From NCBI RefSeq assembly GCF_000949425.1, contig NZ_CP010976.1, positions 4,712,001-4,776,000 of the forward strand: a stretch of DNA of 64,000 nucleotides, given 5' to 3'. The translations under genes were made by a program, and so were the position numbers. Positions 1 to 64,000 of this stretch are shown in pieces. How positions within the stretch are numbered: the first letter of the stretch is position 1; each line of letters begins with the position of its first letter. This stretch comes from Paenibacillus sp. IHBB 10380. GTDB lineage: Bacteria > Bacillota > Bacilli > Paenibacillales > Paenibacillaceae. The notes under the pieces were generated by a model. That model was not told the DNA's origin. It did not search any database and saw nothing but the letters and a program-made list of their open reading frames with translations.

Positions 1-729
1 TCGGTCCACCTCTGGCTTTTCAGACACCTGCACATAGATCTTAGAGTCAATAAATCCCCATAAGTAACCGAAGAATGCAAAACAGAAAAGACCAGTCCAT
101 ATCCCCCGTATAAGAATCTCATCTAACGCTAGATTGTTCATCCAATCTGGAGCAGAGAATAACATTTCGCCGAATGCCCCATCTGCCGAAGATAACAGGC
201 TAATGACAACAATTAACAAAGGCAAAGCAATCGCTAGACCAATCATCACCTTACCTAAGACAACCTTTCGTTGATCTCCCATTTTACTAATAGAGGACGT
301 CCTTACAACGTTAAATACAGTTGGAAAATGACGAAAGCTCTGCGGAATAAGATGATCTAGAGCATCCACAATTAATCGAAATTTATACCAAGGACGTTTC
401 CTACTACTGAACATAAATGTGATATGTATAAATATTAAAGGGGGAATAGCAACAAAATTAAGAACATGAAAGAACGAATTACTAAACAAAACATACGTCA
501 TCGAGAGCATGATAATAACCCCGAATAGCAAATAACCAAACCACGAACGTTTACGCATTTGATCCTGTGCGCCCAAGAACATATAGACGTATAAGAGAAT
601 CACAAAAATAGGATAAGATACACCTGGAAGATGGCCAAAGAACAAATACTGATGAATAACCGCCAGAACGAGCGCACTAATGAATGCGATAAGAGATCGA
701 TTAGACGTCGATATCATCTTACTTAACAT
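1..729 (-). CDS. DUF4153/DUF4173-type polytopic membrane protein (partial, C-terminus outside window)
   Basis: This reading frame is open from the ATG at 727-729 to the left edge, giving 243 codons without a stop. GGAGG lies 9 bases before the start. The product is very hydrophobic, with at least five membrane segments separated by short basic loops. A segment with VVISLLSSADGAFGEML, followed by a membrane span ending FGYLWGFI, resembles the DUF4153/DUF4173 family of unknown function. The visible part is the N-terminal half to two-thirds of such proteins. It is divergent from the SgrR-type regulator at 838, with about 110 AT-rich bases between the two starts. The family call rests on general resemblance only. 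Confidence 0.65.
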   Translation of the reverse strand, partial: MLSKMISTSNRSLIAFISALVLAVIHQYLFFGHLPGVSYPIFVILLYVYMFLGAQDQMRKRSWFGYLLFGVIIMLSMTYVLFSNSFFHVLNFVAIPPLIFIHITFMFSSRKRPWYKFRLIVDALDHLIPQSFRHFPTVFNVVRTSSISKMGDQRKVVLGKVMIGLAIALPLLIVVISLLSSADGAFGEMLFSAPDWMNNLALDEILIRGIWTGLFCFAFFGYLWGFIDSKIYVQVSEKPEVDR

Positions 730-837
730 AGTAAATACCTCCACTTTTTACTTCCTAACCCCTATTCTAGATGATAAAATAAGAAGATAAAGAGAAATAA
801 AAAAATTAAAATTTCCTATTTTAGGAGCCAATACGAT

Positions 838-2532
838 ATGAAGTTACATACTCAATTTTTAAGACTCTATTCCCATTATGGAAGCTCTGAAGAGATCGCT
901 ATCACCTTAGATGAATTAGCCATAACCTTTACATGCACACACCGTAATGCATTAACGATCATTAACAAGATGGTCCAGAACGGATGGATCCTCTGGTTCC
1001 CTCAGCGCGGAAGAGGACGCCGCTCAAAGCTGCAATTCCTTATACAACCTGAAGAAATCGCCGTAGAATCCATGATGCAGGCCATTAATAGACACGACAT
1101 CAAGGAAGCGATTGGTCAGATCAGAGTCCACTCTCGCTCGTCCTCGATGCAGGATCGACTTCAAGGATGGATGCTTTCTTATTTTGGCCATCATTCAGAG
1201 ATGAAGCGCGATAAACAGATCGATACATTACGAATCCCTATTCGTCAGCAGCTTCATACCGTTGATCCACTCTATATGAACCTGCTTGCCGAATCCTTCG
1301 TATCTAGCCATGTATTCGACGGTCTCGTTAGAAGAGAGAATAACAGCAATGAAATTGTGCCGAATATCGCCCATGCTTGGGAAGTCGATGATCGGCGTAC
1401 GATGTGGACGTTCTTCTTACGCAAAGAAGTTCTATTTCATAATGGCAGCATCATGACTGCGGAAGATGTGGTATACACGTTCCAGCGATTAATCGAAACC
1501 TCACGAAGAACGCTATACAGTTTTATTTTCAAACAAATTGAATCCATTCGAGCTATAAACGCCACTACCGTGTGTATTACGTTAAAAGAACCCAATGAGC
1601 TATTCCTGTCCTTCTTATGTACAAGTCGTGCTACTATCGTCCCTAGAGGCTTAGATCAGCTAACAGAGGCCAGCTTCGGCACGAAGCCTATCGGAACAGG
1701 TCCGTTCAAAGTGACAGAGATGAATGATACGGTATGTGTGCTTGAGGTATTCCCGCATTATTTCCAAGGACGAGCGCATCTTGATCGGGTAGAAATCCTC
1801 CAGATTCCTTGGGGGAATGAGCCCGAAACGACAGATCAGGGTGAGCAGACATCTCCCTTTCACGTCATTCTAAGCCCATCCTCTGCTGAAGGACAATCTT
1901 GGAGCCAGATCCATTCCGAAGCTTCTGTGCGGAAATTTGTAACCTGTAATACGCAAAAAACCGGACCCCTAAGTGATCCAGTTGTTCGAGCTCATATCTT
2001 GTCATGTCTAAGTCCTGATGAAGTAGACGACGTTAACTTCCATCGTGAAGCAGACATAATGAACCTCGGTCCAATACAGATTGCCACGATTCCACAATAC
2101 AGAAAGGATGCTAAATACATTGCAGCGCGACTTCAATCTTTTGGTTATGAATGCAAGGTCGTATCGTCTTCCCCTGAAGAGTTCAAAGGTTCTATTCGGT
2201 TAGAATCGGACCTGATTGTATTCTCCTTATTCCGAGATCAGGATGAGCAGCTTCGCTTATTTGATCTCTATCAGACGATGTCCGCGCACGTTGAACCACA
2301 CACTCGAGTTGATATTATGAAATCACTAGACTCCGTTTCACGGGAATCAGAACCGTTGGCAAGGGCTAGACTATTCAAGACCATAGAGGCACGTCTGATT
2401 CAAGAACATCAATTACACATCTTATATGAAAAAAAGGTTCAAACCGCCTATCTGCCTTCTGTTCGCGGAGTGACCTTTAATAGTCAGGGTTGGGTTGACC
2501 TAAGACACATTTGGTTCCCACCTACATCATGA
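838..2532 (+). CDS. SgrR-family transcriptional regulator with solute-binding domain
   Basis: The 564-residue protein has two parts. Residues about 1-115 form a winged-helix DNA-binding region of SgrR_N type (STLDELAITF-like helix, then NALTIINKMVQNGWI). Residues about 120-560 form a family-5 periplasmic-binding-protein fold, seen in VDPLYMNLLAESFVSSHVFDGLV and in IAHAWEVDDRRTMWTFFLRKEV. There is no signal peptide, so the binding fold is cytoplasmic and probably senses a peptide or sugar-like ligand. AGGAG precedes the ATG by about 10 bases. In SgrR relatives the regulator often controls a nearby transporter; here the neighbours are a divergent DUF4153 protein and a convergent LysR gene, so the target cannot be read from context. 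Confidence 0.85.
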   Translation: MKLHTQFLRLYSHYGSSEEIAITLDELAITFTCTHRNALTIINKMVQNGWILWFPQRGRGRRSKLQFLIQPEEIAVESMMQAINRHDIKEAIGQIRVHSRSSSMQDRLQGWMLSYFGHHSEMKRDKQIDTLRIPIRQQLHTVDPLYMNLLAESFVSSHVFDGLVRRENNSNEIVPNIAHAWEVDDRRTMWTFFLRKEVLFHNGSIMTAEDVVYTFQRLIETSRRTLYSFIFKQIESIRAINATTVCITLKEPNELFLSFLCTSRATIVPRGLDQLTEASFGTKPIGTGPFKVTEMNDTVCVLEVFPHYFQGRAHLDRVEILQIPWGNEPETTDQGEQTSPFHVILSPSSAEGQSWSQIHSEASVRKFVTCNTQKTGPLSDPVVRAHILSCLSPDEVDDVNFHREADIMNLGPIQIATIPQYRKDAKYIAARLQSFGYECKVVSSSPEEFKGSIRLESDLIVFSLFRDQDEQLRLFDLYQTMSAHVEPHTRVDIMKSLDSVSRESEPLARARLFKTIEARLIQEHQLHILYEKKVQTAYLPSVRGVTFNSQGWVDLRHIWFPPTS

Positions 2533-2566
2533 TGAAATAGGGGAACTTTCAACATGAGACTTACGG

Positions 2567-3451
2567 TTACATTAACTCGGAAGCAAAGAACGTCTCCATT
2601 CTTTTCAAGAATGCTTGTGCAGATTGACTTAGATATTTATCATTACGATAGAACATTTCTAACTTTCGGGTAGGTGAATGCTTGATTGAAATTGCACGGA
2701 TATCGAGGGACTGGAAACTATCAATCAGCTGACTAGGTTGAATCGTAGCTCCGATCCCTTCTTTTACCAGTTGAAGCAAAGAGGTCACTGACCCTGTTTC
2801 CATAATGGGATCGATAGAAATTTGCTGATTTGTACACCATGTGTCAATTAAATCCCGTCCATAGAATCCCTTAGGATACATCACTATTGGTATATTTATT
2901 AAATTCTCAGCCACAATCATATCTTCTTCTGCTAACGCATGTTCTTTATTAACATACAGACTATACGTTTCGGTATAACAAGGAATGCAATTCAAACGAT
3001 GATCCAATTGTATCTCTAAGCCAACTCCAATATCGACTTCATTGTCGAGCACTTTATTCAAAATATCAATGGATGGGATGACCTGAACTTTAGTATGGGG
3101 AAATTCCTTGTGGAAATCTACGAGTAACGATGTTAATCGATAATCAAGATCTGAAGGGAGTACAGCCACACGTAAATGACCTGTATTCAGATTCGTAAGA
3201 TCCGATATAGCATTTTTTGCATTCTCTAATTGTTGAATAACTTGGATAGCGTGATGCTCAAGGAGATTGCCTGCTTCCGTCTTAAACGTCTTTTTACCTA
3301 TACGATCGAACAGAGGTACGCCTAACTCATCTTCTAATACCCGTATTTGCTGACTTAGGGTGGGCTGTGAAATTCCCAGCTTAAATGCCGCTTCAGAAAA
3401 ATGTAGTTCATTGCATAATACAAGAAAATATTGCAGTTGCCTGATTTCCAT
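2567..3451 (-). CDS. LysR-family transcriptional regulator
   Basis: This is a standard-length LysR protein of 294 residues. The N-terminal winged helix (MEIRQLQYFLVLCNELHFSEAAFKLGISQPTLSQQIRVLE) is followed by a two-lobed substrate-binding domain. GGAGG lies 7 bases before the ATG. It is divergent from the CynX/NimT-like MFS gene at 3569, the usual geometry for a LysR regulator and its target, so regulation of that transporter is likely. The inducer is not evident. The 117-bp gap contains paired CTATCAT motifs listed separately. Confidence 0.92.
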   Translation of the reverse strand: MEIRQLQYFLVLCNELHFSEAAFKLGISQPTLSQQIRVLEDELGVPLFDRIGKKTFKTEAGNLLEHHAIQVIQQLENAKNAISDLTNLNTGHLRVAVLPSDLDYRLTSLLVDFHKEFPHTKVQVIPSIDILNKVLDNEVDIGVGLEIQLDHRLNCIPCYTETYSLYVNKEHALAEEDMIVAENLINIPIVMYPKGFYGRDLIDTWCTNQQISIDPIMETGSVTSLLQLVKEGIGATIQPSQLIDSFQSLDIRAISIKHSPTRKLEMFYRNDKYLSQSAQAFLKRMETFFASELM

Positions 3452-3481
3452 GCGACATCCTCCTTCATTAATAGTCTGAAG

Positions 3482-3524
3482 CTATCATTTATATAGAAAT
3501 AGTAGTATTGAACTATCATAAATG
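3482..3524. promoter_or_regulatory. Possible LysR binding half-sites between divergent genes
   Basis: CTATCAT occurs at 3482-3488 and again at 3513-3519, 31 bases (about three helical turns) apart. CATTTAT at 3486 and ATAAATG at 3518 also form an inverted pair. LysR regulators commonly bind such spaced half-sites in the gap between divergent genes. The region is AT-rich, so chance similarity is possible. Confidence 0.35.
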
Positions 3525-3568
3525 TAAGTCTACAATGAATTCAATGATAAAGAAAGAAGGTGCCTCAT

Positions 3569-4717
3569 ATGCGTGCTGTTTACCTCGTTATAATTATATT
3601 ATTTATTTCTTTAAATTTAAGGCCATCCATTACCTCTGTGGGTCCCTTACTCGATATCATCCAGACCAGCTTAGGAATGAGCGGGTTGACAGCTAGTCTA
3701 ATAACCACGCTACCTGTTTTATGTATGGGCCTATTCTCTATAGCGGCCATTAAGTTAAATAACCGTTTAGGAGTCGAAAAATCTTTACTACTAGCCATGC
3801 TTTTAATATTTACGGCAACCTTTCTCCGTATGTTCGTCAATGATCCTTTTTTCTTACTTACTACAGCACTGTTATCGGGAATGGGTATAGGGATTGCTGG
3901 ACCCTTAATTTCAGGGTTTATCAAAAAGTACTTTCCCGAAAAACCTGGTCTAACAGGTATCTATTCCGTATCCATGGTTATTGGCGCAGCGATTGCATCT
4001 AGCTTTTCTGTCCCCTTGTTCCACAGCATGAATGATTCTTGGCAGCACTCACTAAGTTTCTGGAGCATTTTAGCCATCCCTGCTTCTTTACTCCTTCTCC
4101 CACTTCTAAAAAAAGGAGCGCCTAATAAAAATCCGATATCAATTTCATCTATATTTACAAAAAATAAACGTGTGAGTTTATTCATGTTATTTTTCGGATG
4201 CATGGCAGCTATTTTTTATTCGATAACAGCTTGGTTGGCTCCCATCGTGCAATCTACAGGCTTAAGCTATGCTCAATCTGGCAATATCCTCACCCTGTTT
4301 ACAGTAATTCAAATTCCTATAAGTTTTACAATCCCTATGATTGTTAGTAAAACAGGCCATAGGAAAACTTGGTTACTCGTATGTAGTCTATCTGAAATCA
4401 TAGGCATCGTATTGTTAATGGCGCACTTCTCCCCATGGGTAGCTACTATATTTCTAGGTATTGGAGCTGGTGGTCTTTTCCCTTTGGCTCTACTCATGCC
4501 TATTCAAGAAGCTAGTAATACAACAGAAGCCATATCATGGTCTGCTATGGTGCAATTCGGAGGTTATTTGTTAGGGTCTCTAGGCCCTGCGTTTATCGGC
4601 CTAACACTAGATTTATTTGGAAACTTTGTCCCCGCGTTCATTGTACTCATCCTTGTCATAAGTGTAATGATGGTTACAAGTTTAAAAATTGGAAATAACA
4701 TAAAAAAGAGTTCATAA
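3569..4717 (+). CDS. CynX/NimT-type MFS transporter
   Basis: The 382-residue protein has twelve predicted membrane segments. It opens with MRAVYLVIIILFISLNLRPSIT, whose LNLRP motif is characteristic of the CynX/NimT branch of the major facilitator superfamily, followed by VGPLL. Members have been linked to cyanate or 2-nitroimidazole transport, but the substrate cannot be assigned here. The ATG at 3569 is chosen over an in-frame GTG at 3560 because AAGAAGG at 3554-3560 is correctly spaced for it. The gene is divergent from a LysR regulator, which probably controls it. Confidence 0.85.
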   Translation: MRAVYLVIIILFISLNLRPSITSVGPLLDIIQTSLGMSGLTASLITTLPVLCMGLFSIAAIKLNNRLGVEKSLLLAMLLIFTATFLRMFVNDPFFLLTTALLSGMGIGIAGPLISGFIKKYFPEKPGLTGIYSVSMVIGAAIASSFSVPLFHSMNDSWQHSLSFWSILAIPASLLLLPLLKKGAPNKNPISISSIFTKNKRVSLFMLFFGCMAAIFYSITAWLAPIVQSTGLSYAQSGNILTLFTVIQIPISFTIPMIVSKTGHRKTWLLVCSLSEIIGIVLLMAHFSPWVATIFLGIGAGGLFPLALLMPIQEASNTTEAISWSAMVQFGGYLLGSLGPAFIGLTLDLFGNFVPAFIVLILVISVMMVTSLKIGNNIKKSS

Positions 4718-4804
4718 GATCCATATGATTTTTGCACAAAAAAAAGTGAAGTCTTTTATTTGTCCATTGAGTAAACCAAAGAAACCCTCTACTATTGCAT
4801 TATA

Positions 4805-4823
4805 GATAATGATTCTCATTATC
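4805..4823. promoter_or_regulatory. Fur box upstream of siderophore-binding lipoprotein
   Basis: GATAATGATTCTCATTATC is a perfect 8-3-8 inverted repeat. It matches the classical 19-bp Fur consensus (GATAATGATAATCATTATC) at 17 positions. It ends 34 bases before the start of the lipoprotein gene, so it should overlap the promoter or transcription start and repress the gene when iron is plentiful. Confidence 0.9.
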
Positions 4824-4857
4824 GGTAAAGAAAAGGTTATTGGGGGAAAGAACAATT

Positions 4858-5877
4858 ATGAAACAAACAAGTAAAATGATTGCTATTTTAAGCATGGTCG
4901 TCTTTATGGGAGCTTTTATGATAGCATGTAGTAGCAATTCGAAGGGCTCAAATAGCCCCAAAGAAGGCAATAGTAGCAATACCATTCAGAATAGCGAGAC
5001 CACTGCCCAGAAGCCAGCGGAAGCTACTGCTGAGACATCAGAGTCTACAACCCGGAAATTTACAGATTGGACGAAACATGAAGTCGAAGTACCCGTTAAT
5101 CCACAACGTGTCATTTTTCATGGCGAGACGATGGGAGATCTGATATCTCTTGGTATCATGCCTATCGGTGGCCATTTAGAGTCGATTAAGGGTACCCTCG
5201 TAGAGGATAAAGCTAAGGAAGTACAGGACGTTGGATTCCCAATTAGTGTGGAGAAATCATTGTCTCTCGAACCGGATTTAATTATTTTTGGAAATGCAGA
5301 TGAGAAACAATACGAACAAATTTCTAAGGTCGCACCAACTGTGACGTTTGACACTTTCGCCTCAATAGAGGATCGCATGCGTATACTAGGTGATCTTCTT
5401 GGCAAAAAGCAAGAAGCTGAGGACTGGATCACCGCGAACACACTGAAAACAAAAGAAATGTGGACGAAGCTTCAGGAGGATGGGATGAAACCTGGAGAGA
5501 CAGCTACTGTATTCACCATGTATCCTGGTAACCGTTTATTTGTAATGGCGGGAGCGGGCCTTCCCCAATTTTTGTATGGTCCCGATGGTTTTAAGGCAAT
5601 GCCTAAAATTCAAGAACTTATTAAAGATGGCGTAGGATTTGTGGAAATCTCCGCAGAGGTTATGTCTGAATATGCCGGAGATCGAATTTTCATTCTGGAT
5701 CCAGTACCCCCAGAAGCCAAGCAATCAACAGCAGAACTTATCAAAAGTCCGCTTTGGCTTAACCTTCCCGCAGTTAAGAATGGACAGGTGTATACCTTTG
5801 ATATTCTAAAAGCCTCAAGCGATGCGACCTCACGAGAATGGTTACTGAGCGAGCTGCCTAAGGTGTTGGCAAAGTAA
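4858..5877 (+). CDS. Iron-siderophore ABC transporter substrate-binding lipoprotein (FeuA/FecB family)
   Basis: The 339-residue protein begins with a lipoprotein signal peptide (MKQTSKMIAIL...FMIAC, lipidated Cys24). A Ser/Thr/Asn-rich linker follows, then a class III (FecB/BtuF-like) binding domain with RVIFHGETMGDLISLGI and SLSLEPDLIIFGNADEKQYEQISKVAPTV. It should capture a ferric siderophore outside the membrane. GGGGGAAAG at 4842-4850 selects the ATG at 4858. No permease or ATPase gene is adjacent, so it must use a transporter encoded elsewhere. A Fur box lies upstream. The binding domain is closely related to the C-terminal domain of the next gene, an AraC regulator. Confidence 0.9.
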   Translation: MKQTSKMIAILSMVVFMGAFMIACSSNSKGSNSPKEGNSSNTIQNSETTAQKPAEATAETSESTTRKFTDWTKHEVEVPVNPQRVIFHGETMGDLISLGIMPIGGHLESIKGTLVEDKAKEVQDVGFPISVEKSLSLEPDLIIFGNADEKQYEQISKVAPTVTFDTFASIEDRMRILGDLLGKKQEAEDWITANTLKTKEMWTKLQEDGMKPGETATVFTMYPGNRLFVMAGAGLPQFLYGPDGFKAMPKIQELIKDGVGFVEISAEVMSEYAGDRIFILDPVPPEAKQSTAELIKSPLWLNLPAVKNGQVYTFDILKASSDATSREWLLSELPKVLAK

Positions 5878-5907
5878 GTCTGGTATGATGCAAATAACAT
5901 ACGATAC

Positions 5908-5945
5908 AAGAGGTTTTTCAACAAATTGTTGAAAAGCCTCTTTGT
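5908..5945 (+). terminator. Rho-independent terminator after siderophore-binding gene
   Basis: AAGAGG-TTTTTCAAC pairs with GTTGAAAAG-CCTCTT in a stem of about 15 bp with a short loop, followed by TTTGTATTT. It lies 30 bases after the stop codon and separates the lipoprotein gene from the next Fur-boxed gene. Confidence 0.85.
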
Positions 5946-5960
5946 ATTTACTATAATACA

Positions 5961-5980
5961 ATAGATGAGAATCATTATCA
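5961..5980. promoter_or_regulatory. Fur box upstream of AraC/siderophore-sensor gene
   Basis: TGAGAATCATTATCA at 5966-5980 matches the Bacillus 7-1-7 Fur motif TGATAATNATTATCA with one mismatch. The wider 19-mer at 5961-5979 matches the classical box at 14 positions. It lies 24 bases before the start codon, so iron should repress this regulator as well. Confidence 0.85.
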
Positions 5981-6003
5981 CTATAGAAAAAGGGGGTATA
6001 CCT

Positions 6004-7662
6004 ATGCTTCAAGACACAACGTCATCTGCACCGCTGCGTTCTTTGCTATTTCATCTTTCTGACGTTGAACTCCTTACCCGATCAGCAAGACAAATCGTCG
6101 AAGAAGAAGCCCCCCCTTGTTATACCCTTTTAATCTTCACGAACGGAACAGGCCGACTTTACATAGATAACCAACCATTTCTTTTCTCTCCTGACCACTG
6201 CTACCTGCTTTCTCCAGGAACTTCTCTTCAAATCGAGAATGGAACCGATACCGTAGTTTGCTTTTACCGGATCACCTTCACTGTCATTCAAGCTAGGGAT
6301 CAACAACAAGTTTTATATACTGAGGATATTTTCCCAAATCGATATGAACTGAGGGTCTATCCGCTCTCCCGTCTGATCCGACTTACCGAACAACTGTATG
6401 CTGGAAGACTGGGTAAAGGCGATATGGAATGGTTTAAACAACATCTGCATTTTCAAGAATTAATAGGTTTTCTGCTCGAACATAATCTGCATTCCGATCC
6501 ATCCCTTAGTCTGACGCAATCAGTCGAGAATACCATCCATTATTTAAATCATAACTTTATGGATAGCATCACGGTCAAACAGCTTGTGCAATTAGCCAAC
6601 GTGCCCCATTGGCAGTATACATCCATTTTTCAAGAACTAACTGGAAAGAAACCTCTCGACTACTTAACAGAGCTACGTATTAACCGTTCTAAAGAATGGC
6701 TAGCGATTTCAAACGCGCCCCTACGAGATATTGCCCATAGAGTAGGATTTGCTGATGAGTATTACTTCAATCGTCGTTTTCGTCAAACCACAGGGGTCAC
6801 ACCTAGGCAATATGCGATATCCATGCGTCAGAGAGTCCTCGTCAAAGATTGGACAGGGCATGAGGTCCATATCCCCTTACAACCCCTCCGTATCATTTAC
6901 TATGGGGAAACTATCGGAGACTTGGTGACTCTCGGTATACACCCGATTGGCGGAAACATACCAAACCCCGAGAACAGATTGTATAAAGATCCGACAACAA
7001 TCATTCATGATGTTGGGTTTCCATTCAATACAGAAAGAGCTTCTGCGCTGGAGCCTGATTTGATTATTTTTGCTAATTCTGATGAACGCCAATATGAACA
7101 AATCTCCAAAATTGCTCCTACAATAACCTATAATTCATGGGCAACACTAGAAGAACGTATGCACATCCTTGGAGATTGGTTTGGCAAGAAAAGAGAAGCA
7201 GAACAATGGCTCGTTCATCATCATAACAAAACAAAAACGATGTGGCAGCAGCTTCAGTCCAGTATAAATGCCGGAGAAACCGCCTCCGTCTTTACGTATG
7301 ATCACGGCGAACGCTTATTTGTCATGGGAGTCACAGGCTTCTCTACAGCACTCTATCATCCACTTGGCTTCCGACCCGTATCCAAGATTCAGGACATCTT
7401 AGATGCAGGTCAAGGATATAAGGAAATACAGGAGAGCTCACTGCCCCAGTACGCCGGTGACCGAATCTTCATGCTACTTCCGGAGAATAAGATTTCAAGG
7501 CGAGCGGCAGAAGACATGATGAATAGCACGCTTTGGCAGAGCCTACCTGCTGTCCAGAGTGGACATGTTTACATGGCCGAGGAAGCGAAATGGAACTTCG
7601 GAGATGCGTTTACGCGAGACAAGTTGCTCGAAATGCTACCTGAACTTCTACAGGGTTTTTGA
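6004..7662 (+). CDS. AraC-family regulator fused to siderophore-binding domain (Btr-like)
   Basis: The 552-residue protein has three parts: an N-terminal cupin-like region (1-160), a double HTH AraC domain (about 170-275, with IAHRVGFADEYYFNRRFRQTTGVTPRQY), and a FecB-type binding domain (about 283-550). This is the architecture of B. subtilis Btr, which senses ferric bacillibactin and activates its uptake genes. There is no signal peptide, so the binding domain works in the cytoplasm. The ATG at 6004 follows AAAGGGGGT at good spacing. The binding domain is strikingly similar to the preceding lipoprotein: from their shared WT motif, 22 of the first 35 aligned residues are identical. It probably senses the same ligand and activates uptake genes under iron limitation. 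Confidence 0.92.
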   Translation: MLQDTTSSAPLRSLLFHLSDVELLTRSARQIVEEEAPPCYTLLIFTNGTGRLYIDNQPFLFSPDHCYLLSPGTSLQIENGTDTVVCFYRITFTVIQARDQQQVLYTEDIFPNRYELRVYPLSRLIRLTEQLYAGRLGKGDMEWFKQHLHFQELIGFLLEHNLHSDPSLSLTQSVENTIHYLNHNFMDSITVKQLVQLANVPHWQYTSIFQELTGKKPLDYLTELRINRSKEWLAISNAPLRDIAHRVGFADEYYFNRRFRQTTGVTPRQYAISMRQRVLVKDWTGHEVHIPLQPLRIIYYGETIGDLVTLGIHPIGGNIPNPENRLYKDPTTIIHDVGFPFNTERASALEPDLIIFANSDERQYEQISKIAPTITYNSWATLEERMHILGDWFGKKREAEQWLVHHHNKTKTMWQQLQSSINAGETASVFTYDHGERLFVMGVTGFSTALYHPLGFRPVSKIQDILDAGQGYKEIQESSLPQYAGDRIFMLLPENKISRRAAEDMMNSTLWQSLPAVQSGHVYMAEEAKWNFGDAFTRDKLLEMLPELLQGF

Positions 7663-7699
7663 CAACAGGGATTGTTAATCAAGTCATAAGCATTTGATA

Positions 7700-7760
7700 A
7701 GTGAGCAAAAAAACCTTCAAATCCACTAACAAAATGGGGTTGGAGGTTCATTTTTGCTTT
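7700..7760. terminator. Bidirectional terminator between AraC regulator and greA
   Basis: An imperfect hairpin pairs GCAAAAAAACCTTCAA with TTGGAGGTTCATTTTTGC around a loop in the 7720s-7730s. U-rich tracts flank both sides. The genes on either side converge, so it can serve both. Confidence 0.7.
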
Positions 7761-7769
7761 TATTCATTG

Positions 7770-8252
7770 TTATACAGCTTTTATCTCAAGCAATTCATAT
7801 TTAAGTACTCCCATAGGTGCATTCACACTAATGATATTACCTACTTCTTTACCTAACAATTCCTTGCCTAAAGGACTCTCATAGGATATTTTATTATCCA
7901 ATACATCTGCCTCGGCAGTACCTACAATCCGGTACTCTATTTTTTCGGAATATTCAATATCATTGAGAACTACAATACAACCTATACTCACTTTGGATAA
8001 GTTCAGACTATCTGCGCTAACTACCTGAGCCTTCGTGATCATTTTTTCCAGGATCATTATTCTTGTTTCCATAAAGGATTGGTCATTCTTCGCCGAATGA
8101 TATTCACTATTTTCCTTTAAATCTCCGTAGCTAATAGCCAATTTGAGCCGCTCTGCTAATTCCTTACGTTTTACTGTTTTAAGATCCTTGAGTTCATGCT
8201 CTAATTTAGCTAATCCCTCTTCTGTCAAAATCACTTCATCATTATTAGACAT
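7770..8252 (-). CDS. greA: Transcription elongation factor GreA
   Basis: The 160-residue protein has the GreA layout. Residues 1-75 form a coiled-coil finger (LTEEGLAKLEHELKDLKTVKRKELAERLKLAISYGDLKENSEYHSAKNDQ), whose acidic tip residues enter the RNA polymerase secondary channel to stimulate transcript cleavage. The FKBP-like C-terminal domain contains YESPLGKELLGKEVG. GTGGGGG upstream supports the ATG at 8252 over an in-frame TTG at 8285. Greater divergence than usual in the C-terminal half suggests it may be a second Gre copy; the main greA could lie elsewhere. Confidence 0.9.
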   Translation of the reverse strand: MSNNDEVILTEEGLAKLEHELKDLKTVKRKELAERLKLAISYGDLKENSEYHSAKNDQSFMETRIMILEKMITKAQVVSADSLNLSKVSIGCIVVLNDIEYSEKIEYRIVGTAEADVLDNKISYESPLGKELLGKEVGNIISVNAPMGVLKYELLEIKAV

Positions 8253-8305
8253 CTTTACAACCCCCACTTTACTTTCGTTCTTCAATTCTAACCTATATCA
8301 AGCTT

Positions 8306-8352
8306 AAAAAAAACAGTAAGCCAAAGTGATTCATTATCTTTGGCTTACTGTT
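8306..8352 (-). terminator. Terminator of ndh operon
   Basis: AACAGTAAGCCAAAG (8312-8326) and CTTTGGCTTACTGTT (8338-8352) form a perfect 15-bp stem with an 11-nt loop. On the minus strand the stem is followed by a run of seven or more T, placed to end transcription from ndh. Confidence 0.9.
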
Positions 8353-8400
8353 TTCTCTTGTACCCAACTTCAAATCATGCTTTAAGTGAAAAGATTCTTC

Positions 8401-9579
8401 TTAATATGCCAAGCTGTACAGCGCCTTAATATGTGACAAGTAACGAATGTTACTGGCTTCTTTCATAAGAGAAGCTGGCATTCCTTTAAGTGGCGTTCCA
8501 TTAGCTCCTACAGTTGCAACAGCATCTTTACGACCCAAGCTTGCAAGTGTTCCAGAGTCTATTGGAGCAAATGATTCAAAGGATTTGTTATTAAGCTTAG
8601 CGAATAGATTGTAACCCACAAGCTCGCCCATTTGCCAAGCAATCTGAGCCGTTGGCGGATAAGGACGTCCTTCTGGACCAAAGAAAACAGCGCTATCGCC
8701 TACAACAAATACGTCTGGGTGAGAAATAGATTGAAGATGTTCATTAACGCTTGCACGTCCACGGTTCACTTCAAGTCCTGATTCACCGACTAGAGGATTT
8801 CCTTGTACTCCACCCGTCCAAACAAATGTATTGGTAACAATTTTTTGACCATCTTTCAGGTCAATCACATTTCCTTCAACATTGGTTACAGGGAGACCTG
8901 TTAAGAATTGAACCCCACGAGATTCCAAACTTTTCGTTGCACGTTCAATCAAATGATCCGGCAACACAGGAAGGATCTTAGGACCTGCTTCTACAAGTAA
9001 CAATTTCACCGCTTTAGGATCTACACCATATTTCTTAGCAAGTGCAGACATTCCATCGGCAATTTCCCCAACTAACTCAACACCCGAAAGACCGCCACCA
9101 CCAATGACAATCGTGCCATCAGCTTCATTATTCGTTTTGGAAAATTCCCGAATACGATCCTCAATATGTTTATGAATGTTGTTTGCATCTGCCGCAGATT
9201 TCAACACTAAGCTATTTTGCTCAAGTCCCGGAATACCGAAAAAGGCCGTTTGGCTTCCCAAACCGACAACAAGTGCATCATAAGTTAACTTGGAACCATC
9301 TGAAAGTTTCACTTCTTTATTGTCTACTGAGAAAGATTGAACCTTGCTGATTCTCAGATTAATGTCTTTCCCTTTGAATAACTTCTCTAATGGCATAGCA
9401 ATAGCCTCTTCAGCAATATTACCAGCTGCAAGTCGGTGCAATTCTGTGATGATTTGGTGTGTTGGAGTCTGGTTTACAACAGTCACTTGTGCTTCAGCCT
9501 TAGTCAAATACTTGCGAAGACTCAAAGCCGTTAGAAGTCCGCCATAACCTGCACCTAATATAACAATATGTTTTGACAT
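8401..9579 (-). CDS. ndh: Type II NADH dehydrogenase
   Basis: The 392-residue flavoprotein has an N-terminal FAD-binding motif (HIVILGAGYGGLL) and a second NADH-binding Rossmann motif near residue 160 (IVIGGGGLSGVELVGEIAD). VFVVGDSA is the conserved FAD-contacting segment, and PPTAQIAWQMGE follows near the C-terminus. It passes electrons from NADH to menaquinone at the inner face of the membrane without pumping protons. GGAGG before the ATG at 9579 rules out the longer frame from 9657, which would overlap the upstream gene. The DUF1641 gene 37 bases upstream is the same partner as in the B. subtilis yjlC-ndh operon. Confidence 0.93.
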   Translation of the reverse strand: MSKHIVILGAGYGGLLTALSLRKYLTKAEAQVTVVNQTPTHQIITELHRLAAGNIAEEAIAMPLEKLFKGKDINLRISKVQSFSVDNKEVKLSDGSKLTYDALVVGLGSQTAFFGIPGLEQNSLVLKSAADANNIHKHIEDRIREFSKTNNEADGTIVIGGGGLSGVELVGEIADGMSALAKKYGVDPKAVKLLLVEAGPKILPVLPDHLIERATKSLESRGVQFLTGLPVTNVEGNVIDLKDGQKIVTNTFVWTGGVQGNPLVGESGLEVNRGRASVNEHLQSISHPDVFVVGDSAVFFGPEGRPYPPTAQIAWQMGELVGYNLFAKLNNKSFESFAPIDSGTLASLGRKDAVATVGANGTPLKGMPASLMKEASNIRYLSHIKALYSLAY

Positions 9580-9616
9580 CGTGTATCCTCCGCTCTTACT
9601 AATTATTGTACGTGAA

Positions 9617-10051
9617 CTATTTTTTGCTGCGTTCTTCACTGACTTGAAGATAAGCATTAACGAAACGGAACATCTTTTGCGCTTGTGGATCTTTAAGCAT
9701 CTTTAACAGACCAAAAACACCGATCACTTCGTTGCTCGCTTCGGCACGATCCTTTGCTTCTATAACGGTTCCCGCAATGTTCTTCACGGAGTCTTTCACA
9801 GGTCCTACAATTTCTGTTATCGCTCCAACGGTATCACTTTTCAATACATCATCTGTAGCAACGGAATGAGCGAAATCATATGACTTCGTCATCACTTTGA
9901 CGATTTCAGTCAATTTCGGTAACTGCTCTATCAGAGCCGATAGGGATTCCTGTACCTCAGGTTTTAATAACTGATCCAGTACATCATTGTGGCTTGCTGA
10001 CAAGGCTTGTGGTTCTTGTTCAGACGTTGTCTGAGTAATTGATTCTGACAT
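9617..10051 (-). CDS. DUF1641 protein (YjlC-like), cotranscribed with ndh
   Basis: The 144-residue soluble protein has a central helical region (PEVQESLSALIEQLPKLTEIVKVM) and a C-terminal block (GLLKMLKDPQAQKMFRFVNAYLQV) typical of DUF1641. AAAGGAG precedes the ATG. It sits directly upstream of ndh on the same strand, as yjlC does in B. subtilis, where the pair is transcribed together and controlled by the NADH-sensing repressor Rex. I could not find a convincing Rex box upstream. Its biochemical role is unknown; the conserved pairing implies a function linked to Ndh. Confidence 0.85.
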   Translation of the reverse strand: MSESITQTTSEQEPQALSASHNDVLDQLLKPEVQESLSALIEQLPKLTEIVKVMTKSYDFAHSVATDDVLKSDTVGAITEIVGPVKDSVKNIAGTVIEAKDRAEASNEVIGVFGLLKMLKDPQAQKMFRFVNAYLQVSEERSKK

Positions 10052-10496
10052 ATCTAATTCTCCTTTACGATAAGCAACATTCGCTTCAGCTTTATATTTG
10101 ATAGATTATCAATGCACTTGGATTAATAACCCGTCATTTCATAAAATAATCACTAAGCTTGGAACTTAATGTGATTATGGTTCATGAGTCTAACTAACAA
10201 TAAAAATTTAAAATCTTTACTTAATCATACGACTAACCTCGGATATTATCAATTACCTTTTCTATGAATTGACCCTTAATTTCCGTATATTAACAATAAT
10301 CAGAAGATTGTTTCATTAATTTTCACAAATAGCACTGAAATTATGCTTAATGTCATTTTAAATTAAAAAAACTGGCCGAACAAAATGATTGTTCGTCCAG
10401 ATTAATACTTGTTAAATGAATGTGATTAATTTTTCTTCTTTTGGAATAATAACAAGTGAAGTCTTCGAGCAAACAACATAAAAAGGAGAATATTCC
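10052..10496. other. AT-rich intergenic region with a short hairpin
   Basis: These 445 bases separate two divergent transcription units and contain no gene. The one clear structure is a hairpin at 10372-10400, in which CTGG/CCAG and GAACAA/TTGTTC pair with a CC/GT internal mismatch. It lies about 100 bases before the peptide symporter start, preceded by an A-rich run. It may be an operator palindrome or a 5' UTR hairpin. Confidence 0.5.
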
Positions 10497-11993
10497 ATGA
10501 CAGATACAAGCAGGCAAGAAATTGTGGAAAGTGTTCCACAAACGGGTTTCTTCGGACACCCTAAGGGACTATTCACCCTTTTCTTCACAGAGTTCTGGGA
10601 ACGCTTCTCATATTATGGAATGAGAGCCATTCTTGTTTACTATATGTACTATGAGGTATCACAAGGCGGATTGGGCTTGGACGAAAGCACAGCTCTGGCA
10701 ATTATGTCGATCTACGGCTCACTGGTCTATATGTCCGGAATTATTGGCGGGTGGCTGGCCGATAGAATATTTGGAACTTCCAAATCTATATTCTACGGTG
10801 GCATATTGATTATGCTGGGGCATATTATTTTATCCATACCTGGAAGCATAACCATGTTCTTTGTTTCTATGGTTCTAATCGTCATTGGTACAGGATTACT
10901 GAAACCTAATGTATCCAGTGCCGTAGGTGAAATTTACAGTCCAGAGGATGTTCGCCGGGATGCAGGATTTAGCATCTTCTATATGGGAATTAACCTCGGT
11001 GGATTTCTTGCTCCTTTAATTGTAGGAACCATAGGCATGAAACAAAACAATTTTCACTTGGGTTTTTTAGTTGCTGCTGTCGGTATGTTTCTAGGATTGT
11101 TCGTATTTGTCATGACCAAGAAGAAAAGCCTAGGTCTTGCTGGTACCATTATAGCCAATCCTCTATCATCATCTGAAAAGAAAAGGGTCTATGCCTTTAT
11201 GGGTCTGGGCGCCATTCTTATCGCTGCTTTGATTGCTATTACCATTCCAATGGGGATTCTTACATTCGATACCTTTATTGCTCTTGTAGGAATATTGGGG
11301 ATTGTCATTCCGGCTCTATACTTTATTGTCATGTATCGGAGTCCTAAAACAACAATAGTAGAGCGCTCAAGACTCATTGCTTATATTCCGCTATTCCTTG
11401 CTTCTGTTATGTTCTGGGCCATTCAAGAACAGGGATCAACCATTCTCGCCAATTATGCGGACAAGCGAACACAGTTAGATTTTGCAGGAATTCATCTTTC
11501 ACCTGCTTGGTTCCAATCGTTGAATCCATTATTTATTATTCTTTTGGCGCCTTTGTTTGCATGGGTTTGGGTAAAACTCGGAGTTCGTCAGCCGTCAGTC
11601 CCTACCAAATTCTCTTTGGGATTATTATTCGCTGGCTTATCATTTCTCGTTATCCTGTTACCCGCTTACTTTGGCGGAAGTCAGTCATTAGTTAACCCCT
11701 TATGGCTCGTTCTTAGTTACTTCATTGTCGTGATTGGGGAGTTACTTTTATCACCTGTAGGACTATCCGTAACTACCAAATTAGCGCCTGTTGCCTTCTC
11801 AGCCCAAACGATGAGTCTATGGTTCTTATCTAATGCTGCTGCTCAAGCCATCAATGCGCAGATTGTTAAATTCTATACACCTGATACCGAAATGCTTTAC
11901 TTTGGTGTGATCGGAGGAGTAGCGATTCTCCTAAGTATCCTCCTTTTCATGCTTTCCCCGAAAATTCAAGGGTATATGAAAGGTGTACGATGA
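10497..11993 (+). CDS. Proton-dependent oligopeptide symporter (POT/PTR family)
   Basis: The 498-residue membrane protein has about 14 spans. It shows the POT signatures FFTEFWERFSYYGMRAILVYYM (carrying the ExxER-type motif) and GGWLADRIFG. It should import di- and tripeptides with protons, as L. lactis DtpT does. AAAAGGAG precedes the ATG by 9 bases. It appears monocistronic, ending at the shared terminator before rlmN. Confidence 0.92.
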   Translation: MTDTSRQEIVESVPQTGFFGHPKGLFTLFFTEFWERFSYYGMRAILVYYMYYEVSQGGLGLDESTALAIMSIYGSLVYMSGIIGGWLADRIFGTSKSIFYGGILIMLGHIILSIPGSITMFFVSMVLIVIGTGLLKPNVSSAVGEIYSPEDVRRDAGFSIFYMGINLGGFLAPLIVGTIGMKQNNFHLGFLVAAVGMFLGLFVFVMTKKKSLGLAGTIIANPLSSSEKKRVYAFMGLGAILIAALIAITIPMGILTFDTFIALVGILGIVIPALYFIVMYRSPKTTIVERSRLIAYIPLFLASVMFWAIQEQGSTILANYADKRTQLDFAGIHLSPAWFQSLNPLFIILLAPLFAWVWVKLGVRQPSVPTKFSLGLLFAGLSFLVILLPAYFGGSQSLVNPLWLVLSYFIVVIGELLLSPVGLSVTTKLAPVAFSAQTMSLWFLSNAAAQAINAQIVKFYTPDTEMLYFGVIGGVAILLSILLFMLSPKIQGYMKGVR

Positions 11994-12065
11994 GTGCGAT
12001 GACCGCTACGATCTGCATCATCCATTGTTTTGTGAAACGCTAATCATGATAAGGGCCTAACTTAT

Positions 12066-12121
12066 AAAAAACCTCTGGCAAGATGTGATGGTAGTTCATT
12101 CACATAGCCAGAGGTTTTTTT
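12066..12121. terminator. Bidirectional terminator between peptide symporter and rlmN
   Basis: AAAAAACCTCTGGC pairs with GCCAGAGGTTTTTT in a long stem, with an additional inner pairing (ATGTGA/TCACAT). Poly-A on the left and poly-T on the right let it serve both converging genes. Confidence 0.92.
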
Positions 12122-12151
12122 AATTAAGTATGGTTCAGATATTTTTATCTC

Positions 12152-13252
12152 TCACCCTAATGCAAATCGGTCTTGATCCGAGATATCATCTTCCGATTGT
12201 TTTTTGATTTGTTTGCTTCTTAACTGACCACAAGCGGCATCAATATCTGCCCCATGTTCAAGGCGAACCGTACAGTTAATGTCTTGCTTTTTCAACGTAT
12301 CATAGAATGCCAGAATGGATTCCTGATCGCTTCTCTGATATTGGCTATGCTCATCTACCGGATTGTACGGGATTAGATTAACACTACAGAGGTTTTGCTT
12401 ATCTCTAATCAGCTCAGCAAGTTCTAGGGCATGCTCCTTGCGGTCATTTACATCCTTCAGCAGAATGTATTCGAACATAATTCTCCGATTCGTCTTGGCC
12501 AAATAGTAATCGACGGCCTTCATTAATTTTTCTATTGGAAAAGCACGATTAATGACCATGATCTGTGTCCGAAGTTCATTATTAGGCGCATGTAATGAAA
12601 TAGCCAAATTAACCTGCAAATCTGCATCGGTAAATTCAATGATTTTATCAGGAAGGCCACTAGTCGATACCGTGATACGCTTCGCACCAATTGCTAAACC
12701 TTTCTGATCTTTAATAACTTGCAAGAAATCTACAAGATTCTTGAAATTATCGAATGGTTCACCAATTCCCATGACTACAACATGACTTACTCTTTCATCT
12801 TGCTCCGCTTGGTCCAAATGCTGCTGGGCTTTGATAATTTGCTCAACAATTTCACCACTCGTTAAATCACGACTTTTCTTAATTAACCCACTTGCACAGA
12901 AACTACACCCAATGTTACAACCTACTTGCGTAGTGACACACACGGCCAACCCATATTTCTGTCTCATTAATACCGTTTCTATCAGGTTGCCATCCTTTAA
13001 TTTAAACAAAAACTTTATCGTTCCATCTGCCGATTCTTGCTTAACATGCTCTGTTAAGGTCTGAATGACAAAGTGATCTGCTAATAATTGCACACACTCT
13101 TTATTGACATCAGTCATTTCAGCGAAGTCGGTTACCCGCTTCCGATATAGCCAATCCCATACTTGTGCTGCGCGAAACTTTCTATGCTCATGCTCTAATA
13201 GCCATGCTGTCAGTTGTTCAAACGTCAATCCATAAATGGATTCCTTATTCAT
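12152..13252 (-). CDS. rlmN: 23S rRNA (adenine-2503 C2)-methyltransferase, RlmN family
   Basis: The 366-residue radical-SAM enzyme methylates A2503 of 23S rRNA, and in RlmN also A37 of some tRNAs. The [4Fe-4S] ligands are Cys112, Cys116 and Cys119 (CNIGCSFC). The second catalytic cysteine is Cys341 in [19 protein letters not shown] and [10 protein letters not shown] are conserved. After the cluster it reads [11 protein letters not shown] where classic B. subtilis RlmN has ASTLGGLKRNL, so this may be the divergent second RlmN type seen in some Firmicutes. AAGAGGG precedes the ATG. The residues resemble RlmN more than the resistance enzyme Cfr. Confidence 0.9.
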
Positions 13253-13395
13253 ACATTACCCTCTTTTCAAAACTATAAAGTTCAATAATATTCTACTTAA
13301 ACAGCCGAAGCCAAGCATCCGATTATATTGTCCCAAATTTTTTATATTAAAACAAGGGGAGTTAAATGGTTTTCCGTACAGAACCTGTAGCACAA

Positions 13396-13490
13396 ACAAG
13401 AAGAAACGGCTTCGCCGTCCTTAAAGGATGGTAACCGTTTCTCGTAGAAATATACGCAACGTATAGTGAAAACTTCATACTTTCTTATAA
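13396..13490 (+). repeat. Dispersed two-hairpin intergenic repeat, copy A
   Basis: This is the first of three related roughly 95-bp sequences (others at 29249 and 35316). The first half folds as AGAAACGG (13402-13409) with CCGTTTCT (13435-13442), enclosing a small ACGGC-TTC-GCCGT hairpin. The second half pairs GAAATATA- and GTATA-containing strands with CATACTTTCTTATA, imperfectly in this copy. All copies have the same orientation on the plus strand and lie between genes. Confidence 0.8.
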
Positions 13491-13497
13491 TTTAAAA

Positions 13498-13517
13498 GAG
13501 CACCCTCTCAGGTGCCC
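13498..13517 (-). terminator. Terminator of secreted helical protein gene
   Basis: GAGCACC and GGTGCCC form a 7-bp stem with one wobble around a 6-nt loop. On the minus strand it is followed by TTTT, 20 bases past the stop codon of the gene at 13538. Confidence 0.75.
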
Positions 13518-13537
13518 TTCATGACCGCGACATATAA

Positions 13538-14209
13538 CTATCTAAACTGGTTAGGAAACTGCTTAATAATTCCTTTCGCAAGGACATCTGCGAACATAAT
13601 CATATGCTCTTCCCCTTTGTCGAAGGCAACAACATAGGCATCCCAGTCTTTGTTAATCCTTGCCATAAGAGCATCTGTAACGAATTGCAAATGCACATAA
13701 AACATATCCCTTAATTCTTTATTGGACCAGTTGGGGTTAGCACTACTGAGAAACTGAGCAATATCATCAGCATTCCTATGCCACTCTTTATTATACTTTT
13801 CTACATCCTTCTGATTTCCAGCCTTTGCTGCATCCACAATTTTACCTGCAATCAGAATATGCTCTCGTAGTAGCTCAGCTAGCTTATTCCCTGCTGCCTC
13901 ACCATAATAGGGCTTGATTGCATTTCCAATATCCTGTTGGTTTCGCAATAGCCTTGCCAACACTTTTTGTTGATCCTCCATGCCTGCAACGGCACTTACA
14001 ATGTAATTTGTCGTCCATACAACATGATCAATCCACAGCTTCCTCAAATCACTCTTAAGTTTTACTTGAGATGGGCTTACACATTCCTTTTCCATATGGA
14101 ATTGTTCGCCTTGCTTGCTTTGTGTTGCCTCGGCTTGTATGGGTGTCACACTAAACGCAAGCACTAGAGACATACATAACAGTGTCAACTTAGATGATAT
14201 GCTTTTCAT
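13538..14209 (-). CDS. Secreted all-helical protein of unknown function
   Basis: The 223-residue protein has a clear signal peptide (MKSISSKLTLLCMSLVLAFSVTPIQAEA). The mature part is almost entirely helical and reads like a four-helix bundle: LWIDHVVWTTNYIVSAVAGMEDQ, then VLARLLRNQQDIGNAI, YYGEAAGNKLAELLREHI and a repeat of similar HV...F..AL patterns. Conserved His and Asp/Glu residues at equivalent helix positions (DHVVW, REHILIAGKIVDAA, EEHMIMFADVL) hint at metal or small-ligand binding. AAGGAGAAGG precedes the ATG. I recognise the type as widespread in Bacillales but know no demonstrated function. Confidence 0.75.
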   Translation of the reverse strand: MKSISSKLTLLCMSLVLAFSVTPIQAEATQSKQGEQFHMEKECVSPSQVKLKSDLRKLWIDHVVWTTNYIVSAVAGMEDQQKVLARLLRNQQDIGNAIKPYYGEAAGNKLAELLREHILIAGKIVDAAKAGNQKDVEKYNKEWHRNADDIAQFLSSANPNWSNKELRDMFYVHLQFVTDALMARINKDWDAYVVAFDKGEEHMIMFADVLAKGIIKQFPNQFR

Positions 14210-14336
14210 TTATACCTTCTCCTTAATGATGGATTGAACATTCCTGATTATTATGGACTGTTAAATTCAAATCATGCAGAAGGAGGTTGGATTCCTATGA
14301 TGATGAAGAAAATGGCAGATAAAGTATTGACCTACC

Positions 14337-15221
14337 TTACTCCTCTATCCAATGCTTGTATAATACCTGAGTTCCCTTATCCTCATACCCCTTATCAGCT
14401 AGTTCTTTGTACAAAGATTCTGACAAAGCCAGTGCCGGAGTATCAAGACCCATATCTTTCGCTGCCGCAAGCGCAATCCCCATGTCTTTAATAAAGTGCT
14501 TCACATAGAAACCAGGTTCATCATTACCAGCGATTATACGTGGGCCAAGGTTAGTAAGAGACCAGCTTCCCGCAGCTCCGCTCTCAATGCTCTTTAAGAC
14601 CGTATTAGCATCAAGTCCTGACGTTTTGGCATAAGCCAAAGCTTCACATACACCCATCATGTTCGAAGCGATTGCAATTTGGTTACACATTTTGGTATGT
14701 TGCCCCGCACCGGCTTTGCCCTGAAGGACGATGTTCGCCCCCATCAATTCGAACAAAGGACGCACCGCTTCAAAGTCAGCCTCATCTCCGCCAACCATAA
14801 TGGACAGCATCCCTCCCTTTGCGCCGACATCGCCACCGGATACCGGTGCATCAAGGGCATGTATCCCTTTAATCGCGGATGCCTCATAGATGTGCTCAGC
14901 AAGCTGTGGGTTGGAAGTGGTCATGTCAATGAGGTAGGCACCCGACTTAGCATTAGCCACCAATCCATCTGCACCCAGATAAATTTCTTCCACATCTTTC
15001 GGATAACCTACAATGGTGATCACGACATCACAAGCCTCAGCTAGCTTAGCCGCCGTGTCATGCCATACGGCTCCATCCTTGACCAATTCCTCAGCCTTAG
15101 AAGCCGTACGGGTATATACATGCAGTGGATAACCCGCCTTTTGAATATGCATGGCCATACTTTTCCCCATGACGCCAGTACCGATAAAACCTACTACCGT
15201 ATTCTCAGGTGTTAGTGACAT
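14337..15221 (-). CDS. 3-hydroxyisobutyrate / 2-hydroxy-3-oxopropionate dehydrogenase family oxidoreductase
   Basis: The 294-residue protein is a beta-hydroxyacid dehydrogenase. The nucleotide-binding motif is VGFIGTGVMGKSMA near residue 10. The substrate signature is DAPVSGGDVGAKGG (about 123-136), and the catalytic-lysine motif is GKAGAGQHTKMCNQ. It should reversibly oxidise a short beta-hydroxyacid with NAD(P). The exact substrate (3-hydroxyisobutyrate, tartronate semialdehyde or glycolaldehyde-type compounds) is not decided by sequence; B. subtilis YkwC is a probable counterpart. GGAGG precedes the ATG. There is no catabolic neighbour to narrow the role. Confidence 0.88.
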   Translation of the reverse strand: MSLTPENTVVGFIGTGVMGKSMAMHIQKAGYPLHVYTRTASKAEELVKDGAVWHDTAAKLAEACDVVITIVGYPKDVEEIYLGADGLVANAKSGAYLIDMTTSNPQLAEHIYEASAIKGIHALDAPVSGGDVGAKGGMLSIMVGGDEADFEAVRPLFELMGANIVLQGKAGAGQHTKMCNQIAIASNMMGVCEALAYAKTSGLDANTVLKSIESGAAGSWSLTNLGPRIIAGNDEPGFYVKHFIKDMGIALAAAKDMGLDTPALALSESLYKELADKGYEDKGTQVLYKHWIEE

Positions 15222-15413
15222 TAGCCAGTCCTCCTTGTATATGCTTGTAGCTCTTCTCTATTATACTTCTTTTTCATACCCATCATCTGCAGAGTAGCAG
15301 TTCAATATATTTTCAAAGAAAAGTAGACCTCTCTTCCACATCATGGTACATTCTCGGTAGTATTCCTCATTGCTATCGGGGGAAACCCAAAAAAATTAAT
15401 GGAGATATCTAAA

Positions 15414-16475
15414 ATGAAAAAACGAGTATTAAAAGTGGTTGGTTCGATTGTTATAGCGGCTAGCCTAATTGTCGGAGGGTTCTTACTCTATATTACATTT
15501 ACAGATTATAAACCCGAGGAAATCGTGGAGCTGGCTATAGACAACAATAACGAACGTGTTCTACAGCACAATGAACCTTTTACCATTACAACATTCAATA
15601 TCGGCTATGCTGGTCTAGATAAAGATCAGGATTTCTTCATGGATGGCGGGAAGATGTCCCGTTCCAGTAGTGAAGAACAAACGAAGGCCAATCTGAAGGC
15701 CATAGCCTCTTTTATGACAAGCTTACGTTCGGACTTATTCATTCTACAGGAGGTAGATATCCGTTCTTCACGGAGCTATCATGTGGATGAGGTCGCATAC
15801 TTCTCAAGGGAATTATCGGAGTACAGTCATGTATTTGCCACAAACTACAAGGTGCCATGGGTGCCCGTTCCTATCCTTGATCCTATGGGTTCCGCAGACA
15901 GTGGATTATTCACCTTATCCAGGTTCACAAGCACAGATCATTACCGATATAATCTACCGGGAAAAGAATCTTGGCCACGTCAACAACTCGATTTGGACCG
16001 CGCCTTTATTGAAAGCAGGTTTCCCGTCGACAACGGTAAAGAGCTTGTTCTAATCAATCTTCATCTATCTGCCTTTGACCATGGTGGAGCCATTCGCAAG
16101 CAGCAATTAGACTTCTTATCTGCCTATATTAAGAAAGAGAATGACAAGGGCAACTACCTGATTCTAGGCGGTGACTGGAACCATGCCCTTCCGGGTACAG
16201 ATCCCCAAGCATTTGCAACCACCCAAGCATGGCCTGAGTGGCTACAGAAGTTCCCGAGCGATTTCAAGCCAGAAGGATTCAGCTGGGTTGTCGACCCTAA
16301 TGTACCATCTGTGCGGACACTTGATGTTCCCTACTCGCAAGGCATTAATTTCAGAGCGGTTATCGATGGTTTTCTGATTTCACCGAACATTAAACTCAGC
16401 AGTGTGCAGGGCTATGAGTTATCCTTTGAACATAGCGATCATAATCCGGTAACCGCGCAGCTTATTCTGCAATAA
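15414..16475 (+). CDS. Membrane-anchored endonuclease/exonuclease/phosphatase-family hydrolase
   Basis: The 353-residue protein has one N-terminal membrane anchor (VLKVVGSIVIAASLIVGGFLLYITF) and an extracellular EEP-fold domain. Catalytic-region motifs visible are FTITTFNIGY, LFILQEVD (metal-binding Glu), LINLHLSA, GGDWNHALPGTD (Asp-x-Asn) and the terminal EHSDHNPVTAQ (Asp-His). The active-site set appears complete. The substrate could be a phosphodiester in nucleic acid, phospholipid or inositol phosphate. The ATG at 15414 is preferred to the in-frame ATG at 15399, because GGAG at 15401-15404 is correctly spaced for it. Confidence 0.85.
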   Translation: MKKRVLKVVGSIVIAASLIVGGFLLYITFTDYKPEEIVELAIDNNNERVLQHNEPFTITTFNIGYAGLDKDQDFFMDGGKMSRSSSEEQTKANLKAIASFMTSLRSDLFILQEVDIRSSRSYHVDEVAYFSRELSEYSHVFATNYKVPWVPVPILDPMGSADSGLFTLSRFTSTDHYRYNLPGKESWPRQQLDLDRAFIESRFPVDNGKELVLINLHLSAFDHGGAIRKQQLDFLSAYIKKENDKGNYLILGGDWNHALPGTDPQAFATTQAWPEWLQKFPSDFKPEGFSWVVDPNVPSVRTLDVPYSQGINFRAVIDGFLISPNIKLSSVQGYELSFEHSDHNPVTAQLILQ

Positions 16476-16540
16476 GAGATCGTAATCGAGGCAACATTTC
16501 TACAGTGAATTATTTCTCTTATATATGCCTTTAATCTTAC

Positions 16541-17827
16541 TTATATCGAACCCAATATAAAATAGAGTAAGAAGAAAAATGCGATGACGTACATCGTGAT
16601 CGACACTTCCTTTTTTCGACCCGAAATCAGCTTCAGAATGGGGTAAGCAATGAAACCAAATGCAATCCCATTCGCAATACTAAAGGATAGTGGCATAATC
16701 GCCATCATCAAGTAAGCTGGAAAAGCTTCTGTAAAGTCACTGAAGGGAATTTCCTTGATACATTGGATCATCAAGCAACCAACAATAATGAGCACAGGAG
16801 CAATCGCACTATTCGGGATTACTTTGAACAGTGGAATGAGGAACAATGCTGGAATAAATAGAAGTCCCGTTGTAAACGAGGTTAGCCCCGTTCTTCCTCC
16901 TGCTGCAATACCTGTTCCAGACTCAGCAGCTGTCGTCGTGGGACTACAACCCAAAAGCCCTGCACTTATAACTGAAAAAGAATTGGCCTGAAATGACTTC
17001 CGAAACTTCGATTTATCTGGAAGCATCCCTAGTTGAGCTCCCATATTCTGAAAAATAATAACCATCGATAAAGAAAAAACAGCGGTCCAAAAATTAAGCG
17101 TACCTATACCGCTAAAATCTAAGGCAAAAAATAACTCGCCATACCCAGTAAAGGAGATACTAAAATCACGTAAGGTCGAAAAATCTACGATACCAAACAG
17201 CGTACCCATACCTGTTCCTGCGATAATCGCAATTAAGAAGCTCCCTTTCACATTCAGCATGAAAAGCGGCAACAGAACTAATAAGGTCAGTATAGTCGTT
17301 AAGGCATAAGGATCACTAAGATTCGCTAAGGTAACGAATGTACCTTTGCTTGCAACGATGATCCCCCCATTCTTTAATCCTAGAAAAGCAATAAATAAAC
17401 CAATTCCAGCAGTCATTGCGTTAATCATAGACTTCGGGATCGAGCGCAATAAATAGTCGGCCCCTTTAGTTACCGTGGTTAACATAAATACGATACCTGC
17501 TAAAAATACGGCTGCAAGTGCTTGTTGCCATGTAAGTCCTAACGAGAATACCAATGTAAAAACAAAAAAAGCGTTATCCCCCATACCAGGGATAATAATT
17601 AATGGTGAGTTCGCCCAAAGCGCCATCAGCATACAGCCCACAAAAGAACAGATCACCGTGACAATGGTTGCTGCTTCATATGGCATGCCAGTTGTACTTA
17701 AGATGGCCCCATTGACCGCAATGATATAGGCAACTGTCATAAAAGAGGTTACTCCTGCAACAACCTCCGTTCGTATCGTCGAATTTTGTTCTTGAATATG
17801 GAACAGTTTTTCCAATCGTCTACCCAA
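16541..17827 (-). CDS. NCS2/AzgA-type purine (guanine/hypoxanthine/adenine) permease
   Basis: The 428-residue membrane protein has about 12-14 spans. The N-terminal motif TIRTEVVAGVTSFMTVAYIIAVN, then NSPLIIIPGMGDNAFFVFTLVFSLGLTWQQALAAVF and SGTGIAAGGRTGLTSFTTG, are diagnostic of the AzgA branch (B. subtilis PbuG/PbuO). It should take up purine bases with protons. The start is TTG at 17827, 8 bases after GAGGTG. It lies just downstream of the nucleoside ABC operon, fitting a purine salvage neighbourhood. No purine riboswitch is visible upstream. Confidence 0.92.
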   Translation of the reverse strand: MGRRLEKLFHIQEQNSTIRTEVVAGVTSFMTVAYIIAVNGAILSTTGMPYEAATIVTVICSFVGCMLMALWANSPLIIIPGMGDNAFFVFTLVFSLGLTWQQALAAVFLAGIVFMLTTVTKGADYLLRSIPKSMINAMTAGIGLFIAFLGLKNGGIIVASKGTFVTLANLSDPYALTTILTLLVLLPLFMLNVKGSFLIAIIAGTGMGTLFGIVDFSTLRDFSISFTGYGELFFALDFSGIGTLNFWTAVFSLSMVIIFQNMGAQLGMLPDKSKFRKSFQANSFSVISAGLLGCSPTTTAAESGTGIAAGGRTGLTSFTTGLLFIPALFLIPLFKVIPNSAIAPVLIIVGCLMIQCIKEIPFSDFTEAFPAYLMMAIMPLSFSIANGIAFGFIAYPILKLISGRKKEVSITMYVIAFFFLLYFILGSI

Positions 17828-17872
17828 TTTAGAATCACCTCTTTTTTAATATATTACTTGGATCATCAAATA

Positions 17873-17907
17873 AATAAGCTGGAGGTCTTAAGACATCCAG
17901 CTTACTT
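17873..17907 (-). terminator. Terminator of nup operon
   Basis: AAGCTGGA-GGTC and GACA-TCCAGCTT pair around TTAA. A T-rich stretch follows on the minus strand. It lies about 30 bases after the nupQ stop. Confidence 0.7.
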
Positions 17908-17934
17908 ATTCGCTAAGATTAATAGTCAGTCCTC

Positions 17935-18888
17935 TTATCGTTTCCCTACCTCATAAGGTTCCCCTAATGCTTTCGGTGCACGAGCTTTCCCTACGGCTCC
18001 AATTAATACGAATAGTGTTAACACGTAAGGCAACATATAGAAGAATTCATTCGGAATGCTTGCTGCAAAATCAAAGATCTGTAATTGATCCTTCACCGCT
18101 TGGGCCAATCCGAAGAATAATGCGGCCAACATCGCACCTACCGGATGCCACTTACCAAAGATAACGGCCGCAAGCGCAATATAACCTTGTCCTGAGATCG
18201 TATTAAAAGCAAAGTTACTGTTCGAGGTAAGTACAATAGTCGCTCCACCAAGTGCAGCAATCGAACCACTCAGAATAACGGCAATGTAGCGCGTACGATT
18301 CACTTTTATTCCCACCGTATCGGCGGCACTTGGATGTTCTCCAACTGCACGAAGTCTCAGCCCGCTTGATGTCTTAAATAAAACAAAGAAAAGGACGATG
18401 ACTAACACAATCGCAATATACGTCGTTGGATACGTATTAAAGAACACATTTCCAATGAGCGGAATATCGCTTAAATAAGGAACTGTCACCTTATGAAATA
18501 CCATTGTTAAAAGCGGTGTTTCAGCTGAGCCATCAAAGATCATTTTCACTAAAAAGAACGTCGAACTTGCCGCGAGAATATTGATGACGACACCACTTAC
18601 AACCTGATTCGCTTTAAACTTAATGGAGGCGATCGCATGAATGCTAGAGAAGATAGCTGTAAATACAAATGCTCCGACCAATCCAAGCCACGGAGAGAAA
18701 GCACCAAAACCTGCCGTTTCAGCATAATAAGTAGTTATCGCTGAGAAGAAAGCCCCTGATATCATAAACCCTTCGAGTCCAATATTAATGACTCCCGCGC
18801 GTTCTGAAATGAGTCCACCAAGTGCAGCAAAGATAAGGGCAGTAGAGAATACGAGCGTCCCATTAAGTAAATTACTAATAATCTCCAT
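17935..18888 (-). CDS. nupQ: Nucleoside ABC transporter permease NupQ-like
   Basis: The 317-residue protein has 8-10 spans. It contains RAGVINIGLEGFMISGAF near the N-terminus and VGINIGHPSAAD-like text (AVGEHPSAADTVGIKV), both hallmarks of the second permease in BmpA/RbsC-type nucleoside importers. The start follows AAGGTG, and only 3 bases separate it from the nupP stop, so the two are cotranscribed and probably translationally coupled. It forms the channel with NupP. In B. subtilis the NupNOPQ system imports guanosine and other nucleosides. Confidence 0.9.
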   Translation of the reverse strand: MEIISNLLNGTLVFSTALIFAALGGLISERAGVINIGLEGFMISGAFFSAITTYYAETAGFGAFSPWLGLVGAFVFTAIFSSIHAIASIKFKANQVVSGVVINILAASSTFFLVKMIFDGSAETPLLTMVFHKVTVPYLSDIPLIGNVFFNTYPTTYIAIVLVIVLFFVLFKTSSGLRLRAVGEHPSAADTVGIKVNRTRYIAVILSGSIAALGGATIVLTSNSNFAFNTISGQGYIALAAVIFGKWHPVGAMLAALFFGLAQAVKDQLQIFDFAASIPNEFFYMLPYVLTLFVLIGAVGKARAPKALGEPYEVGKR

Positions 18889-18891
18889 TAA

Positions 18892-19962
18892 TCACACCTT
18901 CTTCTTTGATTTTTTTTGGAATGGTCGGAAAAACAACTTCACAATCCCTGGTGCGGCAACGAAAAAGATAATGAATCCAATGACCATACGAATAATCTCA
19001 CCGGGCACCTCAGCACCAAAGCTCATACCTTGAGAACCATAGGTAAGCGCGCCAATTAGAGTTGCCGACAAAAGCACACCGATCGCGGTATTTCCACCAA
19101 GCAAGGAAACCGCTATTCCGTCAAAACCGAGACCCGACGTAACGGAGTTGATGGCTATATATTTAAACACCCCTAATACTTCAAAAGTTCCAACTAAACC
19201 ACCAAACATACCTGAAATGAACATCGTACGTACCATAACGTTTGGAACTTTCATCCCCGCATATTTTGCTGCATGGGGATTAAGTCCAACCGCCCGCAAC
19301 TCATAGCCCCATTTGGTCTTGTTCAAATAAATGTGGTAAAAAACAACCGCAAGGATCGCAATTAAGAATCCCCAGTGGATGCGCGCACCACCCATTAGTT
19401 CAGAAAGCCAGCCAATCTGGATACTTGCAGAGTCGTGAATCATCTCAGATCGTTGTGTACCCGCTTGTGGCATAAATATCCGAATGATGTAATGGCTTAA
19501 ATAAAGCGCAATAAAGTTAAACATAATACAGGTAATAACTTCATTGATGCCTCGTTTGGCCTTAATATAACCAACAAGCGCACCCCACACTCCCCCAAGT
19601 AAAGCACCAAATATAATAGCGAAAAGCGCATGTAGAAACGGTGGTAGACTAAGCTGTGTACCTACGATCAACGCACCCAAAGAACCCATGATGATCTGAC
19701 CATCTACTCCGATATTAAACATCCCTGATCGAAAAGCGATTGCTACGGCCAAACCACTCATTATGAGAGGAACGATGGTACGCAATGCTTCTCCTAAATC
19801 ATAACTACTCCCGAAAATTTTCGAAATTAACGATTCATAGGCCAACATCGGATCGTATCCGCCGATCCACATAATCACTGCGCCTAATAATAGACCCATG
19901 ATAATGGCAACAAAGGGTATAACCACAGATTCACGTTTGAAAACGCTCATTATTTTATTCAT
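18892..19962 (-). CDS. nupP: Nucleoside ABC transporter permease NupP-like
   Basis: The 356-residue membrane protein has LIMSGLAVAIAFRSGMFNIGVDGQIIMGSLGA, and further on AVGLNPHAAKYAGMKV, both typical of the first permease of BmpA-type nucleoside importers. GGAG overlapping the end of the ATPase gene is correctly spaced for the ATG at 19962; the ATG at 19971 would touch the ribosome site. The gene overlaps nupO by 8 bases, implying coupled translation. Confidence 0.9.
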   Translation of the reverse strand: MNKIMSVFKRESVVIPFVAIIMGLLLGAVIMWIGGYDPMLAYESLISKIFGSSYDLGEALRTIVPLIMSGLAVAIAFRSGMFNIGVDGQIIMGSLGALIVGTQLSLPPFLHALFAIIFGALLGGVWGALVGYIKAKRGINEVITCIMFNFIALYLSHYIIRIFMPQAGTQRSEMIHDSASIQIGWLSELMGGARIHWGFLIAILAVVFYHIYLNKTKWGYELRAVGLNPHAAKYAGMKVPNVMVRTMFISGMFGGLVGTFEVLGVFKYIAINSVTSGLGFDGIAVSLLGGNTAIGVLLSATLIGALTYGSQGMSFGAEVPGEIIRMVIGFIIFFVAAPGIVKLFFRPFQKKSKKKV

Positions 19963-21490
19963 TCGTGCCATCTCCTTTATGCTTACCTGCCATCATCAAC
20001 CCCAATTCCTGATCATTCGTTGTTTCCGGCGTCGTTTCACCGACGATTTGTCCGCCGCAGAGGACCAGAATACGGTCAGCCACATTTAAGATTTCTTCCA
20101 ACTCAAACGACACCAACAGTACCGCTTTTCCTTGATCACGTTGTGCTATTAGTTGTTGATGCACGAATTCAATCGCACCTACGTCTAGCCCCCGTGTAGG
20201 TTGAGCTGCAATCATGACCTGCGGATTTTTATCAATTTCGCGTGCAATAATGACTTTTTGTTGATTCCCTCCAGACATTGAGCGAACCAACGTATCAATT
20301 CCTGGTGTTCGCACATCGAACTCTTTCACTAGGCGCGTCGCCATATCATCCATAGCCTCCGTATTGATGAAGCCATGTTTACTAATCTCTGGATGATGGT
20401 ACGTTTGTAAAATTGTATTTTCACTGACAGTAAAGTCCAGAACAAGTCCATGTTTATGGCGATCCTGAGGAATATGTGAGATTCCGGATTCAGAGATTAT
20501 ACGTGGTGAATGATTTGTTATGCTTTTACCTTTTAACAAAATTTCACCTGAACGAATATTCTGCATGCCTGTTATTGCTTCAACTAGCTCCGTCTGACCA
20601 TTACCATCTACACCTGCAATACCGACAATCTCACCCGCCCGTACTGAGAAGGACAGCTTATTTACCACATTCTTGCCGTTAGCACCTTCAACTATCAAAT
20701 CTTTCACTTCTAAAAATACATCTTGAGGTTTAGCCGCTTGCTTTTCAGTCTTAAAGTTGACTGCTTTCCCTACCATTTTTTCTGCCAATTCCTGTGGATT
20801 GGTCTTAGCCACTTCGACAGTTTCAATTGCTTTACCCCGACGAATAATGGTGCAGGTATCGGCGATTTCCATGATCTCTTTTAACTTATGTGTAATCAAA
20901 ATGATCGACTTGCCTTCAGCAACAAGACGCTTCATAATCTCCAGCAATTCACTGATTTCTTGCGGTGTTAGAACCGCAGTTGGTTCATCAAAGATGAGAA
21001 TGTCTGCTCCACGATAAAGTGTCTTAATGATTTCTACACGCTGTTGCATCCCTACACTAATCGAATCAATCGTTGCCATTGGATCCACATCCAACTTATA
21101 TTGTTCGGATAGTTCCTTTACCTTTTTGCTTGCTCCTTTGATATTGATCTTCAATCCCTTCTTTGGTTCCATCCCGAGAATGATATTCTCGGTCACCGTA
21201 AAGGGCTCTACCAATTTAAAATGCTGATGCACCATCCCAATCCCAAGTTCAATCGCCTTGTTAGGACTATCTATCCATTCTTGCTTCCCATTCACATGGA
21301 TCTCACCTTCATCAGGTTGATATAGTCCGAAGACGATACTCATCAAGGTGGATTTCCCCGAACCGTTTTCGCCAAGCAAAGCATGAATTTGTCCACGTTT
21401 TAATTGGAAATTAATAGAATCATTGGCTACTACTCCGGGGAATCTCTTGGTTATTCCTTTTAGCTCCAATGCGATATCTGCCTTAGTCAC
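19955..21490 (-). CDS. nupO: Nucleoside ABC transporter ATPase NupO-like (two nucleotide-binding domains)
   Basis: The 511-residue protein has two fused ABC domains. The first has Walker A GENGSGKSTL, signature SVGMQQR and Walker B ILIFDEPTAVL. The second has a modified P-loop GVDGNGQTEL, signature MSGGNQQK and a Walker B region VMIAAQPTRGLDVGA. The degenerate second site (GQ in place of GK, QPTRG) is normal for the RbsA/YufO family. The GTG at 21490 after GGAGGGG is the probable start. It drives uptake through NupP/NupQ. Confidence 0.9.
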   Translation of the reverse strand: MTKADIALELKGITKRFPGVVANDSINFQLKRGQIHALLGENGSGKSTLMSIVFGLYQPDEGEIHVNGKQEWIDSPNKAIELGIGMVHQHFKLVEPFTVTENIILGMEPKKGLKINIKGASKKVKELSEQYKLDVDPMATIDSISVGMQQRVEIIKTLYRGADILIFDEPTAVLTPQEISELLEIMKRLVAEGKSIILITHKLKEIMEIADTCTIIRRGKAIETVEVAKTNPQELAEKMVGKAVNFKTEKQAAKPQDVFLEVKDLIVEGANGKNVVNKLSFSVRAGEIVGIAGVDGNGQTELVEAITGMQNIRSGEILLKGKSITNHSPRIISESGISHIPQDRHKHGLVLDFTVSENTILQTYHHPEISKHGFINTEAMDDMATRLVKEFDVRTPGIDTLVRSMSGGNQQKVIIAREIDKNPQVMIAAQPTRGLDVGAIEFVHQQLIAQRDQGKAVLLVSFELEEILNVADRILVLCGGQIVGETTPETTNDQELGLMMAGKHKGDGTNE

Positions 21491-21507
21491 AGGGACCCCT
21501 CCCAAAA

Positions 21508-21549
21508 TTTTCGTCCCCTATCACATTCTAAAATGACAGGGGACGAAAT
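21508..21549 (-). promoter_or_regulatory. Hairpin between nupN and nupO
   Basis: TTTCGTCCCCT (21509-21519) pairs perfectly with AGGGGACGAAA (21538-21548), with further weak pairing in the loop. It sits in the 64-bp gap after the binding-protein gene and lacks a long T run. Such hairpins usually protect the upstream mRNA or partially terminate, giving more binding protein than transporter. Confidence 0.65.
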
Positions 21550-21554
21550 CGTCT

Positions 21555-22616
21555 TTATTTTTCCGGTACGACAATATCACCACTTATAATTTTTCCACGA
21601 TATTCTTCAACTTTGGCAAGTACTTCAGGTGTTACATTCTTAACCGAAGTTGGTGCAATATCTACACCTTTCTCTTTTAAGCCCATTGTCGTCACTTTAC
21701 CTGCTGGGAAATTACCTTCAGCTAAGCTCTTTGAAATTTGATAAACGGCTTCATCCACTTTCTTGACCATAGAAGTTAAAGTGATATCATCACCAAAAGT
21801 TAAGGACTGATCTTTATCAACACCAATGACCCACACTTTTCCACCCTTGCTATTACGCTCTTTAGCTTCATTAAATACGCCATTACCTGTTAAACCCGCT
21901 GCATGAAAAATGATATCTGCACCATCGTTGTACATCGTAGAAGCCGCAGATTTCCCCATATCAACGCGGTTGAATAGCCCTGTGTAGTTAACAATTAATT
22001 TAGCATCTGGATTCACAGCTTTAATGCCTTCTCGGAAACCCGCTTCAAACCGTTTAATAACTGGAATATCCATGCCGCCAACAAAACCAATTTTGTCCGT
22101 TTTCGTCGTTAGACCTGCAATTACACCAACGAGGTATGCGCCTTCTTGCTCCTTAAAGGATACCGCCGCCACATTCGGTAAGATGAGATCCGAGTCTACA
22201 ATTCCAAACATGGAATCCGGATTTTCTTTGGATAGTTGTGTTACCGCATCTGCTAATGTGAAAGCCGTTGCCCACGTTAAATCATAGCCTGCTTTGACAA
22301 ATTGGTTCAGGTTCGGTACAACGTCACCATCTGTTTTTGGTTCTAGATATTTCACATCAAAATCATAGTCTTCCTTCAATTGTTGCAAGGCTTCCCATGC
22401 ACTTTGGTTAAAAGATTTATCATTTACACTCCCAAGGTCAGTTACCATACCGACTTTAAGCTTTTTGAGGTCTTGTTTATTATCATTAACCGCAGCCCCA
22501 TTGGTTTTCGTGCCTTCAGTCGAATCATCTTTATTGTTACCTTTTTGACCACATGCGGTTAGAGCTAGTGTAAAAATCAATACTACCGGCAATAATAATT
22601 TCATCCATCTTTTCAT
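21555..22616 (-). CDS. nupN: BMP-family nucleoside-binding lipoprotein NupN-like
   Basis: The 353-residue protein has a lipobox (FTLALTAC, lipidated Cys near residue 22) followed by a linker, then a BmpA/PnrA domain: KVGMVTDLGSVNDKSFNQSAWEALQQL, IGFVGGMDIPVIKRFEAGFREG and WVIGVDKDQS. It binds nucleosides outside the cell for NupOPQ. GGGGGAATT precedes the ATG. The gap from deoB is 35 bases, so it is in the same operon. Confidence 0.93.
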   Translation of the reverse strand: MKRWMKLLLPVVLIFTLALTACGQKGNNKDDSTEGTKTNGAAVNDNKQDLKKLKVGMVTDLGSVNDKSFNQSAWEALQQLKEDYDFDVKYLEPKTDGDVVPNLNQFVKAGYDLTWATAFTLADAVTQLSKENPDSMFGIVDSDLILPNVAAVSFKEQEGAYLVGVIAGLTTKTDKIGFVGGMDIPVIKRFEAGFREGIKAVNPDAKLIVNYTGLFNRVDMGKSAASTMYNDGADIIFHAAGLTGNGVFNEAKERNSKGGKVWVIGVDKDQSLTFGDDITLTSMVKKVDEAVYQISKSLAEGNFPAGKVTTMGLKEKGVDIAPTSVKNVTPEVLAKVEEYRGKIISGDIVVPEK

Positions 22617-22651
22617 TGTGAATTCCCCCTATTATTAGTGACTTGCTTGTC

Positions 22652-23839
22652 CTACTGATTCACCTTTAACAATTCTAAAAAACTTTCCCCAATATTTGGT
22701 TTAGTAACTCTGAAATTATCTGCAATGGTTGCAGCTAAATCAGCAAACGTGTTTCTAATGCCAATGGAAGCGGTATCATTTGCGAGTACAGGGTTATAGA
22801 TCAAAATCGGAACATATTCACGCGTATGATCGGTTCCTGACCAAGTAGGGTCATTCCCATGATCAGCCGTAATGATCAGTAAGTCCTTGTCGCCAGTTTG
22901 TTGCATGAGCTCAGGCACATATTGATCAAACTCTTCTAGACAAGCAGCGTATCCCTTAGGATCACGACGATGACCATATAAAGAGTCGAAATCCACTAAG
23001 TTTGTAAATAACATCCCTTTAAAAGAACGCTTCAGCAGCTTGATGGTTGTCTCAATACCGTCTAAATTGCTTTTTGTTGGATAGGATTCATTAATTCCTT
23101 GTCCTGTAAAAATATCACTGATTTTCCCAACTGAGATGACATCGTAACCTTCATTCTTGAGATGGTCGAGCACAGTTTCTCCAAAGGGATCAAGCGCATA
23201 ATCATGTCGATTCGGTGTGCGTTTAAAAGCACCCGGATCACCGATATAAGGTCTCGCGATGATACGCCCAACTACGTACGGATCGTTCAAGGTTAGCTCA
23301 CGTGCAATTTCACAAGCACGATACAACTCGTCTAATGGAATAACACCCTCATGAGCTGCGATTTGAAATACGCTGTCGGCAGATGTATAAACAATCCATG
23401 CCCCAGTTCGGAGTTGCTCTTCTCCGTACTCGTCTAAAATCTCAGTTCCTGAAGAAGGCTTGTTTCCAATCACCTTGCGACCTGTCATCGCTTCGAACTT
23501 CCCAATCAATTCCGCTGGAAATCCATTAGGATATACTTGAAATGGCACTTCTACCTTTAGTCCCATCATCTCCCAGTGGCCCGTCATTGTATCTTTGCCA
23601 ACCGATACCTCTGCCATCTTGCCATACCAAGCCTGAGGTTTCTCTGTCCCAGCGATCGTAGCCAACGGTGCAATATTGCCTAGACCAAGAGCGGCGAGAT
23701 TTGGTAATTTCATGTTAGGTACTTGCTCGCATATATGTCCCAATGTATAACTGCCTTCATCCCCGAAGGCAGGAGCGTCTGGTAAAGCGCCAATACCAAC
23801 ACTATCTAGCACAATTACACTAATTCGTTCGAATTTCAT
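22652..23839 (-). CDS. deoB: Phosphopentomutase
   Basis: The 395-residue enzyme interconverts (deoxy)ribose 1-phosphate and 5-phosphate, linking nucleoside phosphorolysis to central metabolism. It belongs to the alkaline phosphatase superfamily. Metal ligands are visible at the N-terminus (VIVLDSVGIG, Asp12), the phosphorylated-Thr region SYTLGHI and GKDTMTGHWEMMG, and C-terminally IITADHGNDPTWSGTDHTRE. Length and motifs are standard. GAGGAA precedes the ATG. It heads the operon deoB-nupNOPQ, so nucleoside import and sugar-phosphate processing are made together. Confidence 0.96.
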   Translation of the reverse strand: MKFERISVIVLDSVGIGALPDAPAFGDEGSYTLGHICEQVPNMKLPNLAALGLGNIAPLATIAGTEKPQAWYGKMAEVSVGKDTMTGHWEMMGLKVEVPFQVYPNGFPAELIGKFEAMTGRKVIGNKPSSGTEILDEYGEEQLRTGAWIVYTSADSVFQIAAHEGVIPLDELYRACEIARELTLNDPYVVGRIIARPYIGDPGAFKRTPNRHDYALDPFGETVLDHLKNEGYDVISVGKISDIFTGQGINESYPTKSNLDGIETTIKLLKRSFKGMLFTNLVDFDSLYGHRRDPKGYAACLEEFDQYVPELMQQTGDKDLLIITADHGNDPTWSGTDHTREYVPILIYNPVLANDTASIGIRNTFADLAATIADNFRVTKPNIGESFLELLKVNQ

Positions 23840-23975
23840 ATCATTTCCTCGATTCTCAAAATAAACTATGATATTGCTATGATGTTATCCGCCATGCTAG
23901 AATAATTTCTTTAGTCACTTCCTAATCTCATAACTAGTGTTGATCAGATATTGAACCTTGAAAGGACGCGTCTTT

Positions 23976-24692
23976 ATGATTAATAACATCTCAGAAATCA
24001 CGATTTTCTCAGACATTCCTGAGGATGAGTTACAGCATATAACCCCTCTGCTTAAGGAACGTCATTTCAAAAAGAACCATATTCTTATGTTTGAGAATGA
24101 CGAAAGTGAAGAGGTTTATCTCCTTCGCTCAGGCATGGTCAAGATTTATCGCATGTATGAAGGGAAGGAAGTCGTGCTGAGTATTATGATCGCTGGTGAT
24201 ATCACAGGAGAAGTAGAAGCCTTGTCCAGCGACAATCATCGAATTTCATCTATTGAAGCTCTAGAAAATGTTTCAGTCTGGCAGATGTCCAAGCAAGATT
24301 TCCTACACATTGTTGATAAATATCCTTCGGTGCTACGAAACGCTTACAAAATTCTTGTTGAGCGCACCCGTATGCTCAATCGTATGATTCGCTATTTGAC
24401 CTTCTATGACGTACGTGGAAAAGTCGCTAATCTCATCATGGATCTCTACTATAACTTTGGAACCAATAATGATAACGTTTACAAAATTGACTTAAAAATT
24501 AATCAATCCTTACTCGCTAATATGCTTGGAGTCACTAGAGAATCGATATCCAAAACACTAGGTGATTTTCAAGATGAAGGACTGATCGACATTCGTGATA
24601 AACACTTTTACCTCCTAGATATGGATTTGTTAGAATCCATTTGTAATGAAACCGAGGAGTTCCCAACGCTTCGTAAGTGGTATAACAGTTAG
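23976..24692 (+). CDS. Crp/Fnr-family transcriptional regulator
   Basis: The 238-residue protein has an N-terminal cyclic-nucleotide-binding-like beta-roll (residues about 10-125) and a C-terminal winged helix with NQSLLANMLGVTRESISKTLGDFQDEGLI. It has no cluster-ligating cysteines at the N-terminus, so it is not an oxygen-sensing Fnr; the only Cys is near the C-terminus. AAAGGA supports the ATG at 23976 over a TTG at 23958. It is divergent from deoB-nupNOPQ and upstream of deoD, and a Crp-type palindrome stands before deoD. It is therefore a good candidate for local regulator of nucleoside salvage. Confidence 0.9.
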   Translation: MINNISEITIFSDIPEDELQHITPLLKERHFKKNHILMFENDESEEVYLLRSGMVKIYRMYEGKEVVLSIMIAGDITGEVEALSSDNHRISSIEALENVSVWQMSKQDFLHIVDKYPSVLRNAYKILVERTRMLNRMIRYLTFYDVRGKVANLIMDLYYNFGTNNDNVYKIDLKINQSLLANMLGVTRESISKTLGDFQDEGLIDIRDKHFYLLDMDLLESICNETEEFPTLRKWYNS

Positions 24693-24734
24693 CTATTTCA
24701 TGCACTCAATATAACAAATGATAGCGCTTCACTT

Positions 24735-24758
24735 CCGTTAGCACGCTAACGGTTATTT
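24735..24758 (+). terminator. Probable terminator after Crp/Fnr gene
   Basis: CCGTTA and TAACGG pair around GCACGC, followed by TTATTTT, about 45 bases after the stop codon. The stem is short, so termination may be incomplete. Confidence 0.55.
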
Positions 24759-24777
24759 TGTGAACTAGTTCTCAAAA
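24756..24777. promoter_or_regulatory. Crp-type operator upstream of deoD
   Basis: The core TTGTGAACTAGTTCTCAA lies within a 22-bp sequence that is palindromic apart from one base pair. It has the form TGTGA-N6-TCTCA, one change from the Crp consensus TGTGA-N6-TCACA. It is 100 bases before deoD and close to a Crp/Fnr gene. A second, weaker ACTAGT-centred site lies at 23926-23945, between that gene and deoB. Confidence 0.6.
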
Positions 24778-24876
24778 GCGAGGTTATCCCTTTAACATAA
24801 CGTGGATTTGTATTGTGCTATGATTTTCGTGTAAACGTTTTCGAATACACTATACGAACTACTGGAGGGAATTCAC

Positions 24877-25581
24877 ATGAGTTTTCATATTGAAGCAAAA
24901 GTTGGCGAAATTGCAGAATCAGTCTTACTACCTGGCGATCCTTTACGCGCAAAATATATTGCCGAGACCTTCCTAGAAGGTGTCGTCTGTTACAACAATG
25001 TACGTGGCATGTTAGGCTTCACAGGAACATATAAAGGAAACCGCGTATCGATTCAAGGCACGGGAATGGGTATGCCTTCTGCATCCATTTATATCCATGA
25101 ATTGATCAACGATTATGGCGCAAAAAATCTTGTTCGTATTGGAACATGTGGTGCCATTCAGCATGATGTAAAAATTCGCGATGTGATTATTGCACAAGCA
25201 GCGGCTACGAATTCAGCTATCATTCGCAACGATTTCCCAGGATACGACTTCCCACAGATTGGGAACTTTGACTTAATCAAAACAGCTCATGAAGCCGGAA
25301 CAGATAAGGGTCTTAATCTTCGCGTAGGAAATGTACTTTCTTCTGATATTTTCTACACCGACGATAAAGATACATTCACCAAGCTTGGCCAACATGGCGT
25401 ATTAGCAGTAGAGATGGAAACAGCAGCACTTTATTATTTAACTAACAAATTCGGTGTAAAAGGCTTGGGTCTCCTAACGGTTAGTGATCATATTCTCACA
25501 GGTGAACAGACGACTGCACAAGAGAGACAAACCACTTTCAACGACATGATCGAAGTCGCTTTAGAAACTGTAGCCAAATAG
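24877..25581 (+). CDS. deoD: Purine nucleoside phosphorylase, DeoD type
   Basis: The 234-residue enzyme cleaves purine (deoxy)nucleosides with phosphate to a base plus ribose 1-phosphate. It shows the hexameric NP-I signatures: [63 protein letters not shown] and the catalytic SDH segment ([10 protein letters not shown]). GGAGG precedes the ATG by 8 bases. Its product feeds DeoB, encoded across the divergent promoter region, and its substrates come through NupNOPQ. Confidence 0.96.
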
Positions 25582-25597
25582 AACGAGTTCCACAGAA

Positions 25598-25632
25598 ACA
25601 GGGCAGGTAGAAATTCTACCTGCCCTGTTAAA
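25598..25632 (+). terminator. Terminator after deoD
   Basis: ACAGGGCAGGTAGAA and TTCTACCTGCCCTGT are fully complementary, giving a stem of at least 12 bp with a small loop, 16 bases after the stop. The trailing T tract is weak. It may also serve the convergent AraC gene. Confidence 0.8.
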
Positions 25633-25660
25633 CGTATTTAGTAAGCTTACTCAATTCTTC

Positions 25661-26680
25661 TCACTTATTCGTTACTTCTACACGCTGCCTATATTCACCA
25701 GGCGCTGCACCCGCCCACTTCCTGAAAGCAGACTGGAAGGCGCTTGGCTCAGAGAAATGGAGAAGGTACGCAATTTCAGATATGGTATATTCTGGTTTAG
25801 CCAGATACCGGAGCGCCAGCTCCTTCCGGACCTCATTTGCCAAGCGATTATACGATGTATTCTCCCCCTTCAGCCTAGCTTGTAGGGTCCTTACACTCAT
25901 CCGCATATGCTTAGAGGCATCCTGTAGAGTCGGGAAATGTGTCGGCATACATTCAATGATCCACCTGTATAACTCCCCTGTTAACACAGAGCCCTGAGTA
26001 AGCTTGGTTCTTACCTCCTCAGCAATAGCTTCAAAGATCCCCAGCAGACGTGTATCCGCACTTAGAACAGGATAATCCAGAATCTCTACGCTAAACCGTA
26101 GCGTATTGGCGTTCTGATTGAACTGCGGCACAACCCCAAATACGGCTACATATTCCTCTATCCGCGGCGGCTGACCATGCATAAATTGGACGTCCTTGAC
26201 GGGAATCGCTTTACAGCTTAGCCCCAGCAGTGTCTGGTAAAAAGACACCGTCAATTCCTCTATGCAATGCCTGCTCGGAGCTGTGAGTGAATTGTTGAGA
26301 AACAGAGAGATGAGGATATCCTGCCCTTGCACCTCAATATCTGCGTTGAAGCCGCTGCAGACGATAAAGTTGTATTTCTGATACGCGGAGAGCGCCTTAC
26401 CGATCGTCTTGGAGTGCAGCATAACATAACCCAGAACGCCTAAATCCGAAATATTCATACGCTGCCCCTGGTGCAGACCGAACAGCTCATCCTCTGTATA
26501 TAGAGCAGCAGCTTTAACTATACGTTCAAAATCATCCTCCGTAATACGCGCTTCAGCGTTGTAAAGAAGTTTTGAGTCGATAGCAGCATATTCGCAGAAA
26601 GCATCCCAATCATAACCGCTCTGCGCCATCGTTTTCATCATGGGAAACAGAAGAGACACGGACACGCCATGACTATTCAA
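25661..26680 (-). CDS. AraC-family regulator with arabinose_bd-type ligand domain
   Basis: The protein is about 339 residues. Residues 1-190 resemble the OruR/ToxT-like arabinose_bd sensor domain (DWDAFCEYAAIDSKLL..., LGVLGYVMLHSKTIGKALSAYQKYN). The C-terminal third is the AraC double HTH, ending TISEIAYLLHFSEPSAFQSAFRKWAGAAPGEYR. The TTG at 26680 lies 8 bases after GGAGGAGG and is preferred over upstream GTG and ATG codons that precede the ribosome site. It is divergent from a flavodoxin-fold oxidoreductase, which it probably regulates. Confidence 0.87.
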   Translation of the reverse strand: MNSHGVSVSLLFPMMKTMAQSGYDWDAFCEYAAIDSKLLYNAEARITEDDFERIVKAAALYTEDELFGLHQGQRMNISDLGVLGYVMLHSKTIGKALSAYQKYNFIVCSGFNADIEVQGQDILISLFLNNSLTAPSRHCIEELTVSFYQTLLGLSCKAIPVKDVQFMHGQPPRIEEYVAVFGVVPQFNQNANTLRFSVEILDYPVLSADTRLLGIFEAIAEEVRTKLTQGSVLTGELYRWIIECMPTHFPTLQDASKHMRMSVRTLQARLKGENTSYNRLANEVRKELALRYLAKPEYTISEIAYLLHFSEPSAFQSAFRKWAGAAPGEYRQRVEVTNK

Positions 26681-26864
26681 CCGAGATTCCTCCTCCATTT
26701 GCACAAAAGAACAAGATTTTCGCGCTTTTCATCATTTGTACCTCTGTGTTTCAGGCTTATGATTGTATTATACCCATCAATCTTATCACGGGCACCTCCC
26801 ATCGTAGAGAGGTGGAACACGATTCGTCGTGCGATAACATGAAGAACACCAAGGAGGAACACCG

Positions 26865-27446
26865 TTGAATAAAAATATTGCCATAATCATAGGACATCCC
26901 AATCCAAAAAGCTACTGCAACGCCTTAGCTACAGCCTACACTAAAGGCGCTACCGCCAGCGGCGCAAATATCCGTACCATCGACCTTGGCCGGATCAACT
27001 TTGAGCCTAATTTGAAATACGGATACCAAAAGCGAACTGAGCTGGAGCCCGATTTGCTTGCCGCGCAAGAGACGATCCGCTGGGCAGATCATCTGGTATT
27101 CGTCTACCCCACTTGGTGGGGCACCATGCCGGCAATCTTGAAGGGTTTCATTGACCGAGTGTTTCTGCCGGGCTATGCTTTCAAAACCAAGCCTAATTCT
27201 GTCATGATTGAGAAATTATTAAAAGGCAAAACGGCACGCCTCATCGTGACGATGGATTCCCCACCTTGGTATTACCGTTTAGCGCTTAAACGGGCCGGAC
27301 ACCACATCATGAAGCGCGGCATCCTGCAATTCTGCGGCATAAATCCGGTACGAATTACTGAGATTGGTACAGTGAAAACCTCATCTGTAGAAGTGCGGGA
27401 GAAGTGGCTGCGGAAGATTGAGGCGTTGGGGAGTAAAGGGGCGTAA
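26865..27446 (+). CDS. NAD(P)H-dependent quinone oxidoreductase (flavodoxin-like fold)
   Basis: The 193-residue protein has the KefF/MdaB/NQO1-type fold: AIIIGHPNPKSYCNALATAY at the N-terminus (FMN/FAD phosphate loop), then the conserved HLVFVYPTWWGTMPAILKGFIDRVFLPGYAF. It probably reduces quinones by two electrons, protecting against redox cycling. The TTG at 26865 follows AAGGAGG at ideal spacing, and no ATG is available. It is divergent from an AraC regulator with a 184-bp gap. Two overlapping hairpins follow the gene. Confidence 0.88.
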   Translation: MNKNIAIIIGHPNPKSYCNALATAYTKGATASGANIRTIDLGRINFEPNLKYGYQKRTELEPDLLAAQETIRWADHLVFVYPTWWGTMPAILKGFIDRVFLPGYAFKTKPNSVMIEKLLKGKTARLIVTMDSPPWYYRLALKRAGHHIMKRGILQFCGINPVRITEIGTVKTSSVEVREKWLRKIEALGSKGA

Positions 27447-27511
27447 AGCAATTAACATAGTATTAAAGGATAGCGGAGGAATTCCTTCTTCTTTTTCAAA
27501 GATTCTAATAG

Positions 27512-27579
27512 AAAGTCCCTGTTTCGCTGCAATATGCAGACATAACAGGGACTTTTCAACGGTCCACGGTTGAAAAGTC
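27512..27579 (+). terminator. Overlapping alternative hairpins after oxidoreductase
   Basis: AAGTCCCTGTT pairs with AACAGGGACTT (27513-27554), with CTGCA/TGCAG inside, followed by TTTTC. The right arm is shared with a second hairpin, GACTTTTCAAC (27550-27560) with GTTGAAAAGTC (27569-27579). The two folds exclude one another. The first is a normal terminator for the oxidoreductase; the second may belong to the decayed element that follows. Confidence 0.65.
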
Positions 27580-27599
27580 TGTTAGGGATCATAAACCGC

Positions 27600-27752
27600 C
27601 GCGATGAATATATCGACCATAACAGACCTGTCCAGAGGCTAAATGTGGCTTACCATATAAGAAGCAAGCGAAACGATAATGTGCTCGTATTAGAAACCAT
27701 TGCTAAAGCCTCTACAAAAAACGAGGGACGTGACTGGATTGATCGTTCATAG
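27600..27752 (+). pseudogene. Remnant of IS3-family transposase (OrfB)
   Basis: A short open stretch translates to DEYIDHNRPVQRLN followed by VAYHIRSKRNDNVLVLETIAKAS. The second part matches the EIVAYHISxRNDNxLVLxTLxKA region between the first two catalytic acidic residues of IS3-family integrases. The first resembles the YI-YN-RPQ-RL block normally found near the C-terminus. None of the DDE catalytic residues is present and the order looks rearranged, so this is a deletion remnant. No terminal inverted repeats were recognised. Confidence 0.45.
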
Positions 27753-27772
27753 CGATCAATCCAGTCACGTCC
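27713..27772 (-). terminator. Long perfect hairpin, probable terminator of GIY-YIG gene
   Basis: GGACGTGACTGGATTGATCG (27726-27745) is fully complementary to 27753-27772 around a 7-nt loop. On the minus strand the stem is followed by CTCGTTTTTT, placing a terminator 50 bases after the GIY-YIG stop. Twenty perfect pairs is unusually long for a terminator. Confidence 0.75.
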
Positions 27773-27822
27773 TAACAAAAAAATAGACACAGTCAAAAGA
27801 CTGCACCTATGACTCTATTCAT

Positions 27823-28179
27823 TTACTTAAATAACACTTTGTCTACATTGTATTTGGCCTTGAGTTCATTAACAATATACGTTTCGTAGATTTCTCTATG
27901 AACAGGGTCCCCAATAAGACAAACATCAATTTTAGTAACTTCATCTCTATTCATTTTGATCACGGATACCGTATCTTCAAAATGTTTTTTTATTCTTGGT
28001 CTAAGCTTTCTTGCCTTACCCACGAACAATAATTCATCATTGTCGTTGTAAAACATGAAAATACCACCCATATCTCTAGGAATCAGGTGAAAATCTGTAA
28101 ATCCGTAAATATGACTTAGCTCAGGATTCTCCTGCTTGGTAATCGTAACATCAGGTGTTGGAATCGTTATGTTTATCAC
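27823..28179 (-). CDS. Small GIY-YIG-fold nuclease-like protein
   Basis: The 118-residue protein shows GGIFMFYNDNDELLFVGKARKLRPRIKKHF, the GIY-YIG pattern in the relaxed form GIF...FVGK with a downstream Arg and a later Glu (REIYETYIVNELKAKYN). This resembles the UvrC N-terminal nuclease domain and the small stand-alone excision-repair-like nucleases of Bacilli. Its target is unknown. The start is GTG at 28179 after GAGGAAG. A small Cys-rich frame ends 19 bases upstream on the same strand. Confidence 0.8.
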   Translation of the reverse strand: MINITIPTPDVTITKQENPELSHIYGFTDFHLIPRDMGGIFMFYNDNDELLFVGKARKLRPRIKKHFEDTVSVIKMNRDEVTKIDVCLIGDPVHREIYETYIVNELKAKYNVDKVLFK

Positions 28180-28198
28180 TATAGCTCACTTCCTCTTT

Positions 28199-28420
28199 CT
28201 ATATAGGAGTAAATACTATCACAAATCTTAATGTAACACCATTTTCTATCTCACTGTTAAACGTATTGCATATGGCGCATACTAAACACATTGCTATCTC
28301 TAATGAGAAGGCCTCAAACTTCGTAGGCAGACCCATACAATATTTCCCGTAGTCGCAAATACACCGAGCTCTAAACTTTACATCTTTATCCTTAATATCG
28401 ACAAATTTTAAAGATGCCAT
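28199..28420 (-). CDS. Possible small cysteine-rich protein
   Basis: The frame of about 73 residues from ATG 28420 reads MASLKFVDIKDKDVKFRARC, with cysteines in C-x-C, then C, then C-x2-C-x2-C arrangement (CICDYGKYC; CLVCAICNTF). This could bind zinc or an iron-sulfur cluster. It ends 19 bases before the GIY-YIG gene on the same strand and would be divergent from udk. The ribosome site is poor (GGGCAAAC), and I do not recognise a family. Confidence 0.35.
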   Translation of the reverse strand: MASLKFVDIKDKDVKFRARCICDYGKYCMGLPTKFEAFSLEIAMCLVCAICNTFNSEIENGVTLRFVIVFTPI

Positions 28421-28460
28421 GCTTTGTTTGCCCAATCAGGGTGAAATAAAGTGAGCGCTG

Positions 28461-28469
28461 TGCTACAAT
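28461..28469 (+). promoter_or_regulatory. Possible extended -10 promoter of udk
   Basis: TGCTACAAT has the TGn extended -10 element and a near-consensus TACAAT hexamer, 48 bases before the udk start. No good -35 is seen, which is acceptable for an extended -10 promoter. Confidence 0.4.
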
Positions 28470-28516
28470 ATTGGAATTGCAAAAAGCAATCATTTAGGGA
28501 GGTCTATTGAATCTTC

Positions 28517-29152
28517 ATGCTCATTATAGGTATCGCTGGCGGCACCGGCTCGGGCAAGACAACGGTAGCCCGCTCCGTTATAGACCGACTTGGCTCGGGT
28601 AAAGTAACTTTCATATCTCAGGATAACTACTATAAGGATCAATCGTATCTCAGTATGACAGAACGCGAATCGATCAATTATGATCATCCGTTTGCTTTTG
28701 ACAACGAGCTACTCATTGAACACCTTAAGACTCTTAAAGAAGGCCACACCGCACACGCCCCGGTATATGACTTCACGGTTCATGCCCGTTCTACTGTCGA
28801 CACAGTAGAGCTAGTTCCTAACCATATTGTTATTCTCGAAGGTCTTCATGTGCTATCCGATGAAAAACTCCGGAATCTACTCCACATCAAGGTATTCGTT
28901 GATACCGACCCCGATGTACGTATACTCCGTCGGGTGCTCCGGGATATTGAGGAACGCGGTCGAACTATTCAATCGATTCACCAACAATATTTAAAGACGG
29001 TAAAACCAATGCATGATGCGTTTATCGAGCCTTCCAAGAAATATGCTGACCTAATCATCCCTGAAGGCGGGGAGAATGAAGTCGGTATTCAAGTGCTGTC
29101 CATCTTGACCGAGAAATACTTGACGGGCGACCAGGAATGGACCGAGGCTTAA
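28517..29152 (+). CDS. udk: Uridine kinase
   Basis: The 211-residue protein has a Walker A loop GIAGGTGSGKTTVA at the N-terminus, SQDNYYKD and INYDHPFAFD (substrate-binding segment), YDFTVHAR, VILEGLHVL and RRVLRDIEERGRT. All are typical of uridine/cytidine kinase, which phosphorylates uridine and cytidine for pyrimidine salvage. Length equals B. subtilis Udk. An in-frame stop just upstream fixes the ATG at 28517; GGGAGG lies 14 bases before it, rather far. It is monocistronic. Confidence 0.94.
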   Translation: MLIIGIAGGTGSGKTTVARSVIDRLGSGKVTFISQDNYYKDQSYLSMTERESINYDHPFAFDNELLIEHLKTLKEGHTAHAPVYDFTVHARSTVDTVELVPNHIVILEGLHVLSDEKLRNLLHIKVFVDTDPDVRILRRVLRDIEERGRTIQSIHQQYLKTVKPMHDAFIEPSKKYADLIIPEGGENEVGIQVLSILTEKYLTGDQEWTEA

Positions 29153-29248
29153 TAGCACTCGATTTACTCATGCGGTAAACCAGCTTGCTGGTTTTCGGTA
29201 ACCCCGAAGACGTAGCACACGTCCGGGACCACCGTTCATTTATTTTTA

Positions 29249-29345
29249 ACAAGAAGAAACGGCTTCACCGTCCTTAAAGGGAGGTAACTGTTTCTCGTTG
29301 AAATATAAGAAAGTATAGTTGAAACTTATCTTTCTTATATATTGA
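29249..29345 (+). repeat. Dispersed two-hairpin intergenic repeat, copy B
   Basis: Second copy of the element at 13396. AGAAACGG (29255-29262) pairs with CTGTTTCT (29288-29295); the C-to-T change keeps pairing as G-U. The second hairpin is best preserved here: ATATAAGAAAGTATA with TATCTTTCTTATAT. It begins about 100 bases after the udk stop. Confidence 0.8.
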
Positions 29346-29351
29346 AATAAG

Positions 29352-29405
29352 CAGACCTCTTGGTCTGTCCCAAGCTGTCGAGACCTTCTCGGCAGCTTAT
29401 TTTTA
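29352..29405 (+). terminator. Tandem hairpins, probable terminator region after udk
   Basis: CAGACC/GGTCTG (29352-29367) is followed by AAGCTGTCGAGA (29372-29383) pairing with TCTCGGCAGCTT (29387-29398), with one G-U, then ATTTTTAT. The second hairpin has classic terminator form. The rest of the gap up to 29648 holds no gene I can recognise. Confidence 0.7.
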
Positions 29406-29648
29406 TATGATGGATTGTGATATGAAGGACACTCCTAACACCGACCCAACAGCTCATTCCCCTGTACATAAGAGCAGCCACCTTGACCATACATTCAAAG
29501 TTATACTCAGCAAATACACCAAAGGTTCGACAAATAACTACACTAACTTGTGCAACATTCCAAACGACTGTCCCGTCTAAGAATGTAGATAACAAGACCT
29601 CAAACTCTCAAGTACGAACCCTACACATATAAATTGGAGGAATAACAA

Positions 29649-30884
29649 ATGAAAAAAATGTACAAAGTGTTAGCAGCAACAACGATTCTAGCGATGGCAG
29701 CAATGCCTATAGCAGCGAGTGCACAAGAGGTTCCCCCCGCACCGATTCACGATGGACAAGGATCTATTCAAAATCAAGCTAAAGTTGTCCCTGGCACAAT
29801 CGGTCAAATCACAGATTCTGTGAACGACAAAACAGGTAAATTCGTTACTGTAACAGGTCGTGGTCTTACTACAACTGATCAAAGCGAAATTGTTCTATCC
29901 ATCACTAAAAACACAAAAATTATTGATTCTAAAGGAAAAAAAGTATCTTTAAAAACAATCATAGATGAACAAAAAGTCGTAAAAGCTTTCTACGGTCCTC
30001 AAATCACGAAAAGCCTTCCAGCACGTGGAACGGCATTAACACTTGTTGTTCAAGACCAAAGCTTTACTGCTATTAACGGTACAGTTACCGAAGTGAATGA
30101 CAGTGGCATCGTAGTAAAAGGTGAAAATATCTATTCAGGATTCGAAGATACGATCGTGTTGCACTTTGCTGACAAAGCTCAAATCTTAGGCCTAGATGGC
30201 AAAGCCATTGAGGCAAGTGAGATCCAAGTAGGTATGAGCGTCAAAGCTTTCTACGGTCCTGCCGTTACGATGAGCCTTCCGCCTCAATCAACAACTAACT
30301 ATGTCGTAGTGGACACAACAGTGGAAGAAACGATTCAAGAACAAGCTCCTGGTACGGATGGAATCATTACAAATGTAACAGATAGCAAAATCACTGTGAT
30401 TGGAAACCCTATGGAAAAAGGCGGAGTTGATCATGTCATCCTATCGGTTGATAAAGACACTCAAATCGTCAATCAAGATGGTAACCCATTAACGCTAGAT
30501 GCATTGAAAGCAGATGTTCGTGTCGATGCCTACTATGGTGAAGTAATGACGATGATCTACCCAGCTCAAACCCATGCCGACAAAATTGTTGTGAAAGCAA
30601 CAGAAACCAATAAAGTTGAAGGTACCATTGTTGCATCAGACCGTACAACTGAAGGCCAAGTGTATGTCAATGTGGGTTCTGACAAATCCACAGATAACGA
30701 TGTGATTCTGAATATCTCGAAAGATACAAAGGTGATCTCATTGCTTAATGGGGGAACAGAATTGAGAGCCGGCATGAAAATTGTCGCATTCCATTCCCCA
30801 GTTATGACTAGATCGTTACCAGGCATGACAAGTGCTGAAATTGTGATCGTAACTTCCGATGATAATGCAGTAGCGCCTAAATAA
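29649..30884 (+). CDS. Secreted protein with four tandem repeats (DUF5666-like)
   Basis: The 411-residue protein starts with a signal peptide (MKKMYKVLAATTILAMAAMPIAASAQ). The mature protein is four degenerate repeats of about 80-90 residues (about 48-133, 141-222, 234-314, 322-402). Each follows the plan G-x-I..v.d....v.v.g....d..vLsi.kdT.i....G....l, then a motif VKAFYGPxxTxSLP that decays to VDAYYGEVMTMIYP and IVAFHSPVMTRSLP. The pattern suggests small beta-barrels of DUF5666 type. GGAGG precedes the ATG. It is monocistronic between terminators. Function is unknown; a cell-surface or matrix role is a guess. Confidence 0.8.
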   Translation: MKKMYKVLAATTILAMAAMPIAASAQEVPPAPIHDGQGSIQNQAKVVPGTIGQITDSVNDKTGKFVTVTGRGLTTTDQSEIVLSITKNTKIIDSKGKKVSLKTIIDEQKVVKAFYGPQITKSLPARGTALTLVVQDQSFTAINGTVTEVNDSGIVVKGENIYSGFEDTIVLHFADKAQILGLDGKAIEASEIQVGMSVKAFYGPAVTMSLPPQSTTNYVVVDTTVEETIQEQAPGTDGIITNVTDSKITVIGNPMEKGGVDHVILSVDKDTQIVNQDGNPLTLDALKADVRVDAYYGEVMTMIYPAQTHADKIVVKATETNKVEGTIVASDRTTEGQVYVNVGSDKSTDNDVILNISKDTKVISLLNGGTELRAGMKIVAFHSPVMTRSLPGMTSAEIVIVTSDDNAVAPK

Positions 30885-30912
30885 TAGCTGGATAATGGTA
30901 ATAGAATAGACT

Positions 30913-30953
30913 AAAAAACTAGCCGATCCCTTCTTAGGATTGGCTAGTTTTTT
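30913..30953 (+). terminator. Terminator after repeat protein
   Basis: AAAACTAGCCGATCC (30915-30929) pairs with GGATTGGCTAGTTTT (30937-30951), with one G-U, and is followed by TTTTT. It lies 30 bases past the stop codon. Confidence 0.92.
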
Positions 30954-31224
30954 TGGTCTTGACGCATGTATTGGTGCTTATTTAGCCTTAATTTTCATAC
31001 GGAAATCTATATCTGTTAATTATGGATTTCTTATGTGCACATTTTTACCAGGGATAGTTCTTTTATTCTTTGTAAAAGTATCAAATCTATTTCCTACTAT
31101 AGATTTAAATATTGTCGCTTTATTTTGCGGATTCACACTTCTCCTTGGACTATTTCATAGTAAAATTAATTTAGAAATTTTGGCTCAACACCAAAATCAG
31201 TGCTTGACAAATGTATCGAGTTGA
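30940..31224 (+). CDS. Doubtful small hydrophobic ORF, possibly a membrane-protein remnant
   Basis: A 94-codon frame opens at a TTG inside the preceding terminator and encodes two or three hydrophobic stretches (ACIGAYLALIFI, YGFLMCTFLPGIVLLFFV, IVALFCGFTLLLGLF). There is no ribosome site at the TTG, and internal ATG codons are poorly placed. Its base composition is more AT-rich than its neighbours. It may be the 3' end of a lost permease. No family is recognised. Confidence 0.25.
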   Translation: MASFFGLDACIGAYLALIFIRKSISVNYGFLMCTFLPGIVLLFFVKVSNLFPTIDLNIVALFCGFTLLLGLFHSKINLEILAQHQNQCLTNVSS

Positions 31225-31226
31225 TA

Positions 31227-31375
31227 AGTGATCGCTACGCGGATGGATTGTCCTTCTGATCGCTGTTGCCCCCTAATTTTTTGAATTTACCGCTCTTTGC
31301 AGTTAAAATTCAGGGGCAAAGGCGAACGCTACGCTTCTCCACGACAATTCCATCCTCTCCGCTACGATCAGCATA
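31227..31375. repeat. Long interrupted inverted repeat (about 150 bp)
   Basis: Two nested arm pairs fold the whole segment. The outer pair is GATCGCTACGCGGATGGATT (from 31230, continuing through GTCC) with GACAATTCCATCC and GCTACGATC (31343-31370). The inner pair is TCGCTGTTGCCCCC-TAATTTT (31259-31280) with AAAATT-CAGGGGCAAAGGCGA (31305-31325). The apex contains TTGAATTTACC. The arms carry mismatches, as expected of an old element. Only this copy is seen in the window. It resembles REP/MITE-type palindromic elements and has no coding capacity. The remaining sequence to 31539 shows nothing recognisable. Confidence 0.7.
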
Positions 31376-31539
31376 AAATTCTATTTTCAGCAAGCGCTGA
31401 TTATGAATTAGAACCGAAATTTTAAAATAAAAATACTTCTATAAAGAGTAGATATGAGTTTATCGAGGAGTCTTCCCTGGAGGTCTCCCACTGATTTTCG
31501 AGGTGTAATGCATTTACATGTATTTTAAGATGTTCGCTA

Positions 31540-31572
31540 AAAGGGCCTCCAGATTCATTCTGGAGGCCCTTT
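31540..31572. terminator. Perfect 14-bp terminator hairpin
   Basis: AAAGGGCCTCCAGA (31540-31553) and TCTGGAGGCCCTTT (31559-31572) pair fully around TTCAT. A short T tract follows on both strands. The nearest gene able to use it is the hexosaminidase, whose stop is 180 bases away on the minus strand. A smaller CACTGG/CCAGTG hairpin lies between at 31708-31727. Confidence 0.8.
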
Positions 31573-31751
31573 GGTTTAATTTAAATAAGTCATAATCTTT
31601 AAATGCGTGTCCTTTAGAGACGAAATGTCACAGAATGATCTCTTTGGGAAGCTAGGCTCTAAGGTAGTTCAACCGAATATCAGATAAATCAAACGTTTGA
31701 AGCATGCCACTGGCGTCCTAACCAGTGCCAAAGAAAGAACCTTATTGGTGT

Positions 31752-33785
31752 TTAAAATGGATTTAGGACGTGGAAAAAGACGTTAGGCGATGCCATCCGG
31801 TAATAAAAACTGCACCAGCCTGCACCCTTATTCGTAAAGCGATTGGTTGTGCTGTACAGAAGACGCTCCTGTTCTAACTCCTCGATTTGAGGGATTCTTC
31901 CCTCAACATAGTCAAGTATACGCTCCGAAGCCGTATCCAGACGATTCACAACTCCACCATAGCGAATGTCGATGACTTCCCACCCAAATGGCTTGAACAT
32001 CCGTAGCCACTGGCTGCGGTGTGCTTTCCGTAGCTCTTTCACAGCAAGGGAGATAACCGGCAGTTCCTCTGTGGCGATACGGCTTAGTGTATTCATATCT
32101 TTAGCATCGTAAGCTTGTTTCAAGTTAATACCGATTTCGCTCTTATGTTTCAAGACGCCGCAAAGCTTCTCAGGCACTTCAAACAGATAATCGAGCTCAG
32201 CATCTTGATTCCGGCTGTTATGAAGTTGCTGTTCCAACTGGGCGTAATGGGCGTTCATGCCCAGCCCTTCCGTCTGCTTATCGAACAGCCCTAGAAGAAC
32301 ATCCTGATAGAGCAGAAATTTGGACGGATTACTCTGCTTCCGATTGTTCGGCTCACTCCCTGGTGTTTCATCTAAATATTTCAACTGCAAGAATGAGTCC
32401 GCTTCGATGCCCGTACAGAACTTAACCCTCTCCGCCAGCCACGAGTCGCTAGGCGTATTCTGCGAATAAGCATGCTCTGCGTAGAATTGTAGTCCAAGTA
32501 GCGCAATATATGGATTGCTCTCCATACCGTCATCGCCCCACATGGTTGCATACACCTCACGGATGCCTTCTTTCTTGCATACTTGCAGTGCCGCATCGGT
32601 TGCATTTAACGACAAACCGTAATTCACACCAAAAGTGTTGAATACCCATACCGCACCGGCGAATACGAGGTTACAGCCTAATGGGCGGTGTTTAGCGATC
32701 AGGCTCTCATATTCATGCTGCTCCATATGGGCGTAATCCCAATACACCATGTCCACGTCTTTGGGAATGCGACTAGCCATCTCCTCTGGAATAACTGTAT
32801 TTGCATCATAATGTTCACTGCCGTTTGCTGAAGCTAACTTCAAGAACATGTCGCTCCACATCATCGCCTTCAGCCCCATACGGCGCGTAATTTCCAGTAC
32901 TTTCTCTAAATGCGAAGTCATGATCTCAAAGCGGCTTTCATACCCGTTCTTGTCCAGATACTTCCCACGTCCAAGTTCCTCAGCCTCATCCATACCAATA
33001 TGGATCTTGTGGCTGCGAAAGGGTGCGCTAATCGATTGAATCATACGCTCAACAAGCTGATCTGTCCGTTCTTCCCCGACGAGCAGTGCACCCTTCGTAT
33101 CCTTATAATGGCTTACTGGCTCCCATTTAAGGAATTCCTCCAGATGAGCGAGCGTCTGAATACTTGGAAAAGCCTCAATACCAAATTGGTCAGCATAGTC
33201 GTCAATCTTCTTTAACTCTGCCTGCGTATAACGACCTCGCATGTAACCGAAATAAGGTTCTCCGATGATTTCGTACGTATCTTCCAAATACAGCATCACA
33301 GTGTTCATCCCCATGAGTGCCATCTTGCGTAGCATCTCTTGGAAACTGTCCACGGTAAAAACGGCATTACGGGATAGATCAAACATCGGTCCTATCGTAT
33401 CGAACTGCTGCTGTTCCTGAATTGTAAATGACTCTGCGCTGCCGGTGTGCTGCACTAGTAAACTGAGTCCCCGAAAGAACTGATGCTTTCGTCCATATCG
33501 TATGTAGGCTTTACGAGGCTCTATGATTTGCTCTTGATTGGTCCCGCTAACGTTCTGTTCATAGTTGCTAATACTTCCACTTGCTAAGTTCCATCCAGCG
33601 CTACGTTCCAGAATCGGTCCAGCTTCCAAGCCCACTTCTAGATCAGCGTCCGGATTGTCCGCCCGCTGTTGCACTTGGATAATAAGCTCTTCCCCTTCAG
33701 CTGCTTCAGTAATTCCAAGCTGCTGTATCAATTCCTGAATACCTGCATGTAAAGATGTTATATCTCCCTCAAAAAGAACCTTCAT
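31752..33785 (-). CDS. Glycoside hydrolase family 20 beta-N-acetylhexosaminidase
   Basis: The protein is about 677 residues with no signal peptide. After a roughly 130-residue N-terminal domain comes a TIM barrel with GPMFDLSRNAVFTVDSFQEMLRKMALMGMNTVMLYLEDTYE. The catalytic pair lies in HIGMDEAEELG (Asp266-Glu267), where Asp orients the acetamido group for substrate-assisted catalysis and Glu is the acid. WDYAHMEQHEY and AGAVWVFNTFG line the pocket. It removes terminal GlcNAc/GalNAc; paenibacilli have related enzymes acting on glycolipids. The ATG at 33785 is favoured because GGGGGA is spaced for it, not for 33791. Confidence 0.9.
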   Translation of the reverse strand: MKVLFEGDITSLHAGIQELIQQLGITEAAEGEELIIQVQQRADNPDADLEVGLEAGPILERSAGWNLASGSISNYEQNVSGTNQEQIIEPRKAYIRYGRKHQFFRGLSLLVQHTGSAESFTIQEQQQFDTIGPMFDLSRNAVFTVDSFQEMLRKMALMGMNTVMLYLEDTYEIIGEPYFGYMRGRYTQAELKKIDDYADQFGIEAFPSIQTLAHLEEFLKWEPVSHYKDTKGALLVGEERTDQLVERMIQSISAPFRSHKIHIGMDEAEELGRGKYLDKNGYESRFEIMTSHLEKVLEITRRMGLKAMMWSDMFLKLASANGSEHYDANTVIPEEMASRIPKDVDMVYWDYAHMEQHEYESLIAKHRPLGCNLVFAGAVWVFNTFGVNYGLSLNATDAALQVCKKEGIREVYATMWGDDGMESNPYIALLGLQFYAEHAYSQNTPSDSWLAERVKFCTGIEADSFLQLKYLDETPGSEPNNRKQSNPSKFLLYQDVLLGLFDKQTEGLGMNAHYAQLEQQLHNSRNQDAELDYLFEVPEKLCGVLKHKSEIGINLKQAYDAKDMNTLSRIATEELPVISLAVKELRKAHRSQWLRMFKPFGWEVIDIRYGGVVNRLDTASERILDYVEGRIPQIEELEQERLLYSTTNRFTNKGAGWCSFYYRMASPNVFFHVLNPF

Positions 33786-33999
33786 CCTCATATTCCCCCA
33801 TACTCATTTTGGTTAGCTATGATGAGATTGCGTCAGTCCATGACTGGTACTGACAGCTTCAACACTCGTTCGCATTATACGAGCGATGGAAAAGCTTCAC
33901 TACCTTATTATAGGCGAATTCTCCCTGTTTGGGGGAGTATTTTTTCACTTAGGAAAGCAGATCCGTTTAAATTTAACAAGTGCATGCTATTCGCATTTC

Positions 34000-34027
34000 C
34001 TTGACAATATTTTTATAAGCCTAAATA
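34000..34027 (+). promoter_or_regulatory. Sigma-A-like promoter for MFS transporter
   Basis: TTGACA at 34000-34005 is followed after 16 bases by TAAATA, about 80 bases before the start codon. The -35 is a perfect consensus. No operator palindrome was noticed. The remainder of the 33786-34104 gap is featureless. Confidence 0.55.
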
Positions 34028-34104
34028 ATATAGAGCATCTCTTAAATGTGGCTCTACACTACAACTATTTTCATTATTGATACAAGAAAGGTTACCTTCT
34101 CATC

Positions 34105-35304
34105 ATGAATCTGTCTCAAAGTATCAACAGGAAACAAGCAGTCAAAGAACCGTTCCCAATCTCCATCCTAGCTCTTACAGTGGGCGCCTTTGCGATCGGT
34201 ATGACTGAATTTGTGATTATGGGTCTTCTACCCAATGTGGCTGAAGACTTAAATGTTAGCATTTCATCAGCGGGACAACTCATTACAAGTTACGCCCTTG
34301 GGGTAGCCATCGGCGCACCTATAATGACGATCCTCACCCGCAAAATCCCGCAAAAGACGCTGTTATGTCTACTCATGGTTCTGTTCATTCTGGGCAATGC
34401 TATCTCTGTAATTGCTCCGAACTATACAGTTCTAATGGTGGTTCGCATCATTACAGCACTGACGCACGGAACTTTCTTTGGGGTTGGAGCCGTCATCGCC
34501 TCCAATCTTGTACGCCCGGATAAGCGTGCCGGGGCGGTGTCCATTATGATGGCTGGTTTAACAATTGCGAATATTGTTGGTGTTCCTCTAGGTACTTTTA
34601 TCGGACAACATTTGGGATGGCGAGCTTCGTTTGCTACAATTGCCATCATCGGAATCGTAGCATTAATCGGTATACTTATGTTTATTCCGCATATTCGACA
34701 AGACAAACCTGCAAGTCTAGCAAAGCAGATCACCGCCCTCGTTCAGCCCAAGTTACTGCTATACCTACTAATTGGAGCACTGGGCAACGCCAGCTTATTC
34801 ACCGTATTTACTTATATTGCGCCATTGCTTCAACAAATATCTGGCTTTGCTGAACACAGTGTAACGTGGATTCTCGTTTTGTTCGGTTGTGGTGTGACGA
34901 TCGGCAATTTTGTCGGGGGGAAACTTGCGGACTGGAAGCTAACGCCCTCTATATTGGGAATCTACTTTGTCGTATGTATCATTCTTACCATCTTCACCTT
35001 TACGGTCCATCATCCTATTGCTGCCGTAGTCACTATTTTCTTCTGGGGTGTTGCTTCCTTCTCTGTTATGCCAGGACTGCAAATACGAATTATGAGCCTA
35101 GCGCAAGAGGCCCCCGCACTTGCCTCTACCACCAGTCATTCAGCAGGTAATTTAGGCAATGCTACTGGCGCCTTCATTGGCGGCTGGGTCATCACCCAAA
35201 TGGGCCTGACATCCCTCCCATGGGTTGGCGCAATACTTGTTGGGCTAGGTCTAGTACTTGGAATAGCCTGCTATATTGTGGAACGCAAACAGAGTGTCAT
35301 GTAA
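34105..35304 (+). CDS. MFS exporter, DHA1 family (AraJ/YdhP-like)
   Basis: The 399-residue protein has twelve spans. The first helix reads ALTVGAFAIGMTEFVIMGLLPNVAEDLNVS. The motif-A region is weak (TRKIPQKTLL), the motif-C-like segment is GLTIANIVGVPLGTFIGQHLGWRASF, and HGTFFGVGAVIA is conserved in the DHA1 branch that exports arabinose-like sugars, purines or drugs. AAGGTTACC lies before the ATG. A paralogue of the same subfamily is at 54654. Substrate unknown. Confidence 0.87.
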   Translation: MNLSQSINRKQAVKEPFPISILALTVGAFAIGMTEFVIMGLLPNVAEDLNVSISSAGQLITSYALGVAIGAPIMTILTRKIPQKTLLCLLMVLFILGNAISVIAPNYTVLMVVRIITALTHGTFFGVGAVIASNLVRPDKRAGAVSIMMAGLTIANIVGVPLGTFIGQHLGWRASFATIAIIGIVALIGILMFIPHIRQDKPASLAKQITALVQPKLLLYLLIGALGNASLFTVFTYIAPLLQQISGFAEHSVTWILVLFGCGVTIGNFVGGKLADWKLTPSILGIYFVVCIILTIFTFTVHHPIAAVVTIFFWGVASFSVMPGLQIRIMSLAQEAPALASTTSHSAGNLGNATGAFIGGWVITQMGLTSLPWVGAILVGLGLVLGIACYIVERKQSVM

Positions 35305-35315
35305 TCAATGTTCAT

Positions 35316-35408
35316 CCAAGAAGAAACCTTCGCCGTCCTTAAAGGGACGATAACCGTTTCTCGTAGAAATATAAGCAAAGTATTGTTGAACCTTATACTT
35401 TTATTTCA
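35316..35408 (+). repeat. Dispersed two-hairpin intergenic repeat, copy C
   Basis: Third copy of the element at 13396 and 29249. It keeps CTTCGCCGTCCTTAAAGG and CCGTTTCTCGTAGAAATATA, but has lost two G in the left arm (AGAAAC-CTTCG for AGAAACGGCTTCG), shortening the first stem. The second hairpin pairs GAAATATAAGCAAAGTAT with ATACTTTTATTTC. It starts 12 bases after the MFS stop codon. Confidence 0.8.
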
Positions 35409-35420
35409 AAAAAACAGTTC

Positions 35421-35455
35421 AGCCCCAGCTTCTAAGTGAAGCGGGGGCTTCTTCT
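35421..35455 (+). terminator. Terminator after MFS gene and repeat copy C
   Basis: AGCCCC-A-GCTTC and GAAGC-G-GGGGCT pair around TAAGT, followed by TTCTTCTAGTTT. Sequence from 35456 to 35623 shows nothing recognisable. Confidence 0.75.
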
Positions 35456-35623
35456 AGTTTATGGCCTCTATTAGTACTTGGTAGTTCGGGAACATGACCG
35501 CTGATTGACTTTGTAAGTGTATAAATCTTATTCAGACGCTCAATACAATCTGCGAATCCCCTCAAGCAAAATTAAAGAAGTCTAAAATATCTAAGGCTTC
35601 TTGTTGTATCTATTTGCAAACTC

Positions 35624-37123
35624 TCATCCTTGTTCTCTTTCGTTGAGAATATTTTTTGCTTCTTTAGCAACAATTCCAGCTTCCTGACGCACGTTTTTGT
35701 TGTTGTCTTGAAGAAGTATTTCTATAGCAACGAGTGCTTTTTCAATCAACCCGGAGTCTATTTTCCATATACTATTTTTTAGTGAAGCAATTGCATTTTG
35801 TGAAATAATTGAATTACCAGAAGGAAGAATTCCTATAAGCGTTGGCATGGCCGGAGTTATGTCCAAGCCCCTCTTGCATGCGGCATCCCGAAGAGCTTCC
35901 GATGCAAATTTTTGAACCTCCTGGCAGTCGTCTTTGAGACCTTCTAACAATCTTTCACACACAGGTGAAAAATCAAATTCTTCCATTGGAATATTCTTAT
36001 TACCTTTTCGCTTACGTTCCAATACATCATCTGTTGATAGCACTTTTGCGTAAAGTCCTTTCATGACTCCGGTCCGGACATGCTTTGACTTGTTCTTTAT
36101 CAGCTCATCGATGGAATCAAAATCATTTTTATCTATTAAAAATCGTGTGTACGCAGCGGTACAGTTAAGAGAGGTCTTTTTATCTTTGTCTACTATTTTA
36201 TCCTCTAATATTTCTAAAGCTCTCACTCTCGTTTCATTCGAAATTGTCGAATAGTACAAAGCACTAGCTGCGTATGCAGACACCTGTCCATGCCACTTTA
36301 GTTGCTCATGGTCATAAAGCCTCACTTCTAATGAATTAATATATGGGGTAATGTTATGGGAGTTTTCTGCAAATCGAGATATTGTTCGGGCTGTATCTAT
36401 ACGGATTGCCAAATTCTCATGTTCCAACCATGGAAGAATAATAGGGTGAATCCCCTCTGATATGTTTAAATGCTTAAGTTTACGATCAGACATCCCAGCT
36501 GGGTGAAAGACCTTGATAACATTCATGGGATCTTGAATTTCCTTAATGGCATCTAAATTTCCAACTTGGATACAGTGAAATGCCCAAAGTTGAGATATTT
36601 TTTGATTAGGAGTCTGAACATACAACTTTCGTAAGACTTCAGCCTGCTCCCCCAAACATGCACCTTCTGTTAATAATCGCAACAGATCTTCAGCCCCATG
36701 ATCATGTCCCTGGGCGATTGACAAGATACAGTCAGCGACGGAATCTCTTCCTTCTTTTTTATAACAATCCAGGATTAAAAGAACAGTTTCAGAGTCTCTC
36801 TCTGATTCAATAAATTGTTGATAATAGTTCACGAAAAAATTGGAATCCTCTTGGTACTTTATCTCGTTCCACTCTCGGTTAATAACCACATGAGTACAAA
36901 ATCCAGGCATTTTCGCAAAATCAATATCTCTTATTCTTGCATATGATGCACGGGTTCCATCCTTTAGTACGAATACATCCTTCCAACCACCGCCAATTCT
37001 AAAGCTATCCATCTTCTGCTCATAGTAGTCAAATAGATTCGCAGTTACTTCGTCAAATAGGGTCGATTCATTCATGTACTTCGGTTCAAGATCTTCTATG
37101 TATGTTAACACGCTGTAATTCAA
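35624..37123 (-). CDS. HEAT-repeat-like protein of unknown function
   Basis: The protein is about 499 residues, soluble and acidic, built largely of paired helices. The C-terminal 300 residues show HEAT-type repeats: IHPIILPWLEHENLAIRIDTARTISRFAE, CERLLEGLKDDCQEVQKFASEALRDAA, and IEKALVAIEILLQDNNKNVRQEAGIVAKEA. The N-terminal 110 residues are a separate domain with GGGWKDVFVLKDGTRASYARIRDIDF. Such solenoids usually bind proteins. TTG at 37123 has GAGGGTGA correctly placed; a GTG at 37138 lacks a ribosome site. Low GC and no operon partners. I know no specific homologue function; the gene may be accessory. Confidence 0.7.
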   Translation of the reverse strand: MNYSVLTYIEDLEPKYMNESTLFDEVTANLFDYYEQKMDSFRIGGGWKDVFVLKDGTRASYARIRDIDFAKMPGFCTHVVINREWNEIKYQEDSNFFVNYYQQFIESERDSETVLLILDCYKKEGRDSVADCILSIAQGHDHGAEDLLRLLTEGACLGEQAEVLRKLYVQTPNQKISQLWAFHCIQVGNLDAIKEIQDPMNVIKVFHPAGMSDRKLKHLNISEGIHPIILPWLEHENLAIRIDTARTISRFAENSHNITPYINSLEVRLYDHEQLKWHGQVSAYAASALYYSTISNETRVRALEILEDKIVDKDKKTSLNCTAAYTRFLIDKNDFDSIDELIKNKSKHVRTGVMKGLYAKVLSTDDVLERKRKGNKNIPMEEFDFSPVCERLLEGLKDDCQEVQKFASEALRDAACKRGLDITPAMPTLIGILPSGNSIISQNAIASLKNSIWKIDSGLIEKALVAIEILLQDNNKNVRQEAGIVAKEAKNILNEREQG

Positions 37124-37449
37124 TTTTCTCACCCTCACATTCTATAGATCATCATGGATTCATCCTATCATAAGCATTCCGCCTTCTTTCCGGATTGCAT
37201 CCGGCAGCATCTTAAAATTTCTCCCCTCGGGGCTATTACAAGAGTCTACACAAAAGATTTGACAGACCCTATACATAAATTAATTCTTAAACTACGTCCT
37301 GTTTCAATTCAGGTGTACTTTTCAGCTAATCTGAAAACAAACTCTTGGATATTCTTAATACTATCGAGATCTGGTATCATCCATTCTTTGTTGTCCGTAT
37401 CCAACTAAAAGTGTTGAAAGATCGGGGGGATCTATCTACAAAAGTATAT
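37124..37449. other. Intergenic region without recognised gene
   Basis: About 325 bases between two minus-strand genes. A plus-strand frame at 37154-37408 lacks a ribosome site and resembles nothing. On the minus strand a 32-codon stretch ending near 37310 (DNKEWMIPDLDSIKNIQEFV) looks protein-like but has a stop just upstream, so it may be a worn gene end. Confidence 0.4.
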
Positions 37450-37839
37450 TCATGATTTTTCACCATTAGATTCTTTTTCCTGCAAAATTTGTTTTAGACT
37501 ATCAATATCCTGCTGAGATAACTCTCCTTCCTCTACAAAGTTAACTAAAAAATGTTTAAAGGTTCCGTTATATATGCGCTTGAAAAATGACTTCGTTACA
37601 GCACTTTGACAAGCCGCTTCTGATACCAATGGATAATAAACAAAGGGACGCGTTTCTTGCTTAATAGCAAGCACGTTTTTTGATACAAGCCGGCTGAGCA
37701 AGGTCCGAACGGTTTTGGGACTCCAATCCATCTCATCTGCAATGGAATCAATGACCTCTGCTGCCGTCATTTCTCCTCTATGCCAAATTGCCCTCATTAC
37801 TTCCCATTCCGAATCAGAAATCACAGGTATTTTCTCCAA
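37450..37839 (-). CDS. BlaI/MecI/CopY-family repressor
   Basis: The 129-residue winged-helix repressor reads EKIPVISDSEWEVMRAIWHRGEMTAAEVIDSI, then WSPKTVRTLLSRLVSKNVLAI, with a C-terminal dimerisation region around FFKRIYNGTFKHFLVNFVEE. The TTG at 37839, spaced after AAAGGATG, fits the family N-terminus better than the ATG at 37848, which directly abuts the ribosome site. A perfect BlaI-type operator lies immediately upstream, implying autoregulation. The usual sensor protease partner BlaR1/MecR1 is not adjacent, so this is an orphan repressor. The neighbouring VanY-like gene suggests a cell-wall target. Confidence 0.9.
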   Translation of the reverse strand: MEKIPVISDSEWEVMRAIWHRGEMTAAEVIDSIADEMDWSPKTVRTLLSRLVSKNVLAIKQETRPFVYYPLVSEAACQSAVTKSFFKRIYNGTFKHFLVNFVEEGELSQQDIDSLKQILQEKESNGEKS

Positions 37840-37858
37840 GTCAAACATCCTTTCTCTT

Positions 37859-37874
37859 GATTACAAATGTAATC
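37859..37874. promoter_or_regulatory. BlaI/MecI-type operator
   Basis: GATTACAAATGTAATC is a perfect 7-2-7 palindrome containing the TACA-N2-TGTA core recognised by BlaI/MecI/CopY repressors. It lies 20 bases upstream of the blaI-like start. A further TACAAACG half-site follows at 37875. Confidence 0.85.
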
Positions 37875-37990
37875 TACAAACGTCAATAGGTACATCTTTG
37901 ATAATTACAATTCTAACCTATCATTAAACGGAATGTATTTAGAGAAATCAAATGGATATCCTCGCCTCGTTTTTACTCCCTATATGTATT

Positions 37991-38860
37991 TCACTTGGAC
38001 ACAGTCACAATGACGCCATCTATGTTGTTTCCTGATGTCTCATAGTGATGATGCACGGGGATTTCAAGGGTCATATTGTGAGAAATAGGATGATACATAA
38101 CATCATATGTTGTGCCATTAACTACTGTTGAAGTGCTCTTGTGTTCTTTCAAGAAATCTAAATATTGTTCCAACACCAAATTATTTTCCTTCATAATGGC
38201 ACTGTGAGGCAGACCGACATAGCGAAAATGCCAAGGCTCATATTGAATACCTGTAATAGCGGTTTTGTCCTTGGGATACCGTAAAATAAAGCCGTACCTC
38301 CAAGCATTCTTTTGCAACCATTCTCCTTCAGGTGCTTTACTCATCTCCATTTGCGTAGATCCAATATCAAGGGATAATCCTAAATTGTGTTCGCTATAAC
38401 CCGCTGGCAAAGCATAATCAGATCCCTTTTCTTGATAAAGGCTTCTTTGCTCTTCAAAATCTCGATAACCACTGCTAATCAAAAAATGTTGAATTCCATC
38501 CTTTTCAGCAGCCTCTATCATCTTCAGAAACTTCTGCGCCACACGCTCTGACAACTGAATATGAGTATCTAACAGTCCATAACCTTGTAACAACTCTTTG
38601 TGCTCAAATAAATTAACCACATCCGATTGCACACTGTCTTGGTGAACAGGATACTCCTTGTTAACCAAGAGTAAATTCCCTTGGTACACCTGATCTTGAG
38701 TAATGTTTATCGTCTGGGCACTTGTAAGAGTACCTCTCTGAATATCATGATCTTCCTTAGCAATGTCTTTATGGGTCTGTTGAACGGTTGGTGTTATATT
38801 CATGGCTTTAAGCCCTAGTAACAACAATATAATAATCACAAAAAAGCCCCACTTCTTCAT
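37991..38860 (-). CDS. VanY-type D-alanyl-D-alanine carboxypeptidase
   Basis: The 289-residue protein has an N-terminal signal anchor (KKWGFFVIIILLLLGLKAM) and a peptidase M15B domain. Zinc ligands and catalytic residues are in SEHNLGLSLDIG (His158, Asp165) and YEPWHFRYVG (Glu208, His211); SSGYRDFEEQ precedes them. It trims the terminal D-Ala of peptidoglycan stem peptides outside the membrane, as VanYB does in glycopeptide resistance. No vanHAX-like or vanRS genes accompany it, so a housekeeping wall-editing role is more likely than resistance. Only 140 bases separate its stop from the orphan BlaI gene on the same strand. Confidence 0.92.
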   Translation of the reverse strand: MKKWGFFVIIILLLLGLKAMNITPTVQQTHKDIAKEDHDIQRGTLTSAQTINITQDQVYQGNLLLVNKEYPVHQDSVQSDVVNLFEHKELLQGYGLLDTHIQLSERVAQKFLKMIEAAEKDGIQHFLISSGYRDFEEQRSLYQEKGSDYALPAGYSEHNLGLSLDIGSTQMEMSKAPEGEWLQKNAWRYGFILRYPKDKTAITGIQYEPWHFRYVGLPHSAIMKENNLVLEQYLDFLKEHKSTSTVVNGTTYDVMYHPISHNMTLEIPVHHHYETSGNNIDGVIVTVSK

Positions 38861-39006
38861 TTGCAGTTTCCTCCTCCATCCTTCATGTATCTAGAATAGA
38901 GAAAACTGTTTAAACAAAAAGTAGGACAATTATAAAGTTTTTCTTAAATCATGAACTCTCAACAGAATAAATATGTATCTTTCGATCCGATCCCATGATC
39001 GTGTCC

Positions 39007-39933
39007 TTACAGCATATCCCCTAATATTCTGGCCTGTTTATCAAGTAGACCTGCAGCTTGACCGATGCCCGTAAATTCATCAACCGCTTGTTGGGTAAGG
39101 CGTTGGCTGTCAGTAATGACCGTTTGCGAGCGTTTTGTACCGTTTGCGATCTCTGCCACCTGTTCAGCGATACCCTCCAAATTAGAATTCACTTCCTTAG
39201 TCGCTTCCTCCGCTTGCTGAGCCAATTTGCGAACCTCAGTTGCCACCACGTTAAAGCCACGCCCATGTTCTCCTGCGTGCGCTGCTTCAATCGCAGCATT
39301 CAAAGCCAGCAAATGGGTCTGCGAGGCAACATCACGGATGGTCTTCATGCTATCTCGAACAGAATCGGACTTTTGTTCTAATAGTTGGAGTATTTCCATG
39401 TTGTTATTGGATTCCTTAACGACCCGTTCGATGGCTGATGCAATTTGATGACTACTTGAAACGCCTTCCTCTGCACGTTTTAGGAGATCCTCAGCCATGT
39501 GTTGCATATCATTTGTAACTTGAGTTGTGGCATTCTCCCGAGACGTGATATCCGTTGCCACTTTAATTACAGCTTGCACATGACCATCTGTATCATAAAC
39601 GGGGGTATATGTCGCCTCAAACCATAGGAGACGTCGATTCTTTGTAACCCGTAATATTTTTTCTTGGAAAGGACGTCCGCTTTTTAAATCACTCCAAAGC
39701 TTCGTATATTCAGAACTGTTCACAAATTCTGGTGTACAGAACTGTCGATGCATCAATCCTGGCATTTCGGATGCTTCATAGTCCATTGCCCGTGCAAAGT
39801 TATCGTTTGCCCATAACACTTTCCCTTCAGTATTGAATTCGATCATGGCCAAGGAATTCTCAATAGCTGCAAGGACCGCGCTCTGTTCCAATACTTGGGT
39901 GCTAGAATACAAATTATTACTTAGACTACTCAT
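39007..39933 (-). CDS. Soluble PAS-domain methyl-accepting chemotaxis protein
   Basis: The 308-residue protein lacks membrane segments. Residues 18-130 form a PAS domain ([25 protein letters not shown]..., ending [11 protein letters not shown]). Residues 140-308 are a short MCP signalling coiled coil with the conserved hairpin tip [38 protein letters not shown]. It resembles BdlA-like cytoplasmic receptors that read redox, oxygen or a bound cofactor and pass the signal to CheA. It is divergent from a CarH-like B12 photoreceptor gene, and direct repeats resembling a CarH operator overlap its likely promoter. Confidence 0.9.
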
Positions 39934-39979
39934 GTTGCGCCCCCTATATTTATATCATTCCGTATAACAATTAATGTAA

Positions 39980-40012
39980 ACTACACAGAGACTATACACA
40001 AACTATACAACT
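39980..40012. promoter_or_regulatory. Three 11-bp direct repeats, putative CarH-type operator
   Basis: ACTACACAGAG (39980), ACTATACACAA (39991) and ACTATACAACT (40002) are successive units with exactly 11-bp spacing sharing ACTAyACA. CarH tetramers are known to bind tandem 11-bp direct repeats over a promoter. The block lies in the 183-bp gap between the soluble chemoreceptor and the CarH-like gene. Its left edge overlaps a TTTACA that could be the chemoreceptor -35 on the minus strand. Confidence 0.6.
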
Positions 40013-40116
40013 TATGCAACAATATTTTTTATAAGTTTCAAATTTGAAGAAAAATCCTTCTCAACCTAGTCATTGTGTCTAATTTATGTATAATTAAACT
40101 GAGGTGGGTAACATAT

Positions 40117-41010
40117 ATGTATGGTATTAAAAAAGTTTCTGAATTGCTAGGTATCCCCACTGTGACTATACGGGCTTGGGAGAATAGGTACCAGATCATA
40201 AAACCGATGCGCAGTCATGGTGGACATCGTTTATATAGCCAAGCTGATATTGACACCCTTAAATGGATAAAGAATCAAATGGACGAGCAAAACATGAAAG
40301 TTAGCGAAGCGGTGTGGTTGCTGAAACAAAAAAACTTTGAGGGTCTAATCGAGAAAGCCCCCGAACCTTATGCCAGTAAAATTTACGATGATCTCATCCA
40401 AAAACTGTACCAAGATTTAATTGATTTAAATACAATCCAAGCACACGAAACCATTGATTTAGCGTTTACGTTGTATCACTATGACGATGTATTCCACAAC
40501 TTACTTGTTCCAGTGCTCTACAGAATGGGTGCAGAATGGGAAAGTGGGCTTATAACGGCTGCTGAAGAGCACTTCTCTTCCCAATTAATTATGCAAAGAT
40601 TTACCCAGTTTTTTAGAATCCTTCCTGTTCATCATCATCTTCCGAAAGTTTTGGCACTGTGTCCTGAGGGAGAACAACATCACATGGAACTGATGCTCTT
40701 TAGTTTATTTTTACGAAAAAAAGGGCTAGATGTCATTTACTTAGGCCCAAATACACCATTGAGCGAATTAACTATATTGCTTGAGAGGAAGAATGTATCG
40801 GTGGTGGCCATTTCAATTACCGATCCCATCCATATCGAAAGGCTGGAGGATTCGATCAAGGTATGTCACGGACAATTTCCTGATTTAAAATTTGTGCTTG
40901 GTGGAATGGGCTTTAAAGATTCCATAACACCTATATCCACGTATGTCATACCTAATGATCAGACAAGCTGGGAACAATGGTACCATTCGCAAATTGAATC
41001 CAGACTGTAA
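40117..41010 (+). CDS. MerR-family B12-dependent photoreceptor regulator (CarH/LitR-like)
   Basis: The 297-residue protein has a MerR winged helix (2-70: YGIKKVSELLGIPTVTIRAW, HGGHRLYS), a helical B12-binding-2 domain, and a C-terminal Rossmann B12-binding domain. The W-x9-EH motif diagnostic of adenosylcobalamin photoreceptors is intact (Trp141, Glu151-His152 in WESGLITAAEEH). The lower axial histidine sits in GEQHHMEL (His188), followed by RKKGLDVIYLGPNTPLSEL. It should bind DNA as a dark tetramer and release it when light breaks the Co-C bond. GAGGTG and ATG 40117 give the correct N-terminus. No carotenoid or photolyase genes are nearby. Confidence 0.9.
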   Translation: MYGIKKVSELLGIPTVTIRAWENRYQIIKPMRSHGGHRLYSQADIDTLKWIKNQMDEQNMKVSEAVWLLKQKNFEGLIEKAPEPYASKIYDDLIQKLYQDLIDLNTIQAHETIDLAFTLYHYDDVFHNLLVPVLYRMGAEWESGLITAAEEHFSSQLIMQRFTQFFRILPVHHHLPKVLALCPEGEQHHMELMLFSLFLRKKGLDVIYLGPNTPLSELTILLERKNVSVVAISITDPIHIERLEDSIKVCHGQFPDLKFVLGGMGFKDSITPISTYVIPNDQTSWEQWYHSQIESRL

Positions 41011-41135
41011 AACTCTCCTGATTCTATATTCAGACAGGACAAGATAGACAGATTAAGAACCGGAACCTAGTAAATAATAGTTTCTCATTCATGGGTTGTT
41101 GCTAGTTCCATTTCAATTCGTAGGTAAGTAAATCG

Positions 41136-41170
41136 CAGAGTTCTTGGTTTATACCAAGAACTCTGTTTTT
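41136..41170 (+). terminator. Terminator after CarH-like gene
   Basis: CAGAGTTCTTGGT (41136-41148) and ACCAAGAACTCTG (41153-41165) are perfectly complementary around TTAT and followed by TTTTTTC. Confidence 0.95.
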
Positions 41171-41389
41171 TCTGGAATTCACCAGTAAATTTAATTTTGG
41201 ATAATTGCTTTCGAATATGACCAAAAGGTTAAGACAAATAAACTTTTTCCACGTTTATGCAACAATACTGTAACCGCGTTTGTAAACAAATCTATTTTTC
41301 ACTATATATAATGTAGTAGTAGGTAATTTCTAGAAAGATATCACATGACAAACAAATATAATCATGTATTAGGGAGGAGAAATTCAATA

Positions 41390-42499
41390 ATGAATAAAGG
41401 TATGCAATGGAGCGCAGCCCTATTGGCTGCTGGTATACTACTTGGGGGTTCGGGCTTAACAGGAGGGACTTCGGCATATGCCGATACTACAACTACAAAC
41501 GTTATGAAACAGAGCGTGCAACAGCCAGCTGTTGTGCTTAAATATAAGGGGGAAACGTTACCACAGCAGGGAAAAATCGTGAATGGAAACACGATGATAC
41601 CTGTAACAGTTCTACGTGATGCCCTTGGGCTTCCTTTGAGCTATACACCAAGCACAAAGACTTATAGTGTAGGTAGTGGCTCTATGAAGCTTAATCTCGA
41701 AACTTCCCAATATGGCGTTAGCACAAACCTGAACGGTTACTATATTTACAGCAATAGTAGCAAATATGAAGCGAAAAATTTGGACGGACACTTGTATGTA
41801 CCTTTCAAATTGTTGAATGATTACTTAGGCTATCAGGGTGCGTACAGTCCTTCCCTGAAATCGCTCGAAATCAGCAAACGGGTGATGAACGATATTAGCA
41901 TCTCGTCCGTCACATTGAACAAAACTAATAAGAATGCAAGTATCCAGATTCAATATCCACAAATCAGCGGATTGACAGACAAAGCACAGCAGGCGATGAA
42001 TGCCGTGTTCAAGAAAAAATCCGAGGAATTCGCAACCGAGAGTGAAAAGCAGTCCAAAATTAGAGACGGCTCCGTGGAGAAGCACAAGTATGATTTCAGC
42101 CAAGACTTTGTAGTGACCTTCAACCGTGAAGGTGTGCTCAGTGTTGTAATCGATCAAAGTTCTTATACAGGCGGAGCCCATGGTAGCACAGCTCGCGAAG
42201 GACTTACTTTCTCATTGAAGAGTGGAAAGCAACTGGAACTGGGCGACCTACTGAAGGCGACTCCGAACTACAAGCAAAAACTGGGCAATATGCTGAAGGA
42301 AAGAACAAAAAAGGAATCCTTCGCAGACGTATCCGCCGGATTGAACACCAAGCCTGACTTCTACGTCAAAGAAGGTGGCATTGCAATCTTTTACCAGCAG
42401 TACGAGATTGCACCTTATGCAGCCGGATTGCCTACTTTCGAATTTAACTTTAGCGAATTACTACCGAAGGGCATAAATCCTTTCTCGTCTATCAAGTAA
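41390..42499 (+). CDS. Secreted protein: copper-amine-oxidase-N-type domain plus DUF4163/DUF3298 (PdaC/RsiV-like)
   Basis: The 369-residue protein has a signal peptide (MNKGMQWSAALLAAGILL...SAYA). Residues about 45-160 are a copper_amine_oxidN1-like beta domain (GNTMIPVTVLRDALGLPLSY, GHLYVPFKLLNDYLGYQ). Residues about 170-365 match the DUF4163-DUF3298 pair (YTGGAHGSTAREGLTFSLKSGKQLELGDLL), found in the extracellular part of RsiV and the N-terminal part of PdaC, where it has lysozyme/peptidoglycan-binding roles. There is no deacetylase domain or membrane anchor. GGGAGGAG sets the ATG at 41390. A wall-binding role is inferred. Confidence 0.85.
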   Translation: MNKGMQWSAALLAAGILLGGSGLTGGTSAYADTTTTNVMKQSVQQPAVVLKYKGETLPQQGKIVNGNTMIPVTVLRDALGLPLSYTPSTKTYSVGSGSMKLNLETSQYGVSTNLNGYYIYSNSSKYEAKNLDGHLYVPFKLLNDYLGYQGAYSPSLKSLEISKRVMNDISISSVTLNKTNKNASIQIQYPQISGLTDKAQQAMNAVFKKKSEEFATESEKQSKIRDGSVEKHKYDFSQDFVVTFNREGVLSVVIDQSSYTGGAHGSTAREGLTFSLKSGKQLELGDLLKATPNYKQKLGNMLKERTKKESFADVSAGLNTKPDFYVKEGGIAIFYQQYEIAPYAAGLPTFEFNFSELLPKGINPFSSIK

Positions 42500-42620
42500 G
42501 CCTTAATTGACCTAGACTAAGTTATAAAAAAGGCCCTATAGCCGATAATAAACTGTGAGCCTATCTGTTAATTGTTAATAAACAACATGAGCTGGGGCTA
42601 AACCTAGATTACCACCAGTA

Positions 42621-42655
42621 GATGACTCTGTATTCGTTCAGGGTCATCTTTTTTT
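42621..42655 (+). terminator. Terminator before serine hydrolase gene
   Basis: GATGACTCTG and CAGGGTCATC pair, with one G-U, around TATTCGTT and are followed by seven T. It lies 120 bases past the PdaC-like stop. Confidence 0.85.
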
Positions 42656-42790
42656 GAGCAGGACATTGAAATACACACGCTAATCGCTATATTTATTAAT
42701 GATTTCCTTTTTATTCAATATTTGATTTAATAGAAGTTAATAACCTACTATTACAAATTTAATAGACAACAATTGAAAGGAGGATGCGCT

Positions 42791-44284
42791 ATTCGAAGCC
42801 AACTTGTCTTAACTCTCATTATGATTTATTGTCTCTTACCGGTCTCGAAAGCCTATGGATCAATTAAACCACTACCGGAAACAACGCAAGAAATAGATGA
42901 AGAAATTGTCCAGAACATGCAGCGCTTTAATATTCCCGGCATGGCATTTGTGCTTGCCGATGAGAACGGCAATGTTTATGTCAAAGGTTACGGACGAAAT
43001 GAATGGGAAGGCACCGAAATTGTTGATCCAACAACCAATTTTCAAATCGGCTCGATCTCCAAGGTGTTCACTTCATTAGCCATTATGCAGCTTCGTGATA
43101 AGGGGCTCGTGGAATTAGATGCACCCGTCACACAATACCTACCCTGGTTTGCAACCAAAGAAACCTCCCTCTCTGCGCGTATCACCATCCGAGACTTACT
43201 GAATCATACAAGCGGACTTCCGGGTCGACTGAATACTCATGATGTTGAAGGTTCCGATCCTGATCATATTGCATCACAAATAGAGCGCAAGCTCCAAAAT
43301 GTACAACTCGTAGCCTCACCGGGAACAACATATGAATATACCAACATGAATTATGATTTGCTGCAGTTACTCTTGGAGAAAGTTACAAAGCAACCTTTTC
43401 CCAATTATATGAGTCAACATGTTTTTCAGCCGCTGGGAATGAATCGAACGGTCTATTCTTTTGGAGATATCTTGCCAAATTCAGCTACCGGTCATCGGTA
43501 CATCTGGGGGAATGTGCGACCCTTTCATGAACAATTATCCTATGCCACTTTAGGCTCTGCTGGATTGACAACGAGTGCCGAGGACTTCGGTAAATACATT
43601 TCTTTTCTCCTGGGTAGCTCCTCAGAAGGTAACCCTTCCGTTCTTCGATCAGAAAGCCTACTTGAAATGCATAAATCAGATATTTACGATCAATCGACCG
43701 GGTATGGATTCGGTTGGGAGGTCTCAGCGAATACCATTGAGAAAAAGGGAGGACTTCCGGGGTTCACTTCAAATTTAATCGTTTTTCCGAATAGATCATA
43801 TGGTTTTGCGCTATTGTCCAACTCCAAACAAAATATCACGGACGATACCAACTACAATATTTCTCGAATACTAGAGGGCAACCCTCCATCACATCTATCC
43901 AAACAAGATTCCCCCGCGATCAACCCTGTAAATAAAGGAATCTTAATGATTAGCACTTTGTTTGCCATCATTGTACCTATAATGTGGATACCTACTTTAC
44001 TCTCATGGCTGAGTAGGAAATCAAGATTCTCCTTTAAGAAACCAACTCTTCCCACAATCCTCGTGTGTTGGGTCCTGAATGGTCTGATGCTAATCGGCGT
44101 ATTGTATTACATATATTCGTATATTCCATATGAGAGCGGAACGCCTTCCCTTTATCAGTTAACGACTGCTCCTGACACCGTAAATGGATTGACCATACTC
44201 TCTGTAACCTACCTGTTGTTTAGTATTTCACTGGCATGTAAACCTCTATTGCGCAGAAGCACGATTGTTCCAAGGGAACTATAA
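42791..44284 (+). CDS. Beta-lactamase-fold serine hydrolase with C-terminal membrane segments
   Basis: About 497 residues: signal peptide (RSQLVLTLIMIYCLLPVSKAYG), a class C/FmtA-like catalytic domain, then three membrane helices (about 385-490). The nucleophile motif is SISK, the second motif YTN within YEYTNMNYDL, and HTSGLPG is conserved in this esterase/penicillin-binding group. It probably acts on D-amino-acid or wall-polymer substrates outside the membrane. The start is unusual: AAAGGAGG at 42776-42783 is followed after 7 bases by ATT at 42791, and no ATG, GTG or TTG lies at that position. A TTG at 42773 precedes the ribosome site; the first in-frame ATG (42821) would cut the signal peptide. 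Confidence 0.85.
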   Translation: MRSQLVLTLIMIYCLLPVSKAYGSIKPLPETTQEIDEEIVQNMQRFNIPGMAFVLADENGNVYVKGYGRNEWEGTEIVDPTTNFQIGSISKVFTSLAIMQLRDKGLVELDAPVTQYLPWFATKETSLSARITIRDLLNHTSGLPGRLNTHDVEGSDPDHIASQIERKLQNVQLVASPGTTYEYTNMNYDLLQLLLEKVTKQPFPNYMSQHVFQPLGMNRTVYSFGDILPNSATGHRYIWGNVRPFHEQLSYATLGSAGLTTSAEDFGKYISFLLGSSSEGNPSVLRSESLLEMHKSDIYDQSTGYGFGWEVSANTIEKKGGLPGFTSNLIVFPNRSYGFALLSNSKQNITDDTNYNISRILEGNPPSHLSKQDSPAINPVNKGILMISTLFAIIVPIMWIPTLLSWLSRKSRFSFKKPTLPTILVCWVLNGLMLIGVLYYIYSYIPYESGTPSLYQLTTAPDTVNGLTILSVTYLLFSISLACKPLLRRSTIVPREL

Positions 44285-44305
44285 ATGACAAATATTTATA
44301 TAAAA

Positions 44306-44340
44306 AAGAGAGCCAACTGCTGATGGCAGTCGGCTCTCTT
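44306..44340. terminator. Bidirectional terminator
   Basis: AAGAGAGCC-AACTGC pairs with GCAGTC-GGCTCTCTT around TGATG. It lies between converging genes, with an A-rich left flank and a weak T-rich right flank. Confidence 0.8.
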
Positions 44341-44427
44341 CCTGTCTAATTAACTCCCAGCTAAATCTGCAGAAGAAGGGGTCAATCGTTGATGAGCAGT
44401 CTATTCAATGCCTCAATAGCTACCGAA

Positions 44428-45462
44428 CTACAATATCCTGCGGGCCGTCACAAACCGTTTCATCCACTTGGCATCTAAGGTTTCATAATGAACACCGAGC
44501 TCTTTTGAATATGTATGTAATATCCGATTATTTCCTGCATAGATGCCAACGTGTCCAATATCGAGACCGCGTGCACTGAAGAACAATAAGTCCCCTTTGC
44601 GCAGTTCGTTGATCGCAACCTCCTTACCCTCTTTGGCTTGGTTGTAGGATACGCGCTGAAGATCGATTGACAGCTTATCCTTAAAAAGACGACTAACGAA
44701 AGAAGAACAATCAAATGTAAGCGTCTGATCGGTTGAAGCGCCGAATTCGTACGGTCTACCTAGGAACTTCTCTCCGTATACGAGCAGCTCGTCCGCTTGC
44801 CGTGCAACGAGAGACGCGCTAGTATAATCGCTATATTTAGGTTTAGCCGATATGTATCCCGTCTTATTTCCCTTAGTACGCACTTCCAGCCAGAAAGGGC
44901 CGACTTCCTGAATGACCTGCACCTTCTCACCTACGGGCAGCATTTCTCGGATCATGGAACCCTTTGTGGAATCCGGCAAGCTTCGTAGATTGACTCCATA
45001 CAGAACCGTCGTACTGTAATCTATCGTGGAAAAGATACGAACAGTTTGAGTGTTCGCGTCCCACTTCACGGTGCTTCCCAGCACTTCGCTGACAAAGCGC
45101 AGTGGCATCATCGTATAACCACTACTAATTTGACCGGGAACGGTCAAATTTAGCGGTTGACCATTTTGGTAAGCTGTCCGTTCCCCAATGTGATAAGTTA
45201 GCGTCTTATTACCTTTGATCGCCGTCACTGTTTTGGTATCGCGATTCCAGGAAATCTTGGCTCCCTGCTCTTCAAACAGCTTGCGCATGGGAACGAGCAC
45301 CGTACCTTTAATAAGCAATGGTTGGACTTCAAATTGAAGCTGACGGCCGTCCAGATAGATGGCCGATACCGGTGTCGGAGGCATCGTCTCCGCATGAACT
45401 GGGGCTGAATAGAGCAAAGATGTAAGTAATAAAAGTAGGAGTGAACCCCTTTTTATCGTCAT
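44428..45462 (-). CDS. NlpC/P60 (C40) peptidase with copper-amine-oxidase-N-type and SH3 domains
   Basis: The 344-residue secreted protein has a signal peptide (MTIKRGSLLLLLLTSLLYSAPVHA), then a copper_amine_oxidN1 domain (VLVPMRKLFEEQGAKISWNRDTKTVTA, YTMMPLRFVSEVLGSTVKWD). A bacterial SH3 segment follows (GVNLRSLPDSTKGSMI..VQVIQEVGPFWLEV), then the C40 domain. Catalytic Cys is in TFDCSSFV and His in DIGHVGIYAGNN, with HTYSKE later. It cleaves gamma-D-Glu-DAP-type bonds in peptidoglycan stems. GAGGTGATG places the start at ATG 45462, not 45498. Confidence 0.92.
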   Translation of the reverse strand: MTIKRGSLLLLLLTSLLYSAPVHAETMPPTPVSAIYLDGRQLQFEVQPLLIKGTVLVPMRKLFEEQGAKISWNRDTKTVTAIKGNKTLTYHIGERTAYQNGQPLNLTVPGQISSGYTMMPLRFVSEVLGSTVKWDANTQTVRIFSTIDYSTTVLYGVNLRSLPDSTKGSMIREMLPVGEKVQVIQEVGPFWLEVRTKGNKTGYISAKPKYSDYTSASLVARQADELLVYGEKFLGRPYEFGASTDQTLTFDCSSFVSRLFKDKLSIDLQRVSYNQAKEGKEVAINELRKGDLLFFSARGLDIGHVGIYAGNNRILHTYSKELGVHYETLDAKWMKRFVTARRIL

Positions 45463-45669
45463 GTTGTCATCACCTCGTTGATTAATATGTTCATACAATC
45501 TTACGAAGGCAAGTTCGATTAGTTTTGTTCCAAATATTGGTTACTATGTATATAGGCAAGATGAAGTTGCGCCTGACTTTCATTTCTCAAAAATAAATGC
45601 TCCTATAGCACACAACATTTTTTTACTATACAATTACTGTAAATGAAATTAAAAGTGTGGTGAAGCCGT

Positions 45670-46365
45670 TTGTTTAAACTCTTGTTAATTGAAGATGACA
45701 CAACGCTATTTCATGAGATCAAAGATAGATTGTCGCAATGGTCCTATGATGTGTATGGGATTACTGATTTCAGTAAAGTGATTCAAGAATTCACAGATAT
45801 CAAACCTGATCTAGTCATTATTGATATTCAATTGCCTAAATTTGATGGCTTTCATTGGTGTAGAATGATCCGGTCTCATTCTAACATTCCAATTATATTC
45901 TTATCCTCTCGCGATCACCCGGCGGATATCGTCATGTCTATGCAGCTTGGTGCGGATGATTATATCCAAAAACCGTTTCATTTCGATGTACTGATTGCAA
46001 AAGTTCAGGCGATTCTTCGACGCGTTTACAATTACAATACGGACACCATTGAGCTCAAAACATGGTGCGGCGCAACGGTGGATTATGAAAGAAATGTAGT
46101 CACTAATGACACAGGGTCAATTGAACTTACCAGGAATGAAATTTTCGTATTAAAAATGCTCATACAGCAGAAAAATAAGATCGTAAGCCGTGAGGAGTTA
46201 ATCAATAGCTTGTGGGATGATAAGCGTTTTATAAGCGATAACACCCTTACAGTCAACGTCAATCGTCTACGAAAAAGACTAGATGAGCTTGGCTTAGGAA
46301 CCTTTATTGAAACGAAAGTTGGACAAGGTTACATGGCTGTTGAAGAGGCAAATGGTTATGATTAA
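45670..46365 (+). CDS. Bce-type response regulator (OmpR family)
   Basis: The 231-residue protein has a receiver domain (LLLIEDDTTLF; phospho-acceptor Asp in DLVIIDIQLPKFDG; Lys in QKPFHFDVL) and a winged-helix output domain (IELTRNEIFVLKMLIQQKNKIVSREEL, DNTLTVNVNRLRKRL). It starts at TTG with a GGTGAAG ribosome site. It overlaps the kinase start and lies directly upstream of a BceAB-type transporter, the arrangement that senses and expels peptide antibiotics such as bacitracin. A matching box lies before the transporter genes. Confidence 0.92.
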   Translation: MFKLLLIEDDTTLFHEIKDRLSQWSYDVYGITDFSKVIQEFTDIKPDLVIIDIQLPKFDGFHWCRMIRSHSNIPIIFLSSRDHPADIVMSMQLGADDYIQKPFHFDVLIAKVQAILRRVYNYNTDTIELKTWCGATVDYERNVVTNDTGSIELTRNEIFVLKMLIQQKNKIVSREELINSLWDDKRFISDNTLTVNVNRLRKRLDELGLGTFIETKVGQGYMAVEEANGYD

Positions 46366-47362
46366 AAAATATGTCATAGAAAGACGTAGCTGGATCATGC
46401 TATTTATACTCCAGCAGCTATTTATCATCTTTGTCTCTTTTTTTGATTCAACGATCCCATTCCAATCTACCCTCTATCTTGTCTTTTTATCGATGATCCT
46501 TTTTTCGATCTTCTTCGTTATTCGCTACAATAAAGAAACGAAATTTTATAGAAGTTTAGAAGAACGGGACAACAATCTTGATTTGACGAGTATAGCTGGA
46601 CCAGAAAGTCCTTTTGAAAAGATTATTGAAAACAGTATGACGAACCAAACGGAACTGCTAAAACAAACTGCTTCGCACAATCTTATGACTCTAGAGCAGG
46701 AGAAAGATGACTTACTTTCTTGGATTCATGAAGTTAAAACGCCGCTCACAGCCATGCATTTAATGATCGACCGCTTAGACGACGAAACCATGAAAATGCA
46801 TTTGACGTATGAATGGTTGCGAATACATCTCCTGCTTGATCAACAGCTCCATCAACGGCGTATACCATTTATTGAAAATGATTTGTATATTGAAAATACA
46901 GAGTTAGAAACGATCATTTTTGATGAAATCAAAACCTTACAATCATGGTGTATCCAGAAAGGGATCGGCTTTGACATCGATTTAGAAGTACCCGTAGTAC
47001 TTAGTGATGCTAAATGGCTCGCCTTTATCCTCAGACAGCTCTTAACAAACGCAGTAAAATATAGCAAATCATCCGACATCATGATTAACAGCTATTTGCG
47101 AGCTGACCAGACCATCCTTGAGGTGAAAGATGGTGGGCATGGCATCGACCCCAAAGATCTACCCCGTATATTCGATAAAGGTTTTACATCAACGACCATG
47201 CATCAAGACACTGCTGCAACAGGCATGGGGTTATATTTAGCCAAAAAATCAGCACAGTCATTGCTCATCCAGATCCATGTAAAATCAACATTGGGAGAAG
47301 GAACGACTTTCACATTAATTTTTCCACAAAGAAATGAATTTGTTAATATCACAAGCGTGTGA
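46358..47362 (+). CDS. Bce-type intramembrane-sensing histidine kinase
   Basis: The 334-residue protein has two N-terminal membrane spans with almost no outside loop (WIMLFILQQLFIIFVSFF; LYLVFLSMILFSIFFVI), the hallmark of BceS kinases that are switched by the transporter itself. The phospho-accepting His is in SWIHEVKTPLTAM. ATP-binding boxes are LLTNAVKYS (N), VKDGGHGIDPKDLPRIFDKGF (G1/F) and GMGLYLAKK (G2). The ATG at 46358 is best spaced to GAAGAGG and overlaps the response regulator stop by 8 bases. Confidence 0.92.
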   Translation: MIKKYVIERRSWIMLFILQQLFIIFVSFFDSTIPFQSTLYLVFLSMILFSIFFVIRYNKETKFYRSLEERDNNLDLTSIAGPESPFEKIIENSMTNQTELLKQTASHNLMTLEQEKDDLLSWIHEVKTPLTAMHLMIDRLDDETMKMHLTYEWLRIHLLLDQQLHQRRIPFIENDLYIENTELETIIFDEIKTLQSWCIQKGIGFDIDLEVPVVLSDAKWLAFILRQLLTNAVKYSKSSDIMINSYLRADQTILEVKDGGHGIDPKDLPRIFDKGFTSTTMHQDTAATGMGLYLAKKSAQSLLIQIHVKSTLGEGTTFTLIFPQRNEFVNITSV

Positions 47363-47373
47363 CAACAATGTCA
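47360..47373. promoter_or_regulatory. BceR-like binding site before transporter genes
   Basis: TGACA-ACAA-TGTCA, within the wider inverted repeat TGTGACAACAATGTCACA, matches the TNACA-N4-TGTNA box described for BceR-type regulators. It starts at the kinase stop codon and lies about 55 bases before TATAAT at 47427-47432, a likely -10 for the transporter operon. The -35 position (AGGATA) is poor, as expected for an activated promoter. Confidence 0.75.
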
Positions 47374-47462
47374 CATGCTTGTATTAATTGTTCGGTCAAT
47401 CGAAGGATAAGAACGGCAAACCCTTTTATAATAAGATCATTGAGAAAAGGGAGTGTGTCGAT

Positions 47463-48224
47463 ATGGTTATTCTAGAAGCTAATAAAATCCATAAAAGCTA
47501 TGGTAACAAATTAAATAAGCAATCCGTATTAAGTGGTCTGGATATTAGCATTGAACAAGGGGAATTCGTAAGTATCATGGGGGCATCAGGCTCAGGAAAA
47601 ACGACATTGCTCAATGTTCTCTCGTCGATTGATAAGATTAGCAACGGAACTATTAAAATCGAAGGAACAGAAATTTCGAGCATGAAGGAAAAGCAGTTAG
47701 CTGAATTTCGAAAGAATCATTTAGGTTTTATTTTTCAAGAATACAACTTATTAGATACACTAACAGTTAAGGAAAATATCCTTTTACCGTTATCGATTAC
47801 AAAGACGTCAAAAAAAGAAGCGAATCTGAGATTCCATGCCGTTGCCACCGAACTGGGGATTATTGATCTGAAAAACAAGTATCCCAATGAAATCTCCGGG
47901 GGTCAAAAACAGCGCACCTCTGCCGCACGTGCCTTTATTCATAACCCGAGCATTATTTTCGCTGACGAACCGACGGGTGCACTTGACTCTAAATCTGCTT
48001 CTGATTTATTAAACAAAATGAGCGAACTCAATCGAAATCGAAAAGCAACTATTATTATGGTAACTCACGATCCTGTAGCTGCTAGTTATTGCAGTAGAGT
48101 CATCTTCATCAAGGATGGACAAATCTATACACAATTAAATAAAGGAGAAGAAACAAGGCAGACTTTCTTTAAAGACATCATGAAAACCCAAGGTGTATTA
48201 GGTGGGGTGCAGAATGAGTATTAA
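47463..48224 (+). CDS. Bce-type ABC transporter ATP-binding protein
   Basis: The 253-residue ATPase has Walker [12 protein letters not shown], signature ISGGQKQR, Walker [13 protein letters not shown] and the H-loop VTHD, and belongs to the MacB/LolD-like group. Length equals B. subtilis BceA. AAAGGGAG and the ATG at 47463 give the family N-terminus; the longer frame from 47388 would run through the promoter region. It overlaps the permease gene by 11 bases, indicating coupled translation. Confidence 0.93.
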
Positions 48225-50157
48225 TCAACTCATCTTTCGCAATCTGAGGAAGAATTTAAAAAATTATTATCTTTATGTTTTTGCATTAATCTTCAGTGCT
48301 GCCCTTTACTTCGCATTTGTCACGTTGCAGTATGATCCCTCCATGGATGCGACAAAAGGGTCTATTAAAGGAGGCGCTGCGATTAAAGCAGCATCTGTCT
48401 TACTTGTGGCTATCGTTTCTATTTTTCTTTTATATGCAAATAACATTTTTATCAAAAGACGCAGTAAAGAAATTGGCTTATTTCAATTAATAGGGATGAC
48501 CAAGAACAGAATATTCCGTATCCTGACGGTTGAGAACTTTATCCTATATTTCGGATCATTATTGCTAGGAATCTTTGTAGGATTCTCCGTCTCCAAATTA
48601 ATCATCATGATTCTATTTAAAACGCTCGGTGTCGATGGTGTCGCTTCACTGCACTTTTCTTATGAAGCACTCATCCAGACACTGATTGTATTCTTCGTGA
48701 TCTATCTCTTTATCATGTTGATGAATTATTTGTTTATCAAGAGACAGAGTATTCTATCCTTGTTTAGAGTGACTTCCGTGACCGAAGGCAAAGTAAAAAA
48801 AGTGTCCTTCCTTGAAATGATCATCGGCATGATTGGTATAGCTTTGATCGTACTAGGTTATTATGTTTCATCGATATTGTTTAGTGGAAAATCAACCCTG
48901 GTTGAACTATTTGCTGCGATGATCATTACTTTAGGGTCTGTCATCATCGGGACGTATCTATTCTATAAAGGATCTGTCCGTTTCATATTTAATATCATTC
49001 GAAAAAGGAAAAACGGCTACTTAAATATTAATGAAGTACTGTCGCTGTCATCCATTATGTTTCGAATGAAATCGAATGCCATATTATTAACCATTATTAC
49101 GACCGTATCTGCACTTGCGATTGGCTTATTGTCCTTAAGTTATATTTCATATTATTCAGCAGAAAAATCAGCAGAAGAGTATGTTGCAGCCGATTTCTCT
49201 ATTACCGATATCCAAGATGCAAACAAGTTTAAAGAAGCATTAACTGCGAACAATATTTTGTATACCGATAAAACGATTGATGTCATTCAAGTAAATGTCA
49301 ATGTAGAGAACATAGTGGATATAAATACGGATGGCCTTTTTTTTGATCCACGTGCCATGAAAATGGCAGTGATTAGTGAACAAGCCGTTGCAGATATCCA
49401 ACTGTCCGCCGATGAGACCCTTTTTACAGATTCTGAAGGCGTAATGCAGAAAGTCATATCTATGAAGGACTCGGGAGCTATTGAATTGAAGGGTCAACAT
49501 GAAGTCATTGCGCAACAATATAAAGGTGTCAACATGACTTCCCTCATTTCTGGGTATTTCACGAACGGTGGCTTGCCTCTTGCTATTGTGGACGAAACGG
49601 TGTTCGAGCGATTGAAGAAGGATATCAACCCAACCATTCAAAAAGACTCTACCCAATATATCGGAATTGATATCAAGGATAAGAGTCATGTTAAAGAGGC
49701 CAACGAACTTTATCAAGAACTAGGGTTCACTAGTAATCTTTCCTATGACTCTCAGCTTGAGATGAGCAACTATCAGAAACAAAATATGGGACTCATCATG
49801 TTTATCGTTGGTTTCCTAGGGCTAACCTTTCTGATTACATCTGGATGTATTCTTTACTTTAAACAAATGGATGAAAGTGAAGATGAGAAGTCCAATTATA
49901 CCATTCTAAGAAAGCTAGGTTTCACACAAGGAGATTTACTAAAAGGCATTCAAATGAAACAACTCTTTAATTTCGGAATCCCATTAATCGTTGGGTTATG
50001 CCATAGCTACTTTGCAGTCCAATCCGGATGGTTCTTCTTCGGAACAGAACTGTGGACACCGATGATTATAGTTATGTTACTATACACGGGACTGTACTCG
50101 ATCTTCGGAATCCTATCCGTCTTTTATTACAAAAAGGTGATTAAAGAAGCACTTTAA
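48214..50157 (+). CDS. Bce-type ABC transporter permease
   Basis: The 647-residue FtsX-like permease has ten predicted spans and the defining large extracellular domain (about 320-530) between spans 7 and 8, which binds peptide antibiotics or their lipid targets. [23 protein letters not shown] is the conserved FtsX-type cytoplasmic motif. Together with the ATPase it both removes the antibiotic block and signals to the kinase. The target drug (bacitracin, nisin-like or other) cannot be read from sequence. Confidence 0.93.
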
Positions 50158-50170
50158 TTTAATAGGTAAG

Positions 50171-50212
50171 AAGCACAAACTCCAGACCTAAAGGTACTGG
50201 AGATTTGTGCTT
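50171..50212 (+). terminator. Terminator of Bce operon
   Basis: AAGCACAAA-CTCCAG pairs with CTGGAG-ATTTGTGCTT around ACCTAAAGGTA. It starts 14 bases after the permease stop. Confidence 0.85.
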
Positions 50213-50280
50213 GTAGTTGCATAACCAATTCACTCTCTTTCGTCATTTTGAATTAAAAAGGATAGAAAGGGTGACCCCTA

Positions 50281-51081
50281 TTGAAATTAAAGAGGAAAAC
50301 AACCATAACGATACGCAAATCTGCTACTCAGATAGCCAACTTTGCAGTTATCGGTGATAGTCATATTGGTTATGGGAATAGCCTAAATATATTCAGAGGC
50401 TTGCTACCCAAAGCAGTCGCATCGGGCAACAAAAAGTTTGTTATCTTTGGAGGCGACAATAAGCACGGGTCCGTAGGAGCAGCAGCCGATGCGGATTACA
50501 AAGCATTCAAAAATACCGTCACACGAAATTTGGGATCAAAGAAGATACCCTATAAGGCATCTATAGGAAATTGGGAAGATAACACGAGAGTCTTATTCAC
50601 CAAATATTTAGGTCCAGTTCAAGGACAAATGAATTTCCCAGAAACGAAGGGTAAAGTGAAATATGTCTGGCTAGATAATGCACCTGGTAAATTCAGCACT
50701 GCAAGTATAAGTCTGCTCAAATCGTTGAGCCCTAATTATTACTACATTATCGATTTTCATTGGCCTTTGAAGGTTAAAGGCATTACCGTAGATCCCACCC
50801 ATGTTCTAAGTTCACAGGAAACAGCTAATTTCTTCAAGGCCATTCCTGCTAATGTGCGAAACAACGTCGTGGGTATTTTCACTCACCATGCCCATACATT
50901 TTATGAAAACCTAAATAATATTTATCCAGGATTCACAAGGACAAAATTCTATGTGTGTGGATGCTCAGGTGCATACAAATGTAAATGTACCTCCTCTGGT
51001 TGTGGTCGGGGTTATTATGATGCAACACTGACAATCAATAATAATCAAGTCAATCTCGCAGTCAAGACAGTCAAAGCCTAG
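50281..51081 (+). CDS. Calcineurin-like metallophosphoesterase, cysteine-rich C-terminus
   Basis: The 266-residue protein has the metallophosphoesterase motif order: FAVIGDSHIG (Asp/His), VIFGGDNKHG (the usual GGD), SIGNWED (normally GNHE), IDFHWPL and GIFTHHAHTFY (paired His). The GNHE-to-GNWE change affects the catalytic His position. Near the C-terminus lies a cluster of six Cys (CGCSGAYKC, CKCTSSGCGRG), unusual for the family and possibly a metal or disulfide site. There is no signal peptide but the N-terminus is very basic. The start is TTG after GAAAGGGTGA. Substrate unknown. Confidence 0.75.
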   Translation: MKLKRKTTITIRKSATQIANFAVIGDSHIGYGNSLNIFRGLLPKAVASGNKKFVIFGGDNKHGSVGAAADADYKAFKNTVTRNLGSKKIPYKASIGNWEDNTRVLFTKYLGPVQGQMNFPETKGKVKYVWLDNAPGKFSTASISLLKSLSPNYYYIIDFHWPLKVKGITVDPTHVLSSQETANFFKAIPANVRNNVVGIFTHHAHTFYENLNNIYPGFTRTKFYVCGCSGAYKCKCTSSGCGRGYYDATLTINNNQVNLAVKTVKA

Positions 51082-51105
51082 AAGAGAGATTACCCTTATC
51101 TGAAC

Positions 51106-51147
51106 AGCCAAAAGCCCCATACCAATAGGTACTGGAGCTTTTTGGCT
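51106..51147. terminator. Bidirectional terminator
   Basis: AGCCAAAAGCCCCATACC pairs with GGTACTGGAGCTTTTTGGCT with minor mismatches, between converging genes. T-rich sequence is built into the stem. Confidence 0.8.
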
Positions 51148-51153
51148 ATATAT

Positions 51154-52026
51154 TTACATCTGCACCTGTTCTAGCTCAGTTCGAGCAACAATCTCATCGA
51201 TGAAACACTGTAGTGTGCTTGTTAAATACGAATCTTTACGCCGTATAAAAATAGTCGTGATTTCACGATAAGGTTCAGGTAGATCATGGCAATACACGGT
51301 GTCATTGGCAACCAAATCGGTAACTGCTGACTCCGGAATAATCGTTATTCCGATACCTGCGGCAACACTGCCTATAATCGTCCCAAACGTTCCAAACTCC
51401 ATGATCTGTTTAGGGATAATGCCCTCCACCTTCATCCAGCTTTCCAGTCTTCCGCGATAACCGCAACCTTTATTGTATAGCAATAGAGGCCTTGTGGTTA
51501 TATCCTCTATAGAAAAGGTATTCACTTTGGTAACGAGTACAAGCTTTTCTTGAATAACCTCTACCTGTTCGATTAGTGGATGCCTGATGGGTCCTGTAAC
51601 AAACGCTCCATCTAGCTTCATATCGATGACCTCTTGCAGCAAAAGATCGGTTACTCCGGATTCTAATGATAATTCAACATTCGGGTATTTGCTGTGATAT
51701 GAGGATAAAATATCTGGAAGAGCAATCACGGTCTCTACGATACCAATTTTGAGGATACCCGAGGGGTTCGATTTATCTTGAAATGCACGCTTTATTTCCT
51801 CCATTTTGGACAAGATCTCTCTCGAATGATCCAATAACCGCTTTCCTTCTGTGTTTAAGATCATCCCTCGCTTGTGCCGATAAAATAATGGCGTTCGAAG
51901 CTCCTTCTCAAGCAGCTTAATTCTTGCTGTTACATTGGATTGAACATAGTTCAGCTCCAATGCTGCTTTGCTGACACTTCCATGTGTAGCAACGGTCTGA
52001 AAAATTTTCAAATCATTAAACTCCAA
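51154..52026 (-). CDS. LysR-family transcriptional regulator
   Basis: The protein is about 290 residues with an N-terminal HTH (EFNDLKIFQTVATHGSVSKAALELNYVQSNVTARIKLLE) and a standard effector domain. Its closest style is the B. subtilis CzcR/YusT group. The TTG at 52026 follows GGAGGGG; the TTG at 52050 precedes that ribosome site. It is divergent from an EamA-type transporter at 52188 and probably regulates it. Confidence 0.9.
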   Translation of the reverse strand: MEFNDLKIFQTVATHGSVSKAALELNYVQSNVTARIKLLEKELRTPLFYRHKRGMILNTEGKRLLDHSREILSKMEEIKRAFQDKSNPSGILKIGIVETVIALPDILSSYHSKYPNVELSLESGVTDLLLQEVIDMKLDGAFVTGPIRHPLIEQVEVIQEKLVLVTKVNTFSIEDITTRPLLLYNKGCGYRGRLESWMKVEGIIPKQIMEFGTFGTIIGSVAAGIGITIIPESAVTDLVANDTVYCHDLPEPYREITTIFIRRKDSYLTSTLQCFIDEIVARTELEQVQM

Positions 52027-52187
52027 TGCAACCCCTCCTCTGCTCTCCAATTCGTATACACTATCATCTAAGTATCATTATAAATGATGATAAACTTTAT
52101 TTACAATCATTTTACTATCGCCTTTCACGCCCCTATCATTGGTTATACACAATACATCGACAGATACATGCTAGGGAGAGACAATAC

Positions 52188-53177
52188 ATGCTAAAGAAAC
52201 AAATCGTCATAGGGTCCTTGTTATGCCTCATCGCAAGTATGTCGTGGGGAGCCATGTTTCCCGTTGCACACATGGCATTACAGCACATTGATCCATTCTA
52301 TTTTTCGTTTATTCGTTATTTCATCGTTGCAATCATCCTCAGCGTGTTACTTTTCATTAAAGAGGGAAGATCATCGTTTCGATTAGAGGGAAGAGGCAAA
52401 GTGCTGTTATTTTTTGGAACAGTGGCCTTTACAATCTATAATATGTCCGTCTTCCTAGGACAGGATCTCATGGGGGAGTCAGGTACAGTCGCTGCCTCGA
52501 TTATGGAAGTACTCATGCCGATGATATCCATTATGGTCTTATGGATCACTACGAAAGCAGCGCCGAAAAAATACATGCTCACGAGTGTAGCTATCGCGCT
52601 TGTTGGTGCTTTACTTGTTATCACTAACGGCAATTTAGATTTTTTCATGATGGCTGGACAACATCTTTTTCCTTTATTGCTGATTTTTATGGGCGTTGTA
52701 GGATGGGTGATATATTCAATGGGGGGAAGTCAATTTAAGGATTGGTCGATACTACGCTACTCCACTTTAACCTGCTTGCTAGGAAGTGCAGTATCTTTTG
52801 TAATCGTTACGCTTGCCTCCGTTTTTGGTGTGCTTCCCGTTCCTACCTGGCACACGATATTATCAATTAAATATGAAATGGCCTTTATGATCTTGCTGCC
52901 AGGGCTAGCAGCCTTGCTAAGCTGGAATCTAGGACTTAAATTGTTGTCACCGCTTAACGGTTTATTATTTATCAATTTTGTTCCCATTACTACATTCGTT
53001 ATTATGGCTTTCCAAGGCTACGAGATTAGCATGTATGAATTTTTCGGGACGCTACTCATTATCTTTGCACTAATACGTAACAATGCGTACCAGAGAAAAT
53101 CCGAACGCAACAAAGACCGCAGAGTGTATACAACGGCACATGATCCTAAAGGTGAAATCATTAATGTTGCTCCATAA
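52188..53177 (+). CDS. EamA/DMT-family transporter
   Basis: The 329-residue protein has ten spans in two EamA halves: LIASMSWGAMFPVAHMALQHIDPFYFSFIRYFIVA near the start, and LPGLAALLSWNLGLKLLSPLNGLLFINFVPITTFVIMAF in the second. The family exports amino acids, purines and other metabolites. GGGAGAGA supports the ATG at 52188. The divergent LysR gene suggests substrate-induced export. A 10-bp duplication (ATACATGCTA) flanks the ribosome site. Confidence 0.88.
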   Translation: MLKKQIVIGSLLCLIASMSWGAMFPVAHMALQHIDPFYFSFIRYFIVAIILSVLLFIKEGRSSFRLEGRGKVLLFFGTVAFTIYNMSVFLGQDLMGESGTVAASIMEVLMPMISIMVLWITTKAAPKKYMLTSVAIALVGALLVITNGNLDFFMMAGQHLFPLLLIFMGVVGWVIYSMGGSQFKDWSILRYSTLTCLLGSAVSFVIVTLASVFGVLPVPTWHTILSIKYEMAFMILLPGLAALLSWNLGLKLLSPLNGLLFINFVPITTFVIMAFQGYEISMYEFFGTLLIIFALIRNNAYQRKSERNKDRRVYTTAHDPKGEIINVAP

Positions 53178-53239
53178 GTAAGCACAAAGCCACTCCTACC
53201 AATGGAGTGAATCCTCCGAATCCCTTTCGAACCTTAAAT

Positions 53240-53275
53240 AAAGCAGCAAATCCACAAGTGGAATTTGCTGCTTTT
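53240..53275. terminator. Bidirectional terminator
   Basis: AAAGCAGCAAA-TCCAC pairs with GTGGAATTTGCTGCTTT, with one bulged base. It is flanked by A-rich and TTTT sequence between converging genes. Confidence 0.85.
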
Positions 53276-53304
53276 ATGATACCTGTATGCCTTTCCCCTC
53301 TCAT

Positions 53305-54282
53305 TTATTCTTTAATAAATTGTTGTGTACTGCGCACGGTATCGATTGGGCGAACTAACTTTTCGATTTGTTCACGTTTCGGTTCTAAGAATGGAGGTAG
53401 GGATAATTTTTCTCCAAGCGTTTCATGAGGTTCATCTCCCATAAATCCCGGACCATCTGTTGCAAACTCGAATAGGATATGCGGGGCAACTCGAGCATAC
53501 AATGACTCGAAAAAGTGGCGATTTACGTATCCCGATGATGGAATCCCAAAACTTTCTAGACGCTTAATCCATTCCTCTAATACGCTACGATCCTCAACAC
53601 GAAAGGCCACATGATGAACGGTACCGAAACCTTGCTGGCCTTGAGGAAGAGTAACATTATGTTCAACGATGACTTGCGCTCCATTTCCGCCTTCGCCAAC
53701 CTCAAATAAGTAGAATGATCCTTGCTTTTCGATTTCTTTAAATAACATAACCTTTTCCATAATCTCTTTAAATAAATCAATATTAGCGACACGAATAAAG
53801 ATTGGCCCTAATCCAGTTATGGCATATTCTAAAGGAATCGGTCCTTTTGACCATGGTGTACCCGAGGCTACACCCTTATTTTTTTCATCTGAAATCAACT
53901 GATATTGCTCGTCATCAAAGTCAACAAAAGAAAGAACTTTTTTACCAAACATCTCTTTTATGCCATCATGTTGTACTTCTAGACGATTAAACCGTCGTTC
54001 CCAATAATCTAATGCTGCATCACTTGGTACTCGGAAAGACGTTTTGGATATCTCATTAGTACCATGTATGCCTTTTGGAATACCCGGGAAATCGAAGAAC
54101 GTCATATCTGTACCTGGGTTACCTTCATCATCTGCAAAAAATAAATGGTATGTTTGAATATCGTCTTGGTTAACCGTTTTCTTCACTAAACGCATCCCTA
54201 AGATATAAGTGAAAAACTCATAGTTTCGTTCTGCGCTGCTTGTAATAGCCGTTACATGATGTATTCCTTTTAATCCATTCAT
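53305..54282 (-). CDS. Ring-cleaving dioxygenase of the MhqO/MhqA glyoxalase family
   Basis: The 325-residue protein has two vicinal-oxygen-chelate modules. GIHHVTAITSSAERNYEFFTYILGMRLVKKTVN carries the first metal His; HHVAFRVEDRSVLEEWIKRLESFGI carries the second. A late Glu is in HILFEFATDGPGF. It matches B. subtilis MhqO/MhqA-type extradiol dioxygenases that detoxify quinones and catechols. GGAGGAG sets the ATG at 54282. An MhqR-like palindrome lies about 120-135 bases upstream, and a divergent efflux gene follows. Confidence 0.9.
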   Translation of the reverse strand: MNGLKGIHHVTAITSSAERNYEFFTYILGMRLVKKTVNQDDIQTYHLFFADDEGNPGTDMTFFDFPGIPKGIHGTNEISKTSFRVPSDAALDYWERRFNRLEVQHDGIKEMFGKKVLSFVDFDDEQYQLISDEKNKGVASGTPWSKGPIPLEYAITGLGPIFIRVANIDLFKEIMEKVMLFKEIEKQGSFYLFEVGEGGNGAQVIVEHNVTLPQGQQGFGTVHHVAFRVEDRSVLEEWIKRLESFGIPSSGYVNRHFFESLYARVAPHILFEFATDGPGFMGDEPHETLGEKLSLPPFLEPKREQIEKLVRPIDTVRSTQQFIKE

Positions 54283-54392
54283 TAATATACTCCTCCAATT
54301 CATCTTCATAAAGAAAGATAATTTATTGTTACAAATCCATCTAATTGGCGTCGATTGGCAATCATAATGTAATACAGTTAAATTGTTTTTTA

Positions 54393-54415
54393 TTAAAGAA
54401 TCTTTAATTAAAGAT
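54393..54415. promoter_or_regulatory. Overlapping palindromes, MhqR-like operator
   Basis: ATCTTTAATTAAAGAT (54400-54415) is a perfect 16-bp palindrome. It overlaps TTAAAGAATCTTTAA (54393-54407), also palindromic. The first has the layout of the MhqR box as I recall it (ATCTCGAATTCGAGAT), matching 12 of 16 positions. It lies upstream of an MhqO-type gene, which MhqR controls in B. subtilis. Confidence 0.6.
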
Positions 54416-54565
54416 AAATATATCATGTTTATTATTTGCTGTCAACAAATCTTAGCATGAATAATCAGCTCGGATACTTTGACAATTTTTCATCATGGAA
54501 ATATTCATCCATAGTATATCCTTCATCCCTGAACCCTATTTATAGGAACTTTTTTGTGCCTATAT

Positions 54566-54583
54566 TACTTAAAAGTACGTACT
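54566..54583. promoter_or_regulatory. HxlR/DUF24-type operator candidate before MFS gene
   Basis: TACTTAAAAGTA (54566-54577) and AGTACGTACT (54574-54583) overlap, giving several TACT/AGTA inverted half-sites like those bound by YodB/HypR-type regulators. A GC-rich near-palindrome, TTGCCGGCCGGTAA (54617-54630), stands between this and the ribosome site in otherwise AT-rich sequence and could be a second operator. Confidence 0.45.
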
Positions 54584-54653
54584 ATTCATTTATGCCCAAA
54601 TAAATCATAATAGCATTTGCCGGCCGGTAATACCATATAAGAGGAGTCAAACC

Positions 54654-55862
54654 ATGTCATTGGATAAAAAGAGAAGTACGTTTGCGCTCCTTGCGTTAGC
54701 AATCAGCGCTTTTGCGATTGGGACAACAGAGTTCATCAGTGTGGGATTGCTTCCCCTCATCGCTGAAGACTTCAATATATCTATCACCACTTCCGCATTA
54801 ACCGTTACTTTATATGCTTTAGGGGTAACCTTTGGAGCCCCTATATTAACGTCCTTAGCCTCTACCATTCCGCGCAAAACATTATTGTTCTGGATTATGA
54901 TCGTTTTTATAGTGGGGAATGGTCTAGCAGCAACTTCGAACGGCATTGTCGTTCTATTGGTAGCTCGCGTCATCTCCGCCTTTTCGCACGGTGTATTTAT
55001 GTCGATTGGCTCCACGATCGCTGCCGACCTCGTACCCGCAAACCGTAGAGCTAGCGCCATAGCTATTATGTTCTCTGGACTTACGGTGGCCACCGTCACA
55101 GGAGTTCCACTGGGTACCTTGATTGGGCAACAATGGGGTTGGCGGGCTGCGTTTATCGGGATTGTTATCATCGGAATCTTAGCCCTCATAGCCAATATGC
55201 TTCTAATTCCGTCCGATCTGCGTAAAGGAATCAAAACACCGCTTCGCGACCAACTTAAGCTTGTTACTAATGGACGTCTGCTGCTTGCTTTCTCCATTAC
55301 TGCCATAGGATACGGAGGTACATTCGTCGTCTTCACTTATTTATCCCCGTTACTTCACGACGTAACTGGATTTAAGGAAACTACGGTAGCCCTAATTCTC
55401 CTTATATACGGAATTGCCATTGCCATTGGTAATGTGATTGGGGGAAAAGCTGCGAACCGCAAACCTATTTCGGCCTTGTTCTATATGTTTATTTTACAAG
55501 CCATCGTACTCCTCGTCTTGACGTTCACCATCCCATATAAAGCCGCCGGTTTGACTACGATTTTCTTTATGGGATTGTTAGCTTTTATGAACGTACCTGG
55601 ATTACAAGTATATGTGGTTATGTTAGCTGAACGTTATGCACCGAAATCAGTAGATGTAGCTTCTGCTGTTAATATTGCCGCATTTAACGCAGGCATTGCC
55701 ATTGGGGCCTACTTGGGTGGTTTAGTAACTGACTCTTTGGGACTTATTCATACAGCGTGGGTAGGCTCATTGATGATTCTGGTAGCCGTCATCTTGACCG
55801 GTTGGGCTCGTACTCTAGAAAACAAAGATGAGGCCAACCTCAAACACAAGCCCGAACTTTGA
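54654..55862 (+). CDS. MFS exporter, DHA1 family (YtbD/YdhP-like)
   Basis: The 402-residue protein has twelve spans: ALAISAFAIGTTEFISVGLLPLIAEDFNIS, ALGVTFGAPILTSLASTIPRKTLL, HGVFMSIGSTIAADLVP and GLTVATVTGVPLGTLIGQQWGWRAAF. It is a paralogue of the exporter at 34105 but belongs to the group annotated near HxlR-type regulators in Bacillus. GAGGAG precedes the ATG. It is divergent from the MhqO-like gene, so it may export quinone-like or antimicrobial compounds. Confidence 0.88.
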   Translation: MSLDKKRSTFALLALAISAFAIGTTEFISVGLLPLIAEDFNISITTSALTVTLYALGVTFGAPILTSLASTIPRKTLLFWIMIVFIVGNGLAATSNGIVVLLVARVISAFSHGVFMSIGSTIAADLVPANRRASAIAIMFSGLTVATVTGVPLGTLIGQQWGWRAAFIGIVIIGILALIANMLLIPSDLRKGIKTPLRDQLKLVTNGRLLLAFSITAIGYGGTFVVFTYLSPLLHDVTGFKETTVALILLIYGIAIAIGNVIGGKAANRKPISALFYMFILQAIVLLVLTFTIPYKAAGLTTIFFMGLLAFMNVPGLQVYVVMLAERYAPKSVDVASAVNIAAFNAGIAIGAYLGGLVTDSLGLIHTAWVGSLMILVAVILTGWARTLENKDEANLKHKPEL

Positions 55863-55882
55863 TTTTTAATATGGTTTCAAAG

Positions 55883-55925
55883 AAGAGGCGCCATTTCTTT
55901 CAACAAGAAAAAAATGGCGCCTCTT
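55883..55925 (+). terminator. Terminator after MFS gene
   Basis: AAGAGGCGCCATTTCTTT pairs with AAGAAA-AAAATGGCGCCTCTT. The stem is about 18 bp including a small bulge, with a CAAC loop, 20 bases after the stop. Confidence 0.85.
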
Positions 55926-56049
55926 ACGGTATTCACCTTGTCGCCTGATCTGATTGTTATTGACGCCCTTCCTCAAGGCAGTACAGGCACTATTCGATAA
56001 CTAAGAATATATTATCTCATCCTACTAATGAAAGGTGAGATATAACGAG

Positions 56050-56877
56050 ATGATAGACAAATCTACCAGGTTACGTCATGGAAAACTTAGTCATTTGCAG
56101 AAACAGGGTGTACTGAGCAATAACTGTCGCTGTGGTGTAGGCAGTCCGAAAAAAAAGGCAGTTGTAAAAAAAGGAAAGCAGAAAAAGGGTGGATCTGCAC
56201 AACTTCTTCCTTGCTTGGTGTTGTCTGTTTATGTTGGCCCAGAGTCAACGTTAACCCAAGCAGAGTTTAATACACATTGGAGAACGTTGATTAATCTCTA
56301 TCGTCGTTGTGGAATTAATTTCAGGTTTCGTTTTCGAGATGCTAGCGGATTACCGATATTTAATCGCCTCAATGGACCTTTAGTTAATCCGGGGGTTTTC
56401 CCTTGTGGTACTACTTATCAAAATCTTCATCCGTATTTTAGAGCATGGCTAGCATTTCGACCAGGTAGTTTCTCACGTGATATCGCTATTTATTATGTAA
56501 AAGGACCGTTAATTGGTGGTGTTATTGGGTGTGCGCCGTTTATAACACCTACTGGTGTAGCAGTTGTTGTTACGAACGGTGCACCGGCGCAAACTCTCGC
56601 TCATGAAATAGGACATGTGTTAGGCCTGGGGCATGTGAACGATATAAACAACTTAATGAATCCAATTGTATTCCCTTCAGCCCTTCAACTAACAGACAGT
56701 CAATGCACAACTGCTAGGAGAAGTAGCCGACTCCAACTTTGCCCAGCGAGTGCGAGAAAGTCTCTACATCCAACGGGTCTAAAAGGCAAAGCGGCACTCT
56801 ATAGAAGACCTAGTCCTTCGCTTATAATACCGAAAGGTAAAAAAGTAATTAAGAAGAGCCGTTACCCCTCTGCTTGA
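56050..56877 (+). CDS. Metzincin-like zinc metalloprotease with lysine-rich ends
   Basis: The 275-residue protein has zinc ligands and catalytic Glu in AHEIGHVLGLGHVND (His185, Glu186, His189, His195), the HExxHxxGxxH metzincin motif, followed by LMNP (Met203) as the Met-turn. There is no signal peptide or obvious propeptide. The N-terminus has CRCG and the lysine-rich KKKAVVKKGKQKKGG (34-48). The C-terminus after residue 233 is a basic tail (GLKGKAALYRRPS, then PKGKKVIKK) that resembles the tail of the DUF1036 protein at 57087. The ATG at 56050 follows AAAGGTGA. Substrate unknown; the location may be spore or cell surface by non-classical release (guess). Confidence 0.8.
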   Translation: MIDKSTRLRHGKLSHLQKQGVLSNNCRCGVGSPKKKAVVKKGKQKKGGSAQLLPCLVLSVYVGPESTLTQAEFNTHWRTLINLYRRCGINFRFRFRDASGLPIFNRLNGPLVNPGVFPCGTTYQNLHPYFRAWLAFRPGSFSRDIAIYYVKGPLIGGVIGCAPFITPTGVAVVVTNGAPAQTLAHEIGHVLGLGHVNDINNLMNPIVFPSALQLTDSQCTTARRSSRLQLCPASARKSLHPTGLKGKAALYRRPSPSLIIPKGKKVIKKSRYPSA

Positions 56878-57086
56878 TGTTGCTATAGAAGTGCAAGATA
56901 ACTTTGATGAGAACCAGAGCTGAGCATATCTCCTAAACAGTGCTGCTAGTGTTCTAACTACTTTAAGTATTTTAACGTTGTAAATATAATAATATTTTTT
57001 GATAAACAACGATTGTCCGTTTCATTTTTTAGAAGTTTCCATACTATACACCGTAAGACCAACATATTAAAAAAGGAGTGACGACA

Positions 57087-57599
57087 ATGAGTCTTTATTT
57101 CCGTAACAGTACCAATGCATCCGTATATGTTGCCTATGCCTACCAGGATTCAAGCTGTAGACCTGTCACCTATACAAAGATTGGCTGGTACCGTGTGGAC
57201 CCTGGGCAGACTAGACTGGTTTGGAACGGGTACGTCGGGGGACGTACGTTCTTTTACTACGCTGAGGATGCGTTCAGACGCCAATGGTCGGGTTCGTACT
57301 TCACCCAACTCCCTAATCAGGCTTTCCAATGGTGCTGGAACACGGGCTGCACTACCTGTAGAAATCTAGGGTTTAGCAGAATTGATATCAGTGTGATCTA
57401 CGCGAACTTCACAATCAACCTTACAACGAGTAGTAGCCAAGGCGTAGCTAAATCGGGTAATATCCACACAGCATTGCCTACAAAATCAATAAAAGGAAAA
57501 CCTGTATTGCGTAGAACCCCTAAGGTAATGCCAAGCAACCTAGAAAAGGGAAAACCTATATTGGTTAACCGTATAATATTGCCTGGAAAACGGAAATAA
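57087..57599 (+). CDS. DUF1036-like protein with lysine-rich tail
   Basis: The 170-residue protein has residues 1-110 reading LYFRNSTNASVYVAYAYQDSSC, GWYRVDPGQTRLVWNG and RTFFYYAEDAF, the pattern of DUF1036 (a small beta domain of unknown function). Cysteines at 24, 83, 88 and 91 could pair or bind metal. The C-terminal 50 residues form a basic tail (KSIKGKPVLRRTPK, then EKGKPILVNR) similar to that of the upstream metalloprotease. No signal peptide. AAAGGAG precedes the ATG; the frame from GTG 57078 would start inside the ribosome site. The pair is probably functionally linked, with 209 bases between them. Confidence 0.75.
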   Translation: MSLYFRNSTNASVYVAYAYQDSSCRPVTYTKIGWYRVDPGQTRLVWNGYVGGRTFFYYAEDAFRRQWSGSYFTQLPNQAFQWCWNTGCTTCRNLGFSRIDISVIYANFTINLTTSSSQGVAKSGNIHTALPTKSIKGKPVLRRTPKVMPSNLEKGKPILVNRIILPGKRK

Positions 57600-57668
57600 A
57601 AAAATAATGTATCATTTTGAATAAATGCTAGATCATTTGTGCTAACGGAATCGATAATTCAATAAAAC

Positions 57669-57712
57669 GTGGCAGTCTAGAACATTGTGTTCATTGTTCC
57701 GGGCTGCCACAT
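57669..57712. terminator. Terminator between DUF1036 gene and frameshifted gene
   Basis: GTGGCAG (57669-57675) pairs with CTGCCAC (57704-57710), and GAACA/TGTTC pair inside. A T-rich tract follows on the minus strand, so it can serve the converging genes. Confidence 0.75.
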
Positions 57713-57716
57713 AATT

Positions 57717-58267
57717 TCATGTCCTCGATTCGTTATAATTAACCATTTCGTAAGTAAGCAGCTCTGGTGTATCCTCCAAATCCTTTTCCACATTTGGAAT
57801 TAAGGAGATATAATCATCTACACGTTGACTTGATTGTGAAGAAGTCTGACCTTTACTCCTAGCGTCCTCTTTTAGCCCAACAACTGTAAAGACATCATCC
57901 AGTCCTACCATACGTGCGAATTTAATATTACTTGTCCCGATATAACCATTCTCATCGCTGCCTATACCCGCAAATAAGTCATCACGATGAATAAATGTGG
58001 GGTAGAGACTTTGTTTCCCTTTTTAGGATACGCCGCAAAGAGATAGCCATTTTTATTGAGATGCTGATGTTCAATCACACGATCAACCAGCTTCTTTAAA
58101 GACTCCATATCTAACACAAAGGCAAATATGAGATCATACGCACGATCCTTGATCGTAGTATCATAGCCTGTCAACTCCACGAAATAATCCGTTCCTTCAG
58201 GTTCATCCAATATTGCTACTTGATCGTACTTTTGTAAATTCAGCTTTTCTGCTATCGATTTAGCCAT
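57717..58267 (-). pseudogene. Frameshifted gene of unknown family (two frames)
   Basis: The first frame (58267-57962) reads MAKSIAEKLNLQKYDQVAILDEPEGTDYF and on to FAAYPKKGNKVSTP, then shifts and ends at LRV. The other frame continues in register: TFIHRDDLFAGIGSDENGYIGTSNIKFARMVGLDDVFTVVGLKEDAR, to a stop at 57717. The break falls in a CCCC run near 58003; one lost base, or a -1 shift there, joins them into about 184 residues. The text resembles small DUF3052/YdeI-like proteins of Bacilli, probably also shortened at the C-terminus. It could be a sequencing error, a real mutation or, less likely, programmed frameshifting. Confidence 0.75.
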
Positions 58268-58455
58268 TATGCTTCATCCCCTAAATGTATTCGGATGTTT
58301 CTGCATTGATTAATATTAATTATAGCCGAAAAAATCAAACGAAATAAAGGAAGGAGGAACCCAACTGTACCTCAGTCAAATGATCCCCTCCTGTCTCTTG
58401 AATCCCTTTAACCACGGAGGGCACGCGTCCATTGATCTTGGATCGGCAGGCTTCT

Positions 58456-60129
58456 TTAAATCGTAAAGATCCCAACTTCACGCTTCAATAATACAGATAA
58501 TTCACTCAACTCTCTCAGTTTGGTTGTCATTTCTTCGACTGTCGCGAGTTGTTGTTCCGTGGAAGCTGCCACTTCCTGTGATGCTGATGCCGACTCATCA
58601 ATGAGCTTCGAAGATTGCATCAGAGCTTCCAATGATTGATGTGACATTGTCGACAGTTCGCCGAATATGTGCTGAATTCGTAGCGTGCTTTCGGCCGTTA
58701 GGTCAACCTTATGAACGATCATTTCAAGTGATTCTTGGCCCTGTATCACTAAATCGTTCTGTACGATGACCACTCGCTGACTCGCTTCCATTGTCTTAAC
58801 AGCTGCATTCGTTTCCACTTGAATCCTGCGAATAAGCTCCGTAATCTGCTCTGCCGCTCTTCCTGAGCCTTCAGCAAGCTTACGGATCTCTCCTGCAACT
58901 ACAGCAAAACCTTTCCCTTGTTCTCCAGCGCGAGCCGCTTCAATAGCAGCATTAAGAGCGAGTAAATTGGTCTGACTGGCTAATTCGGAAATCACGGTAA
59001 TAATCTCACCGATTTCGTTGGATCGACTGTTCAGCTTTACAATGGTTTCTGTTGAGCGTTGGATTGAGCTAACCATATCTTCTAAATTATCAACAGATGC
59101 TCTATTCGCACTCTGGCCAGTTTGTACAGCTTCTATTAAAAGATGGGAATCATGAACCGTTTTTACCGTTTCCAGCTTGATTTCTTCGGAGATCTCCCCC
59201 GTTCGTTCCATCATCGTGAGTACTTGCCGCACATGTTCCGCTTGCTGTGTCGAACGATCAGCCATATCAGCGATAATCGTTGTTATCTGCTTCGATGATT
59301 CATTCGTCTGCACTGCTGCAATTTGCAGCATACCGGCATTCTCATTCAAATGGTTAGCTTCAATAGTGACATTACCTACAATCGCCCGTAAGTTGTCCAG
59401 AAATTGATTAATTGAATAAGCTAACAATCCAATTTCATCATTCCGCTTCATGTCCAGCTTCTGCGTCAAATCACCCCCATGTTCAACGAGTCCCGCAACA
59501 TGCTTGTTTATCATGCGCAGCGGTCGAACAACACTCCGAGTTAATATGATAAAGAGCAGGACAATAAATATAACCATCGCGATGATAAAACCGCCTATAA
59601 TTAAATAAAGATTTTCCATCATGGGATCATTAACCTGTTTTAAAGGCATGGCCAACACTAACTTATAACCTGTATCACCAATCATGGTGAAAGCGTACAC
59701 GCTCTCCGAGTCCCACATGCTATTCGTTCCCGAAGTTTGCGCTATCACTTGACCCACTTTTTGCATCTGTGTGTCCGAATCTCCGATCATGGCTTTACCT
59801 AAGACGAACTTAGGGTTCTCACTTGCAGCGTATCGACCTTCTTTATCTACTATAAAATAATATTCATCCCCACTTTTTTTCATTTTTTCCAATACCTCAT
59901 GGAATTCTTTACTCTCCAGTCCTTGTTTCTTATCACTGCTATTCAGTAATAGCATGTTTAGTTTTACGGAAGTAAGCTCCACCTTATAGTTAAGCTTTTG
60001 TTCAACTTCACTACTGATAATTTCGCTAAAGTTAGAAAATGTAAATTTAAATAGACCTGCAAAAATAACCACCATATACACTACAGCAACGGACATAACG
60101 ATAGTTCGAACTGTCTTTTTCTTTTTCAT
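58456..60129 (-). CDS. Transmembrane methyl-accepting chemotaxis protein (Cache-like sensor, HAMP)
   Basis: The 557-residue protein has a first membrane span at 10-32 and an outside sensor of about 130 residues with a Cache-like core ([48 protein letters not shown]). The second span is at about 172-197 ([24 protein letters not shown]), then a HAMP domain ([14 protein letters not shown]). The signalling domain has the tip [38 protein letters not shown]. It senses a small ligand, probably an organic acid or amino acid, and signals to CheA. GGAAGG precedes the ATG. Confidence 0.94.
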
Positions 60130-60170
60130 GTATGAATTCCTTCCAATCTGTTCATGAGATATGTTCTAGC

Positions 60171-60938
60171 CTACGAATGGACCTGACCTGAACGTTTGGC
60201 TCTGGATACGACTTCTCCAATACCCCCAGCTTCCTTATCCAGTAGCTCATCCGTTCGCAGACATTCAAATCCCTTCATATGAATCTCTTTCAAAACTTCC
60301 TTCAGTCCTGTTATCATGTGCCGTGGTGCTTCTTCATCTGCCCCAAGTGTATCTCCGCTGTCGTGCAGAACGATGATAGAACCCTGTTTAATCTTTTTCA
60401 ACAAAGTACGCTTCAAATGTTCCGGGTTGACCGACGGTTTCCAATCTCCCACCATGACAGACCACAATACGATCCGATAGGACTTTCTCATCAAGAAGAG
60501 ATCGCCTATATTGAGAAGCCCCCATGGCGGTCTGTAAAATAGAGGCCACTCACCTGTGATTCGCTCGACAATATCAGCCGTACGATCAGCTTGCTCCCGT
60601 CTATTCGTCCATGGGGACAAGAGCCAGTTGGAAGTGTGAATATAGTTATGGATACCGATTTGGTGCCCTTCCTGATACATTCGCTGAATCAACTCTGGGT
60701 GTTGTTCAGCCTTGCTACCCAATACAAAGAAAGTGGCCTTTATGCCATAATCTTGTAACAAGTCCAGCACTTCAGGTGTATAGCGTGGATCAGGACCATC
60801 ATCGAAGGTAAAAGCAATTCCTTTCGCCCTTTTTCCTTTGGAGAAAATGCCCCACCCACATATTCGGGTAACAATAAAGGGAACTATCATATAGAGGAGC
60901 ATTACATCAATGGATAAAATAATTAACATATGTATCAT
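60171..60938 (-). CDS. Polysaccharide deacetylase (carbohydrate esterase 4), membrane anchored
   Basis: The 255-residue protein has an N-terminal span (IHMLIILSIDVMLLYMIVPFIV) then a NodB domain. Motif 1 GIAFTFDDGPDPRYTPEV carries the catalytic Asp and metal Asp. Motif 2 GIHNYIHTSNW carries the two metal His. Motif 3 is FYRPPWGLLN, and IIVLHDSGDT contains the late His. It removes N- or O-acetyl groups from a surface glycan. GAGGCGG points to ATG 60938. It follows a YkoP-like gene 45 bases upstream on the same strand, so the two are probably one operon. Confidence 0.93.
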   Translation of the reverse strand: MIHMLIILSIDVMLLYMIVPFIVTRICGWGIFSKGKRAKGIAFTFDDGPDPRYTPEVLDLLQDYGIKATFFVLGSKAEQHPELIQRMYQEGHQIGIHNYIHTSNWLLSPWTNRREQADRTADIVERITGEWPLFYRPPWGLLNIGDLFLMRKSYRIVLWSVMVGDWKPSVNPEHLKRTLLKKIKQGSIIVLHDSGDTLGADEEAPRHMITGLKEVLKEIHMKGFECLRTDELLDKEAGGIGEVVSRAKRSGQVHS

Positions 60939-60983
60939 GAAACCGCCTCTTTCTTCCTTCAATCCTGCAGATCCTAGTAACTA

Positions 60984-61589
60984 TCAAGAAGTGATCGTTT
61001 CAGATTCATTTTTCCGTCGCGTAAAACGTTCTTTCAGAGACTGCTTGCTTATCAACAACATCATGGGAGATAATTTCTGGGTGCTGTGTTGGACTCGTTC
61101 TTTCCCCTCCGGATGCACCACACGAAGTAGGAAACGAAGATACGTCGCAAAAAATCGTTGTTGCCATTTGGACTCGATGGGATGCAGTTCAAACCCTATT
61201 CCGTGGATGATCCCCCGATGAAGCAGCGTGATTCCGGTTAAGGCTTGGACTTTCACCAGTTCCGGATTGCTGTCCAGCTCCCAGCTAATTTGTTTCATTG
61301 CATCGCGAAACATGCGTGTAGTCCTCAACCCGGCCCGATCTGCACCAAACTCACGTGCAAGCCGCAGCACCTGCCGATTATCCAGATGAAGTTCGCCAAC
61401 CCAATCTCCAGCAAGTATTTGTTGCCCATCTTGACAGGTAATACTCTTTCCGTGATGCTGCCTAACCACCAATTTACATATGCCGTATCTCCACACAGAC
61501 TCGCTTCGAAATCTAGTTATGAAGTCAAACACGTTCTCCCACATCATCCAGATGGACTGTACAGATGTTTTCATAATTGACGCTACCAT
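60984..61589 (-). CDS. YkoP-like protein of unknown function
   Basis: The 201-residue protein has RYGICKLVVRQHHGKSITCQDGQQILAGDWVGELHLDN, then a central SNPELVKVQALTGITLLHRGIIHGIGFELHPI and a basic C-terminus. No membrane span or signal peptide is visible. The pattern resembles B. subtilis YkoP and relatives, which are commonly linked to polysaccharide deacetylases and glycosyltransferases; that link is seen here with the CE4 gene directly downstream. It may take part in making or modifying a surface glycolipid or polymer. The assignment is from memory and uncertain; the start at 61589 has only a modest ribosome site (AAGAG). Confidence 0.6.
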   Translation of the reverse strand: MVASIMKTSVQSIWMMWENVFDFITRFRSESVWRYGICKLVVRQHHGKSITCQDGQQILAGDWVGELHLDNRQVLRLAREFGADRAGLRTTRMFRDAMKQISWELDSNPELVKVQALTGITLLHRGIIHGIGFELHPIESKWQQRFFATYLRFLLRVVHPEGKERVQHSTQKLSPMMLLISKQSLKERFTRRKNESETITS

Positions 61590-61732
61590 AATCTCTTCCC
61601 ACTCTCATTTTAAGTTGAACTACAATATCGAATGCCGATGAAGATCCACCTCATCTGTTTTTCCATTTCTCTTGACCCACTTCAGTATGGTAAAGGCATT
61701 GTCATACAGGGTGGTGTTCTTCTGTCATCTCT

Positions 61733-62323
61733 TTATTTGCCAGCTAAACCTTCAACCATACGACGCGTATGGCCACCGATCATCTTTACCAGCCCATTAC
61801 CCAGATAAGAACCGATCCATATAAGTACTGCACCTGCAAGCATGATGAGGAGTGAGTCACCTAACGTTCTGATTTCCATCCCGAAAAATGTAAAATTATT
61901 TAACCGATACAAGATGGGCGCTAACAGGAAGATAAGGGGCGCCACGTAGAAAAGAGCGGCACAAATGATACTGACAAGTCCGATAACGAATTTCAGCAGC
62001 AGCCAGCAAATCACTTTCCAATTACTCGCATCCAACAGGTCAACTTTAACCCGCTCCCATAAGCCTTCTTCCGCTCTTGTCCGGCTTGGAATCCGGTCAA
62101 TGGAGATATCTGTGTAGACTTTGGTTTGGCTCCGCTCGTACTGCACAAACACACTGGTGGAACGCAAAACATAATAGAGGATCGGAAGCCCTACTAAAGT
62201 GAAAGCCATCGAGACCCCCAATGTGATGCCAACAAAATAAAAACAAAAGTAAAACAGCCCTGTCGCAAAAGTAAGCAGCAAAAAGCAGAAGTTTCTCATG
62301 TGTTTTTGGATTCTTAGATTCAT
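61733..62323 (-). CDS. Putative sensor-domain membrane protein
   Basis: The 196-residue protein has four membrane spans in two pairs (FCFLLLTFATGLFYFCFYFVGITLGVSMAFTLVGLPILYYV, and VICWLLLKFVIGLVSIICAALFYVAPLIFLLAPILY, then LLIMLAGAVLIWIGSYLG). GLWERVKVDLLDASNWKVICWLLLKF is typical of the Putative sensor family, usually encoded next to or fused with kinases or ECF sigma factors. AAGGAG is spaced for ATG 62323. A truncated sigma-factor start lies 200 bases upstream on the same strand, so this gene may be the survivor of a broken regulatory operon. Confidence 0.8.
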   Translation of the reverse strand: MNLRIQKHMRNFCFLLLTFATGLFYFCFYFVGITLGVSMAFTLVGLPILYYVLRSTSVFVQYERSQTKVYTDISIDRIPSRTRAEEGLWERVKVDLLDASNWKVICWLLLKFVIGLVSIICAALFYVAPLIFLLAPILYRLNNFTFFGMEIRTLGDSLLIMLAGAVLIWIGSYLGNGLVKMIGGHTRRMVEGLAGK

Positions 62324-62523
62324 GTCCATCTCTCCTTCTCTACTTAGAAACTCCTTAATCTGTACAACGCTTATGCTAGGGCTTGTGATGTAAAATCGGC
62401 TAGTACCATAATGTCATATGACAAGATCTTCTCGATAAACGTTGCAAGTTAAAGGTTATTCCACACTAAAAACACCCTATCGTCTGCTCTGGGAAGGATG
62501 TAGAAGATTACCTGCTCGGTTAT

Positions 62524-62694
62524 TTAGTTATTCCTGTTATTCACCCTACGTAATAGACTATTACGATAAACTATATAGTTGGATATTTGGATAATGGAAA
62601 CCTTTCTTTCCTGTCGATCCACTAGTATTCGGTAAGCCTCTGAATGACCTTGACGGATCTCATTGACTAGCTGCTCCTCCGTCAAACCTTCCAT
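62524..62694 (-). pseudogene. 5' fragment of an ECF sigma factor gene
   Basis: From ATG 62694, after a perfect AAAGGAGG, the frame reads MEGLTEEQLVNEIRQGHSEAYRILVDR, the start of region 2 of an ECF sigma factor. It then departs into unrelated sequence (QERKVSIIQISNYIVYR) and stops at 56 codons. Regions 2.2-4 are missing and are not found in other frames downstream, so the gene is deleted after about 27 codons. It probably once headed the operon with the sensor-domain gene. Confidence 0.75.
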
Positions 62695-62752
62695 ATGTGC
62701 TCCTCCTTTCGTTCCATTCCAAGACTTAGACGACAAGGTTACCCATTCTCCT

Positions 62753-63005
62753 TCAACAGATAGATTCGCTCAACGTTTTTATTAAATAATTAAACTCTCC
62801 ACTTATCCGATACAATTCTGAAACTTCCTCCGTTGACTCACAAAACTGAACAAACTCCAAATATCTGGACGTCTTGAACAGAACAAATGCCCGGTTGAGT
62901 CATGGAAATGACCCGACCGATTTCAGAAACTGAGATTCGGGCATTCATGTACAACATACCCATTATTTTCCGATCAATTTCATCTAACTTTAAGGATTCT
63001 TTCAT
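62753..63005 (-). pseudogene. Decayed Lrp/AsnC-family regulator
   Basis: From ATG 63005, after AGGTGG, the frame reads MKESLKLDEIDRKIMGMLYM, then NARISVSEIGRVISMTQPG, the HTH of an Lrp/AsnC regulator. In another frame, from about 62896, it continues RAFVLFKTSRYLEFVQFCES, then TEEVSELYRISGEFNYLIKTLSES, the ligand-binding (RAM) domain. The linker and several dozen residues between are missing, the frame shifts, and the end is short. It has therefore suffered an internal deletion and C-terminal loss. Confidence 0.75.
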
Positions 63006-63164
63006 AGATGTGAACCACCTGAATTATTAATTATTCGGTTTTTCTTTTGCAATTGCGTACGGATGTAGCTATTTCCTTATCGCGATTAGATAAGCCCTCG
63101 AGGCTTGTGCTTGGAAAGCCTTTATTTTTTTGACTGCACTATTCCTCGTCATTATTAATCTGCT

Positions 63165-63860
63165 TTATACAATATCGACTCTGTCAATATTTCTAAAAGT
63201 AAAATAGGCTACGCATACACCTATCAGACCTAGTGTAAGAGGAATCGCGATAATAGAACTAAGTGTGAAACCACCATTGTTAGAGTTCACCACTCCAATA
63301 ATCAATAGGGATGACACAATCGTTGTAGGGACTGATTTCTTCCGCATTCCAAAATATAAAGAAATTAGACTCATCCCCGTGGCCGCTATAGCCTGAACGA
63401 TAATATTGACGAACTCTAGAGAGATCCAATTGCTAGTTAGATCATTTTGAACGAAGTGGGAGTAATCATTAACAATGACAAAAGACCCTGCTACAAACAC
63501 ATTTGAAACTACGATCACGATGAATGTCATCCCCGTAATCAGAATGATCTTAGCGAGAATGATCTTTTTACGTTGAATCGGGTAGGTAAACAGAACGGAT
63601 ATCGTATTATTCTTATATTCATCAATAATTAATTTAGCAAAGAGCACGGATGCAAAAATAACAAACGTCACTCGTACGAATGTTCCGACTAACCCCAGTG
63701 CTTCAGTTAGACCTGAATAGGTAGATCTACCCTCTAGCCCGTCCGCATAAGGTATAAAGCACATGAATAGAACGATCAACAGGTTCGCAATAACAGCCCC
63801 TTTAAAGTACCATCCAAATTTATTCTTCTTCATCTCAAGCTTCATCAAGTTAACCAACAT
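63165..63860 (-). CDS. ABC-2-type transporter permease
   Basis: The 231-residue protein has six spans and the cytoplasmic signature DEYKNNTISVLFTYPIQRKKIILAKII, typical of BcrB/LtnE/ABC-2 permeases that work with antibiotic-resistance ATPases. GGGGGG lies about 7 bases before the ATG at 63860. It overlaps the ATPase gene by 11 bases, so the two are coupled. The usual role is export or self-protection against bacitracin- or lantibiotic-like peptides; the substrate is not readable. Confidence 0.9.
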   Translation of the reverse strand: MLVNLMKLEMKKNKFGWYFKGAVIANLLIVLFMCFIPYADGLEGRSTYSGLTEALGLVGTFVRVTFVIFASVLFAKLIIDEYKNNTISVLFTYPIQRKKIILAKIILITGMTFIVIVVSNVFVAGSFVIVNDYSHFVQNDLTSNWISLEFVNIIVQAIAATGMSLISLYFGMRKKSVPTTIVSSLLIIGVVNSNNGGFTLSSIIAIPLTLGLIGVCVAYFTFRNIDRVDIV

Positions 63861-64000
63861 TCTCCATCCCCCCGATTTGTGTTAAGAAGTATTCCTCTAA
63901 CGATGCCGTCTTTTTATTAATTGATTCAATGGCCACATCGTTTAGGATCAATGTTTTGGAAATGTCCGACTGGGCTATGGTAGTATCATAAATACGAATA
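63850..64000 (-). CDS. ABC transporter ATP-binding protein (partial, C-terminal end)
   Basis: The last 49 codons read from the right edge include RIYDTTIAQSDISKTLILN and SINKKTASLEEYFLTQIGG, ending MENVG. The SLEEYFLxxIGG ending is characteristic of BcrA-type exporter ATPases. The stop overlaps the start of the permease gene. The nucleotide-binding motifs lie outside the window. Confidence 0.8.
   Translation of the reverse strand, partial: IRIYDTTIAQSDISKTLILNDVAIESINKKTASLEEYFLTQIGGMENVG

Follow-up and report, generated by a model that had tools for sequence, protein, structure and literature searches.

The 64-kb window analyzed here, meaning the whole stretch of DNA from the soil bacterium Paenibacillus sp. 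IHBB 10380, contains a carH-like regulator gene that diverges from a gene for a soluble PAS chemoreceptor (MCP). Candidate CarH boxes with 11-bp spacing lie between the two genes (Table 1).

Table 1. Features of the carH-like gene, the divergent chemoreceptor gene and the region between them (positions in the window).
Feature	Position	Strand	Remarks
Soluble PAS chemoreceptor (MCP), 308 aa	39007..39933	-	Single PAS then MCP signalling domain; PF00015 1.9e-26; PAS_4, PAS_9, PAS_3
Remnant TATACG, one mismatch	39961..39966	-	Site of the second inverted-arm box in relatives; by eye
Candidate CarH box 1, TACACA	39982..39987	+	Near predicted MCP transcription start
Predicted MCP -10, TATAGT	39991..39996	-	Same place in relatives
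Candidate CarH box 2, TATACA	39993..39998	+	Overlaps predicted MCP -10
Candidate CarH box 3, TATACA	40004..40009	+	Within spacer of predicted MCP promoter
Predicted MCP -35, TTGCAT	40014..40019	-	17 bp from -10; TTGC-type element in 19/27 linked loci
Candidate CarH box TAGACA	40076..40081	-	Upstream of carH -10
Candidate CarH box TATACA	40087..40092	-	Overlaps carH -10; 11 bp from TAGACA box
carH -10, TATAAT preceded by TATG	40089..40094	+	Scan lists TAGTCA-16-TATAAT
carH-like gene, 297 aa	40117..41010	+	Start ATG; MerR HTH, four-helix B12-binding_2, Rossmann B12-binding (Pfam)
Terminator-like two-way hairpin after carH	41135..41166	.	2 such sites in 38800-41400, 1.7 expected in shuffles

The combination of MerR, B12-binding_2 and B12-binding domains in the regulator is that of CarH (class I LitR). 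Thermus thermophilus CarH (3whp/5c8d) provides its top PDB matches (E about 2e-29), and TransRegCarH is its best-scoring NCBIfam family, with 142.6 bits, below the 400-bit equivalog cut-off. In the predicted structure (mean pLDDT 88), the HTH is followed by a helix bundle and an alpha/beta domain. The W-x9-EH and GEQHH motifs, on which the original prediction of an adenosylcobalamin (AdoCbl) light sensor was built, are present at residues 141-152 and 185-189. The window protein and all 204 aligned relatives (192 distinct) retain both W-x9-EH and the axial His. The ExHxxG cobalamin motif reads ExHxxE in the window protein, in a block of lower model confidence (residues 181-190, pLDDT 77), and has Gly in every one of the same 204 relatives. 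Replacement of this Gly by Glu could impair cobalamin binding, and we regard the regulator as a member of the CarH clade whose motif is altered rather than as a proven AdoCbl binder. Because the substitution is unique and falls in the cobalamin motif, the light response of the window protein is less certain than that of its relatives. The protein also departs from T. thermophilus CarH at the residue after the Trp, which is His132 in T. thermophilus and Glu in the window CarH and 202 of the 204 relatives. A study of the role of His132 in light release describes the H132A variant exposed to light as remaining mostly tetrameric, contradicting an earlier report (PMC10442372). Whether Bacilli-type CarH lets go of DNA in light like the Thermus protein depends on work with Bacillus megaterium, as summarized elsewhere (PMC9304148, PMC8156234).

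Our search of the window genome found no second CarH, the sole other match being 51 residues long (E 9.6e-4). Matches to PduO-type adenosyltransferases are present in this genome. The two-way terminator-like hairpin that follows carH suggests that the gene is probably transcribed on its own.

The divergent gene encodes a chemoreceptor with the conserved hairpin tip in its MCP signalling domain, and its close relatives have similar lengths and domains. Aer-type soluble PAS chemoreceptors likewise join PAS to an MCP signalling domain, but the window MCP differs from them in having a single PAS domain, no HAMP match in the domain search and no membrane segment by eye. BdlA is also a soluble PAS chemoreceptor. 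Potential CheA partners are encoded in the genome, as indicated by two H-kinase_dim (CheA-type dimerisation) matches above cut-off. The PAS part of the receptor matches solved PAS/LOV domains of sensor kinases, Aer, DosP and phototropin; our guess is that it responds to a redox or oxygen signal. A VanY-type D,D-carboxypeptidase gene (37991-38860, minus strand; 443.5 bits compared to the 425-bit vanY_AFMPt cut-off of NCBIfam) lies 146 bp downstream of the receptor gene on the same strand, and the terminator scan lists none between them. The window also contains a second chemoreceptor-like gene (58456-60129, minus strand), whose product is apparently membrane-bound (by eye).

The original prediction named three repeats spaced exactly 11 bp apart. 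These are confirmed as ACTACACA at 39980 and ACTATACA at 39991 and again at 40002, and Tandem Repeats Finder independently calls the array (39978-40009, period 11, 2.9 copies, unit AAACTATACAC). The window contains a single (TnnACA)x3 pattern with 11-bp spacing, compared to a mean of 0.01 over 100 shuffles (one shuffle of the 100 had one), and a single CTATACA-N4-CTATACA, which never appears in the shuffles. Across the whole 5.79-Mb genome, (TnnACA)x3 was found three times, compared to once for a reversed-pattern control. One of the two other matches falls within a long open frame. The second (L089:1501-1528) consists of an 11-bp tandem, TATACA, TAAACA, TAAACA, located between histidine-kinase-type and GGDEF-type frames; it is a possible second CarH site, but its boxes are mostly TAAACA, and it reads as a small tandem duplication or as chance.

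As originally proposed, the repeats overlap the likely promoter of the receptor gene, with box 2 on its predicted -10 element. The window has a tandem 11-bp candidate operator over a predicted promoter, as in known CarH systems. The standard promoter scan does not list it because the -35 element matches TTGACA at three of six positions and the scan needs four. A looser rule for receptors (TTG, 16-18, TAnAnT) yields a receptor promoter in all 27 of the linked loci described below. A 17-bp spacer fits repression better than MerR-type activation. On the carH side, the TATAAT at 40089 is present as described, but it is not merely downstream of the repeats: the carH -10 has its own pair of boxes, which the original prediction missed. 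Two-box matches in the 64 kb number four on the plus strand and two on the minus strand, array included, and the carH-promoter pair alone is within chance. Its weight comes from relatives and not from the window count. Among 29 members of the CarH clade, TATAAT lies 24-32 bp ahead of the start codon in 25, and a strict box pair is found at the carH promoter in 14.

To place the gene pair in its wider context, we collected 27 loci with a divergent carH and PAS receptor, window included, from Paenibacillaceae and one other family (hereafter, linked loci); the family receptor search used the PAS part of the MCP as query. Of the 100 genomes of the genus, that of the window included, 44 besides the latter encode a CarH that matches at E 1e-30 or better and is 38-44% identical to the window protein, and no homologous receptor lies within 1.5 kb of CarH at the 29 of these 44 loci that were examined. 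Among the 394 genomes of the family, by contrast, a homologous PAS receptor faces most of the CarH homologues from outside the genus, which are about 45-61% identical. The same holds for the CarH of Paenibacillus sp. 1_12, P. rigui and P. radicis and of one genome of another family (G521). No PAS receptor faces CarH within 1.5 kb at L042, L044 and L050. A quick, midpoint-rooted tree, for which 86 loci were thinned to 52 CarH proteins and which leaves out linked loci G121, G122:C8 and G126, groups all 24 of its MCP-linked proteins in one clade of 29 (SH-aLRT 99). Linkage to the receptor requires five changes on this tree, compared to 17.4 in shuffles, and the CarH proteins of the genus mates form a clade separate from that of the window. 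The window clade also includes CarH proteins from another family with boxes upstream (L063 and L065), the second of which faces a DUF378 gene.

Conservation of the repeats in relatives, which had been set as a test of the idea, was borne out. Proximal 11-bp box pairs, meaning those no more than 110 bp ahead of the receptor gene's start, are present in 25 of the 27 linked loci, compared to 0.27 expected from shuffles; the strict pair is missing in G351 and G110, which have near-matches by eye. A paired box covers the predicted receptor -10 in 19/27 loci and any box does so in 25/27, leaving eight with no paired box there. The consensus of 73 boxes is AAYTATACAAA, in which T and ACA are fixed by the search rule, and resembles the published CarH box nAnnTnnACAn (PMC8156234). 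Two strict arms in inverted orientation occur in 10 linked loci, one arm in 15 and none in two. In all ten two-arm loci, five of which fall in one close receptor group, the arms are separated by 21 or 22 bp. The window, like Paenibacillus sp. 1_12, instead has a row of three boxes together with what appears by eye to be a worn second arm.

The same boxes are found at carotenoid-type genes. We read eight CarH loci, seven of the genus (L006, L012, L024, L030, L007, L014, L005) and one of another (L055), in which the gene after CarH is of carotenoid type, crtI-like or, in L005, idi-like (by eye). Strict boxes precede the carotenoid-type gene in six of the eight (six of the seven from the genus) and precede carH in five, all from the genus, with none in L055 or L005. 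In L042, whose CarH groups in the same clade as that of the window, the facing gene is of the crtI family. Across 23 module-bearing genomes, the strict two-box pattern gave 34 matches in 17 genomes, compared to five control matches. Among 13 pattern loci that we read, three are ahead of type 2 IPP isomerase genes and one is ahead of a crtI-family gene, both gene types being confirmed by NCBIfam. L196 has a second CarH on one side and a phytoene-synthase-type frame (SQS_PSY, below NCBIfam CrtB cut-offs) on the other, and L183 is ahead of a second CarH. The remaining seven, of which two are located between dnaA and dnaN, show no connection with light and may be chance matches. Because boxes mark carotenoid-type genes beside CarH in relatives, the motif appears to behave as a CarH operator in the family. 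In the window genome we found no carotenoid operon; a frame of 271 aa gives the sole SQS_PSY match, and the 1.5 kb on either side of it contain no crt gene.

Receptors that are not adjacent to carH provide a further comparison. This unlinked set comprises 60 distinct receptors, namely matches listed to about E 1e-40 plus 12 weaker ones picked by hand, with G176 counted once. When carH was scored at E 1e-60, proximal pairs were present at 5/13 unlinked receptors in carH genomes compared to 6/47 in others (Fisher p 0.049). Most of the box-bearing genomes formerly scored as lacking carH have a weaker CarH-like class with W-x9-EH, found at E 1e-15. Counting this class, which was done post hoc after the boxes were seen, gives 10/22 compared to 1/38 receptors (p 7e-5), and a span of 300 bp, also post hoc and with counts entered by hand, gives 11/22 compared to 2/38 (p 1e-4). 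On the receptor tree, eight independent pairs give an average of 1.7 for and 0 against the association between carH and boxes, which is not significant. Given relatedness and the definition of carH, boxes at unlinked receptors are weakly associated with the presence of carH; this association is consistent with CarH control of receptors and is not proof of it. The nearest unlinked receptor, G005:C7, has a four-box array and no promoter by the loose rule. The weaker CarH-like proteins detected at E 1e-15 form a second MerR-B12 class; in eight genomes (L163-L170) its members have W-x9-EH and share about 25-29% identity with the window CarH.

We interpret the locus as a CarH-based light switch on a chemoreceptor gene, to which we assign a probability of roughly 70%. 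The sequences themselves establish the genes, the boxes, the overlap of these with predicted promoters, and conservation. AdoCbl-loaded CarH would repress both promoters in the dark. At the receptor promoter, TTGCAT-N17-TATAGT, it would occupy the 11-bp boxes found in the spacer, on the -10 and around the start, and so block RNA polymerase; its presence on the second box pair at the carH -10 would lead to autorepression. Light would cleave the Co-C bond, CarH would leave the DNA, and both genes would be expressed. Lit cells would thereby acquire a PAS receptor that is located in the cytoplasm and signals through the ordinary CheA pathway. The CarH-controlled receptor gene put forward in the original prediction is in this respect supported by the comparison with relatives.

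Three other explanations deserve consideration. The repeats could serve only the autoregulation of carH, and would then overlap the receptor promoter simply because the two divergent genes lie so close together. CarH proteins do repress their own genes. However, the carH -10 has separate boxes, the receptor-side boxes fall on the predicted receptor -10 in 19 of the 27 linked loci, and the unlinked receptors G005:C7, G076, G356 and G357 have boxes with no adjacent carH, and we find autoregulation alone quite improbable. The boxes could also be chance or generic promoter sequence, given that TGTATAAT resembles an extended -10 and that a single box does fall on a -10. Such an origin is very hard to reconcile with the exact 11-bp phasing, the distance of 21-22 bp between inverted arms in 10/10 loci, the excess of observed over expected pairs in the linked set and the presence of proximal pairs at only 1/38 receptors in genomes without carH at E 1e-15, and we give it almost no weight.

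The remaining explanation accepts the module for the family but not for this strain. Its CarH may sense light poorly if cobalamin is bound less well with Glu in place of Gly in ExHxxG, leaving the receptor constitutive or under another signal. The change is found in 0/204 relatives and affects the motif that holds the axial His, and the genome has no carotenoid operon that we could find. On the other hand, the carH frame is otherwise intact, the boxes and receptor are well kept, and W-x9-EH and the axial His are retained. We consider a loss of light sensing unlikely, even for this strain.

The light switch that we favor shares much with the CarH systems of T. thermophilus and B. megaterium, including domain order, W-x9-EH, the axial His, tandem 11-bp boxes over promoter elements and, in part of the window clade, a box pair at the gene's own promoter. 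Its proposed target is different, being a chemoreceptor gene rather than carotenoid genes, and ten relatives of the window have two inverted box pairs rather than only a tandem row. The carH-crtI and carH-idi loci of the genus also have CarH of a separate clade. Redox-stress genes are among the known CarH targets. In the literature covered, which includes few subscription papers, we found no link between CarH or adenosylcobalamin and chemoreceptors or chemotaxis. CarH itself is known; as far as our searches of that literature show, the chemoreceptor target and the inverted-pair operator are unreported.

More broadly, and tentatively, we speculate that light, acting via coenzyme B12 and a module widespread in Bacilli, determines how much of one chemoreceptor a cell contains. 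Light would then alter what a swimming cell responds to and would not itself be the tactic signal. The same proposal includes a new form of CarH operator, in which two tandem box pairs face each other 21-22 bp apart. If true, behavior would join the known CarH targets, and B12 status and light would be tied to chemotaxis in non-phototrophic bacteria. The locus could also offer optogenetics a natural receptor under green-light control and a new operator layout. Why a heterotroph would alter its receptor set in light becomes a testable question. As a separate observation, in P. rigui a gene for a CheY-like receiver follows carH on the opposite strand (L061:4998-5357).
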